From Desulfobacteraceae bacterium (GTDB lineage Bacteria; Desulfobacterota; Desulfobacteria; Desulfobacterales; JAABSP01), in NCBI GenBank assembly GCA_011390345.1, contig JAABSP010000046.1, positions 1 to 41,712 of the forward strand: a stretch of DNA of 41,712 nucleotides, in the 5' to 3' direction. A program made the position numbers and the translations under genes. This document shows positions 1-41,712 of this stretch, in pieces. The number at the start of each line of letters is the position of its first letter. Position 1 is the first letter of the stretch. The notes below the pieces were generated by a model, which had not been told where the DNA came from, made no database searches, and saw only the letters and a list, made by a program, of their open reading frames with translations.

Positions 1-2
1 CG

Positions 3-83
3 ATCTCCCGGGCAAAGGTCGATAAGGTCGATGTGGACTGGGAGGAACCCAAGGGGGAATCTTCTTTTGAAGTGCGATATTGA
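3..83 (+). CDS. C-terminal end of an unidentified gene (cut by window edge)
   Basis: One frame is open from the left edge of the window to a TGA at 81-83 and gives 26 residues, acidic and lysine-rich, ending in SSFEVRY. The next gene starts 21 nt downstream on the same strand, so the two may be co-transcribed. The fragment is too short to assign to a family. The frame could also be open by chance, because only 27 codons are visible. No function can be proposed. Confidence 0.4.
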   Translation: MSRAKVDKVDVDWEEPKGESSFEVRY

Positions 84-104
84 TGGCTCAGGCAGGCTTT
101 CCCC

Positions 105-677
105 ATGAAGCCCGAATCTCTGATTCCGAAGCATGGCGGCTTCCGGAATCTTAAAAGCTTTCAGGTGGCCCCCCTGGCCTATGATGTGACGGTCCGGTTC
201 TGCGACCGGTACATCGATAAAAGAAGCCGCACCCGTGATCAGATGGTTCAGGCGGCGCGATCCGGGGTGCAGAATATAGCAGAAGGTAGTCAGGCTTCAG
301 GAACTTCGAGGAAGATCGAGCTGAAGCTGACCAACATTGCCCGGGCAAGCCTGGAGGAGCTGAAACTCGATTATGAGGATTTCCTGCGCAGGCGGAACAG
401 CGCCCAATGGCCGGCCCATGACCCCAGGTGCAGGGCACTGATCGCCCGGCGCTGTACAACCGCGGCCGAAGTCTCCGATTGGGTGCGGGAAGTTCATGAC
501 AGCGGCCTCCAGAACGGGACTTATGCTGAAATTGCCGCAAACGCGGCAAGAACGCTCATTGTGGTGGCATGCAGCCTTTTAGACCGGCAGATTGCCGCGC
601 AGGCCAAAGCCTTTGAAAAGGAAGGCGGCTTTACAGAAAGAATGTATCGGGTCCGGCGCCAGAATCGCGGGAGATAA
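105..677 (+). CDS. Four-helix-bundle protein (23S rRNA intervening-sequence-like)
   Basis: The 190-residue protein has the pattern of the four-helix-bundle proteins related to those encoded in 23S rRNA intervening sequences. It shows a YDVTVRFCDRY segment, then the conserved RDQMVQAARSGVQNIAEGS helix pair, then a second pair beginning KLTNIARASLEELKLDYEDF. It is longer than the usual ~120 residues of this family, because a C-terminal part (about residues 110-190, with a hydrophobic TLIVVACSLLDRQI helix) forms the suffix domain seen in some members. No catalytic residues are apparent, and the molecular role of the family is unknown. A TGGAC-type repeat cluster follows immediately downstream. 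Family assignment is from pattern recognition; function is not inferred. Confidence 0.8.
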   Translation: MKPESLIPKHGGFRNLKSFQVAPLAYDVTVRFCDRYIDKRSRTRDQMVQAARSGVQNIAEGSQASGTSRKIELKLTNIARASLEELKLDYEDFLRRRNSAQWPAHDPRCRALIARRCTTAAEVSDWVREVHDSGLQNGTYAEIAANAARTLIVVACSLLDRQIAAQAKAFEKEGGFTERMYRVRRQNRGR

Positions 678-685
678 AAGGACAA

Positions 686-745
686 TGGACAAGATGGACC
701 GGATGGACCGGATGGACAATGGACATCTCCCGTCCATCTTGTCCA
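686..745. repeat. TGGAC-type short tandem repeat with a 14 bp inverted repeat
   Basis: Between the four-helix-bundle gene and the HU gene, TGGAC recurs at short intervals, including two consecutive TGGACCGGA units at 695-712. A perfect 14 bp inverted repeat brackets it: TGGACAAGATGGAC at 686-699 pairs with GTCCATCTTGTCCA at 732-745, leaving a 32 nt loop. There is no T-run, so it is not a typical intrinsic terminator. It could act as a hairpin between two convergent genes, or be a mobile or expanding repeat. Confidence 0.7.
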
Positions 746-766
746 CTAAATCCGTTCAGCGCCGCA

Positions 767-1048
767 TTAACCCCCCTCTTTCAACTTCTTCCCCGGCTTG
801 AATTTCACCGAACGGGACGCCTTGATCATAATGGACTCACCGGTCTGAGGGTTGCGCCCCTTGCGGGCCTTCCGATGAATCTTTGAAAATGTCCCGAACC
901 CAACCAGCGTCACCTTGCCGTCTTCGGTCTTCAATGTCTGGGCCACATTGTCCATGAAGGAATTGAGCGCTGCTGCCGCCTGGGTCCTGCTGATCCCCGC
1001 ATCCTGAGCCATCTTCTGCACCAGATCCGTCTTTGTCAAAGTGCTCAT
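767..1048 (-). CDS. HU family DNA-binding protein
   Basis: A 93-residue histone-like protein of normal HU length. It begins with the helical dimerisation part (TKTDLVQKMAQDAGISRTQA), continues with the signature VTLVGFGTFSKIHRKARKGRNPQTGE (residues about 45-70) including the RNPQTG tip of the DNA-binding arm, and ends in FKPGKKLK. It bends and compacts DNA as a dimer. The ATG at 1048 is preceded on the minus strand by AAGGGGGA, a good ribosome-binding site. A TTGACA at 1113-1108 could be the -35 element of its own promoter, although the -10 partner is weak. It sits 94 bp downstream of ftsY on the same strand. HU and IHF subunits are hard to separate by eye; the chain reads as HU-type. Confidence 0.93.
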   Translation of the reverse strand: MSTLTKTDLVQKMAQDAGISRTQAAAALNSFMDNVAQTLKTEDGKVTLVGFGTFSKIHRKARKGRNPQTGESIMIKASRSVKFKPGKKLKEGG

Positions 1049-1142
1049 TGTTCTTTTTCCCCCTTTTCATAATTTTTTTATAGTCCATACTGTAAGGCTG
1101 CGGCAGTTGTCAACAGCTTTGGACAATAATGGGAAAATTCCT

Positions 1143-2162
1143 TTACAGGAGCGCCTCGGCATACTTTCCCGGATCAAAGGGCTGCAGGTCCTCGATATCC
1201 TCCCCGACGCCGATATACCGAACCGGAATATTCATTTCATTGCATATACTGATAACGATGCCGCCCTTTGCGGTCCCGTCCAGCTTTGTCATGGCGATTC
1301 CAGTCACGCCGATGGCCTCATGAAAGAGCTTCGCCTGGGAGACCGCATTCTGCCCCGTGGTGGCATCCAGCACCAGAAGGATCTCCTGGGGTGCGTCGGT
1401 CATCTTCTTCTGCAGTGCCCTCCGGATCTTCTTCAGCTCCTCCATCAGGTTCACCTTGGTGTGAAGCCTGCCCGCGGTGTCGATCAATACGATCTCTTTG
1501 CCCCGGGCCTTTGCGGCCTCCAGTCCGTCAAAGGCAACGGCTGCCGGGTCCGCATTCTCCCGGTGGCGGACAAAGTCCGCGCCGGCTCGCTCCGCCCAGA
1601 TCTCCAATTGTTCAACGGCTGCGGCCCGGAAGGTATCAGCCGCGGCAATCAGCACCGACTTTCCCTCCTTCTGAAAATGCGCGGCCAGCTTCCCGATGGT
1701 GGTCGTCTTTCCCACGCCGTTCACTCCCACCACCATGATCACATGGGGTTTTGAAAGAGACCTTTTTTCCTGATCTTCGGGAAACTCGATCAGGGCGAGA
1801 ATCTCCTCCTGCAGCGCACTGCGCAGGGAGTGCGGGTCTTTGATCTTCCCGGCCCGGCCCGACAGGTTCTCCATGATGGTCATGGTGGTGGCAACGCCGA
1901 GGTCGGCCGTGATCAGACGCTCTTCGATTTCCTCTGCAAAATCATCAAATGCCCTCCCCCCGGCAAAGAGATCCTCGATATCGGTGGTCAGAAGATCCCG
2001 GGTCTTTGAAAGCCCGTTTCTCAATCGGCCGAAAAGGGGCTTCCCATTCTTCTCCTTTCCGTTCTCTTTTTTATCACCGCGGTTTTCCTTCCCGACAACG
2101 GCCTCCCGGACCGCCTCGTTCTCCTTCTTATCCTTTTTATCCTTCCGGCTGAACCATGCCAT
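1143..2162 (-). CDS. ftsY: Signal recognition particle receptor FtsY
   Basis: SRP receptor GTPase that delivers ribosome-nascent-chain complexes to the membrane translocon. The 339-residue chain opens with a highly charged linker (the A domain), followed by the N domain and the NG GTPase core. The P-loop GVNGVGKTT lies near residue 146, then DTFRAAAVEQL, the G3 box DTAGRLHTK, and TKLDGTAKGG as G4. The ATG at 2162 (MAWFSRKDKK) was chosen because AAGGAAAAG lies just upstream as a ribosome-binding site; an in-frame TTG at 2189 would add nine residues. The start overlaps the end of smc by 26 nt, so the two genes are translationally linked. Confidence 0.96.
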   Translation of the reverse strand: MAWFSRKDKKDKKENEAVREAVVGKENRGDKKENGKEKNGKPLFGRLRNGLSKTRDLLTTDIEDLFAGGRAFDDFAEEIEERLITADLGVATTMTIMENLSGRAGKIKDPHSLRSALQEEILALIEFPEDQEKRSLSKPHVIMVVGVNGVGKTTTIGKLAAHFQKEGKSVLIAAADTFRAAAVEQLEIWAERAGADFVRHRENADPAAVAFDGLEAAKARGKEIVLIDTAGRLHTKVNLMEELKKIRRALQKKMTDAPQEILLVLDATTGQNAVSQAKLFHEAIGVTGIAMTKLDGTAKGGIVISICNEMNIPVRYIGVGEDIEDLQPFDPGKYAEALL

Positions 2163-5100
2163 ATTCGACTTCTTTTCCTTTTCTTTCAAGATTTACGGAT
2201 ACCAGTTTCGATATCCCTTTTTTCTCCATCGTAATGCCGAAGAGCATATCGGCAAACTCCATGCTTTTTTTCTTGTGGGTGATCATGACGATCTGGGAGT
2301 TCTCCCCGATTACCCGCAGCAGATCATTGAAACGGATCACATTGGCCTCGTCCAGCGGCGCGTCGATCTCATCGAGGATGCAGAAGGAGGTGGGCCGGAT
2401 CAGGAAGATGGAGAAGATGAACGCAATGGCTGAAAGCGCCTTCTCCCCGCCCGAGAGGAGGCTCATCCGGGTCAGCTTCTTTCCGGGAGGATGGACCATG
2501 AACTCGACACCGGTCTCCAGGGGCTTGTCCGGTTCGGTCAGCTCCAGCTTTGCCGTACCGCCCTCGAAGAGCCGGGGGAAGACCTCCCCAAGCTTTTCGT
2601 TGACAAGATTGAACGTGGCCAGGAACTTCTCCTGAGAGATCCGGTTGATCTTCCGGATCACCTTGTGAAGATCCTCCACGGCCTTGACCAGATCCGCCTT
2701 CTGGCCGCTCAGAAAATCGAAGCGCTCCTGCAGCTCCTCATGCTCCTGGATCGCCCCCATGTTGATCTCCCCCAACGCCGCAGATTTCTCCCGGAGCTTT
2801 GAAAGCTGTTCCTCCATCTCGGCCGGGGTTAGGGGCTCTTCCTGGCTCTGCTGGGCGGCCGTCTCCCGAAAGCCCTTGATGGACCGGTTATACCGCTCCT
2901 CGACGCGCTCTGCAATATGGTTCTGCTTCATCTCCTGCTGAGAGAGATCCAGCTCGATCATCCGGATCTTCTGTAGGGCCTCCTCCCGTTCTTTTCGGAT
3001 CTGGGAAAGAGAAGCGTCGTTCTCCTTCAACTGGCTCTCGATGGACTGGTACTCGGCCTCGTTTCGCGCCAGGGCCTCGTCCAGATGCTTCATGTTCTCA
3101 TACATCACCAGGAGTTGATGCTTCTGCTTTTCGATACCGGCTTGGGCCTCTGTAATCCGCTTCTCCTTGATGACGATGTCCCGGCCTATCTGCTCGTGGC
3201 GGGTGAGGCCGTCTTTTAAAAACTCCTTGAGACGGCCGAGGGAGCGGGTGCTGTTCTCCAGCCTCGCCTCCAGAGAGGTGAGTCGCAGCCGGATGTCCAC
3301 GGTCTTCTGGTTGAACTCCTCCATCCGCTCGTTGAAGGCTTCGATCTCCTCCCCCTTCTCCAGGGTCCGGCGCTGTGCCGCCTCCACCTCCAGGGTGAGG
3401 CGCTCCAGTGCCCGGTTGGTCCGGTCCACCTCGGCCTCGATCCCCTCCTTTTCATCTGTCAGCCGGTCCCGCTCTTCGGAGACGATCTCCAGGTGGCGTT
3501 TTGCATGTTTGTGCTCCTCTTCGGACTTATAGAGAGCTTTCTGGGCATCCATCTCATCTGCGGCCGACTCTTTTTGGGCCTGCTTCTCCTCCTGAAGCGC
3601 GACCTCCAGCTCCCGAAGCTCCTCTTCGAATCTTTTCTGATGCTTCCGCTCCGCATCCAGATGGTCTGCACTGGTCTCCAGCTCGGCCTCGAGGGAGCGG
3701 ATCTCCTGCTTTTTGGCCAGAATCCCGGAAAGGTTGTCGCTGCTGCCCCCGATCATCATTCCCTGGCCGGAGATGAGGCTTCCGTCCCGGGTGACGACGG
3801 TCATGCCGGTTCCGTTTCTGCTGTAGAGCGACAGGGCATTTTCCATGTCATCGGTCAACTGAACATGGCCAAGCAGGGCCTGGGCAAGGGCTTCGTAGCC
3901 CGGCTTCACGCCGACACGGGAAAGCAGGGGAATCCCTTCCCCTTCATGGGGAATATATGGGGCGGGATGAAGGCCGGTCAGGGGGATAAAGCCGCTTCTG
4001 CCGGCCCTTTCCGTCATCAGATGGCCGATCTCGGTTGCGGCCGCCTCCCGGCTTTCCACCATAACGTACTGCAGCGCCTCCCCCATCACGGCCTCCACTG
4101 CGGTCTCATACCCCTTTTCCGGCTCCAGGATGTCGGCCACCAGGCCGATGACGCGGGTTCCGCGGTTGTTCCCCCTTCGCTTCATCACGGCCTTGACGCC
4201 GTCCTTGAACCACTCGAAGTTCTCCTCCATCTTCTTCAGGGCCGAATGACGGGAGCGGGTCTTGTTGCGCTCCATCTCCAGGGTCTGAACCTTTTTGAGC
4301 TGTTCGGAGAGGGTTTTTCGTCTCTCCTCCAGCCGGCCCCGCAGGTCTTCTATCCCCTCGTCGATCTCCGAAAGCTCCTGCCGCAGGGCTTTGAGCCGAT
4401 CCTGTCCGGCCTTTTCCGCGGCATCGGCTTCAGCCAGCTTCTTTTGGGCCACCGCCTGATCCTCATCGGCCCTCTTCAGCCGGCGCTGGAGGCTCTCCTT
4501 GCTGTTCAATGCGCTCTGCTGGATGTTTTTATATCTTGCCTCCTGCCCCGCCAGCTCAGTCAGCCGGTTCTTTTCCGCCTCCATCTCCCGGTTCAGGGCC
4601 TTGAGCTGCGCCCGCATCTCATCGGTCTGTACCTTCTCTTTCTTCAACTGAGCCGCAGCCGCATCCCGCTCCGCCTTTACGGTTTCGATCTCGGCCTCGG
4701 CTTCGACCACCTCGGATTCTCCCCGTCGGTTCTTCTCTGAAAGTTCGGCCCTTGCCCCCGACAGATTCTCCAGCTCGACCCGGAGCCGTTCGATCTCCTC
4801 TTTGAGATGGGTCCGGTCGTTTTCGGCCTTGTCGATCTTCCGCTGGGTCTCATGGCGGCTCGCCTTCTGCTTTGCGATCTGTTCGTCCTTCTGAGTCCGG
4901 GCAAGCTTGATCTTCTCGATGGCCGCATCCAGACGATTGAGCTTCGAAACCTGGCCTCCCTCCGCGTCCTTCAGATCCTTCAGCAGTTTTTGGCTCTCCT
5001 CGATGGCCCCGCCATATTCATCGTACCGGTGGATGGAGAGCCGGATATCGAGATCCTGAATTCGTTCCTGATATTTCCGGTACTTCTCGGCCTTTTTGGC

Positions 5101-5733
5101 CTGGCGCTTGATGGCGCGCATCCGTTTCTCCACCTCGGAGAGAATGTCGTTGACCCTGAGCAGATTCTGCTCGGTCGATTCCATTTTGCTCAGGGCCTCT
5201 TTCTTCCGCTGCTTGTACCGGCTGATTCCGGCCGCCTCCTCCAGAAAGTAGCGCCGCTCTTCGGGCCCCGCATCGGTGATCGCGCCGATGTTCCCCTGGC
5301 CGATCACGGCATAGGATTTTGCCCCGAGGCCGCTGCCCAGCAGAAGATTGTAGATGTCTTTGAGCCGGCAGGGCTGCTTGTTGAGCAGATATCCGCTCTC
5401 TCCGGACCGGTAGAGCCTCCGGGTGATCATGATCTCGGTGAAGTCCCGCAGCTCTTCGGGGGCCGTGCCGTCATCGTTTAAAAGCGTCAGGGAGACCTCG
5501 GCCATGTTCAGCGGGGCCTTGCCGCTGGTTCCGGCAAAGATCACGTCCTCCTTGGCCTTTCCCCGGAGCTGCTTGACGCTCTGCTCCCCCATCACCCACC
5601 GGAGCGCGTCCACCACGTTGCTCTTTCCGCAGCCGTTGGGCCCCACGATCGCGGAGACCCCGGCCGGAAATTCGATCACGACCCGGTCCATAAAGGATTT
5701 GAAACCGGTGATTTCAAGTCTTTTGAGCTTCAA
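2137..5733 (-). CDS. smc: Chromosome segregation ATPase SMC
   Basis: Full-length 1198-residue SMC, the ATPase that forms the condensin ring with ScpA and ScpB. The Walker A motif GPNGCGKSN is at residues 31-39 and RWVMGEQS follows. A long coiled coil leads to a hinge around residues 520-640 (VIGLVADILEPEKGYE to GQGMMIGGSSDN), and a second coiled coil leads back. The C-terminal head has LLSGGEKALSAIAF as signature and FCILDEIDAPLDEANV as Walker B and D-loop. The start codon is TTG at 5733, supported by AGGAG eight bases upstream and by the canonical MKLKRLEITGFKSF opening. ftsY follows with an overlap. The upstream region carries a 13 bp tandem repeat. Confidence 0.97.
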   Translation of the reverse strand: MKLKRLEITGFKSFMDRVVIEFPAGVSAIVGPNGCGKSNVVDALRWVMGEQSVKQLRGKAKEDVIFAGTSGKAPLNMAEVSLTLLNDDGTAPEELRDFTEIMITRRLYRSGESGYLLNKQPCRLKDIYNLLLGSGLGAKSYAVIGQGNIGAITDAGPEERRYFLEEAAGISRYKQRKKEALSKMESTEQNLLRVNDILSEVEKRMRAIKRQAKKAEKYRKYQERIQDLDIRLSIHRYDEYGGAIEESQKLLKDLKDAEGGQVSKLNRLDAAIEKIKLARTQKDEQIAKQKASRHETQRKIDKAENDRTHLKEEIERLRVELENLSGARAELSEKNRRGESEVVEAEAEIETVKAERDAAAAQLKKEKVQTDEMRAQLKALNREMEAEKNRLTELAGQEARYKNIQQSALNSKESLQRRLKRADEDQAVAQKKLAEADAAEKAGQDRLKALRQELSEIDEGIEDLRGRLEERRKTLSEQLKKVQTLEMERNKTRSRHSALKKMEENFEWFKDGVKAVMKRRGNNRGTRVIGLVADILEPEKGYETAVEAVMGEALQYVMVESREAAATEIGHLMTERAGRSGFIPLTGLHPAPYIPHEGEGIPLLSRVGVKPGYEALAQALLGHVQLTDDMENALSLYSRNGTGMTVVTRDGSLISGQGMMIGGSSDNLSGILAKKQEIRSLEAELETSADHLDAERKHQKRFEEELRELEVALQEEKQAQKESAADEMDAQKALYKSEEEHKHAKRHLEIVSEERDRLTDEKEGIEAEVDRTNRALERLTLEVEAAQRRTLEKGEEIEAFNERMEEFNQKTVDIRLRLTSLEARLENSTRSLGRLKEFLKDGLTRHEQIGRDIVIKEKRITEAQAGIEKQKHQLLVMYENMKHLDEALARNEAEYQSIESQLKENDASLSQIRKEREEALQKIRMIELDLSQQEMKQNHIAERVEERYNRSIKGFRETAAQQSQEEPLTPAEMEEQLSKLREKSAALGEINMGAIQEHEELQERFDFLSGQKADLVKAVEDLHKVIRKINRISQEKFLATFNLVNEKLGEVFPRLFEGGTAKLELTEPDKPLETGVEFMVHPPGKKLTRMSLLSGGEKALSAIAFIFSIFLIRPTSFCILDEIDAPLDEANVIRFNDLLRVIGENSQIVMITHKKKSMEFADMLFGITMEKKGISKLVSVNLERKGKEVEYGMVQPEG

Positions 5734-5755
5734 CCGCTACACTCCTGCATCCGTA

Positions 5756-5807
5756 TACTTTCATCCGATCCTTTAATCAGGTCATTTCATCAGGTCTTTT
5801 AATCAGG
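5756..5807 (-). repeat. Four tandem 13 bp repeats directly upstream of smc
   Basis: Read on the minus strand, towards smc, the units are CCTGATTAAAAGA, CCTGATGAAATGA, CCTGATTAAAGGA and TCGGATGAAAGTA. They are contiguous and end about 22 nt before the smc start codon, just before its ribosome-binding site. The third unit differs from the first at one base, the second at two, and the fourth is more diverged. The position suggests a 5' untranslated or operator element; no function is known. Confidence 0.75.
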
Positions 5808-5883
5808 CACGCAATAGGAAAAGAAGGTGACAAAAAGCGGCATATTACCACAGGAATGATCCGTGGAAAAGGGCAATGGGGGT

Positions 5884-5931
5884 CAAGAAAAAAATTTCCC
5901 CGCCCCGGCAGAAGGCCGAAGGGGGAAATTT
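5884..5931 (-). terminator. Intrinsic terminator after the 762-residue protein gene
   Basis: On the minus strand a perfect 10 bp stem is formed by AAATTTCCCC (5931-5922) and GGGGAAATTT (5901-5892), followed at once by a run of T residues and TTTCTTG. It lies 52 nt after the stop codon at 5983, the classical position for a Rho-independent terminator. It also separates that gene from smc. Confidence 0.8.
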
Positions 5932-5982
5932 GATGGGAGGAAAGAGAAGTTTGGAAAAAATCGTATGTGGGGACGAACCTGT

Positions 5983-8271
5983 TCAGCAGCCCACGGCCGC
6001 CTCACGCATTGAAACCTGATCGGGGCCGGCCGTGAGAATTCCCCTTCTGGAGATCTCGGTCCAGCGCATCACCCGGGCCACCTTTGCCGGCGCCAGGCCC
6101 CCGGAGATCCGCGAAAACCGGTTCTCACTCGATTGAATCCGCTCCAGCACATCCGCATCATGTATGGCCGGCATTCGTCCTATCCCGCGGACCAGCACCG
6201 TGAGCTGCTGCAGGAGCCCATCCAGATGAAGGCGGCTTTTGGGAAGGCGATAGATATTGGCGTCCGGGTCTCCGTAATCCTTGAGCGCGCTGCGCACCAC
6301 GGCCGCGGCCGTGGGGCCGTTGACCAGGGAACAGAAAATGTAGATCTCCCGCTCCAGGGCCATCAAAAACCGGGGCGGCAAGGTCAGGGGATCGCTTCCG
6401 GAGAGGGAATCCAAGATCGGAAGAGCGTCGTGTAGGGTCTTGGAGAGAAATTTTTCCCCGTCCCGGTCGATCCGATTTGCCGCGAAACAGACCGTCTCCG
6501 GATTGAGCCCGTCAGTGACCTGAAGAACATCTTCCGGGGTCAGCTCCACATCGATGGCCATCTCCAGGCTGTAGGAACGGATCAGCAGATTGGCCAGCAT
6601 AAACGCGTTTCGGTCCGAAAAACGGACCTGCTCAGGATCTTCCAGCGCGTCCGACAGGAGGACCTCCAGTGCGCTTTTCGGGCTTTTCATCTTCGAGATC
6701 AGAAGCTTGAAGGAGTTCAAAAAGGCCACCCGGTCCCCTCTTCGGGGGGTCTTCTTCAGATAGTGCCAGAGGATGACAAAGATCTTCTTCTCATACTTGG
6801 CAAAGAGGGGGATGTTCCGCTCGAATGCGCCTCTCATGAAACGGCCGTCCAGGTCGAAGCAGCTTTTCAGCAGCCCCAGCAGATCCTTGGCCGACGCCTC
6901 CTCGAGGTCGAAGTCCTTTGCAATGATTCGGATGTCCTCTTCATTGAAATCAATGGCCCCTTCGGTAAGTGCCTTCATCTTTTTCCGGGCGCTGGCACGG
7001 CCCTGGTAAAAGCCGATGATCTCCCGAAGTCTGCCGTTGACCTTTCCCACAGCCGTCTCTTCTCCGGCTTCCCGAATATTGAGAATATCTTTTTGGATCA
7101 CCAGATCATCAAAGACATCATCTCTGATCTCCTCGAACCGGCTCTGGATGTTTTTCAAAACCTCCTGCTGTACATTTTGGTCCCGGGGGTTTCTCTCCAT
7201 GGAATCGAGCAGGGCAGTGGCCACACGGACCCGGTGTCCCAGATGAGAGGCGTTGATCCGGCTGTAGTCCTCTCCGTAGACGGTCTGGATCGCCTGTGCG
7301 GCCTGGCGGGGCGAAGCGCCGAAACGCGCCGAAACGGCTCTGGCCACCCGGGCCTGTTTGGCAGACTCTGCTGCCGGAACAACCTTTCGGCTTTTGTCCA
7401 GGGTGAGCCACCGGATGTTGTTGATCTCCACCGGGGGCTTTTTCAGGCGGTTCTTGAAGGGTTTGACGGCAAAAAAGGCATCATACAGGCTGAAGAAGGG
7501 ATTGTTCGCCAGCCGTTGGCTAAAACCGGCAACCTTTTCCACGAATCCGGCCATCTTTTCAGTGGAAAGATTGTTGATCGCGGCCAGAAGCGTCAGGTTC
7601 CAGTCCGGCTCCCCCGATTCATTCGGGATCGGACCGAGGGAGGTCCCTCTGTCTGGGCCATTCAGGGGGATGGGCAGATTGTTCTTCCGGGCATGGTTGT
7701 AGCCGGCCATCACGGAAAGGCTGCGCCGCAGCTCTTCTTCCACCCCCGGAATTTCCTCCGGATCCTCCGGAAAATCGAGGTGAAGGGTGCTGATCCCGTT
7801 TTCAGCCAGTACTTTAAAGCTCTTTTTAAGGGTCCAGAGGAGATGGCTCATCTTCACCCCCATCCGCTTCGACATCGCGGCTCCGACCGCTCCGTCCACA
7901 ACCAGTCCGCCGGTCAGGATCTCATAGTCGATGCCGGAGGAGATCTGGGTTCCGGTGGGAAGTCCGCGGAATCGGACCAGGTATTCTCCGCGGTTTTCGG
8001 GGATCTTCATTACATCGGAGATGGCTTTCAGGATCGGCCCGAAGTAATCCTTCCGATCCCCTTTCACCCCGGCCCGAAAATGGGTATCGGTGATATAGAT
8101 GCAGATGGCCGAGAGCAGCTCGATCATGAAAAACCGCATTCCATCCAGTTGTTCCTCTCCGCTGCCCGGAGCGCTGTCCTGGGCCGATCGGGACGAATCT
8201 TTTTCATCGATTCCGCCAAGCTGAGAGAAGAGCTGAGCCGCTTCGGAGTCCAGCATGATGTCGCTTTGCAT
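5983..8271 (-). CDS. Large protein of unknown function (762 aa)
   Basis: I do not recognise this family. The chain appears soluble and mostly helical: no signal peptide, no membrane segment and no P-loop or other nucleotide motif are visible. An N-terminal acidic, serine-rich stretch of about 45 residues precedes a helical block (residues about 45-190, FFMIELLSAICIYITDTHF through ISTLHLDFPED). Two further helical blocks lie around 330-560 and 580-740. The ATG at 8271 is preferred over the TTG six bases earlier because AGGGATGG lies at ribosome-binding distance. The gene stands alone, bounded downstream by its own terminator and upstream by a 290 bp gap to the amino-acid transporter. The repeated helical blocks could be HEAT-like scaffolding, but this is a guess. 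Confidence 0.8.
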   Translation of the reverse strand: MQSDIMLDSEAAQLFSQLGGIDEKDSSRSAQDSAPGSGEEQLDGMRFFMIELLSAICIYITDTHFRAGVKGDRKDYFGPILKAISDVMKIPENRGEYLVRFRGLPTGTQISSGIDYEILTGGLVVDGAVGAAMSKRMGVKMSHLLWTLKKSFKVLAENGISTLHLDFPEDPEEIPGVEEELRRSLSVMAGYNHARKNNLPIPLNGPDRGTSLGPIPNESGEPDWNLTLLAAINNLSTEKMAGFVEKVAGFSQRLANNPFFSLYDAFFAVKPFKNRLKKPPVEINNIRWLTLDKSRKVVPAAESAKQARVARAVSARFGASPRQAAQAIQTVYGEDYSRINASHLGHRVRVATALLDSMERNPRDQNVQQEVLKNIQSRFEEIRDDVFDDLVIQKDILNIREAGEETAVGKVNGRLREIIGFYQGRASARKKMKALTEGAIDFNEEDIRIIAKDFDLEEASAKDLLGLLKSCFDLDGRFMRGAFERNIPLFAKYEKKIFVILWHYLKKTPRRGDRVAFLNSFKLLISKMKSPKSALEVLLSDALEDPEQVRFSDRNAFMLANLLIRSYSLEMAIDVELTPEDVLQVTDGLNPETVCFAANRIDRDGEKFLSKTLHDALPILDSLSGSDPLTLPPRFLMALEREIYIFCSLVNGPTAAAVVRSALKDYGDPDANIYRLPKSRLHLDGLLQQLTVLVRGIGRMPAIHDADVLERIQSSENRFSRISGGLAPAKVARVMRWTEISRRGILTAGPDQVSMREAAVGC

Positions 8272-8462
8272 AACCAAACCATCCCTTTGTTCCCTAGATT
8301 CAATCTATATTCAATCGGTGTCCAGCCTGTAGCAGAACCTGTTGAATCCTAAGTGTTTTTACGGATGAAAAGCAATGGTATGGACGGAGTAATATGGGGG
8401 TAGAGATCTCCTACTTTCCGATGGTCCTTTGGGGAAGAAGATGGAAAGGTTCAGGGGAGGCC

Positions 8463-8499
8463 GTGATCCGCAAAGTTTTTTAAAAACCTCGCGGATCAC
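8463..8499. repeat. Inverted repeat downstream of glnQ-like gene
   Basis: A perfect 9 bp inverted repeat, GTGATCCGC at 8463-8471 and GCGGATCAC at 8491-8499, encloses a 19 nt A/T-rich loop containing GTTTTTTAAAAAC. It lies 66 nt after the ATPase stop codon on the minus strand. No T-run follows the stem, so it may be a Rho-linked 3' hairpin or an operator for the divergent side. The rest of the 8272-8564 gap shows nothing else I can support. Confidence 0.5.
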
Positions 8500-8564
8500 A
8501 GGTTCAAAAATACGGATTAAAAAATATGGAACCCGCGCGCAGGACCTGCCGGGGAAAGGGGCGC

Positions 8565-9296
8565 TTAGAGGATCTGGCTCAGAAAGAGTTTGGTCCGGTC
8601 ATGGATGGGATTGACAAAGAAGTGTTCCGGCGTTCCCTCCTCCACCACCGCGCCGTGGTCCATGAAGATGACCCGGTCCGCCACCTCCCGGGCAAAGCCC
8701 ATCTCATGGGTGACAACGACCATGGTCATTCCCTCCTTGGCCAAAGTCTTCATGACATCGAGCACCTCGCCGATCATCTCCGGGTCTAAAGCAGAGGTGG
8801 GCTCGTCAAAGAGCATCACCTTCGGGTCCATGGCCAGGGCCCGGGCGATGGCCACCCGCTGCTGCTGCCCCCCCGAGAGCTGATCCGGGTAGGAGCCGCC
8901 CTTCTCACCGATGCCGACCTTGTCCAGCAGGCTTTGGGCCTTTTCCCGGGCATCTTCCCTGCTCCGCTTCCGGACCACCCGCTGGGCCAGGGTGACATTA
9001 TGCAGCACGGTCTTGTGGGGAAAGAGATTGAAGGACTGAAACACCATTCCGACCTCGGCTCTGACCTTGTTGATGTCGGTCTTGTGGTCCAGAATATCCA
9101 CGCCGTCGATGTAGATGTGCCCTTGATCTGCGGTCTCCAGCTTGTTGAGGCATCTCAGGAAAGTGCTCTTGCCGGACCCTGAAGGGCCGATCACCACCAC
9201 CACCTCGCCGGCGTTGATGAAGTTGGTCACATTCACGAGGGCCTTGATCTCGTTGGGAACCAGAAAGGTCTTTGATATGTTGCGCACGTCGATCAC
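8565..9296 (-). CDS. Polar amino-acid ABC transporter ATP-binding protein
   Basis: A 243-residue ATPase of the GlnQ/HisP type that powers uptake of polar amino acids through the neighbouring permease. The Walker A motif GPSGSGKST lies near residue 38, the Q-loop in [10 protein letters not shown], the signature [15 protein letters not shown], and Walker [15 protein letters not shown] followed by VVTHEMGFA with the switch histidine. The length and the [14 protein letters not shown] stretch are typical of this subfamily. Its ATG overlaps the end of the permease gene by 4 nt, so it is the last gene of the binding protein-permease-ATPase unit. The substrate cannot be told from sequence alone. Confidence 0.93.
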
Positions 9297-10282
9297 TGGA
9301 TCAAAGTCCTCCTTTCAAGATACTGTACGAACATGGAAAGGGAAAAGGTGAGCATCAAATAGAGCAGCGCACAGACGAACCAGAGTTCGTAGGGCTGAAG
9401 GCTCGTGGTCACCACCTCCCGGGTCGCCTTGGTCAGCTCCCGGATCGCGATGATCCCCAGAAGCGACGAATCCTTGATCAATGAGATGAACTGGCCCGCC
9501 AGAGGCGGCAGAATCCGGAGCATGGCCTGGGGCAGGATCACATGGGTCATGGACTGGATGTAATTCATCCCCAAAGAGCGGGAGGCCTCGGTCTGCCCCC
9601 GGTGGATCGACTGGATCCCGGCCCTCACGATCTCGGCCACATAGGCCCCGGCAAAGATGGCAAGAGACGCAACGCCGTACCAGATGGAGGAGATCGGCGG
9701 GATCCCGTGCCGGGAGAGAAGATTGTTGATGATGGTGCCGAAGACGAAGTACCAGAGGTAGATCTGCACCAGCAGCGGAGATCCCCTGATGAATTCGATG
9801 TAGGTGATGGAGAGCCACTTGAGGCAGGGGTTGTCCGATACCCGGGCCAGGCCCGCGAAAAGGCCGATGAGGATGCCGAAGATGATCGCGATGAAGCTGA
9901 CTTTCAGCGTCAGCCAGAGGCCCTGGAGGAGAATCCCGGGCCGGGTCACCTCGTATGTAGCCAGCACATCTCCGGGGAAGATGAAATCCCCCTCATAGAC
10001 CCGGATGCCGTCGGCCGGCACCTCATAGGTTTCGGTTTCGGTATCTCCGGCGACGGTCAACGCGGCCTTTTTTTTGTGCCTGGCAATGCTTTCCACCTCG
10101 CCCTCGATCTCGGCTCGGATCTCGATATCCTGGGTGGATATGAAATACTGGGGAACCCGATACCATCTCCAGACATAATCCACCTCGTTGGTGGCATACC
10201 AGAGGAGAAAGATCAGCATGCCCATAATGCCGACGAAAGCGGCTTTCCAGAACGTATAATAGGCTTTGCTTCTTCGATGCAT
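9293..10282 (-). CDS. Polar amino-acid ABC transporter permease with periplasmic insert
   Basis: A 329-residue permease of the HisM/GlnP type. The last ~200 residues are the normal domain: [20 protein letters not shown], then the region with [17 protein letters not shown], and the coupling loop [22 protein letters not shown]. Ahead of it lie an additional N-terminal membrane segment (about residues 12-30) and some 85 extra residues. This insert is beta-rich, with [20 protein letters not shown] resembling the turn of a lipoyl or barrel-sandwich fold. Family members are usually 220-260 residues long. The insert should face the periplasm and might contact the binding protein; this is inference. 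The gene is separated from the binding-protein gene by a hairpin. Confidence 0.92.
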
Positions 10283-10326
10283 AATAATCTATGGCAGCTC
10301 TCGGGAAGGCGGGTTGAAAAGGACAA

Positions 10327-10363
10327 GGGAGGCCGGATCGAACAGGATCGAAAATGGCCTCCC
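10327..10363 (-). terminator. Hairpin between binding-protein and permease genes
   Basis: GGGAGGCC at 10327-10334 pairs perfectly with GGCCTCCC at 10356-10363 (21 nt loop), 17 nt after the binding-protein stop codon on the minus strand. The tract after it contains only a weak T run (CCTTTTC). Such hairpins often attenuate read-through or stabilise the upstream mRNA, which fits the higher need for binding protein than for permease. Confidence 0.5.
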
Positions 10364-10379
10364 TCCCGGGTCTCTCTCT

Positions 10380-11213
10380 TTACTCCTGAATCTCCTTCAT
10401 CCAGCCGGTGCCTTTGATCCACTTGTTGTAGATCCGCTCATACCGGCCGTCGTTTTTGACCTGGCGGAGAAAGTTGTTCAGCCAGTTCAAAAAGTCGGGG
10501 TCCCCCTTGTTGATGGCCCATGCCAGAGGCTCGTAGGTAAAGGGCTCGTCCAGGAAGACGACCTTGCCCTCGCCCTGCTGAGCGTAGAGATAGACGCAGT
10601 TGGGCAGGTCATAGACATATGCGTCGGCCCGGTTGTTCAGGACCTCCAGGAATGCCTCGGTCTCGGTCTCGAAGGACTTGTATGTGGCCTTGGGAATGTT
10701 ACGCTTGACTGCCTGCTCTCCGGTGGTTCCCAGCTTGGAGGTGACGGTATATTTCTTGTCGTTGAGATCCTTGTAGGATTTCACGTCCCCTTCGTGCTTC
10801 TTGTTTAAAAGGATGGTCTGCCCCACGATGATGTAGGGATCGGCAAAGAGCACCTTCAGGTTCCGCTCCTGGGTCACGGTCATACCGGACATTATGATGT
10901 CGAACTTGTTGCTCAAAAGTGCGGGGATGATGCCGTCCCATGCGGTGTTGACCGGAACGAACTTCACGTCCATGGCCTTTGCCATCTCTTTGGCCATGTC
11001 GATGTCGAAGCCGACGAAGTTGCCGTTCTTGTCGGTCATTTCAAAGGGGACGTACCCGGCCTCGAACCCGACCCGAAGCTCTCCTCTTTTGAGGATGTCC
11101 TCCAGGGTCGAACTCCGGGCCAACTCGATGTCCGCACCAAATGCCGCGGTACACATCATCAGCACCAGGGCGCCTGCAATTGTCGCTTTTGTCCAACCTT
11201 TCAGCATTGTCAT
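10380..11213 (-). CDS. Amino-acid ABC transporter substrate-binding protein
   Basis: A 277-residue periplasmic binding protein of solute-binding family 3. A Sec signal peptide is clear (WTKATIAGALVLMMCTAAFGA, cleaved after about residue 26). The mature part carries the family motifs LRVGFEAGYVPFEM, FVGFDIDMAKEMA, WDGIIPALLSNKFDIIMSGM and a late MAWAINKGDP-like segment (LAWAINKGDPDFLNWLN). The specificity is unknown; glutamine, histidine or arginine binders share these motifs. GGAGGAGA precedes the first ATG by a short gap; a second ATG six bases later has better spacing. It heads the three-gene transporter unit and lies 45 bp downstream of the zinc-ribbon gene. Confidence 0.93.
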   Translation of the reverse strand: MTMLKGWTKATIAGALVLMMCTAAFGADIELARSSTLEDILKRGELRVGFEAGYVPFEMTDKNGNFVGFDIDMAKEMAKAMDVKFVPVNTAWDGIIPALLSNKFDIIMSGMTVTQERNLKVLFADPYIIVGQTILLNKKHEGDVKSYKDLNDKKYTVTSKLGTTGEQAVKRNIPKATYKSFETETEAFLEVLNNRADAYVYDLPNCVYLYAQQGEGKVVFLDEPFTYEPLAWAINKGDPDFLNWLNNFLRQVKNDGRYERIYNKWIKGTGWMKEIQE

Positions 11214-11258
11214 TCTCCTCCTTTTTCTTTTTTTTAAGTAAATTAGAAGCGATACTCT

Positions 11259-11420
11259 TCAGTAGGACTTCCCCTCGGCCAGCAGCTCCCGAATGACCAT
11301 CCGCACATTGCACTGGGGGCATTTCGGCAGTTCTTCCATGGGGAGATAGACGATTTCCGTATGATTTTTGCATTTTGGGCAGATGACTTCCGCTGCCTCT
11401 TTTCTGCTTCCCCTCGCCAT
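11259..11420 (-). CDS. Small zinc-ribbon protein (53 aa)
   Basis: A 53-residue ORF found by reading the gap upstream of the binding-protein gene. It contains two CxxC knuckles, CPKCKNHTEI and KCPQCNVRM, about 20 residues apart, which is the spacing of a single zinc ribbon. The ATG at 11420 is preceded by GAGGAAACGGGA, a good ribosome-binding site, and codon choice matches the neighbours. The C-terminal tail RELLAEGKSY is basic/acidic mixed. Zinc ribbons of this size often bind nucleic acid or act as protein adaptors; no specific function can be given. It may share a transcript with the amino-acid transporter downstream. Confidence 0.75.
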   Translation of the reverse strand: MARGSRKEAAEVICPKCKNHTEIVYLPMEELPKCPQCNVRMVIRELLAEGKSY

Positions 11421-11534
11421 TTCCCGTTTCCTCAATTTATGAGTAATTCTAACCAGTAAAGAGCCTTATACCCCAGTTATCCACGGATGTAAACGATTAT
11501 TTTATATAAAGGCGGGCCTGCGCCCGAATCAGGC

Positions 11535-11564
11535 TTGACACAAGGCCCGGGCCGTCGGTAGTAT
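11535..11564 (+). promoter_or_regulatory. Sigma-70 promoter for the phosphofructokinase gene
   Basis: A perfect -35 box TTGACA (11535-11540) is followed after 18 bp by TAGTAT (11559-11564, four of six consensus bases). The start codon of the phosphofructokinase gene lies 55 bp further on. The opposite strand carries the divergent zinc-ribbon gene. Confidence 0.6.
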
Positions 11565-11618
11565 GAATTTTTGGAAAAAATGCAGCAACCGCTATCCATC
11601 AATCGACGGAGGGGAGAT

Positions 11619-13739
11619 ATGCCACGGAAAAAAACGGTTTCCACCGAAGTTCTGCTGAAAGACCCCAAGGTACAGGAGATCACCAGCAACATCAACCCGG
11701 AGATCATCGAACGACGGAAAAATCTGCCTCCGATCTGCGACGTCTTCAACAAGCCCTACACGGCCCTGCAGGAGACGGATCAATATACCTTCCGGATCGA
11801 CAGCGAGGCAGCCCGCCAACTGCCCGGCATCATCGACAACAAGGTGCAGGGGATCTTGGGCATCGATGATCCGGACCCGGAATTGAAAAGCCGGTATGAA
11901 AGGGCCAGAAATATCGGGATTGTCTTCTCGGGAGGCCCCGCGCCCGGGGGCCACAATGTCATCGCGGGGCTTTTTGACGCGGCAATGGCGGCAAATCCCG
12001 AAAGCCGGATCTACGGATTCCTGCTGGGCCCCGACGGCATCATCGAAAACGAGGCTGTGGAGATCACGAAAAAGATGGTGGACCGGTTCCGGAACCTGGG
12101 CGGCTTCGGCATGATCAAGACCGGTCGGGCCAAGGTCGATACAAAAGAGAAGATGGAGCAATCCCGCCAGACTTGCAAGGCTCTGGGGCTGGACGCGCTT
12201 GTGATCGTGGGCGGGGACGATTCCAACACCAATGCGGCCTTTATGGCACAGGAGCTGCTCAGAGACGGGGTGCAGGTGATCGGGGTTCCCAAGACCATCG
12301 ACGGCGACATCCAGGTGCGGGATGCCGAGGGCAACAGCCTCTGCGCGATCTCCTTCGGGTTCCACTCCGCGGCACGGGGCTTTTCCAGCGAGATCGCAAA
12401 TCTCTGCACCGACTGCAGCTCCGATGTCAAATACTGGCACATCTGCAAGGTCATGGGCCGGGTGGCCAGCCATCTGGCCCTGGAAGTGGGGCTCCAGACC
12501 CATGCCAACGTGGTTCTCATCGGCGAGGAGATGGCCGACTATGTCGATGTCGAGCGCATCCGGCGGGCAGAGGCGCAGGGAACTGTTGACTATACGGCTT
12601 ACGGCATGACCCTGCGCCACTTGTCCCGGGTGATCTGCGACGCGATCGTGCGCAGGGCCGCCGTGGGCAAGAGCTACGGCGTTCTGGTGCTTCCCGAGGG
12701 GGTGCTGGAGTTCGTCAACGAGATCCAAGTCTTCATCATCAAGTTCAACTCCATCATCGCGGCCTACAACCGGGATCATGACACCGATTTCCACGCGGAC
12801 TTCCCCCTGCTGGAGGAGAAGCTCGAATATCTCCGGCGCATGGCCCGGCGCTCCAGAGAGGATGGGGGCTTTACGGTCTGGAACACCCGGGATGACGATC
12901 TCTTCAACGACCTTCCCATCTTCTTCCAGGAGGGTCTCCTCATGGAGCGGGACAGCCACGGCAACTTCCAGTTCTCTCAGGTGGAGACCGACAAGGTGAT
13001 CATGGGGCTGGTCAAGGACTACCTCAATATCTTAAAGGAGAACGGGGTCTACAAGGTCGGCATCGAACGGGAATACTACCAGAAGAGCATCCGGAAATCG
13101 GGGCTGGATGCCGATTATTACGGGAAGATCCTCTTTCGGAACTACACGGAGAACGGCTCCCATCTCCTGGTCAGGGAGTCGATCATCTCCCTGAAGACCC
13201 TGCACCAGGCCCTGGAGGACGCGAGGGCCATCAAGCCCGGCGAGAATATCCAGAGCGCGGTGGAGGCCATCTACAAGAAATCGGTTCCCACGTTCAAGAC
13301 CCAGACCCATTTCTACGGCTACGACGGCCGGGGATCCAACCCCACCTGGTTTGACCGGACATACACCTACAACCTCGGCAAAACCGCCTTCTCGCTGATC
13401 GCAAACGGTGCAACGGGTCAGATGGCCGCTATCCGTAATCTCGAAAGGGAGTTCGTCAACTGGGAGCCGATCGGCATCCCCATCGGGCCGCTGATGCATC
13501 TGGAGGAGCGGAAGGGGAAGCTGGCGCTGGTAATCGAAAAGGCCGTGGTCGATATCGAAAGTCCGGCCTTTCAGGTGATCCGGGCACAAAGAGAGAAGTG
13601 GCTGGCCGCAACCCCCGGAGACGATGACTTCCGGATTCCGCCGCCCATCTACTATGACGAAGGCAATCCCGAGGAGGATCGGCCTCTGACGCTGACGCTG
13701 GACTGTCTGGCCGAAGAGATTGCAGAAAACGCCTCCTGA
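11619..13739 (+). CDS. pfp: Diphosphate-dependent 6-phosphofructokinase
   Basis: Converts fructose 6-phosphate and PPi to fructose 1,6-bisphosphate, reversibly. Two positions point to PPi instead of ATP: the phosphate loop reads VGGDDSNTN (residues about 197-204, Asp where ATP enzymes have Gly), and the catalytic loop reads PKTIDGD (about 224-230, Lys where ATP enzymes have Gly). The early FSGGPAPGGHNVI loop and the substrate motif MGRVASHLALEVGLQTHAN are also present. At 706 residues it belongs to the long PPi-enzyme group. The ATG at 11619 is chosen over the ATG at 11571 because GGAGGGGAG stands six bases before it. It overlaps the next gene as TGATG. Confidence 0.9.
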   Translation: MPRKKTVSTEVLLKDPKVQEITSNINPEIIERRKNLPPICDVFNKPYTALQETDQYTFRIDSEAARQLPGIIDNKVQGILGIDDPDPELKSRYERARNIGIVFSGGPAPGGHNVIAGLFDAAMAANPESRIYGFLLGPDGIIENEAVEITKKMVDRFRNLGGFGMIKTGRAKVDTKEKMEQSRQTCKALGLDALVIVGGDDSNTNAAFMAQELLRDGVQVIGVPKTIDGDIQVRDAEGNSLCAISFGFHSAARGFSSEIANLCTDCSSDVKYWHICKVMGRVASHLALEVGLQTHANVVLIGEEMADYVDVERIRRAEAQGTVDYTAYGMTLRHLSRVICDAIVRRAAVGKSYGVLVLPEGVLEFVNEIQVFIIKFNSIIAAYNRDHDTDFHADFPLLEEKLEYLRRMARRSREDGGFTVWNTRDDDLFNDLPIFFQEGLLMERDSHGNFQFSQVETDKVIMGLVKDYLNILKENGVYKVGIEREYYQKSIRKSGLDADYYGKILFRNYTENGSHLLVRESIISLKTLHQALEDARAIKPGENIQSAVEAIYKKSVPTFKTQTHFYGYDGRGSNPTWFDRTYTYNLGKTAFSLIANGATGQMAAIRNLEREFVNWEPIGIPIGPLMHLEERKGKLALVIEKAVVDIESPAFQVIRAQREKWLAATPGDDDFRIPPPIYYDEGNPEEDRPLTLTLDCLAEEIAENAS

Positions 13740-14671
13740 TGCTCCGGGGATACCTCTACATTATTTTTGCGGCCGCGCTCTGGGGGCTCATCGGCCCCTT
13801 GGGGCGGCTCGCGTTTTCCCAGGGGGTGACACCGATGGAGGTGGCCTTCTGGCGAGCGGTTCTGGCATGGGGCTTTTTCGGAACCCATGCGGCTCTCACC
13901 CGTCAGATGCATATCGAAAAAAAGGATGTGGGGTGGATACTCCTCTTCGCGTTCACCGGTGTGACGCTCTTCTACGGCTCCTATCAGTTGGCGGTGAACA
14001 GGGGCGGGGCAGCATTGGCCGCGGTGCTGCTCTATACAGCACCGGCATGGGTGGCGGCGATGTCCGGGATGATCTTCAAAGAGCCCATGACGCGCGTGAA
14101 GCTGACAGCGCTGCTGCTGACCCTGGCCGGGGTGGCCGGCGTATCCGCGGGAACGGGCGACCTGGGGCCTGAGATTAAGGTAAGCTTTGGGGGCATCCTC
14201 TTCGGCCTGATCGCAGGCTTCTGTTATGCATTGTATTATATTTTCGGCAAGTTCTTATCGGGAAGATACACCTCTCCCAACCTCTTCTTCTACATCCTGC
14301 CCATCGGCGCACTGGGGCTTTTCCCGTGGGTCGATTTCGTCCACAAGAGCCCGACAGCCTGGCTGGCGCTGATCCTGCTCGCCTTTTTATGCACCTACAG
14401 CTCCTATTTCTGCTACTATCTGGGGCTCAAATTCCTCGAACCGACCCGGGCCGCGATCACTGCGACCATCGAGCCGGTCATGGCGGCGATTATTGCCTAT
14501 TTCTGGTGGGGGGAATACTTCACCTTTATCGGCTATGTCGGCAGTGCGCTGATCCTTTCCAGCGTTCTGCTCATGGTATGGGACGGCACAAGGGCAAAGG
14601 CCCTGGCCGGTTCCGTGCCGGATACGGTTTTGGAGGCCGTCACGGCTTCCGACGGAAATACGGAGATTTGA
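13739..14671 (+). CDS. DMT superfamily transporter (EamA domains)
   Basis: A 310-residue integral membrane protein with about ten hydrophobic segments arranged as two EamA repeats. The first repeat runs from LYIIFAAALWGLIGPLGRLA to residues about 135, including the typical SYQLAVNRGGAALAAVLLYT motif. The second runs from GILFGLIAGFCYALYYIFG and includes YYLGLKFLEPTRAAITATIEPV, the signature of drug/metabolite exporters. It should export small metabolites or amino acids across the inner membrane; the substrate is not predictable. Its ATG overlaps the phosphofructokinase stop codon (TGATG), so it is translationally coupled to it, which does not prove a metabolic link. Confidence 0.9.
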   Translation: MLRGYLYIIFAAALWGLIGPLGRLAFSQGVTPMEVAFWRAVLAWGFFGTHAALTRQMHIEKKDVGWILLFAFTGVTLFYGSYQLAVNRGGAALAAVLLYTAPAWVAAMSGMIFKEPMTRVKLTALLLTLAGVAGVSAGTGDLGPEIKVSFGGILFGLIAGFCYALYYIFGKFLSGRYTSPNLFFYILPIGALGLFPWVDFVHKSPTAWLALILLAFLCTYSSYFCYYLGLKFLEPTRAAITATIEPVMAAIIAYFWWGEYFTFIGYVGSALILSSVLLMVWDGTRAKALAGSVPDTVLEAVTASDGNTEI

Positions 14672-14675
14672 ATTC

Positions 14676-14861
14676 ATGGCGGAAGGACATCCATATCGGA
14701 ATAAAGACGGCGTTGATATATCCCTGGTCGCCGCATTTCTGCGGTTGACGCCCGAGGAACGCCTGGTGACAAATGACAATGCGGTCAAGGCAATTTTGGA
14801 GTTAAGAGATGCATTCCAGCAGCAAAAGGACGACAAGCGGAGATCTCAGCAAAATCCTTGA
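14676..14861 (+). CDS. Small partner protein of the nucleotidyltransferase
   Basis: A 61-residue protein whose central LRLTPEERLVTNDNAVKAIL resembles small proteins often encoded just before minimal nucleotidyltransferases of the DUF6036 type. It starts 4 nt after the exporter gene and overlaps the nucleotidyltransferase start by 53 nt. The arrangement is that of a two-gene toxin-antitoxin or accessory pair. No catalytic motif is present. Function is not established; the pairing is the main evidence that it is real. Confidence 0.6.
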   Translation: MAEGHPYRNKDGVDISLVAAFLRLTPEERLVTNDNAVKAILELRDAFQQQKDDKRRSQQNP

Positions 14862-15318
14862 AGCTCTTCTTGAGGCCGATATTCAATTCATCCTCGTGGG
14901 CGGTCTTGCCTCGGTTGTTCAAGGGGCGCCGATTACGACAATGGATGTCGATATCATTATCCGCCCGTCTTCCGAAAACATCGGAAAACTCATGTCATTT
15001 TTAAAAGAGACGGATGCGATCTATCGACGCCCCAATGGCAAAACAATAGCACCAATCGCAGAGGACTTTTCAGGGACAGGACACATTCTTCTTTCGACCC
15101 GTTTGGGGTCTCTGGATGTACTCGGTTCCATTGAGGAGAAAAAAACTTTTGAAGATCTGCTGGACCACTCGGTCGAAATTTCTTTCCGAGGTCACACCCT
15201 TCGGGCACTCGATCTCAAGCATTTAATCCGGTTGAAAAAAGAATCAAAAGATATCAATGACAGACAGCGGCTTGCGGTACTCGAAGAAACCCTGCGCCAG
15301 TTGAAAGAGAAAGGCTGA
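14809..15318 (+). CDS. Minimal nucleotidyltransferase (AbiEii/DUF6036-like)
   Basis: A 169-residue nucleotidyltransferase-fold protein. The glycine-rich FILVGGLASVVQG (residues about 27-39) is followed by the metal-binding TMDVDIII (about 43-50), the GG...DxD layout of the Pol-beta superfamily. The C-terminal part RALDLKHLIRLKKESKDINDRQRLAVL matches the tail of DUF6036-type proteins. Related proteins act as toxins that modify tRNA or as accessory enzymes; which applies here is unknown. GC content is visibly lower than in the exporter gene upstream, compatible with acquisition. It overlaps the 61-residue partner gene. Confidence 0.8.
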   Translation: MHSSSKRTTSGDLSKILEALLEADIQFILVGGLASVVQGAPITTMDVDIIIRPSSENIGKLMSFLKETDAIYRRPNGKTIAPIAEDFSGTGHILLSTRLGSLDVLGSIEEKKTFEDLLDHSVEISFRGHTLRALDLKHLIRLKKESKDINDRQRLAVLEETLRQLKEKG

Positions 15319-15353
15319 AACGATCGGCAGACCATCAAAATCCGGTTTCCCCC

Positions 15354-15382
15354 TTGACAGGAAGCCTTTGATCCACTACAAA
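15354..15382 (+). promoter_or_regulatory. Sigma-70 promoter of the polyamine-type transporter operon
   Basis: TTGACA (15354-15359), a 17 bp spacer and TACAAA (15377-15382, four of six consensus bases) lie about 100 bp before the first permease gene. AAGGGG at 15385-15390 followed by an ATG at 15395 opens a 10-codon reading frame ending at 15427, which may be a leader peptide or a chance frame. Confidence 0.55.
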
Positions 15383-15477
15383 GAAAGGGGTTTTATGAAA
15401 ACGAATAAATTCGAGATCTTGCTGTAACCCAGTCTGATACCGGTCTTGTAAACCCGTTTCAACCGCAGAGGAGATGC

Positions 15478-16338
15478 ATGGAACAAAAGGCGTGGAAACC
15501 CTGGGCATTATTGGCTCCGTCCCTTAGCGCAGTCCTTTTCCTTCTGGTCATCCCGGTCTGCTTTATCATCGTCTACAGCTTCTGGCTGCGAGCCCCCACG
15601 GGCGCGGACATCCCCGCGTTCCAGTTCGGCAACTATCAGCGCTTCTTTGCCGATTTCTTCTACCCCTCCATCCTGATCCGGACCATCCGGGTGGCTCTGG
15701 AGACCGTGGCCCTCTGCCTGCTCATGGGCTACATCCCGGCCTACTTCTTCTACAGAACCGAATCCCGGCACAAATCGATCTTTCTGATACTGATCATGCT
15801 CCCCTTCTGGATCAGCTTCATCATCCGGACGTTGAGCTGGATCAACATTTTAGGCGATACCGGGCTGTTGAACCATGTGCTGCTGCGGATGGGGATCATC
15901 TCCGAGCCTTTGGGGCTGCTCTACAACGAAGGCGCGGTGCTCATGGGGCTCATCCAGTACCTGCTCCCCTTCATGATCTTAAACGTCTATGTGAGCCTGG
16001 AGGGGATCGACCGAAGCCTGGTGGAGGCGGCCCGAAGCCTCGGCAGCACCGAATGGCAGGCATTCCGGGAGGTGGTGCTTCCCCTGAGCCTTCCCGGGGT
16101 TAGCGCGGGGTGTCTGCTGGTCTTCGTGCTGACTGCGGGAACCTATCTGCCGCCGATGATTCTGGGCGGCCCCGGCAACGACATGATCGCAAACCTCATC
16201 TTCAAAAGGGTCATCGGAACCCTGGACTGGCCCTTCGGCTCTGCCATCAGCGTGATCCTGCTGGGGATATTGGGCACCATCGTCTATACCTATAACCGGT
16301 ATCTGGGCATCAACCAGATCTTCAAGACCTTTCAATAG
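15478..16338 (+). CDS. Spermidine/putrescine-type ABC transporter permease (PotB-like)
   Basis: A 286-residue inner-membrane permease, first gene of the operon. Six hydrophobic segments are visible, starting with LLAPSLSAVLFLLVIPVCFI. The coupling loop EAARSLGSTEWQAFREVVLP (EAA motif, residues about 182-201) contacts the ATPase. The YQRFFADFFYPSILIRTIRVA stretch after the first membrane segment and the FWISFIIRTLSWINIL motif are typical of PotB/PotH-type permeases. The ATG at 15478 follows AGAGGAGA. It pairs with the permease starting at 16378. The family transports polyamines, but related systems carry other cationic or amino compounds. Confidence 0.92.
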   Translation: MEQKAWKPWALLAPSLSAVLFLLVIPVCFIIVYSFWLRAPTGADIPAFQFGNYQRFFADFFYPSILIRTIRVALETVALCLLMGYIPAYFFYRTESRHKSIFLILIMLPFWISFIIRTLSWINILGDTGLLNHVLLRMGIISEPLGLLYNEGAVLMGLIQYLLPFMILNVYVSLEGIDRSLVEAARSLGSTEWQAFREVVLPLSLPGVSAGCLLVFVLTAGTYLPPMILGGPGNDMIANLIFKRVIGTLDWPFGSAISVILLGILGTIVYTYNRYLGINQIFKTFQ

Positions 16339-16377
16339 GGCCAAGTCCTGTTCAACAGGCAAGCGAACGGAGATCTT

Positions 16378-17172
16378 ATGAAACCGCTTCTGACCGGCTG
16401 GAACCTGATCAAAGTCTACACCTTTCTCGTCTACATATTTATGTTCGCGCCCATTGTCGCGGTGGTGATCTTATCCTTCAACCCCCAGCAGTTCGGCTCC
16501 TTCCCGATGGAAGGCTTCAGCTTCCGCTGGTATATCCGCCTGGCGCAAAACGACGCGATCCTGATGGCCTTCAAGAACTCCATGATTCTCGGCGCGCTGA
16601 CGTCAATCGTGGTGACGGCTGTTGCCATCCCCGCGGCAATGGCATTCGTCCGATACGAGTTCCCCTTTAAAAATGCCCTGAACACCCTGCTGCTCACCCC
16701 CATCATGATCCCGGAGGTGGTGCTGGGAGTCGCGCTGCTCCTCTTCATCCGGTGGCTCCAGCAGCCCAAGAGCTTCATGCTGCTGCTCATCGGCCATGTG
16801 GTGATCACCCTCCCCTATGTGCTGCTGGTGGTGCAGGCCCGGCTGGTGGGGATCAAGCGGGTCTATGAGGAGGCGGCCCTCACCCTGGGCGCGAACCCCT
16901 TTCAGACCTTTTGGGAGGTGACGTTTCCCCTCTTGATGCCGGCCATCTTTGCGGGAATGCTCTTCTCCTTCACCATATCGTTTGACGATGTCACCGCCAC
17001 CCTATTCTGGGCAACCGCGAGCAACCAGACGGTCCCGGTAAAAATCTTCGGGATGCTGCGGAACTCCATCAGCCCCGAGATCAACGCGCTCGGCACGGTG
17101 ATGATCGTCCTCACCATCTCCATCCCGCTGCTGGCCGGATACCTCTCCCGCCGGTTCAGCAAAGGGGTATAG
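16378..17172 (+). CDS. Spermidine/putrescine-type ABC transporter permease (PotC-like)
   Basis: A 264-residue partner permease. It shows the PotC/PotI hallmarks: an initial membrane segment followed by FNPQQFGSFPMEGFSFRWY, then SMILGALTSIVVTAVAIPAAMAF, and the EAA loop EEAALTLGANPFQTFWEVTFP (residues about 162-182). The FTISFDDVTATLFW motif is also characteristic of this subfamily. ACGGAGAT precedes the ATG by three bases. It forms the second half of the membrane channel and is followed by the binding-protein gene after 67 bp. Confidence 0.92.
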   Translation: MKPLLTGWNLIKVYTFLVYIFMFAPIVAVVILSFNPQQFGSFPMEGFSFRWYIRLAQNDAILMAFKNSMILGALTSIVVTAVAIPAAMAFVRYEFPFKNALNTLLLTPIMIPEVVLGVALLLFIRWLQQPKSFMLLLIGHVVITLPYVLLVVQARLVGIKRVYEEAALTLGANPFQTFWEVTFPLLMPAIFAGMLFSFTISFDDVTATLFWATASNQTVPVKIFGMLRNSISPEINALGTVMIVLTISIPLLAGYLSRRFSKGV

Positions 17173-17239
17173 CTCTTTTGCGAAATTGAACCGTTTAAAA
17201 TTGTTGAACATAACCCGAACAGGAAAAGGAGACAAAAGC

Positions 17240-18397
17240 ATGAGCCAGGAACTGCAGGATCGACTGGATAGACTGTACGAGGACTTTACGAGCGGAAAGA
17301 TCAGCCGGCGGAATTTCATCAAGTATCTGGGAATGGCCGGCGCGGCCGCAGGGCTGGTGGGCGGCCCCTTTTCCATGCTGACGAAGGCACAGGCCGCAGA
17401 GACCATCCGCTTCGACGGCTGGGGCGGAACCACCTCCGAGGCATTCCGCAAACATGCCTTTGATCCCTTTGAGAAGGTGACGGGCGTAAAAGTCATCGAC
17501 GGCGAGTTCGGGGACATGGACACCTACCTGACCCGGGTCAAGGCATCCTTTCCGCCGGGTGGCGAGTTCAATCTGGCCCACCTCAGCGGCGTCTTCGACT
17601 ATGCCCGGTATGTGGGGCTGGAACTCGACACCGCTCTGGACGAGAGCAAGATCCCGAATCTGCGCTATGTCATGACCGCGATGATGCAGCCCTATAAGGA
17701 TATCACCGACGGAAAGCTCTCGGCCGTCCCCTATGACCTGGGACAGACCGGCATCGCATACAACACCAAATATATCAGCAAGGAGAAGGCTGAAAAGCTG
17801 GGGGCATCCCTGCTCTGGGACAAGGAGCTGAACGGCAAGCTCGGCAGTTGGGGAGACTGGCGCACCAACATCTGGTATGGAGCCCTCCACACGGGCCAGA
17901 ATCCCAATGAAATCAAGGATCTGGACGCGGTCTGGGATGCCCTGCGGAAACAGCGGGACATGGTGAAAAAGTACTGGGCATCGGGCGCGGAGCTGATGAG
18001 CCTGCTGGCCAACGAGGAGATCTACGCGACCGTGGCCTGGTCCGGCCGGGTGGCCCATCTCCAGAACCAGGGAGAGCCCATCGCGTTTCTGGCCCCGGAC
18101 AACTGCTACTCGTGGCAGGAGTGCATCTTCGTGCTCAAGGGAACCGATCTCGATACCGCGCACAAGCTCCTCGACTTCATGCTGGCCCCCGAAGCCGCGA
18201 TCGCTGTGGCCGAGGCCCAGCAGTATCCGCCCAGCCTGGACCCGACCAAGATCGAGATGCCGGAATCGGTGAAAAAGCTGCCGGCCTTCGACCCGACCGG
18301 CCAGCTCAAAGGGTATCTCTTCGCGGACCCGGCCTACTGGAACGGCCATCAGATGGAATGGGCCGAGAAGTGGGACCGCATCAAGGCAGGAGCGTAA
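17240..18397 (+). CDS. Tat-exported polyamine-type substrate-binding protein (PotD-like)
   Basis: A 385-residue periplasmic binding protein. The N terminus has a twin-arginine signal, KISRRNFIKYLGMAGAAAG, followed by a hydrophobic stretch and an AQAAE cleavage site near residue 46, so export should be through Tat in folded form. The mature part matches extracellular solute-binding proteins of the PotD/PotF class (AETIRFDGWGG, YDLGQTGIAYNT, VAWSGRVAHLQNQGEPIAF). The ATG at 17240 has AAAGGAGA upstream; the in-frame ATG at 17186 lacks a site and would mask the signal. The Tat signal suggests a ligand or cofactor bound in the cytoplasm, or simple lineage preference. Confidence 0.92.
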   Translation: MSQELQDRLDRLYEDFTSGKISRRNFIKYLGMAGAAAGLVGGPFSMLTKAQAAETIRFDGWGGTTSEAFRKHAFDPFEKVTGVKVIDGEFGDMDTYLTRVKASFPPGGEFNLAHLSGVFDYARYVGLELDTALDESKIPNLRYVMTAMMQPYKDITDGKLSAVPYDLGQTGIAYNTKYISKEKAEKLGASLLWDKELNGKLGSWGDWRTNIWYGALHTGQNPNEIKDLDAVWDALRKQRDMVKKYWASGAELMSLLANEEIYATVAWSGRVAHLQNQGEPIAFLAPDNCYSWQECIFVLKGTDLDTAHKLLDFMLAPEAAIAVAEAQQYPPSLDPTKIEMPESVKKLPAFDPTGQLKGYLFADPAYWNGHQMEWAEKWDRIKAGA

Positions 18398-18400
18398 GAC

Positions 18401-19597
18401 ATGAATTCCGGCGCATCGACTCCACAGACCCCGTCCCCTTCCGAGCCAGCGCCCAAGGGGCCTCCCGCGCCAATGGTCCAGTTCCGCGGCGTGATGAAGC
18501 GCTTCGGCAAGACCCTGGCCGTGGAGAAGATCGATCTCGACATCGAAGAGGGGAACCTCGTCACCCTGCTGGGCCCTTCGGGCTGCGGCAAGACCACCCT
18601 GCTGCGGATGGTCGCGGGCCTGGAGACCCCCACCGAAGGGGATATCTTCATCCGGGGCCGCAGGATCAACGACGTTCCCATCCATCTGCGGAACCTGGGG
18701 ATGATCTTCCAGAACTACGCGCTCTTCCCCCACAAGACCATCTTCGACAATGTGGCCTTCGGCCTCAAGTACCGGAAGATCCCCAAAGAGGAGATCGCGG
18801 AGAAGGTGAGCCGGGCTCTCCAAATGGTCCGGCTGCCGGGGGTGGAAAAGCGGATGCCGTCTCAGCTCTCCGGGGGCCAGCAGCAGCGGATCGCGCTGGC
18901 CCGGGCCATCGTAATCGAGCCGGATGTGCTTCTGATGGACGAGCCCCTCTCCGCGCTGGACGAGAACCTGCGGGAGGAGATGCGCCGGGAGATCGACAAC
19001 ATCCAGCGGATGCTGGGCGTGACCACGATCTTCGTCACCCATGACCAGAGAGAGGCCCTCTCGATGTCCGACAAGATCGTAGTGATGAAGGACGGCCGTA
19101 AACAGCAGGAGGGGGGGCCTGAAGAGGTTTACAACCGCCCCTCCAACCACTTTGTGGCCGATTTTCTGGGCCATTCCAATTTTGAATGGGGAAAGGTGCA
19201 GGAGATCGAGGGGGATCGAATCCAGGTTCGCTTAGACAACGGCCATACCCTGTGGGCCCAGACGCGGGGGGAGCGGGGGGATTGGAAAGTTGGTGACGCG
19301 GTCCAGATGATGGTGCGGGCACAGAAGTTCGAGGTTCATCCCAGAGGCGAGGTCGAGGCCGCAGACGGCGTCAACATCTTCGAGGGAACCGTCATCGACC
19401 GGAGCTACATGGGCGGCGAAGTCAGCTATTTCATCGACATCGGCGAGGAGCGGGAGATCCATGTCATCAGCATGATGCGGACCCTGATCTTTTCAAAGGG
19501 CGACAGGATCAGCGTGACCGTCGATCCCAAGCACTGCCACCTGCTGCCGGCAGACGATGAAACGGCCCGGGAAGCAGAAACGAAAAAGGCCGGCTGA
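18401..19597 (+). CDS. Polyamine-type ABC transporter ATP-binding protein (PotA-like)
   Basis: A 398-residue ATPase of the PotA/MalK architecture. Walker A GPSGCGKTT lies near residue 58, the Q-loop in IFQNYALFPHKT, the signature [17 protein letters not shown], and Walker B VLLMDEPLSALDENLR with FVTHDQREAL as switch. The C-terminal ~120 residues form the TOBE regulatory domain. An N-terminal proline/serine-rich tail of about 25 residues is unusual. It starts three bases after the binding-protein gene and overlaps the racemase gene by one base (TGATG), which ties the transporter to the enzymes downstream. Confidence 0.93.
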   Translation: MNSGASTPQTPSPSEPAPKGPPAPMVQFRGVMKRFGKTLAVEKIDLDIEEGNLVTLLGPSGCGKTTLLRMVAGLETPTEGDIFIRGRRINDVPIHLRNLGMIFQNYALFPHKTIFDNVAFGLKYRKIPKEEIAEKVSRALQMVRLPGVEKRMPSQLSGGQQQRIALARAIVIEPDVLLMDEPLSALDENLREEMRREIDNIQRMLGVTTIFVTHDQREALSMSDKIVVMKDGRKQQEGGPEEVYNRPSNHFVADFLGHSNFEWGKVQEIEGDRIQVRLDNGHTLWAQTRGERGDWKVGDAVQMMVRAQKFEVHPRGEVEAADGVNIFEGTVIDRSYMGGEVSYFIDIGEEREIHVISMMRTLIFSKGDRISVTVDPKHCHLLPADDETAREAETKKAG

Positions 19598-20700
19598 TGC
19601 TGTTTGGGAAAACCGAAGAGGCCATCCGCGGGATTTCAACTGTCTTGGACAGAGAACTTTCGGGCCCACTTATCACCATCGACTCCCACACCGCAGGCGA
19701 GGCCACCCGGCTGATCCTGTCGGGGTTCGGGCCGGTCAATGGCCGGACCATGGCCGGCAAGCTGGAACATTTCAAGGCGCATCAGGACTGGGTCCGGCTG
19801 CTGTTGACCCGGGAGCCGAGGGGGCATCGGGAGCTGCTGGCCGCTGCCATCACCGAGCCGGTGACGCCCGGAGCCCGCTTCGGCCTGATCTATATGGACG
19901 CGAAGCGATACCCGTATCTCTGCGGCCATGCCACCATCGGCGCGGTCACGACCCTCATCGAGGCCGGATTGATCGAGCCTGAGCCGGAGATGATCGTGGA
20001 TACGCCGTCGGGCCCCATGACTGCCCGGGTCCGGATGAAAAAGGGGGCAAAGGGGAAGAAGGTCGAATCCGTGGCCATAGAGATGGTTCCGGCCTTTGTT
20101 CACGAGACGGACCGCCCCCTGAACGTGCCGGGCTGGGGGATGATCACCGTGGACACGGTATGCGCGGGCGGCTTCTTTGCAATGGTCGATGCCGCGCAGA
20201 TAGGGATGAAGCTGATCCCGGAGAACGCGCCCCGGCTCATCGAGCTGGGGATGAAGATCATCGAGGCAGCGAACCGGCAGTTGACGGTCTGCCATCCGGA
20301 ACGTCCCGAGGTGACCACGGTGGATGTGACCGAGTTCTACGACGCAGCGGATCACAGTAAGGGCGAGGGAAAGAGCGCGGTCATCTACGGCCAATCCCAC
20401 ATGGACCGCTCCCCCTGCGGCACCGGAACCGCGGCAAAGCTTGCCCTGCTCCATCACCGGGGCTGGCCCGCAGAGAAGCCCTATATCAACCGGGGAGCGC
20501 TGAACACAGCCTTTGAAGCCCGGATCACCGACACCCCGACCCTCGGCCCGGACAAGAACAATATGGATAAAACCGGCACGGATCAGCCGAATCCGGTTGC
20601 GGCCGTAACAGTGGAGATCCGCGCATCGGCCCACATCACCGGCCTCCACCGCTTCTACATTGACCCCGAAGACCCTTTTCCCGAAGGATTTCTGCTATGA
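19597..20700 (+). CDS. Proline racemase family protein
   Basis: A 367-residue enzyme of the proline racemase / hydroxyproline 2-epimerase family. Both catalytic cysteines of the two-base mechanism are present: Cys109 in YLCGHATIG and Cys274 in RSPCGTGT. This favours a racemase or epimerase over the trans-3-hydroxyproline dehydratase branch, where the second Cys is Thr. The N-terminal TIDSHTAGEATRLI and VDTVCAGGFFAMVD motifs are typical. The substrate is probably a proline derivative or related cyclic amino acid, to be supplied by the upstream transporter. The gene overlaps both neighbours (TGATG upstream, ATGA downstream), so expression is tightly coupled. Confidence 0.9.
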   Translation: MLFGKTEEAIRGISTVLDRELSGPLITIDSHTAGEATRLILSGFGPVNGRTMAGKLEHFKAHQDWVRLLLTREPRGHRELLAAAITEPVTPGARFGLIYMDAKRYPYLCGHATIGAVTTLIEAGLIEPEPEMIVDTPSGPMTARVRMKKGAKGKKVESVAIEMVPAFVHETDRPLNVPGWGMITVDTVCAGGFFAMVDAAQIGMKLIPENAPRLIELGMKIIEAANRQLTVCHPERPEVTTVDVTEFYDAADHSKGEGKSAVIYGQSHMDRSPCGTGTAAKLALLHHRGWPAEKPYINRGALNTAFEARITDTPTLGPDKNNMDKTGTDQPNPVAAVTVEIRASAHITGLHRFYIDPEDPFPEGFLL

Positions 20701-22325
20701 ATAAATCGGTCGATCTGATCCTTGTCAACGGACAGATCCGCACCCAGGACCCGAAGCATCCGGTTGCCGAAGCCGCTGCCATCGGCCGCGGCAGAATCCT
20801 TGCCGTCGGCGATGATAAAGAGATCAAGCCCCTTGCCGGAAGGGAGACCGAGACCATCGACCTGAAGGGGCGGCTGGTCATTCCCGGCATCCTCGACACC
20901 CATTTCCACTTCTATGACTGGGCCATCGCCCGCAGACAGGTGAAACTGGCCCGTATCAAAAACTTTCCGGAGCTGATGGCCAAAATGGAGTGGGCCGAAC
21001 GGAAGACCGCGCCCGACAACTGGATCATCGGCCAGGGGTGGAACGAGGCTGAGTGGCCCGAAAACCGGATGCCGACCCGGGAGGATCTGGACAAGGCCGC
21101 GCCGACCCATCCCACGGCCATCTGGCGGTGCGACATGCACCTGGCGGCCCTCAATTCCCTTGCGCTGGACGCGGCAGGCATCGACGAAAAGACCCCGGAC
21201 CCGGCCGAAGGGGTGATCGACCGGGACGAGAAGGGCCGGCCCACGGGCATCCTGCGGGAGAACGCCATCAGCCTGGTGCGGGGAATCATCACGGACCCGC
21301 CGGACCACGAGCTGGCCGGCCTCTTCGATGAGGGGATCAAGGCCCTGCACGAACTCGGGATCACCGGGATCGAGGATGTAAAGCTGAAAAAAGATGCCAA
21401 CACCACCCGGGTCTTCTCTGCATGGCAGATGCTCAACGAGATGGGCCGTCTCGATCTGCGCTGCTGGGTCACCTTTCACGGGGACGGCCTGGATGAGCTG
21501 ATAGATCTGGGCCTGCGGACCGGCTTCGGCGACGACCGGCTCCGGATCGGCCATATCAAATATTTCTCGGACGGCGGCATGGGCGCGCGCACGGCCTGGA
21601 TGATCGAGCCCTATCTCGATGCCGAATACGGGATGCCCATGTACGATATCGAGGAGCTGAAAGGGTATGTGATAAAGGCGGACCGCGCGGGCCTTTCGGT
21701 GATGATCCATGCCATCGGGGACCGGGCCAACCGGGAAGTGATCGGCATCTACGAGGCACTGGAAAAGGCCAATGCGCAGCTTAAAACGCCGGCCTTCACC
21801 CGCCCGATCCTTTCCCACCACATCGAACACGCGCAGATGATGCACCCCGATGACATGAAGCGCCTCTCCCATTTGAAGATCCCGGTATCGGTCCAGCCCT
21901 CCAACATGATCCTCGACATGAACATGATCGACGAATCTCTCGGGGAGCGGGGAAAGTGGGCCTATCCCTTCAAGGCCCTGATGGATGCGGGGGTCCCGAC
22001 GATGTTCAGCTCCGACTGTCCCGTGACCGATCCAAACCCCATGGTCGGGATCTACGGCGCGGTGACCCGAAAACGGGCCGACGGAACCCCGGAAGGGGGC
22101 TGGTATCCGGAGCATCGGGTGAGTCTGGAAGCCGCGGTGCGGGCCTACACGGTTCTGCCGGCCCGGTTCTTCGAGATGGAGCATGAGCTGGGGAGCATCT
22201 CCGCGGGAAAACGGGCCGATATGATCGTGCTGGACAAAAACATCTACGAGATCGACCCGGCCGGGATCATCGAGACAAAGGTGGATATGACGATCTTTGA
22301 CGGAAAAGTCGTCTTCCGACGATAA
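20697..22325 (+). CDS. Amidohydrolase (YtcJ-like, amidohydrolase 3 family)
   Basis: A 542-residue metal-dependent hydrolase of the amidohydrolase superfamily. The metal-binding HxH is in LDTHFHFYDW (residues about 64-73). Other motifs are WRCDMHLAALNSLALDAAGI, the HAIGDRANREVI segment and SHHIEHAQMM, all typical of YtcJ-type proteins, then SSDCPVTDPNPM with the catalytic Asp. The C-terminal GSISAGKRADMIVLDKN closes the beta-sandwich. It hydrolyses an amide, cyclic amide or ester, but the substrate is unknown. As last gene of the operon it may open or deacylate the compound imported and epimerised by the upstream products. Confidence 0.88.
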   Translation: MNKSVDLILVNGQIRTQDPKHPVAEAAAIGRGRILAVGDDKEIKPLAGRETETIDLKGRLVIPGILDTHFHFYDWAIARRQVKLARIKNFPELMAKMEWAERKTAPDNWIIGQGWNEAEWPENRMPTREDLDKAAPTHPTAIWRCDMHLAALNSLALDAAGIDEKTPDPAEGVIDRDEKGRPTGILRENAISLVRGIITDPPDHELAGLFDEGIKALHELGITGIEDVKLKKDANTTRVFSAWQMLNEMGRLDLRCWVTFHGDGLDELIDLGLRTGFGDDRLRIGHIKYFSDGGMGARTAWMIEPYLDAEYGMPMYDIEELKGYVIKADRAGLSVMIHAIGDRANREVIGIYEALEKANAQLKTPAFTRPILSHHIEHAQMMHPDDMKRLSHLKIPVSVQPSNMILDMNMIDESLGERGKWAYPFKALMDAGVPTMFSSDCPVTDPNPMVGIYGAVTRKRADGTPEGGWYPEHRVSLEAAVRAYTVLPARFFEMEHELGSISAGKRADMIVLDKNIYEIDPAGIIETKVDMTIFDGKVVFRR

Positions 22326-22376
22326 TCAGCGCTCTTCACTTCTTGCGTACTTTTTCAATATGTGGAATCTGACGTT

Positions 22377-22478
22377 TCATTCTTCCTCGATGCCTGTCCA
22401 CAATTGATCAATGGGCACTATTTCACCGCCCATCGCCTCTTCCCAGCCTTTTTGGAAACTGCTTTCAGAAGATTTCAT
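22377..22478 (-). CDS. 33-residue ORF, possible antitoxin remnant
   Basis: A short frame starting at ATG 22478 with AGGGG upstream, ending in EIVPIDQLWTGIEEE. This tail resembles small antitoxin N or C termini. Its stop overlaps a further ATG (22380) that opens only 14 codons before TGA at 22336. Both lie within a stretch of toxin-antitoxin debris, and neither can be assigned to a family. They may be parts of a decayed module. Confidence 0.35.
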   Translation of the reverse strand: MKSSESSFQKGWEEAMGGEIVPIDQLWTGIEEE

Positions 22479-22480
22479 TG

Positions 22481-22561
22481 TTACCCCTCTCGAAAATTAT
22501 GCACGATATTGAGCAAGGCCGGAAGATATTCATAGAGAATGAAGATTATTTTATAGGATCT
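22481..22561 (-). pseudogene. C-terminal remnant of a RelE/ParE-type toxin
   Basis: One minus-strand frame reads RSYKIIFILYEYLPALLNI followed by VHNFREG and TAA. It matches in layout the last strands of ParE/RelE toxins (a YRIIF strand followed by an I-V-H-x-R tail). No start codon or N-terminal two thirds are present, and the fragment abuts the hicB-like remnant. It is best read as a truncated toxin gene. Confidence 0.5.
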
Positions 22562-22769
22562 ACGCCAAGGTCTTTGCATAATATCCTTTCCCAGCGGAAA
22601 TCAAGGCTTCCTGGCGGTTAAATTCCAAAGCTTCTTTCAGAGTGATCTGCAAAGTTTCTTTCAATTCCGCCAAGGTTCTTTCCTGACAATTAATGCCGGG
22701 AACTTCCGCTATCCATCCGACTCACCAGTCATCTTCCTGTTTTACAATGGCAGTGTATTGATTTTTCAT
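22560..22769 (-). pseudogene. HicB-type antitoxin with in-frame TGA
   Basis: Read from ATG 22769, the frame gives MKNQYTAIVKQEDDW, then TGA at 22724-22722, then VGWIAEVPGINCQERTLAEL and on to GYYAKTLA and a final TAG. The whole is a complete ~69-residue HicB-like antitoxin (partial RNase H fold; VGWIAEVPGINCQERT is diagnostic). The stop sits where the family usually has Trp, so a single TGG to TGA change explains it. No hicA toxin is adjacent. It is therefore an inactivated solitary antitoxin, unless the base is a sequencing error. Confidence 0.8.
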
Positions 22770-22892
22770 TGCCGGTTCACCGTTCTTTCATACTTTTCCG
22801 TATTTCGGATTACGAGAATTATACCTTTAAAATCAGATTTCCATCAATCCGTCAAGAAAAAAGAAGCAAAATGGCTACCTCAAAATTTAACC

Positions 22893-22921
22893 TTGCCATA
22901 AAGCCCTGTATTGTTTATATA
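22893..22921 (+). promoter_or_regulatory. Candidate promoter for the yhaO-yhaN pair
   Basis: TTGCCA (22893-22898, five of six -35 consensus bases), a 17 bp spacer and TATATA (22916-22921) lie about 110 bp before the yhaO-like start codon. The surrounding 22770-23032 stretch is AT-rich and otherwise empty. Confidence 0.5.
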
Positions 22922-23032
22922 CATGACCATGTGGTAATTTTCGTCCAAGAAACATAAAGAGGTGCGCTACAGTGCCGACAGGGCTAAAAACCGCATCACT
23001 GCTGATTTTTTATTTAAACCGATGAGGAACCA

Positions 23033-24298
23033 ATGTTCAAATTCATCCATGCGGCCGACGTTCACCTGGACAGCCCCCTGCGGGGCCTTTCCCGCTACGA
23101 ATCCGCACCGGTTCATGCGATCCGGAACGCCTGCCGCAGAGCCTTTGAAAATCTTGTGGATCTGGCCATCGAGGAGAAGGTCGCATTCATCCTGCTGGCC
23201 GGTGACCTCTATGACGGCGACTGGAAGGATTACAGCACCGGCATCTTTCTCAGCCGGCAGATGGGCCGGCTGGACCGGCACGACATCTCGGTCTTCACGG
23301 TCGCGGGAAACCATGATGCCGCAAACCAGATGACCCGCGCCCTGGACAGCCCCGCCAACATGAAGATGATGTCCTCCCGGAAGGTCGAGACGATCCGGCG
23401 GAAGGATCTCGGGGTCGTGATCCACGGCCGGAGCTTCGGAACTCAGCATGTGGCGGAAAATCTTGCGGCCGGTTTCGCACCTGCAGAAAAGGAGATGTTC
23501 AACATCGGCCTTCTGCATACCAGCCTCGACGGCCGGGAGGGCCATGCCGTTTATGCCCCCTGCACTCCGGACGATCTTCGCTCCCGCGGCTATCAGTACT
23601 GGGCATTGGGCCACATCCATACCCGGGAGTTCGTCTCCAAAGCCCCCTGGATCGTCTTCCCCGGATGCATCCAGGGACGCCATATCCGTGAGACCGGGGC
23701 CAAGGGATGCATCCTGGTCACGGTCGAGGATGGGGCAGTCAGCGAAGTGGAGGAATTTCCGCTCCATGTGCTGTATTGGGCCCGCTGCCGGATCGATCTG
23801 ACCGATGTGCGCAGGATGAGAGATGCCCTGGAACGGACTCGGAGGGCCATTGAAAAGGAACGAAAGGCCGCAGAGGGCCGCCCCGTTGCCATGCGCATCC
23901 GTTTCGAGGGGGCAACATCCATCTCCGATGAACTCGCTGCCTATCCGGAACGGTTCGAGCAGCAGATCAAGTCCCTGGGAGCGGAGATCGCGGGGGAGGA
24001 TCTCTGGATCGAGCGGGTGGAGAACAGGACCACCGGCAAGCTGGATTTGGATGCTACCCTGTCCGGGGAGAGCGGGTTCGGAAAACTGCTCCGGGAGATC
24101 CTGGATATTCCGGAAGATCCCGATGAGATCGAGGGGCTCGAAGATGTGATCGCAGATCTCAAAAGCAAGATTCCGCCGGAGGCATTGGGCCCGGATTCGG
24201 TGCTGAATCTCGATGCCCCGGAAACCTCGGCCCGGCTGGTCCAGGAGGCCAAACAGATGCTGATCGGACGGCTGCTGACCCTGGGGGAGGAAGGATGA
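23033..24298 (+). CDS. DNA repair metallophosphoesterase (YhaO/SbcD-like)
   Basis: A 421-residue calcineurin-like phosphoesterase, nuclease subunit of an SbcCD/Mre11-Rad50-type complex. The five phosphoesterase motifs are visible: DVHLDSPL (residues 9-16), GDLYDG, AGNHDA, LLHTS, and GHIHTRE. Length and the spacing of DVHLDSPLRGL match YhaO proteins better than SbcD. The ATG at 23033 is preceded by GAGGAACCA. Its last codons overlap the next gene as ATGA, so the two subunits are translationally coupled. The expected activity is Mn2+-dependent processing of DNA ends, hairpins or protein-blocked ends. Confidence 0.93.
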   Translation: MFKFIHAADVHLDSPLRGLSRYESAPVHAIRNACRRAFENLVDLAIEEKVAFILLAGDLYDGDWKDYSTGIFLSRQMGRLDRHDISVFTVAGNHDAANQMTRALDSPANMKMMSSRKVETIRRKDLGVVIHGRSFGTQHVAENLAAGFAPAEKEMFNIGLLHTSLDGREGHAVYAPCTPDDLRSRGYQYWALGHIHTREFVSKAPWIVFPGCIQGRHIRETGAKGCILVTVEDGAVSEVEEFPLHVLYWARCRIDLTDVRRMRDALERTRRAIEKERKAAEGRPVAMRIRFEGATSISDELAAYPERFEQQIKSLGAEIAGEDLWIERVENRTTGKLDLDATLSGESGFGKLLREILDIPEDPDEIEGLEDVIADLKSKIPPEALGPDSVLNLDAPETSARLVQEAKQMLIGRLLTLGEEG

Positions 24299-27200
24299 GA
24301 ATCGACCGGCTCGACCTTACGGCCTTCGGGCCATTTACCAGCAGGACCTTGGATCTTTCTGAAGGCGATTCGGGGCTGCACCTGATCTACGGAGACAACG
24401 AAGCCGGGAAGAGCACCTCTTTAAGGGCACTGATCGCCTGGCTCTTTGGGATTCCGGAGCGAACCTCCGACAATTATCTTCACGACAATCCCCAGCTTCG
24501 GATCGGAGGGAAACTTCGCCTTTCAGATGGCAAGAGTATCGAATTCGTCCGGCGAAAGGGAAGAAAGGATACGGTGCTGGAACCTGAAACCGAGTCGGCG
24601 CTGGAGGATGCGATTCTGCTGCCATTTCTCTCTGGCATCGATGAGTCCCTCTTCACAAAGCTCTACGGAATCGACTACGGCAGACTGATCGCAGGCGGAG
24701 AGGAGCTGCTGAACCAGTCCGGGGATCTGGGGCAGGCCCTCTTCAGCGCGGCCGTGGGAGCCACCGCGAGCCTGCGGGAATTGCTGGCCGAGCTGCAGAG
24801 CGGCGCGGAAGAACTTTTCAGGCCCCGGGCCTCCAAAAAACCCGTAAACCAGGCCATATCGAACTACAAAGATGCTCAGAAGCGCATCCGGGAGGCGACC
24901 CTTCCGGTTCGGGAATGGAAGCGGCTACAGAAGGATTTCAAAGAGATCGATTTTGCCGTCAAAGAGATGGATGAAAAGATCAATGAAAAGAGCAAAGAGG
25001 AAAACCGTCTGGCACGGCTCAAACGGGTGATGGGCCCCCTCGCGGAACGGCGTACGGTGACAGCGCAGATGGAAGCCCTGGGCCAGGTGCTGCTGCTGCC
25101 GGAAGATTTCAATGAAAGACGGAAAACCGCGATGCACAACCTGCAGATCGCAACGGAGAACAAGGAGAAGGCCGAGGCCAGACTTTCCCGCCTGAACGCG
25201 GAGGCCGAAACCCTGAACGTCCGGGGCGAACTCTTTGAGAACGAGGAGGCGATTCTGGCCATTCAGAAGGAACTGGGCGCGGTTGAAAAAACAGTCAGGG
25301 ACCGGCCCATGCAGGACGGGAAGCGGCGTATGCTGCGCAATGAGGCCGAGACCCTTTTGAAGACGGTGCATCCCGATCTTGCATTGGATGAGGCCGAGGG
25401 ACTGCGCACGCTGCTCAACAAGAAGAAGTGGATCTCGGGCCTTGCAAAAAAGCATGATCTCTTGAGCCAGAAGGCGGAGAAGGCCGATACGAGCCTGCAA
25501 GATGCAGAGGAGGAGCGGAAGGGAATTTTGAAGAAACTGGGGGAGGTTTCGTCTCCGTCAGATCTGGATCTGGGCGAGCTGAAGGCATCGATTGCGGCCG
25601 CACGCAAGGCCGGGGATCTTGAACAGCGGTTGTCCGACGCTCGAAAACGGGCCGGAGAGGGCAAAAGAGCCTGCGAGAACGAGCTTGCCCGGCTAGGTAG
25701 ATTTTCCGGAACCATTGAAGGACTTTTGAAGGCGGCGATGCCTGTTTCAGAAACCCTGGACCGGTTTGAAAAAAGGTTCGACGAAATCAATGAAAGCATC
25801 CGGGATCAAGGCCGCAAGCTCAAGGAGATGGGGGAGGAGCGAAAGGGGGCCGAAGGGGATCTGAAGGCGCTGCTGCTGAAAAGCGATGTGCCCACGGTCG
25901 CGGTCATGGAAGAGGCCCGGCGGGTTCGGAACAGGGGATGGTCCCTGATCAAGGGCAGATACATCGAAAAGCACGATGCCGAGGAAGAGATCGAAGCATT
26001 TGCACCGGATGGCGATCTTGTTGCGCAGTATGAAAAGAGCGTCCAAAGCGTAGACCATGTGTCGGACCGGCTCCGGCTGGACGCGGATCAAGTGGTGAAG
26101 CGGGCCGATCTGGAGGCCCGGATCCAAGAGCTGAGAATGCGCATGGAGGAGATCGGAAGAGAAGCTGAAAGTGCCAAAGAGAGGGAAAAAACCTGTCAAA
26201 AGGAATGGGATGAGATCTGGGAACCCCTGGGCATCGAGCCCGGGATGCCCCGGGAGATGAAGCAGTGGCTTTTAAGAGCAGAGAAACTTCTGGCAAATGT
26301 TCAGGCCGCGATGATGGCCGCGGGGGATGCGGAAAAGCTGGCCCGAGGACATGAAGCACTGAAAGAGGCAGTCTCCCTGCAGATCGCAAAGTTCGACGAT
26401 TCCATCGACACCGGGAAAATGCACCTCGAGGGGATGATCAGCCTCTGTGAAGATCGGGTCGAGCAGGAGGAGGCTGCGCTGGAGGGGAAGCGCCGGTTGG
26501 AGCATTCATCAGGGGATGCCGAAATCCGCATCAGACGGCTGCGGGAGGAGTTGAATGCCATCGAGAGCGACCGCTCCCACTGGAGAACGGAATGGGCACA
26601 GGCCATCGACGGATTGGGACTCCATCCTGATGTGCATCCGGAGCACGCCACCGAGACCTTTGACCGGCTCGTCTCCTTTTTTGATAAATTCGACAAATCC
26701 GAAGAGCTGCGCAGGCGGATTTACGGGATGGATCGGGTTCAAGAGGACTTCGAAGACAGGGTGTTTGGCTTTGCCGACACCATCGGCTTTAAAAGAGAGG
26801 GGATGGAGGCCGGCACCATCGCAGCACAGCTCCACCGGGACCTGAACGATGCCCGGGAAGCCCGGGCAAGCCTTAAAAAAATCGAGAGCCAGATCAAAGA
26901 GGTAACCGAAGAGATCGAAAACGCCGGCATAACGATCCGGAATGGACGGGAACAGCTAGCTGCATTGCGAGAGCAGGCGGGTGTGGAAACCGATGAGGCG
27001 CTGGAACCGGCCGGGGAGCGGTCGAGAAAGAAACGGGAGCTGGGAAGAAAGCTCGATGCCCTTGAACAGGAACTCACCCGCAGCGGGGATGGCCTGAGCA
27101 CAGAAGCATTGGAGAAAGAGGCCGAAGAATGCGAGACCGATGCCATCGACGCCGAGCTGGAGCGGGTCTCCATAGCGCTCAGAGAACTGAAGGCAAACCG

Positions 27201-27810
27201 TGATGCGCTGCGGGACCAGCGCCAGACCCTCCAGTACGAGATCAATGCCAAGGATGGCAGCGCGGATGCGGCAAACGCATCAGAAGAGGCCGAAGAACAC
27301 CTCGCGGCCATGCTTTCCGGGGCCGAGCAGTACCTCCGCCTGCAGACTGCCGCGCTGATTCTCGAACAGCAGATCGAAGCGTATCGGAAGAAGAACCAGG
27401 CCCCGGTTCTGGCAAGAGCGGGCCAGCTCTTTTCCCGGCTCACCCTTGGGTCATACACGAGCCTTCGGGATGAGCTGGACAACGGCGGCAAGCCCATCCT
27501 GCTCGGGGTTCGGCCCGACAATACGGAAGTTCCCGTGGAGGGAATGAGCGAAGGAACCCGGGATCAGCTCTACCTGTCTCTGCGCCTCTCCACCCTCGAA
27601 CAGCACCTGAGCAGGGGAGAACCCCTCCCCTTTGTGGTCGATGACATCCTCATCGGGTTTGACGACCGGCGGACCAAGGTCTGCCTCGAAGTACTCGCGG
27701 ACCTGGCCGGACGGACGCAGGTGCTGCTTTTTACTCACCATCGGCGGGTGATCGAGCTGGCAGATGGGATGGCGGCAAAAGCAGGGGTTTTTACCCACGA
27801 ACTGAGTTGA
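24295..27810 (+). CDS. SMC-like ATPase YhaN (SbcC/Rad50-like)
   Basis: A 1171-residue ATPase partner of the phosphoesterase. The opening MRIDRLDLTAFGPFTSRTLD and Walker A GDNEAGKST (residues 33-41) are typical of YhaN. About 900 residues of coiled coil follow, without an obvious CxxC zinc hook. The C-terminal head carries the signature VEGMSEGTRDQLYLSLRLST and Walker B LPFVVDDILIGFDDRR, then LLFTHH as switch. It clamps DNA and gates the nuclease. The start at 24295 overlaps the phosphoesterase stop. The lack of a zinc hook is shared by YhaN proteins. Confidence 0.93.
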   Translation: MRIDRLDLTAFGPFTSRTLDLSEGDSGLHLIYGDNEAGKSTSLRALIAWLFGIPERTSDNYLHDNPQLRIGGKLRLSDGKSIEFVRRKGRKDTVLEPETESALEDAILLPFLSGIDESLFTKLYGIDYGRLIAGGEELLNQSGDLGQALFSAAVGATASLRELLAELQSGAEELFRPRASKKPVNQAISNYKDAQKRIREATLPVREWKRLQKDFKEIDFAVKEMDEKINEKSKEENRLARLKRVMGPLAERRTVTAQMEALGQVLLLPEDFNERRKTAMHNLQIATENKEKAEARLSRLNAEAETLNVRGELFENEEAILAIQKELGAVEKTVRDRPMQDGKRRMLRNEAETLLKTVHPDLALDEAEGLRTLLNKKKWISGLAKKHDLLSQKAEKADTSLQDAEEERKGILKKLGEVSSPSDLDLGELKASIAAARKAGDLEQRLSDARKRAGEGKRACENELARLGRFSGTIEGLLKAAMPVSETLDRFEKRFDEINESIRDQGRKLKEMGEERKGAEGDLKALLLKSDVPTVAVMEEARRVRNRGWSLIKGRYIEKHDAEEEIEAFAPDGDLVAQYEKSVQSVDHVSDRLRLDADQVVKRADLEARIQELRMRMEEIGREAESAKEREKTCQKEWDEIWEPLGIEPGMPREMKQWLLRAEKLLANVQAAMMAAGDAEKLARGHEALKEAVSLQIAKFDDSIDTGKMHLEGMISLCEDRVEQEEAALEGKRRLEHSSGDAEIRIRRLREELNAIESDRSHWRTEWAQAIDGLGLHPDVHPEHATETFDRLVSFFDKFDKSEELRRRIYGMDRVQEDFEDRVFGFADTIGFKREGMEAGTIAAQLHRDLNDAREARASLKKIESQIKEVTEEIENAGITIRNGREQLAALREQAGVETDEALEPAGERSRKKRELGRKLDALEQELTRSGDGLSTEALEKEAEECETDAIDAELERVSIALRELKANRDALRDQRQTLQYEINAKDGSADAANASEEAEEHLAAMLSGAEQYLRLQTAALILEQQIEAYRKKNQAPVLARAGQLFSRLTLGSYTSLRDELDNGGKPILLGVRPDNTEVPVEGMSEGTRDQLYLSLRLSTLEQHLSRGEPLPFVVDDILIGFDDRRTKVCLEVLADLAGRTQVLLFTHHRRVIELADGMAAKAGVFTHELS

Positions 27811-27974
27811 TCCGCGATTGATCCAAAACAAAGTATGAAAAAACCCCTTCGGCAGGAAGATCTGTTTCTGGGAAAGCTCCGGAAGCCTTCCGCATCAGCG
27901 GCCATAAGCAGAAGAAACGGGCAATGGCCGCCAAAGCAAAGAAATCTCTCATGCCCCCCCTGATAATATTGGCT

Positions 27975-28781
27975 TTACAACAGCGGCGTCAAAGTGACGA
28001 CGATCCGGCTGTAATAGAGCCGGGTCTCCCCTTCAAACCCCGAATCGGTTCCGATGATCAGCCAGAGATCCCCGGCCTCCCCGGTCGTCACGGTGAAATC
28101 CGTCTCCCCGGGGCTCAGGGTCTTCATCTCCCACTGGAACTCGTGGCAGGTACTCTCGGTGTTGCCCACATGGCCGATCTCGATCATATCGAGCTTCTCC
28201 CCGGATTCGGGAAAGGGATCTTTGGTGATGCTGATCCCGTAAAAGGTATCCTCGACCACCAGCGTCGGCTCTGTCACCGTTGCCCCGACCTTCATCCGGA
28301 CCGCCTCCCCCGGAGGCCCGCCAATACCAACGCACCCTGACGGAGATTCGGTGGCGAATTCAACCGTGAAATCCAGGACATAGGTCGTGTTCGGCACAAG
28401 GGCATCCACTTCTATGCGGCGCTTGATGAACATGAAGAGATCGTCTGAGGTGTTCTTCCCGGAGATGAAGGCTCCGCCCCCTTCGGAAGAGACCCTCTCC
28501 GGCAGCTCCCGGTATTCATAGGTGAGATCCATCCCTTCGGGTTCCACGGGACGGTCCGCAAAGCCGCCCTCCCAGCCTTCGAGATCCAAGGCAAAGGTAT
28601 AGGTGAGGGTCACTGGCACAGGGGTTTCAGGCGCGGGCGACTCAGGAGCAGGGGTCTCGGGAAGATCCGTATCGAGTTCGTCATCGTCCATGTCCTCATC
28701 CGAGCATCCGATGGCAAGAAACAGCAGTGCCGCCATCACAAGAAACAGTATCCGGTTGATCTTCCATTCGCTTTTGCCCAT
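27975..28781 (-). CDS. Putative lipoprotein of unknown function
   Basis: A 268-residue exported protein. The N terminus has a type II signal peptide: a basic start (MGKSEWKINR), a hydrophobic stretch and the lipobox LAIGC at about residue 25, so it should be lipid-anchored; Ser at +2 predicts the outer membrane. An acidic run (DEDMDDDELDTD) and a proline-rich linker with repeated PAPE/PETP units follow. The remaining ~200 residues look like a beta-sandwich, with alternating strands such as NTTYVLDFTVEFATE and a late DLWLIIGTDSGFEG, resembling carbohydrate-binding-like domains. ATG 28781 has GGAGGTG upstream and was preferred to the in-frame start at 28850. No precise family is recognised. Confidence 0.8.
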   Translation of the reverse strand: MGKSEWKINRILFLVMAALLFLAIGCSDEDMDDDELDTDLPETPAPESPAPETPVPVTLTYTFALDLEGWEGGFADRPVEPEGMDLTYEYRELPERVSSEGGGAFISGKNTSDDLFMFIKRRIEVDALVPNTTYVLDFTVEFATESPSGCVGIGGPPGEAVRMKVGATVTEPTLVVEDTFYGISITKDPFPESGEKLDMIEIGHVGNTESTCHEFQWEMKTLSPGETDFTVTTGEAGDLWLIIGTDSGFEGETRLYYSRIVVTLTPLL

Positions 28782-28956
28782 AAAATGTACACCTCCGTAA
28801 ATAAATGTCCGTAGCCATTCCTGCAGGATTAACGTACCTGTTCCGGTCAATTACGGGATAAACCGTATTTACACGGATCTGCCGAATCTGATAGGCTGAT
28901 GATCATCGAAGAGACCAGCCTCTCACCGGGGAATATTATCATAAGGAGTCTGAAAA

Positions 28957-29079
28957 ATGCTATACAGTATAAAGGAAATCAGCGGCTACCCGCTCCTTGA
29001 TCCTTTCCGGACTGAACGGAAAGGATCATCTCAAAGCGCGTCGCTATGGCTGAGGAGAAGGAAAAGGGAGGAAACATGA
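28957..29079 (+). CDS. 40-residue ORF coupled to the membrane protein gene
   Basis: The ATG at 28957 is preceded by AAGGAG with eight bases of spacing. The frame ends in a TGA that overlaps the ATG of the next gene (ATGA at 29076-29079). The first residues MLYSIKEISGYPL resemble the start of PRC-barrel proteins, and the rest is basic and unstructured, so it may be a truncated barrel. A strong hairpin lies inside it. Coupling and ribosome-binding site support translation; the role may be purely regulatory. Confidence 0.4.
   Translation: MLYSIKEISGYPLLDPFRTERKGSSQSASLWLRRRKREET
28999..29027. repeat. Perfect 11 bp inverted repeat
   Basis: GATCCTTTCCG (28999-29009) and CGGAAAGGATC (29017-29027) form an uninterrupted 11 bp stem with a 7 nt loop, about 50 nt before the membrane-protein start. 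No T-run follows, so termination is unlikely. It could be an mRNA hairpin controlling translation of the gene at 29076, or a protein-binding palindrome. Confidence 0.7.
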
Positions 29080-29423
29080 GCCAAATGAAAGATCATTTCA
29101 AAAAGACCTATGATCAGATGAGCAATGTTCCGGCAGGAGAGCGTTTCAAAGACCAATACAATCGCCGGCAGAGCAAAAAAGAGCAGACCTCCTGGTGGCG
29201 GTACCACGGCCTGACGCTCCTGGGAGTAATCCTGTTGCTGCTGGGAATTCTGGGCGGGTTATCCCCGGGAATGCCGGGCATCATCTTCGGGATTCCCGGA
29301 CTTGCAATCATCGCGTCCCGCTCCATCACCATAGCCAAGATAATGGACAAGGCCGATCTCCTGCTCTGCAAGGCCTTGGAGCGGATACCCTGGGACCGCC
29401 TGAAATCGGCCTGTAAACGGTGA
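29076..29423 (+). CDS. Small membrane protein (PGPGW-like)
   Basis: A 115-residue protein with a charged N-terminal ~45 residues (MSQMKDHFKKTYDQMSN to SKKEQTSWWRYHG), then one or two membrane segments (LTLLGVILLLLGILGGLSPG and IIFGIPGLAIIASRS). The SPGMPGIIFGIPGLAIIAS stretch resembles the transmembrane PGPGW family. The C-terminal tail is amphipathic. The ATG at 29076 is chosen because AAGGGAGGAAAC lies directly before it; the earlier in-frame ATG at 29046 has none. Function unknown. The gene converges with the response-regulator gene, leaving a 5 bp gap. Confidence 0.75.
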   Translation: MSQMKDHFKKTYDQMSNVPAGERFKDQYNRRQSKKEQTSWWRYHGLTLLGVILLLLGILGGLSPGMPGIIFGIPGLAIIASRSITIAKIMDKADLLLCKALERIPWDRLKSACKR

Positions 29424-29428
29424 AAGGA

Positions 29429-30862
29429 TCAGCGGCCCTGGAGCCCGTGCTTTCGAAGAAGTTCATAGAGCCGGGGCCGGGAGAGCCCTGACATCACGGC
29501 CGCGGCCTTGATGTCGCCGTCGCTCTTCTCCATCAATGCCCGGAGGTATCGCTGCTCCTCCTGATCGAGCAGCCTTCTGCGGAATTTTTTCCAGGGAAGA
29601 AGAATCCCGTCAATGTTTTTGACACAAATCCGGTCGCCCTTTTCCGGAACCGAGGCTTCCGAGACTTCGGCCTGGGCAGGCTCTCCGAAAACGGCCCGGG
29701 CAACCTCAATCCGGATCTGGGGGGGCAGATGCTTCGGATAGAGCACCGGCTCATAGAGGGACTGGGCCATCACCCATTCCAACGCGCTGAAAAGCTCTCG
29801 AACATTTCCGGGCCACCGGTATGCGCAGAGTTCCTCGCAGAATTCCGGTGAAAAATCCTTCACTTCCAGGCCGTGGGACCCGCAGAGACGCTCGATGTAG
29901 TGCTCTGTCAGAGGGCGGATATCCTCGACGCGCTCCCGGAGCGGCGGAAGTTCCAGGGTAATGGAACGAAGCCGGAAAAGCAGATCATCCCGAAACTTCC
30001 GCCGCCGGACCATCTCCTCCAGATCCCGATTGGTGGCCGCGACCAGCCGAAAATCGCTTTCGATCTCCTTTGTGGAGCCTACCGGATGAAAACGCTTCTC
30101 CTGAAGCACCCGAAGCAGGGATTTCTGGGCAGACAGCGTCAGCTCCCCGATCTCGTCAAAGAAGAGGGTTCCGCCGTCTGCATGTTTCACCAGACCGTCT
30201 GTGGCCTTGTCCGCGCCCGTAAATGCCCCTTTTGCATGGCCAAAGAGGATGCTCTCCATCAGCGTCTCCGGCAGAGAACCGCAGTCCACAACCACGAAAT
30301 TCTTCTCGGAACGGCTGCTGTTGTTGTGAATGGCCCTGGCAAAGAGTTCCTTTCCGGTTCCGGTCTCCCCCGTAATCAGGATGTTGGCATGGCTCTGGGC
30401 CGCCCGGGCCACCAGCTCTAGACACTCCTGGATCTTCGGGCTCTCCCCGATGATGTTTTCCCGGCGAATTCGGGTTCGGGGCCGGTTGGCCAGTTTCTCG
30501 CGCCGGTAATCCAGAGCCCGCTTCAGGGTCATGCTCATGGCATCTATGGAGGCCGGCTTCCGGATATAGTCCCAGGCATTGTTCTTGATGGCGATTTCCG
30601 CACCGTCCGCGTCGGCAAATCCGGTGATGATCACCACCTCGGGCAGGGAGGGTGCGGCCTGGATTTCTCCGATATGGCTCAGGCCATCCCCGTCCGGCAG
30701 GCGAACATCTAAAAAGACCACGTCATAGGGGTTCTGGTTGGCCTTCTCCAGCCCTTCCTTCAGGGAGTAAGCAAGGTTCACATCATGTTCCATGTCCGAA
30801 AAGATCCGGTTCATGGTGTCGCAAATCATCCGATCGTCATCGATCACTAACAGTCGTGCCAT
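29429..30862 (-). CDS. Sigma-54-dependent response regulator (NtrC family)
   Basis: A 477-residue transcription activator. The receiver domain (residues 1-120) has the acidic pocket IDDD near 7-10, phospho-acceptor Asp52 in LDVRLPDGDG, and Lys102 in RKP. The AAA+ domain carries Walker A GETGTGKE (165-172), the sigma-54-contacting GAFTGA loop (212-217), and Walker B GTLFFDEIGEL. The C-terminal Fis-type helix-turn-helix is DIKAAAVMSGLSRPRLYELLRKHGL. Phosphorylation should come from the histidine kinase encoded just upstream on the same strand. It would activate sigma-54 promoters; one such promoter precedes the kinase gene itself. Confidence 0.95.
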   Translation of the reverse strand: MARLLVIDDDRMICDTMNRIFSDMEHDVNLAYSLKEGLEKANQNPYDVVFLDVRLPDGDGLSHIGEIQAAPSLPEVVIITGFADADGAEIAIKNNAWDYIRKPASIDAMSMTLKRALDYRREKLANRPRTRIRRENIIGESPKIQECLELVARAAQSHANILITGETGTGKELFARAIHNNSSRSEKNFVVVDCGSLPETLMESILFGHAKGAFTGADKATDGLVKHADGGTLFFDEIGELTLSAQKSLLRVLQEKRFHPVGSTKEIESDFRLVAATNRDLEEMVRRRKFRDDLLFRLRSITLELPPLRERVEDIRPLTEHYIERLCGSHGLEVKDFSPEFCEELCAYRWPGNVRELFSALEWVMAQSLYEPVLYPKHLPPQIRIEVARAVFGEPAQAEVSEASVPEKGDRICVKNIDGILLPWKKFRRRLLDQEEQRYLRALMEKSDGDIKAAAVMSGLSRPRLYELLRKHGLQGR

Positions 30863-31031
30863 TGCCTTATCTCTTTTTCAATATTGATCGAAAGCGATCC
30901 ATCGGACAATGGGTTCACAATAGCCGGGCAGGATTTTCCTACTTCAGCCGAACCGCACCGGAAGCGGTCCGCAGCAACAGGTCCGAGGGAATAAGAGAAA
31001 CCATAGCAGATTCAGAAGGAATTGAAAAGCG

Positions 31032-33059
31032 CTATTTTTCAGTGAGGATTCGACCGATGATTTCCGTGAGGTTGACCGAGGTGATGGGTTTCATGACAAA
31101 CTCTCGAATCCCCTGCTGCAGGGCTTCTTCCCGGCTGATGATCTCACTGAAACCTGTGCAGAGGACAATGGGAAGATCCGGACGCAGGGCCAGCATCTCC
31201 CGGCTCAACTCGATACCGGTGGCCCCGGGCATGGTCTGGTCTGTGACCACGAGATCAAAGCTGTCCGGATTCTTTCGGAAACGATTGAGCGCAGCCAGTC
31301 CATCGGTCTCTCCGGTCACGGTGTAGCCGCTTTCGGTCAGTAATTTCCCGATGATCCGGACCACAGGGGCCTCGTCATCGATCACCAGAATCCGCCCTTC
31401 CCCCGGAGGCGCCGGACTGAATGCCTCAGACGCCTCTTCCGAAAGGGTCCCCTCATGTTCCGGAAAATAGACATCGAAACGGGAGCCCTGATCGATCCGG
31501 CTTTCGACTTTGACAGCCCCGCCCATCCCCTCGATGAGACTGTGAACCATGGCAAGCCCCATGCCGGTTCCCTCCCCGGGCGGTTTGGTGGTGAAAAAGG
31601 GCTGGAAAATCTGATCGATTCGCTCCTGAGACATACCTTCTCCGGTATCGACCACCCCCAGCCGGAGATATCGGCCCGGCTTGAGATGCGGACGGGCCAG
31701 GGGCTCCTCCTTTTCGATGCGGCAGCGGCTCAGCTCCACTGTCAGCACCCCGCCCCGACGGCGCATGGCATGGGCCGCATTGGAGCAGAGATTGATCAGC
31801 ACCTGCTGGATCTGAACCGGATTGCCTAAAACAGCGCCCGTTTCCGGCTCGATATTCTGCCGGATCTCCACGGTTGCAGGCAGTGAGGCTCTCAGCATCT
31901 TGATCGATTCCTTGATGATGGGACCGATGATCAAAGGACTCTTTTTCTGCTCCTCTTTGCGGCTGAAGGTAAGGATCTGCTCCACCAGATCCCGGGCTCG
32001 ATAGGCCGCACGGAGAGAGAGGTCCAGGCTCTCCCTGATGCCGTTGCTCCCCTCCCACTTCCGCAGCACGAATTCGGTGTTCATCATGATGGTCATCAGG
32101 ATATTGTTGAAATCATGCGCGATTCCGCCGGCAAGGGTTCCGATGGCCTCCATCTTCTGCGCATGGCGGAGCCGGTTCTCCAGCAGCACCTCATGGGTGA
32201 TATCCCGGGCAGCGATGATGATATGGGTAACGCTCTCCTCCTCTAAAGAGAGCGGGGAGATCAGCAGATCCTTCCAGCCCTTGCGACCGTTGGTCTCGGT
32301 CCATTCATGGCGGATACTGCGGAACCGGCCCGATCGGAAAACCGCCTGCAGCACCTCATCCCGCTCTTCAAAAAGCCCCCTCAGACAGGTAAAGATCTCC
32401 TTGCACGGCTTTCCAATGGCATCCTTTCGAGCAGATCGGGCAGAGGCCAGATAATCCCGGTTCATGTCAACGATGTCATAATTGCGGTCCAATATCACAA
32501 TTTCATCATTCATGCTCCGCAATACCGACTGATAATAGGCCTCACTCTCCCGGCAGACGGCCCGCTGCTGATCGAGCCGGTCCAGCATCCGATTGAACTC
32601 CGCCGCCAGCACCCCGATCTCATCGGCCCGCTTGGAGGCGTATCGGAAATGGGTCTCTCCGCTCTCCCGAATGGTCTGGATATGGCTGAGAAAACGGGTC
32701 AAAGGCTTCAAAATCATCCAGTGCAGAAGAAGAAGAATGGCGCTGATGAGAAGGATGTCCAGGAGCAGCCGAAAGAGCCAGTAGTATGGATCTCCCTCCG
32801 GGGCAATGGGGCCGAAGCGGTGGCGGAACAGAAGGTATTCCGTCTCCGCCTTTAGCAGGAAAAGGAGCAGAAGGGCGATCAATGTCTTTGAAGTCAGTTT
32901 CACGGGCAGAAAATTATCAAAAGAAGGGTTTATTGGCGGTTGTAAGTCTTGGGAGGGACTCGGTTTCGGTTTATTTGTTTCAGCGGTTTGATGATATAAA
33001 AAAGATGAGGGGGGTTTTCTAAGACGTTGATAAGGCCGATAAGTTTTTTTTGTAGTCAT
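31032..33059 (-). CDS. Hybrid sensor histidine kinase
   Basis: A membrane kinase with a C-terminal receiver. In the 675-residue reading from ATG 33059 there are two membrane segments (around TLIALLLLFLLKA and LLLDILLISAILLLLHW), a HAMP linker, a PAS domain (about residues 170-290), the dimerisation helix with His315 in GIAHDFNN, the ATP-binding domain (NAAHAM, DTGEGM, GTGMGLAMVH), and a receiver with Asp607 in VVTDQTMPG. The start is uncertain: no ribosome-binding site is obvious. GTG 32903, right before the first membrane segment, is a good alternative, and ATG 33131 lies upstream of the predicted transcription start. The cognate regulator follows after 169 bp. Confidence 0.92.
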   Translation of the reverse strand: MTTKKTYRPYQRLRKPPSSFLYHQTAETNKPKPSPSQDLQPPINPSFDNFLPVKLTSKTLIALLLLFLLKAETEYLLFRHRFGPIAPEGDPYYWLFRLLLDILLISAILLLLHWMILKPLTRFLSHIQTIRESGETHFRYASKRADEIGVLAAEFNRMLDRLDQQRAVCRESEAYYQSVLRSMNDEIVILDRNYDIVDMNRDYLASARSARKDAIGKPCKEIFTCLRGLFEERDEVLQAVFRSGRFRSIRHEWTETNGRKGWKDLLISPLSLEEESVTHIIIAARDITHEVLLENRLRHAQKMEAIGTLAGGIAHDFNNILMTIMMNTEFVLRKWEGSNGIRESLDLSLRAAYRARDLVEQILTFSRKEEQKKSPLIIGPIIKESIKMLRASLPATVEIRQNIEPETGAVLGNPVQIQQVLINLCSNAAHAMRRRGGVLTVELSRCRIEKEEPLARPHLKPGRYLRLGVVDTGEGMSQERIDQIFQPFFTTKPPGEGTGMGLAMVHSLIEGMGGAVKVESRIDQGSRFDVYFPEHEGTLSEEASEAFSPAPPGEGRILVIDDEAPVVRIIGKLLTESGYTVTGETDGLAALNRFRKNPDSFDLVVTDQTMPGATGIELSREMLALRPDLPIVLCTGFSEIISREEALQQGIREFVMKPITSVNLTEIIGRILTEK

Positions 33060-33102
33060 TAGAAGGTACGGAAATGACCAAAACCGAGTCGATGATTGTA
33101 GA

Positions 33103-33118
33103 TGCGAAGAGCGTGCCA
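33103..33118 (-). promoter_or_regulatory. Sigma-54 (-24/-12) promoter of the histidine kinase gene
   Basis: On the minus strand, TGGCAC, five bases and TCGCA give GG-N10-GC, the invariant sigma-54 spacing. It differs from the TGGCAC-N5-TTGCA consensus at one base. Transcription would start near 33092 and run into the kinase gene, whose partner regulator is a sigma-54 activator, so the pair may control its own expression. Confidence 0.6.
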
Positions 33119-33221
33119 AAGAGACGATCATTTTAATTTCATTTTATTTCAATAGGTTAAATTTTTGCTGCAGATGGGGATCTTTGGGAGATGGATTTTA
33201 TTATGATAAAACCATATTGAA

Positions 33222-33242
33222 TTGTATGGAAAAATCATACAA
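33222..33242. promoter_or_regulatory. Palindromic operator or enhancer between kinase gene and ppdK
   Basis: TTGTATG (33222-33228) and CATACAA (33236-33242) form a perfect 7 bp inverted repeat with a 7 nt AT-rich centre. It is about 105 bp upstream of the sigma-54 promoter, a normal enhancer distance for NtrC-type regulators. It also ends one base before the -35 box of the divergent ppdK promoter. Confidence 0.5.
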
Positions 33243-33243
33243 A

Positions 33244-33272
33244 TTGACAAATGCTCTGCCTTTTTTTACCAT
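33244..33272 (+). promoter_or_regulatory. Sigma-70 promoter of ppdK
   Basis: TTGACA (33244-33249) and TACCAT (33267-33272, four of six consensus bases) are separated by 17 bp. The ppdK start codon is 62 bp downstream. The palindrome at 33222-33242 abuts the -35 box, so a protein bound there could repress or activate. Confidence 0.6.
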
Positions 33273-33334
33273 GAGGGATTAGGAAGAGTAGAAAGCATCT
33301 TTAAATATTTTAAGGGTATGAATGAGGCATAAGA

Positions 33335-36058
33335 ATGGCAGAAAAATGGGTTTATCTTTTTGAGGAGGTCGAGTCCGCAGAAAAGGATGCAGGGGGAAAC
33401 TGGGAAGGAGTGCGCGCCCTGCTGGGAGGCAAGGGGGCCAATCTTCTCGAGATGACGCGCATTGGTGTGCCGGTTCCCCCCGGCTTCACCGTCACCACAA
33501 GGGCCTGCAACGCGTTTCTGGAAGAAGGCAGCATCTTTCCCGAGGGGCTCTGGGAGCAGGAGCAGGCGGCCATGCACCAAGTGGAGGAGCAGACCGGCAA
33601 AAACTTTGGAGATCCGGAGAACCCGCTACTGGTCTCCTGCCGTTCCGGGGCGATGTTCTCCATGCCCGGGATGATGGACACGGTGTTGAACATCGGCCTC
33701 AATGACGAGACTGTGGCGGGGCTCTCCCGGCTCACCGGGGATGAGCGGTTCGCGTATGATTCCTACCGGCGCCTGGTTCAGATGTTCGGCAATGTGGTGA
33801 TGGGGGTCCCGGACGAGATCTTCGAAGAGGTGATCGAAAGAGTCCGGGAGAAAAAGGGAGTGGAGACCGACGCGGAGCTGACGGCCGAGGATTGGAAGGC
33901 CATTACCGAGCGCTTCAAGACCCTTTTCAAGATCCACACCAAGCTCGATTTCCCGATGGACCCCTATATCCAGTTGATGCTGGCCACCGAGGCGGTCTTC
34001 AAAAGCTGGAACGGCAAGCGGGCCGCAGATTACCGGAACGCGGCCGGGATCGCCCATGATCTGGGAACCGCGGTGAGCGTCGTCACCATGGTCTTCGGCA
34101 ATCTGGGAAACGATTGTGCGACCGGCGTGGCCATGACCCGGAACGGCTCCACCGGAGATAAGCGGATCGAGGGGGATTATCTCACCAATGCCCAGGGCGA
34201 GGATGTGGTGGCCGGCACCCGGATGACCAAGGATATCTCCCAACTGGCCGATGAGATGCCCGAGGCCTGGCAGGAGCTGGAGGAGATCGTCAACCGGCTG
34301 GAGACCCACTACCGGGAGATGCAGGATGTGGAGTTCACCATCGAAAAGGGCAAACTCTGGATGCTCCAGACCAGAGACGGAAAGCGCACCGCGCAGGCTG
34401 CTGTCCGGATCGCGGTCGATATGGTCCAGGAGGAGCTGATCTCCACAGAGGAGGCGGTTCTCCGGGTGAAGCCGGAGCATGTGGACTTCTTTCTCCACCC
34501 TCAGTTCAGCATCGAGTCCGTGGATTCGGCAGAGGAGATGGGGCAGTTGCTGGCGACAGGGCTCAATGTCTCCCCCGGGGCAGCGGTCGGAATCGTGGCT
34601 ATGGATGCTGATCTTGCCGAAGCCTGGTCCAAGGAGGGCAAGGATGTGATCATGGTCCGGCCCGAGACCAAGCCGGATGATGTTCACGGGATGCTGGCGG
34701 CCCGGGGCATTCTCACCAGCCGGGGGGGGCGCACGAGCCATGCGGCCCTGGTGGCCCGCCAGTTCGGGAAGCCGGCCGTGGTGGGGGTCTCTGCGCTCAA
34801 GCTGGACATGGGGAAGCGGGTGATCCGGGTGGGGGACCGGGTGATCCACGAGGGTGACCCCATCTCCATTGACGGGACCCTGGGCCGGGTCTACGAGGGG
34901 AAGCTGACCACAACGGTTCCCGACATCCATGATGAATGGCTCATCCAACTGCTGAAATGGGCCGACACCTTCCGGACTCTGGGGGTCTGGACCAACGCGG
35001 ACTATCCCAAAGATGCAGAACGGGCCCGGGAATACGGGGCTCAGGGCATCGGCCTCTGCCGCACCGAGCATATGTTTCTGCAGGCCGAACGGCTCCCCTT
35101 TGTCCAGCGGATGATCATGGCCGACCTCCCCTTTGACCGGAGAGAGGCCATCAATGCGCTGCTCCCGTTCCAGCGGGAGGATTTCGTAGGGCTTTTTCAG
35201 GCCATGGACGGCCTTCCCGTGGTGATCCGGCTCATCGATCCGCCCCTGCACGAGTTTCTGCCCGATTTTGTGGAGCTGATGCAGAGCCTTTCGGACCTGA
35301 AAATCCGGCTCCAGCACGCTGACAACCTGCATAAGATCGACGAGCTGCTGGATGAGATCAAGAAAAAGCAGGCGATCCTGAAGCAGGTGGAGCGGCTGCG
35401 GGAGTCCAACCCCATGCTCGGGATGCGGGGGGTGCGGTTGGGCATCCATATTCCGGAGCTGACCCGGATGCAGGTGCGGGCCATCTTCGAGGCGGCCTGT
35501 GCGGTCTCCAAGGAGGGGATTTCGGTCCATCCCGAGGTGATGATCCCCCTCACCAGCCATGCCAACGAGCTGAAGCATCAGCGGGTAACGCTCGAGGCCG
35601 AGGCCCGGCAGGTGATGGAGGAGCAGCGGATGGAGATCGACTACAAGTTCGGCACCATGATCGAGATCCCCCGGGCCGCACTGACCGCGGACGCGATCGC
35701 GGAGTATGCCGGATTTTTCTCCTTCGGCACCAACGATCTGACCCAGACCACCTACGGGATCTCCAGGGATGACGCGGAATCGGACTTCCTCATCGAGTAC
35801 ATGGAGGGCGGGATTCTGCCCAACAACCCCTTTGCGATTATCGACCCGGATGGTGTGGGCGAGCTGATGCGGATCGCCATTGAAAAGGGCCGGAAGGTCA
35901 ACCCGGATCTGGAGTGCGGCATCTGCGGCGAGCATGGCGGAGAGCCCCAGTCCATCGCACTCTGCCACCAGCTCGGGCTCAACTATGTCTCCTGCTCACC
36001 GTTCCGGGTTCCCGTGGCCCGGCTGGCCGCGGCCCATGCCGCGATCAAACAGCGGTAG
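33335..36058 (+). CDS. ppdK: Pyruvate, phosphate dikinase
   Basis: A 907-residue dikinase that interconverts pyruvate, ATP and Pi with PEP, AMP and PPi. The N-terminal ATP-grasp begins VYLFEEVESAEK and has GGKGANLLEMTRIGVPVPPG. The phosphohistidine domain has His469 in GGRTSHAALVARQFGKPAVVG. The C-terminal PEP/pyruvate barrel contains GIGLCRTEHMF, SFGTNDLTQTTYG and the catalytic Cys864 in CGICGEHGGEP. Length and motifs match PPDK, not PEP synthase. GAGG precedes the ATG by a short gap. With PPi-phosphofructokinase elsewhere in the window, it suggests PPi-linked, reversible glycolysis. It has its own promoter and faces the two-component system. Confidence 0.97.
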   Translation: MAEKWVYLFEEVESAEKDAGGNWEGVRALLGGKGANLLEMTRIGVPVPPGFTVTTRACNAFLEEGSIFPEGLWEQEQAAMHQVEEQTGKNFGDPENPLLVSCRSGAMFSMPGMMDTVLNIGLNDETVAGLSRLTGDERFAYDSYRRLVQMFGNVVMGVPDEIFEEVIERVREKKGVETDAELTAEDWKAITERFKTLFKIHTKLDFPMDPYIQLMLATEAVFKSWNGKRAADYRNAAGIAHDLGTAVSVVTMVFGNLGNDCATGVAMTRNGSTGDKRIEGDYLTNAQGEDVVAGTRMTKDISQLADEMPEAWQELEEIVNRLETHYREMQDVEFTIEKGKLWMLQTRDGKRTAQAAVRIAVDMVQEELISTEEAVLRVKPEHVDFFLHPQFSIESVDSAEEMGQLLATGLNVSPGAAVGIVAMDADLAEAWSKEGKDVIMVRPETKPDDVHGMLAARGILTSRGGRTSHAALVARQFGKPAVVGVSALKLDMGKRVIRVGDRVIHEGDPISIDGTLGRVYEGKLTTTVPDIHDEWLIQLLKWADTFRTLGVWTNADYPKDAERAREYGAQGIGLCRTEHMFLQAERLPFVQRMIMADLPFDRREAINALLPFQREDFVGLFQAMDGLPVVIRLIDPPLHEFLPDFVELMQSLSDLKIRLQHADNLHKIDELLDEIKKKQAILKQVERLRESNPMLGMRGVRLGIHIPELTRMQVRAIFEAACAVSKEGISVHPEVMIPLTSHANELKHQRVTLEAEARQVMEEQRMEIDYKFGTMIEIPRAALTADAIAEYAGFFSFGTNDLTQTTYGISRDDAESDFLIEYMEGGILPNNPFAIIDPDGVGELMRIAIEKGRKVNPDLECGICGEHGGEPQSIALCHQLGLNYVSCSPFRVPVARLAAAHAAIKQR

Positions 36059-36109
36059 GAGAGAAGAGCCGCTTCAGACCCGAAAACCTCTGCCCCGCCG
36101 CCCGATCCT

Positions 36110-36775
36110 TCAGACCCGGAACAGGGGAATCGGAGAGGGGCAGAGATCATTGATGCGGCCGAGATCCTCGGCCGCACAATACCCCTTGGAGATATACCCC
36201 TCGTCGAACCCTTTCCGGGTAAGGATCTGGATATGGGTGTGGTAGAACCAGTTGCCGTTTTCGGAGAAGTCGCCGATCCTGGCAAAGGGCTCTCCGGCCT
36301 CAAAAAGGCTCCCCGGTTCCGGCAGGGCCCAAGGGTTCAGGTGGCCGTAGAAGCTGTAGAAGGTCTCGAAAAGGGGACTCTGGTGGCACAAAAGCAGATA
36401 GCCGCCGTAGTTCCCCTCCCCTTCTTCGTATCCGGCCGTCTCCACCGTGCCGTCCAGGGGCGCGTGAAGGGGAGTTCCCAGGGGGACGATCACATCGAGG
36501 CCCAGGTGGTAAAACCGGGCTTCTGCCACCATCTGGGGGCAGTCCCGAAGCAGGGAGTCCCGCCGCTCCAGATAGCCCGCGACGCCCCAATGCCTGCCCT
36601 GTTCAGCCATATCATTTTCCAGTTGTCGCTGAAGCCGCACCTGATCCCGGGCATCCATCTTTGAAAGCAGGGGGTTCCGGCAGGAGAGATCGGCAACCAG
36701 GGGGGCTCCCTCCAGATCCGCGAAGACCGGGGCGTGGGGAATCTTTTCGCTGTAGAAGAGATAGGGATAGATCAT
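36110..36775 (-). CDS. M23-type metallopeptidase-fold protein without signal peptide
   Basis: A 221-residue protein with a LytM/M23 fold. The zinc ligands are visible: His90 and Asp94 in YHLGLDV, then the GTPLHAPLDGTVETAGY strand motif, SFYGHLN, and the HxH pair His179/His181 in YHTHIQIL. M23 enzymes usually cleave peptidoglycan cross-links outside the cytoplasm, but no signal peptide or membrane anchor is seen here. Similar signal-less M23 domains occur fused to aminotransferases or kinases, so a cytoplasmic small-molecule or peptide role is possible. The ATG at 36775 has GGAGGAAATC upstream. It converges with ppdK and diverges from ablB. Confidence 0.85.
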   Translation of the reverse strand: MIYPYLFYSEKIPHAPVFADLEGAPLVADLSCRNPLLSKMDARDQVRLQRQLENDMAEQGRHWGVAGYLERRDSLLRDCPQMVAEARFYHLGLDVIVPLGTPLHAPLDGTVETAGYEEGEGNYGGYLLLCHQSPLFETFYSFYGHLNPWALPEPGSLFEAGEPFARIGDFSENGNWFYHTHIQILTRKGFDEGYISKGYCAAEDLGRINDLCPSPIPLFRV

Positions 36776-36943
36776 GATTTCCTCCGTTGTAAAATAGGTG
36801 CTGTGTACCAGAAAGAGAGGCCTTTTTCAAGCCGGATATTGGACCGGATATGGAATTGGAAACCGGTTTTCCGATTCCGCCTTTGCCCCCTGCCCCGGAT
36901 GTGGTAGAGTATGCGCCGAACCCTTCGCAGGAGGATAAGTCCC

Positions 36944-37783
36944 ATGACCCTGTCCGACACAACCGAAACCTTCGGCCGCTCCCTGCTCCAGTACGGGCCA
37001 TTGAGCAGCCGGGTCTATCTGATGCGCCTTTCAGAATCCGATTTTCCCAAGATAATCTTCGAGATGGAGCGGATCGCGCGAAAAGGGGGATACGGCAAGG
37101 CCCTGGCCAAGGTTCCCGCGGATGCCGGCCCCCTTCTGGAAGAGAAAGGCTACCATCCCGAGGCCCGGATACCCGGATATTACCACGGCCGCACCGACGG
37201 GCTCTTCATGTCCAAATACTTCTGCCGAAACCGGGGGCAGGAGCGCCATCCCGGCCGCATCCGCAAAACACTGGCGCTGCTCTCGACAAAGGGGGCAAAG
37301 ACCCGCCCCCCGAAGCAGAACTCCGGCCTTATCCTCCGGGAGTGCAGCCCCGAAGATGCCCGGGAGATGAGCCGCATCTTCCGAAATGTCTTTTCCACCT
37401 ACCCCTTTCCGGTGTATGATCCCGGGTTTTTAAAGGAGATGATGGCATCCGGGGAATCCCGATACTTCTGCCTGACGGACCGGGGAAAGATGGCCGGAAT
37501 CGCCGGAGCCGAGATCGACCCGGAACACGGCAACGCGGAGATGACCGACTTTGCGGTCCTGCCGGAATACCAGGGGCAGCATCTGGCTGCAGCGCTTCTT
37601 GTTCACATGGAGGCCGAGATGGCCCGAATGGGGATCTCCACCCTCTACACCATTGCCAGAACCCTGTCGCCGGGCATCAACATCACCTTCAAACGGGCCG
37701 GCTACACCCTGGCCGGGAAGCTGACCAACAACACCCAGATCTGCGGAGGGATCGAGAGTATGTGGGTCTGGTACAAACGATGA
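36944..37783 (+). CDS. ablB: Beta-lysine N-acetyltransferase
   Basis: A 279-residue acetyltransferase that forms N-epsilon-acetyl-beta-lysine, a compatible solute, from beta-lysine. The N-terminal half has the family pattern GYHPEARIPGYYHGRTDGLFMSKYF without its own fold name. The C-terminal GNAT domain (about residues 130-279) has the acetyl-CoA loop LPEYQGQHLAAALL and ends NNTQICGGIESMWVWYK. The ATG at 36944 follows AGGAGG by nine bases. The usual partner, lysine 2,3-aminomutase (ablA), is not in this window. The stop codon overlaps the fic start (ATGA), an unusual coupling. Confidence 0.88.
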   Translation: MTLSDTTETFGRSLLQYGPLSSRVYLMRLSESDFPKIIFEMERIARKGGYGKALAKVPADAGPLLEEKGYHPEARIPGYYHGRTDGLFMSKYFCRNRGQERHPGRIRKTLALLSTKGAKTRPPKQNSGLILRECSPEDAREMSRIFRNVFSTYPFPVYDPGFLKEMMASGESRYFCLTDRGKMAGIAGAEIDPEHGNAEMTDFAVLPEYQGQHLAAALLVHMEAEMARMGISTLYTIARTLSPGINITFKRAGYTLAGKLTNNTQICGGIESMWVWYKR

Positions 37784-38835
37784 AAAGCTTTGAACCCGCA
37801 TACCTGGCCGCGCTTCGGATTCCGACCCGCCTCTTTTCCGTAATCCGCCAACTGGGGGAGCACAAGGGAAAACAGGCACTCTATCATCAGCAGGCCCCGG
37901 AGATTCTGGAGCGGATGCGAAAATCGGCCGTCATCCATAGCACCATCTCCTCCAACCGGCTGGAGGGCATCACGGCCGGAACCCGCCGGATCAAAGATCT
38001 GATGGCGGAGAAGACCGCGCCGGCCAACCGCTCCGAAGCCGAGATCGCGGGGTATCGGGATGTGCTCAATACGATTCATCGCAGCCATCGCAGCATCCCT
38101 TTCACAGATGGCATCGTGCTGCAGTTCCATCGGGATCTGATGAAGTATGCGGGAAAAGAGGGAGGACGGTGGAAATCGACGGACAACACCATCACCGAAG
38201 CCCTGCCGGACGGAACCCGCCGGTTCCGTTTCGAGCCGGTCCCGCCCTTTTTGACGCCGGAATACATGGAAAGCCTTCACCGGGACTACCGCCGGGTCTC
38301 GGCCGAGGGGGAATGGGACCCGCTGATCCTGATTCCCTTCTATATCATCGACTTCCTCTGCATCCACCCCTTCCTGGACGGCAACGGCCGGATGGCCAGG
38401 CTGCTGACGGTGCTGCTGCTCTATCACAACGGCTACGAAGCGGGCCGTTATATCAGCTTGGAACGGATCATCGAAGGGACCCGGGAATCATATTATGACA
38501 CGCTTTACCGTTCCTCTCAGGGATGGCATGAGGGGCGTCACGATATCTGGCCCTGGGCCGAATATTTTCTGGGGGTGGTGCTGGCGGCCTATGCCGATTT
38601 TCAGGAAAGATTCGACAGACAAAGGGAAGCGCCGGGCAGCAAGACCAAAAGGGTAATGGATGCTGTCGAGGGATTCGAAACGGATTTCAGCATCTCGGAA
38701 CTGGAAAGAGTCTGCCCGAATGTGAGCCGGGACATGATCCGCCATGTACTCTTTCAACTTCGGGATCAGGAGAAGATCGAAGCGGTGGGGCGAGGAAGGG
38801 GGGCCAAGTGGCGGAAGATGAAACCGGATGGATAA
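37780..38835 (+). CDS. Fic family protein (putative AMP transferase)
   Basis: A 351-residue Fic protein. The catalytic motif HPFLDGNGRMAR starts at His196. The N-terminal helix carries the inhibitory (S/T)xxxE(G/N) motif (Ser58 to Glu62-Gly63, SNRLEG) on the same chain, so it is a self-inhibited class II Fic. A DUF4172-like N-terminal domain (MKSFEPAYLAALRIPTR) and a C-terminal winged-helix part (about residues 290-351) frame the core. Fic enzymes AMPylate target hydroxyls on proteins; the target here is unknown. The ATG at 37780 overlaps the ablB stop. A second, closely similar fic gene begins at 41479. Confidence 0.93.
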   Translation: MKSFEPAYLAALRIPTRLFSVIRQLGEHKGKQALYHQQAPEILERMRKSAVIHSTISSNRLEGITAGTRRIKDLMAEKTAPANRSEAEIAGYRDVLNTIHRSHRSIPFTDGIVLQFHRDLMKYAGKEGGRWKSTDNTITEALPDGTRRFRFEPVPPFLTPEYMESLHRDYRRVSAEGEWDPLILIPFYIIDFLCIHPFLDGNGRMARLLTVLLLYHNGYEAGRYISLERIIEGTRESYYDTLYRSSQGWHEGRHDIWPWAEYFLGVVLAAYADFQERFDRQREAPGSKTKRVMDAVEGFETDFSISELERVCPNVSRDMIRHVLFQLRDQEKIEAVGRGRGAKWRKMKPDG

Positions 38836-39000
38836 TGAGAAGTAATGGTGTAATGGATCGGTGGAGACAGTGACAACGGAAGGATCTATATATTGTGGAA
38901 AAAATTGTCTTAGACGGTTTTATTGAGCGTATATTGTACCCTTTCCAGGATACTTGTGGATGAGGGTCTTTTTCCATTACACCATTTATTTTATTCATTA
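38833..39000. mobile_element. MITE-like element with imperfect inverted ends
   Basis: A 168 bp AT-rich segment follows the fic gene; the fic stop codon TAA is its first three bases. Its ends contain TAATGA and a perfect 14 bp inverted repeat, AATGGTGTAATGGA at 38844-38857 and TCCATTACACCATT at 38973-38986. No ORF is present. It could be a miniature inverted-repeat element or a large hairpin in the fic 3' region. No target-site duplication could be confirmed. Confidence 0.4.
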
Positions 39001-39046
39001 CCTCTATTCTTTGGGGGAAAAGGACCGAGCCGAATTTGGCCATTGA

Positions 39047-39124
39047 AAGCGCCTCAAACGGATTCACTACCGCATCAAAAAAGAGGGGATCGCGGCCCAG
39101 AAGGCGGTCTTTTTCTTCACCGGA
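39047..39124 (+). pseudogene. Fragment of cas2
   Basis: One frame reads KRLKRIHYRIKKEGIAAQKA followed by VFFFTG. This is the central part of Cas2, where members have RL.RIH..L...G...Q.SVF. The first strand with the conserved YDI and the C-terminal half are missing, and TGA stops lie before (39044-39046) and after (39152-39154). The fragment is 39 bases before the cas1 remnant and in the same frame, as if a deletion had joined them. Confidence 0.6.
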
Positions 39125-39163
39125 CTCTCTCCTTGCAGATCACGCGCCGGTTGATCCATTTGA

Positions 39164-39580
39164 AGCTTTCAGGGCAGGAACCGGAGGCCCCCAAGAGATC
39201 CGGTCAATTCCCTGCTCTCTTTGAGCTATGTGATCGCCGGGGGAGAGATTCGCCGGGAGGTTCAGATCCGGGGGCTGGACCCGGCCGTCGGCTTCTTCCA
39301 TGCACTGGAGTCGGGGCGGGACAATATGGTCCTCGATGTCCTGGAGCCGGTTCGGCCAGTGGTGGATCTGTTCGTCCTGGATGTGCTGGAGAAGCTCTCT
39401 CCGAAGGATTTCACCACAAGCCCAGAAGACGGGTGCAGAATGTTGAAGGCGGCCCGCAGAACCTTCTACGAGGCCTGGGCGGCCCGCATGGAGATGGACG
39501 ATGAGGAGAGCCAATCGATCCGAAAGACGGTCCGGGGGACGGTTCAGGAGGTGACGCGGTTTCTGGACCCGGATTACTGA
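39164..39580 (+). pseudogene. Truncated cas1 (C-terminal part)
   Basis: The frame open from 39164 reads SFQGRNRRPPRDPVNSLL, then SLSYVIAGGEIRREVQ, GLDPAVGFFH, MVLDVLEPVRPVVD and a helical tail ending FLDPDY. This is the C-terminal ~138 residues of Cas1, the CRISPR integrase, which is normally about 330 residues. The metal-binding His (VGFFH) and Asp (MVLDVLEP) are kept, but the N-terminal beta domain and the catalytic Glu before FxGRNRRPP are gone. An ORF call starting at the TTG at 39221 would give 119 residues. The gene should be inactive. It is 415 bp upstream of a CRISPR array. Confidence 0.85.
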
Positions 39581-39676
39581 CGCGGATCTTCATTCGGGTT
39601 GCAGGGGCTCCGGTTGTGTGGTATGAAGAAAGTACCTGCTGTTTGGGGAACTCGACCTTTTTCGGATTTGCCCTGA

Positions 39677-39761
39677 AATAGGGATATATCTTGAAAATAG
39701 GTCGATTTTACCCTTGGTTTCCCTGCGATGGAGACCCGAGTTTTTTGGATATGTCCCTATT
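39677..39761. repeat. Inverted repeat in the putative CRISPR leader
   Basis: AATAGGGATATATC (39677-39690) and GATATGTCCCTATT (39748-39761) pair at 13 of 14 positions, with 57 nt between. They sit in the AT-rich, gene-free stretch 39581-39994, which precedes the first CRISPR repeat and is the expected leader position. Apart from this repeat I see nothing else in that stretch. Confidence 0.45.
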
Positions 39762-39994
39762 GAAATCTGCATGTATTTGAAATGATGGAATTTAATGGGT
39801 ATAGTTAAACGGGAGAAAAACAGGCGGGTGCAAAATTAGGTTATTTAAATTTATTCCAAAAACTTAAGCCGACTTGTTGGGATCAGAGATTTACTGGTAT
39901 GATCGTATTCCGTTTTAAATGTTTTTTGATAATTTATTGCGATATCAGAACATTGGTGTCTTTCAAAGAACTACTAGTTCGAATGGCGAGTGCA

Positions 39995-40171
39995 GTCAGG
40001 TTAGAGCCCCGGAAATGTAGGGGATCGAGACATCCTTGACTGCTGCATTGATTAACCTGAACCGTCAGGTTAGAGCCCCGGAAATGTAGGGGATCGAGAC
40101 GGAGCATCACCGTCGCCTCCATGAAGAAAATGTCGTCAGGTTAGAGCCCCGGAAATGTAGGGGATCGAGAC
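39995..40171 (+). CRISPR. CRISPR array: three identical 37 bp repeats, two spacers
   Basis: The repeat begins GTCAGGTTAGAGCCCCGG and ends GTAGGGGATCGAGAC. Copies are at 39995-40031, 40064-40100 and 40135-40171, all identical. Spacers are 32 nt (40032-40063) and 34 nt (40101-40134) and unrelated to each other. The repeat has an internal CCCC/GGGG stem, and its end resembles the common ATTGAAAC 3' terminus, so transcription is probably left to right. Degenerate copies at 40880 and 41441 lie at the expected trailer end. Only remnants of cas2 and cas1 are nearby. Confidence 0.93.
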
Positions 40172-40192
40172 CGCAGAACAAAAGCTTTCTTC

Positions 40193-40220
40193 TTGACGGA
40201 CAAACAATTGAAGCTATAAC
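40193..40220 (+). promoter_or_regulatory. Sigma-70 promoter of the AbrB-Doc cassette
   Basis: TTGACG (40193-40198, five of six) and TATAAC (40215-40220, five of six) with a 16 bp spacer lie 21 nt after the last CRISPR repeat and 30 nt before the antitoxin gene. Confidence 0.65.
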
Positions 40221-40249
40221 ATACCGATATAACCTTCGGAGGTGAGCAG

Positions 40250-40474
40250 ATGCGTACAACCGTAACTCAAGTCGGCAATTCGACCGGCGTTATCCTCCCA
40301 AAAGAGGTCGTTGCCCGGCTCAAGTTGAAGAAGGGCGACAGCCTCTTTCTCACGGAAACGCCCGATGGATATATGATCACACCCTATGATCCGGAATTCG
40401 AAGAACAGATGGGGGCCGCCCACCGCGGCATGGCAAAGTATCGGAATGCATTGCATGAGCTTGCCGGGAAATGA
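40250..40474 (+). CDS. AbrB/MazE-type antitoxin
   Basis: A 74-residue swapped-hairpin AbrB protein. The DNA-binding part is MRTTVTQVGNSTGVILPKEV, with VARLKLKKGDSLFLTE completing the barrel. The C-terminal ~30 residues (EFEEQMGAAHRGMAKYRNAL) form the helix that neutralises the toxin. The ATG follows GGAGGTGA. Its stop codon overlaps the doc ATG (ATGA), so antitoxin and toxin are translationally coupled. It should bind its own promoter at 40193-40220 and repress the pair. It lies between CRISPR repeat 3 and a degenerate repeat copy. Confidence 0.88.
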   Translation: MRTTVTQVGNSTGVILPKEVVARLKLKKGDSLFLTETPDGYMITPYDPEFEEQMGAAHRGMAKYRNALHELAGK

Positions 40475-40863
40475 TCTGGCGCTGGCTCCGGGAAGATGTC
40501 ATCATTGCCGTTCATGGAGAACAGATCGCGGAACATGGCGGAAGCCTCGGCATTCGGGATTCGGGTCTGCTTTCCTCTGCACTTGACCGTCCCCGTAACC
40601 GGGCTGCTTACGAAAAGCCTTCGGTTTTCGATCTTGCGGCCGCTTATGCCTTCGGCATTATACGAAATCACCCTTTTCTGGATGGAAACAAGCGCACAGG
40701 CTTTCTCGGAGCCTTCATTTTCCTTGACCTCAATGGTTGGGAACTGAGGGTGTCGGAAGCTGAAGCCGTGGCGACCGTTTTGGCGCTTGCTACAGGAGAG
40801 ATGGATGAAGCCGGTTTTTCGGCTTGGTTAAAGGACCGCAGCGTCAGGGAAATGTCGCCCTAA
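40471..40863 (+). CDS. doc: Doc-type toxin (Fic fold kinase)
   Basis: A 130-residue Doc toxin of normal length. The catalytic motif HPFLDGNKRTGF starts at His67, with NKR in place of the NGR of AMP-transferring Fic proteins. Doc phosphorylates elongation factor Tu and so stops translation. The N-terminal IRDSGLLSSALDRPRNRAAY is also diagnostic for the family. The partner is an AbrB-type antitoxin in place of Phd, a known alternative. The gene appears intact. GC content is close to that of its neighbours. Confidence 0.93.
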   Translation: MIWRWLREDVIIAVHGEQIAEHGGSLGIRDSGLLSSALDRPRNRAAYEKPSVFDLAAAYAFGIIRNHPFLDGNKRTGFLGAFIFLDLNGWELRVSEAEAVATVLALATGEMDEAGFSAWLKDRSVREMSP

Positions 40864-40879
40864 ATCCGATGATGAGTGC

Positions 40880-40898
40880 GTCAGATGAGAGCCCCGGA
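40880..40898 (+). repeat. Degenerate CRISPR repeat, 5' half
   Basis: GTCAGATGAGAGCCCCGGA matches the first 19 bases of the CRISPR repeat at 17 positions. The 3' half is not preserved. It lies 17 nt after the doc stop codon and 15 nt before the VapB-like gene. Confidence 0.65.
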
Positions 40899-40912
40899 TC
40901 TTGAAGGCGAAC

Positions 40913-41047
40913 ATGTCAAAAGGTCATAGAGACAGCCTGAAAGGGATCTGGAAGGATAAAGGGTTTGAAAAAATTCCGGACATGGATGCGGAGTTTAAGG
41001 CAATCCGGCAGGAACTGGGGGATTCCATCCTCAGAAAGAATTTCTGA
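40913..41047 (+). CDS. VapB-like antitoxin, small
   Basis: A 44-residue ORF (start MSKGHRDSLKGIWKDKGFEK, end LGDSILRKNF) that ends one base before the PIN-domain gene. Size, charge and position are those of an antitoxin for a PIN toxin, and the late DMDAEFKAIRQEL helix could be the toxin-binding part. There is no clear DNA-binding domain. The ribosome-binding site is modest (GAAGGCGAAC). No firm family assignment is possible. Confidence 0.6.
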   Translation: MSKGHRDSLKGIWKDKGFEKIPDMDAEFKAIRQELGDSILRKNF

Positions 41048-41048
41048 T

Positions 41049-41437
41049 ATGCGGTATCTGCTTGATACTGTTGCCCTTGTCCGACATTTTACCAGTTCGG
41101 GCAGAATCGGAAAAAAGGCCGCTCGGTTGTTGGACACTTTGGAACATGATGACAATGAATTTGTGATCTCAGTCGTCAGCCTGATGGAGGTGATGTATCT
41201 TGCCGAGAAAACCGGATTGAGATCGACCTGTCAGAAACATTGAATATCATCGAATCCTCATCGAAATACACGATTGTAAATCTGAACCCTGATATTCTCC
41301 GGGTAGCGGAAAAAACAGCCTTTTATGAGCTTCATGACCGGTTGATTCTTGCAACAGCCAGATGGCTTGGAATATCGATCATTTCAAGTGATGGCAGATT
41401 TAATTCCCTTGAGGGAATTGTTGTTGTTTGGGATTGA
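41049..41437 (+). pseudogene. PIN-domain toxin (VapC-like), frameshifted
   Basis: Two frames together give a 129-residue PIN ribonuclease. The first runs from MRYLLDTVALVRHF (metal ligand Asp6) through SLMEVMYLAEK (Glu47) and then goes out of frame. The second resumes as IEIDLSETLNIIESSSKY and contains LHDRLILATARWLG and SSDGRF with the remaining acidic ligands. The break lies at the AAAA run 41208-41211; one more A would restore the frame and give AEKNRIEID, as in other PIN proteins. It is a decayed toxin, a phase-variable one or a sequencing error. Confidence 0.85.
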
Positions 41438-41440
41438 TCA

Positions 41441-41469
41441 GCGCCCCGGATAATGCAGGGGATTGAGAT
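41441..41469 (+). repeat. Degenerate CRISPR repeat, 3' part
   Basis: The sequence starts GCGCCCCGGATAATG and ends CAGGGGATTGAGAT. It matches the last 28 bases of the CRISPR repeat at 24 positions, with a single inserted T. It lies 3 nt after the vapC stop codon and 9 nt before the second fic start codon, where no clear ribosome-binding site other than the repeat itself is seen. Confidence 0.75.
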
Positions 41470-41478
41470 GGAAATCCG

Positions 41479-41712
41479 ATGAAAAGCTTTGATCCCGCAT
41501 ATCTGTCCGCGCTTCGGGTTCCGACCCGCCTCTTTTCCGTGGTCCGCCAACTGGGGGAACACAAGGGAAAACAGGAACTCTATCAGCAGCAGGCTCCGGA
41601 GATCCTGGAGCGAATGCAAAAATCGGCCGTCATCCAGAGCACCATCTCCTCCAACCGGCTGGAGGGGATCACAGCCGGAACCCGCCGGATCAAAGATCTG
41701 GTGGCGGAGAAG
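41479..41712 (+). CDS. Second Fic family protein, truncated by window edge
   Basis: The first 78 codons of a fic gene, cut by the window end. They differ from the gene at 37780 at only 9 of 78 residues (69 identical, 88%), and the DNA is also nearly identical. The self-inhibitory SNRLEG motif is kept. Substitutions are conservative or Gln/His changes. The catalytic part lies outside the window, so activity cannot be judged. Identity to the first copy begins around the start codon, which suggests duplication or gene conversion. Confidence 0.9.
   Translation, partial: MKSFDPAYLSALRVPTRLFSVVRQLGEHKGKQELYQQQAPEILERMQKSAVIQSTISSNRLEGITAGTRRIKDLVAEK

Follow-up and report, generated by a model that had tools for sequence, protein, structure and literature searches.

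The DNA analysed here (the window) is the 41,712-nt contig JAABSP010000046.1 of a Desulfobacteraceae bacterium whose genome we call G000; coordinates refer to the forward strand. Our subject is the intergenic stretch at 33,103–33,272, which has genes for a hybrid histidine kinase and an NtrC-type response regulator on one side and the divergent ppdK gene on the other (Table 1). An initial annotation of this DNA proposed that one palindrome both enhances the signalling genes, through a sigma-54 promoter of the kinase gene, and controls gluconeogenesis through ppdK.

Table 1. Features of the locus and the places in G000 where sites and promoter occur together
Feature	Position	Strand	Remarks
NtrC-type response regulator, proposed activator	29429..30862	-	REC, AAA+ with GAFTGA (Pfam Sigma54_activat), Fis-type HTH
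Hybrid histidine kinase	31032..32903	-	HAMP, PAS, HisKA, HATPase, REC; re-assigned start GTG 32903 (VKLTSK...)
Proposed small RNA gene, ~135 nt	32956..33091	-	directly after the sigma-54 promoter
End stem, 15 bp	33077-33091 with 32956-32970	-	outermost pair open in the window copy
Sigma-54 (-24/-12) promoter, predicted	33103..33118	-	TGGCACGCTCTTCGCA, GG-N10-GC
Upstream activating site 2 (proximal), putative	33201..33217	.	imperfect palindrome, minus strand ATATGGTTTTATCATAA
Upstream activating site 1 (distal), putative	33222..33242	.	perfect palindrome TTGTATG-N7-CATACAA, TTGTATGGAAAAATCATACAA
ppdK sigma-70-like promoter	33244..33272	+	TTGACA-17-TACCAT; consensus match only
ppdK, pyruvate phosphate dikinase	33335..36058	+	neighbour, not conserved with the RNA
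Four site-plus-promoter places in G000	window; C82:50352; C25:69115; C196:26969

The tandem sites and the sigma-54 promoter

The palindrome, which the initial annotation had placed about 105 bp upstream, is present without mismatches at 103 bp from the sigma-54 promoter. It is the only match with up to three mismatches in the window, where 0.48 would be expected. Its reported contact with the -35 box of ppdK is also borne out, in that one base separates it from the TTGACA (33244-33249) of a sigma-70-like promoter that matches the consensus at 10 of 12 positions. The sigma-54 promoter differs from the consensus TGGCACGNNNNTTGCW by one mismatch and is the sole match of that quality in the window, with 0.235 expected in Markov-simulated sequence. 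Site 2, whose centre is 23 bp from that of site 1, scores 20.1 bits with a weight matrix that was trained on site 2 itself among others. The window has four palindromes with perfect 7-bp arms and a 7-bp spacer, versus 3.55 expected, and the probability of finding such a palindrome within the intergenic stretch is ~0.03 for the 7-bp spacer and ~0.33 for any spacer of 0-14 bp. By itself, neither the palindrome nor the promoter is clearly beyond chance. We accept them as real because the arrangement of site plus promoter recurs at three other places of G000. A further sigma-70-like match (TTGTCA-18-TACAAT, 33221-33250, minus strand) overlaps the palindrome and faces the RNA and the kinase; it is a possible basal promoter.

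The recurrence was found by searching G000 (4.79 Mb in 199 contigs) for the palindrome, with C or A permitted at one position per arm. There are 27 places with at most two mismatches, versus 8 in a reversed control. Of the best five, which have at most one mismatch, four are accompanied by a correctly oriented GG-N10-GC promoter at a distance of 103-105 bp. A palindrome-like site thus precedes three such promoters besides that of the window, as a search proposed in the initial annotation was meant to find. The fifth place, on contig C11, has no GG-N10-GC promoter at that distance, nor does any of the 12 inspected among the 22 places with two mismatches. When the core of site 2 is joined with the sigma-54 promoter into one exact pattern, G000 contains exactly four matches, which are the four RNA genes described below, and the reversed control contains none. 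Across ten genomes, the pattern additionally matches the RNA copy of G002 and one place in G094 (contig C112), where no RNA was found, and it fails to detect the RNA promoters in G001 and G003. This exact pattern is neither sensitive nor fully specific.

All seven RNA copies that we found have a GG-N10-GC promoter and tandem sites, the latter 82-147 bp upstream of the promoter and 22-23 bp apart. Site 1 is degenerate (15.8-22.2 bits) in the three orphan copies, i.e., those of G000 outside the window. In G001, the activator site upstream of the RNA promoter (locus L046) sits within a tandem ATGATTT run. At the orphan copies on C82 and C25 (loci L059 and L060), an inverted partial copy of the RNA's 3′ end lies just upstream of site 1, hinting at the origin of the duplications.

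The conserved element downstream of the promoter

The seven copies comprise four in G000, detected by blastn with window positions 32945-33125 (E ≤1.3e-27) and by an RNA model, R1 (E ≤6.4e-30), and one in each of the relatives G001, G002 and G003 (blastn, E ≤4.8e-19). In every copy the unit has the same order: two palindromic sites, an unconserved spacer, the sigma-54 promoter and the RNA element. Mean pairwise identity is highest in the element (75%) and the promoter (72%), followed by the sites (65%); the spacer has 37%, and outside the unit the values are 34% downstream and 23% upstream. The element is 133-138 nt long, starts 12-15 nt past the -12 GC with (C/U)(G/A)ACUCGGUUUyGGU and has a far end nearly complementary to this start.

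These two ends form the 15-bp end stem. Across the seven copies, 104 of 105 cells are paired, a level reached in none of 500 partner shuffles, and sliding the partners against each other lowers pairing to at most 50.5%. Three stem pairs are altered on both sides, including C-G to U-A and G-C to A-U at the base. None of the 500 shuffles equalled the observed covariation score or the number of cells with changes on both sides, but 122 had as many pairs altered on both sides (three) and 479 as many further pair types. The changes at the stem base are common to all three relatives and may be single events. Coming from seven related sequences, the covariation is support for the predicted stem, not proof of it. 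Folding each sequence singly gives z-scores of -4.0 to -5.1 in all seven copies. The interior is predicted to be mostly unpaired, yet it contains long invariant stretches (AUCGGCCUUAUCAAC, UACCUUC and AUCAAACC); two small interior helices proposed by RNAalifold have no covariation support and one broken cell. Since no terminator-like hairpin was found at any of the four G000 copies, the 3′ end of the putative RNA is placed from the stem alone.

We considered whether the element might be a protein-coding gene and rejected this reading because the frame of its AUG differs among the copies: five copies use one frame, and the window and G002 another. The frames are 11, 20, 25, 41 and 43 amino acids long, and two copies are open into the kinase (in the window from the AUG at 33059, and likewise in G001). 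No Shine-Dalgarno sequence was seen before the AUG. The frame that contains IGLIN is open in five of seven copies, from 11 to >100 amino acids, and may reflect a former or residual peptide. At all three orphan copies, the next downstream open reading frame (ORF) lies on the opposite strand, which favours a stand-alone RNA over a leader. The ORFs at these and the other loci are mechanical calls, not annotations.

A truncated fragment of the RNA's 5′ part is also present on contig C50 of G000 (L076, 33126-33157; a 32-base blastn match, E 1.7e-5). It has neither the sigma-54 promoter nor the rest of the element, and its neighbours look like tRNA genes.

We also looked for the RNA in other genomes. 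By blastn against 194 relatives, the best E-value beyond the four family genomes (G000-G003) is 0.0026; 158 genomes have some match at E ≤1, where short matches were taken uninspected. R1 was run on 389 genomes of the same order and 389 of the same class, two draws that overlap, and yielded no further member at E ≤0.01. The class run reached this threshold in the four family genomes only; the order run gave 24 additional genomes with matches at E 0.03-1, which we judged to be chance without inspection. A degenerate pattern applied to the genome_contigs collection (described as covering 84,980 species) matched only the three relatives, whose records are the Desulfobacteraceae bacterium MAGs JAABTE010000034, JAABTD010000291 and JAABTM010000011, besides a single Caldivirga contig, which R1 did not confirm as a member. 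No match was found in phages or plasmids (blastn) or in viral contigs (exact pattern), and Rfam searches with three copies at E up to 10 returned only weak unrelated matches off the RNA. Among the matches listed in literature searches on GlmY, Qrr and sigma-54 small RNAs of Desulfo-bacteria or Deltaproteobacteria, we recognised no description of this RNA. A computational prediction of noncoding RNAs reportedly exists for Oleidesulfovibrio alaskensis (PMC11124144).

The neighbouring genes and the candidate regulator

The initial annotation identified the partner regulator as a sigma-54 activator, and its GAFTGA motif and Sigma54_activat domain agree with this. Its assignment of the GG-N10-GC promoter to the kinase gene has to be modified: the promoter stands, but its immediate product is most likely the small RNA rather than the kinase. 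The kinase gene probably begins downstream of the element, at GTG 32903. We preferred this start to those at 33131 and 33059, which were set aside, because, of these candidates, only the [V/M]KL...K start is common to G001 and G003 alike. It lies 52 nt from the end of the element, and 169 bp separate the kinase gene from the regulator gene.

In G001-G003 a hybrid kinase gene lies in the ~2 kb between the RNA and the downstream regulator homologue, as in the window, so that the order RNA, kinase, regulator holds in all four family genomes searched. The regulator beside the RNA is the best homologue of each relative genome (60-65% identity). Among the family's hybrid kinases, Pfam detects HAMP in that of the window only. 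Outside the family, regulators of G094 (62%) and G068 (59%) are similar in identity to that of G002 (60%), yet blastn over the 194 relatives found no RNA copy in these two genomes. Two Fic/DOC-domain genes lie near each other elsewhere in the window (37762-38835 and 40471-40863).

We then asked whether the site accompanies related regulators. A weight matrix was trained on 14 family sites, with Markov sequences as simulated controls, and applied to 26 loci of regulator homologues from other families, with flanks of up to 1.5 kb. For the own and family loci (L016-L018, L021), such flanks end short of the sites, hence no sites were scored there. Sites of at least 15 bits number 9 at the regulator loci, versus 1.22 expected. 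Three of the 26 loci (in G068, G035 and G030) have such a site 97-116 bp before a sigma-54 promoter that is free of mismatches to our own degenerate consensus, in each case on the downstream side of the regulator gene. The other 23 have no strong site before a sigma-54 promoter within these flanks. In G046, a 26-bit site lies just behind the regulator, and the sole GG-N10-GC candidate is ~220 bp off. Near the C-terminus, the family regulators share PR(L/V/I)YELLRK with those of G035 and G094, in a comparison of 20 of 30 regulators kept by a length or motif filter (L020 and L024 are among the 10 left out); no strong site was found near the G094 regulator. Pilin-like ORFs follow mismatch-free sigma-54 promoters downstream of regulator homologues in G030 (L053) and G062 (L051), and related regulators may control pili.

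Because the site precedes sigma-54 promoters beside related regulators at these three of 26 loci, the NtrC-type regulator is the likely binder, and the tandem sites are probably bound by the regulator encoded next to them. Of the proposal that one site serves both flanking transcription units, the part that puts sigma-54 enhancer logic before the two-component genes is thus retained, given the synteny in four of four genomes and the motif beside homologous regulators. Since the pattern of site 2 and sigma-54 promoter matches only the four RNA genes in G000, the small RNA is likely to be the regulator's main output in this genome, although a looser definition of the site could add further targets.

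The proposed control of gluconeogenesis through ppdK is not supported by the relatives. In both G001 and G003, the ppdK orthologue (80-81% identity) is on a contig other than that of the RNA and has no site pair upstream: the best score in G001 is 5.6 bits, and G003 has one single 15.3-bit match ~180 bp upstream. In G002, whose genome is 73% complete, no close ppdK match was found. A lack of palindrome conservation at related ppdK regions, which the initial annotation had itself named as a refuting result, is therefore what we observe, and it counts against the ppdK half of the proposal. In place of the divergent ppdK of the window, the gene before the RNA in G001 and G002, to which this comparison extends as the G003 contig has only ~460 bp upstream of the element, is PtsP-like and has the same direction as the RNA. 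A PtsP-like ORF of G000 (L206, on C145) is on the minus strand, away from the RNA, as judged by eye. Binding at the palindrome could affect the abutting -35 box in G000 alone, and the link to ppdK is an accident of G000 gene order, or at most lineage-specific.

Interpretation and comparison with known systems

We propose that the intergenic stretch controls a new small RNA gene that is present in four copies, driven by sigma-54, activated by the regulator and acting in trans by base-pairing; we assign this reading a probability of about 0.76. The hybrid kinase would relay a signal to the NtrC-type regulator, which would bind the two tandem palindromes (in the seven copies, these lie ~80-150 bp upstream of the promoter) and activate RNA polymerase-sigma-54 at TGGCAC-N5-TCGCA. 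Transcription would start within a few bases of 33091 and yield an RNA of ~135 nt whose 5′ and 3′ ends pair in the stem. The three sibling copies would be co-activated through the same type of site. Action in trans is likely because the three orphan copies have no same-strand ORF behind them, and the RNA would most likely base-pair with mRNAs through its invariant, unpaired, pyrimidine-rich segments. Read-through into the kinase gene may provide positive feedback.

Seed searches for mRNA targets gave no convincing or conserved target site. All eight non-RNA matches to complements of CCCCCCUCAUCUUU with at most one mismatch fall inside mechanical ORFs; for complements of a 15-nt invariant segment, we inspected the six non-RNA matches with at most one mismatch and left out many with two. 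An exact copy of this 15-nt segment, in the same orientation, is present in the ilvD leader of G000 (contig C60), inside a leader peptide rich in Leu, Ile and Val and before a terminator. The locus (L168, ~1300-1560, minus strand) looks like a branched-chain amino acid attenuator, with leader peptide MNFIGLINLISLIILLVVGILLCVEDKGLIMAF and a terminator hairpin, and several other genomes also have candidate Ile/Leu/Val-rich leaders before ilvD. In G002 and G003 the ilvD leader contains the segment with one mismatch. The G001 leader lacks it (best match with five mismatches), and so do nine further ilvD upstream regions (best 3-6 mismatches, where L213 is doubtfully anchored); a tenth, L218, was not anchored, and the examination covered 11 of 19 ilvD loci. 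As evidence of a target, we judged the identity to be chance or codon bias of the leader peptide. A different use of the RNA is nevertheless conceivable, in which it serves as a display or decoy, binding a protein or mimicking the ilvD attenuator, and the two-component system doses its four copies. The rigid end stem around a large invariant open interior and the 15 bases shared with the attenuator are the basis of this idea, which we regard as unlikely relative to ordinary base-pairing.

It is also important to consider that the element might act in cis, as a 5′ untranslated leader of the kinase mRNA that controls the kinase and has no role in trans. It ends shortly before the kinase start in the same order in all four family genomes, and no terminator was found after it. 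However, three of the four G000 copies stand alone, with the next ORF on the opposite strand, and still retain sites, promoter and element; a purely cis-acting leader therefore seems improbable to us. The inverted ends, the four copies in G000, the truncated fragment at C50:33126 and the inverted partial 3′ ends at C82 and C25 might instead suggest a MITE-like mobile repeat with terminal inverted repeats, in which promoter and sites are passengers. Against this, each of the three relatives has a single copy in the same syntenic place, the stem has compensatory changes, and the promoter and sites, which are not part of the inverted repeat, show almost the same degree of conservation as the element. 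In addition, the element was not found on phages, plasmids or viral contigs. We consider a mobile repeat very unlikely. Slightly less likely still is the original picture of a sigma-54 promoter for the kinase gene whose palindrome also controls the divergent ppdK. The single base between palindrome and -35 box speaks for it, but in G001 and G003 ppdK is at another place and lacks the site pair, a PtsP-like gene takes its place in G001 and G002, and the sites accompany the RNA at three other G000 loci.

Among known systems, a similar arrangement is that of GlmY and QseE/QseG/QseF (GlrK/GlrR) in Enterobacteria, which shares the order of RNA, kinase and sigma-54 regulator as well as the upstream sites. 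The GlmY gene lies directly upstream of the operon for the kinase and the sigma-54 response regulator, in a gene order that is conserved, and its sigma-54 promoter is activated by QseF bound at upstream sites (PMC6075780, PMC8745638). In Proteus mirabilis glmY is co-transcribed with the operon (PMC8745638), but in E. coli qseEGF has a sigma-70 promoter of its own (PMC6075780). It is by analogy with glmY-qseEGF that we suppose the regulator to activate the RNA gene and, if transcription reads through, perhaps also its own operon. The parts nevertheless differ. Three copies of the new RNA have no Rfam GlmY match at E up to 10, and there are four sibling copies here. The site is TTATG-N7-CATAA, whereas the QseF site is given as TGTN12ACA (PMC6075780). 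The window's regulator scores 308 bits versus the NCBIfam GlrR cut-off of 763, its kinase is a PAS-REC hybrid, unlike QseE, and the 169-bp gap between kinase and regulator has no room for a lipoprotein gene as in qseEGF.

Other systems resemble the locus in single respects. The Qrr RNAs are under LuxO/sigma-54 control, and the likeness lies in several sibling RNAs under one sigma-54 regulator. Such siblings are described for Vibrio (PMC4211561). Three copies of the new RNA have no Rfam Qrr match, and the regulator scores 287 bits versus the LuxO cut-off of 800. 6S RNA has a long end stem around a large open region, and its architecture is thus alike; the new RNA has no Rfam 6S match, and it has a sigma-54 promoter and several copies. 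Among sulfate reducers, a response regulator with an adjacent small RNA is exemplified by DVU0679 of Desulfovibrio vulgaris, whose mapped target is Dv_sRNA2, of unknown function, downstream of its own gene (PMC3333781). That position is unlike that of the new RNA, for which the genome_contigs pattern gave no confirmed member beyond the known relatives.

If correct, our reading would give the Desulfobacteraceae-like bacteria an additional RNA family, one that has no match in Rfam, together with a readable enhancer code, the tandem TTATG-N7-CATAA. By comparison with GlmY, the wiring of RNA, kinase and sigma-54 regulator is here built from apparently unrelated parts, suggesting that it arose more than once. 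Because the pattern of site 2 and sigma-54 promoter marks only the four RNA genes, one RNA may be the main output of a two-component system, which would make its function directly testable.
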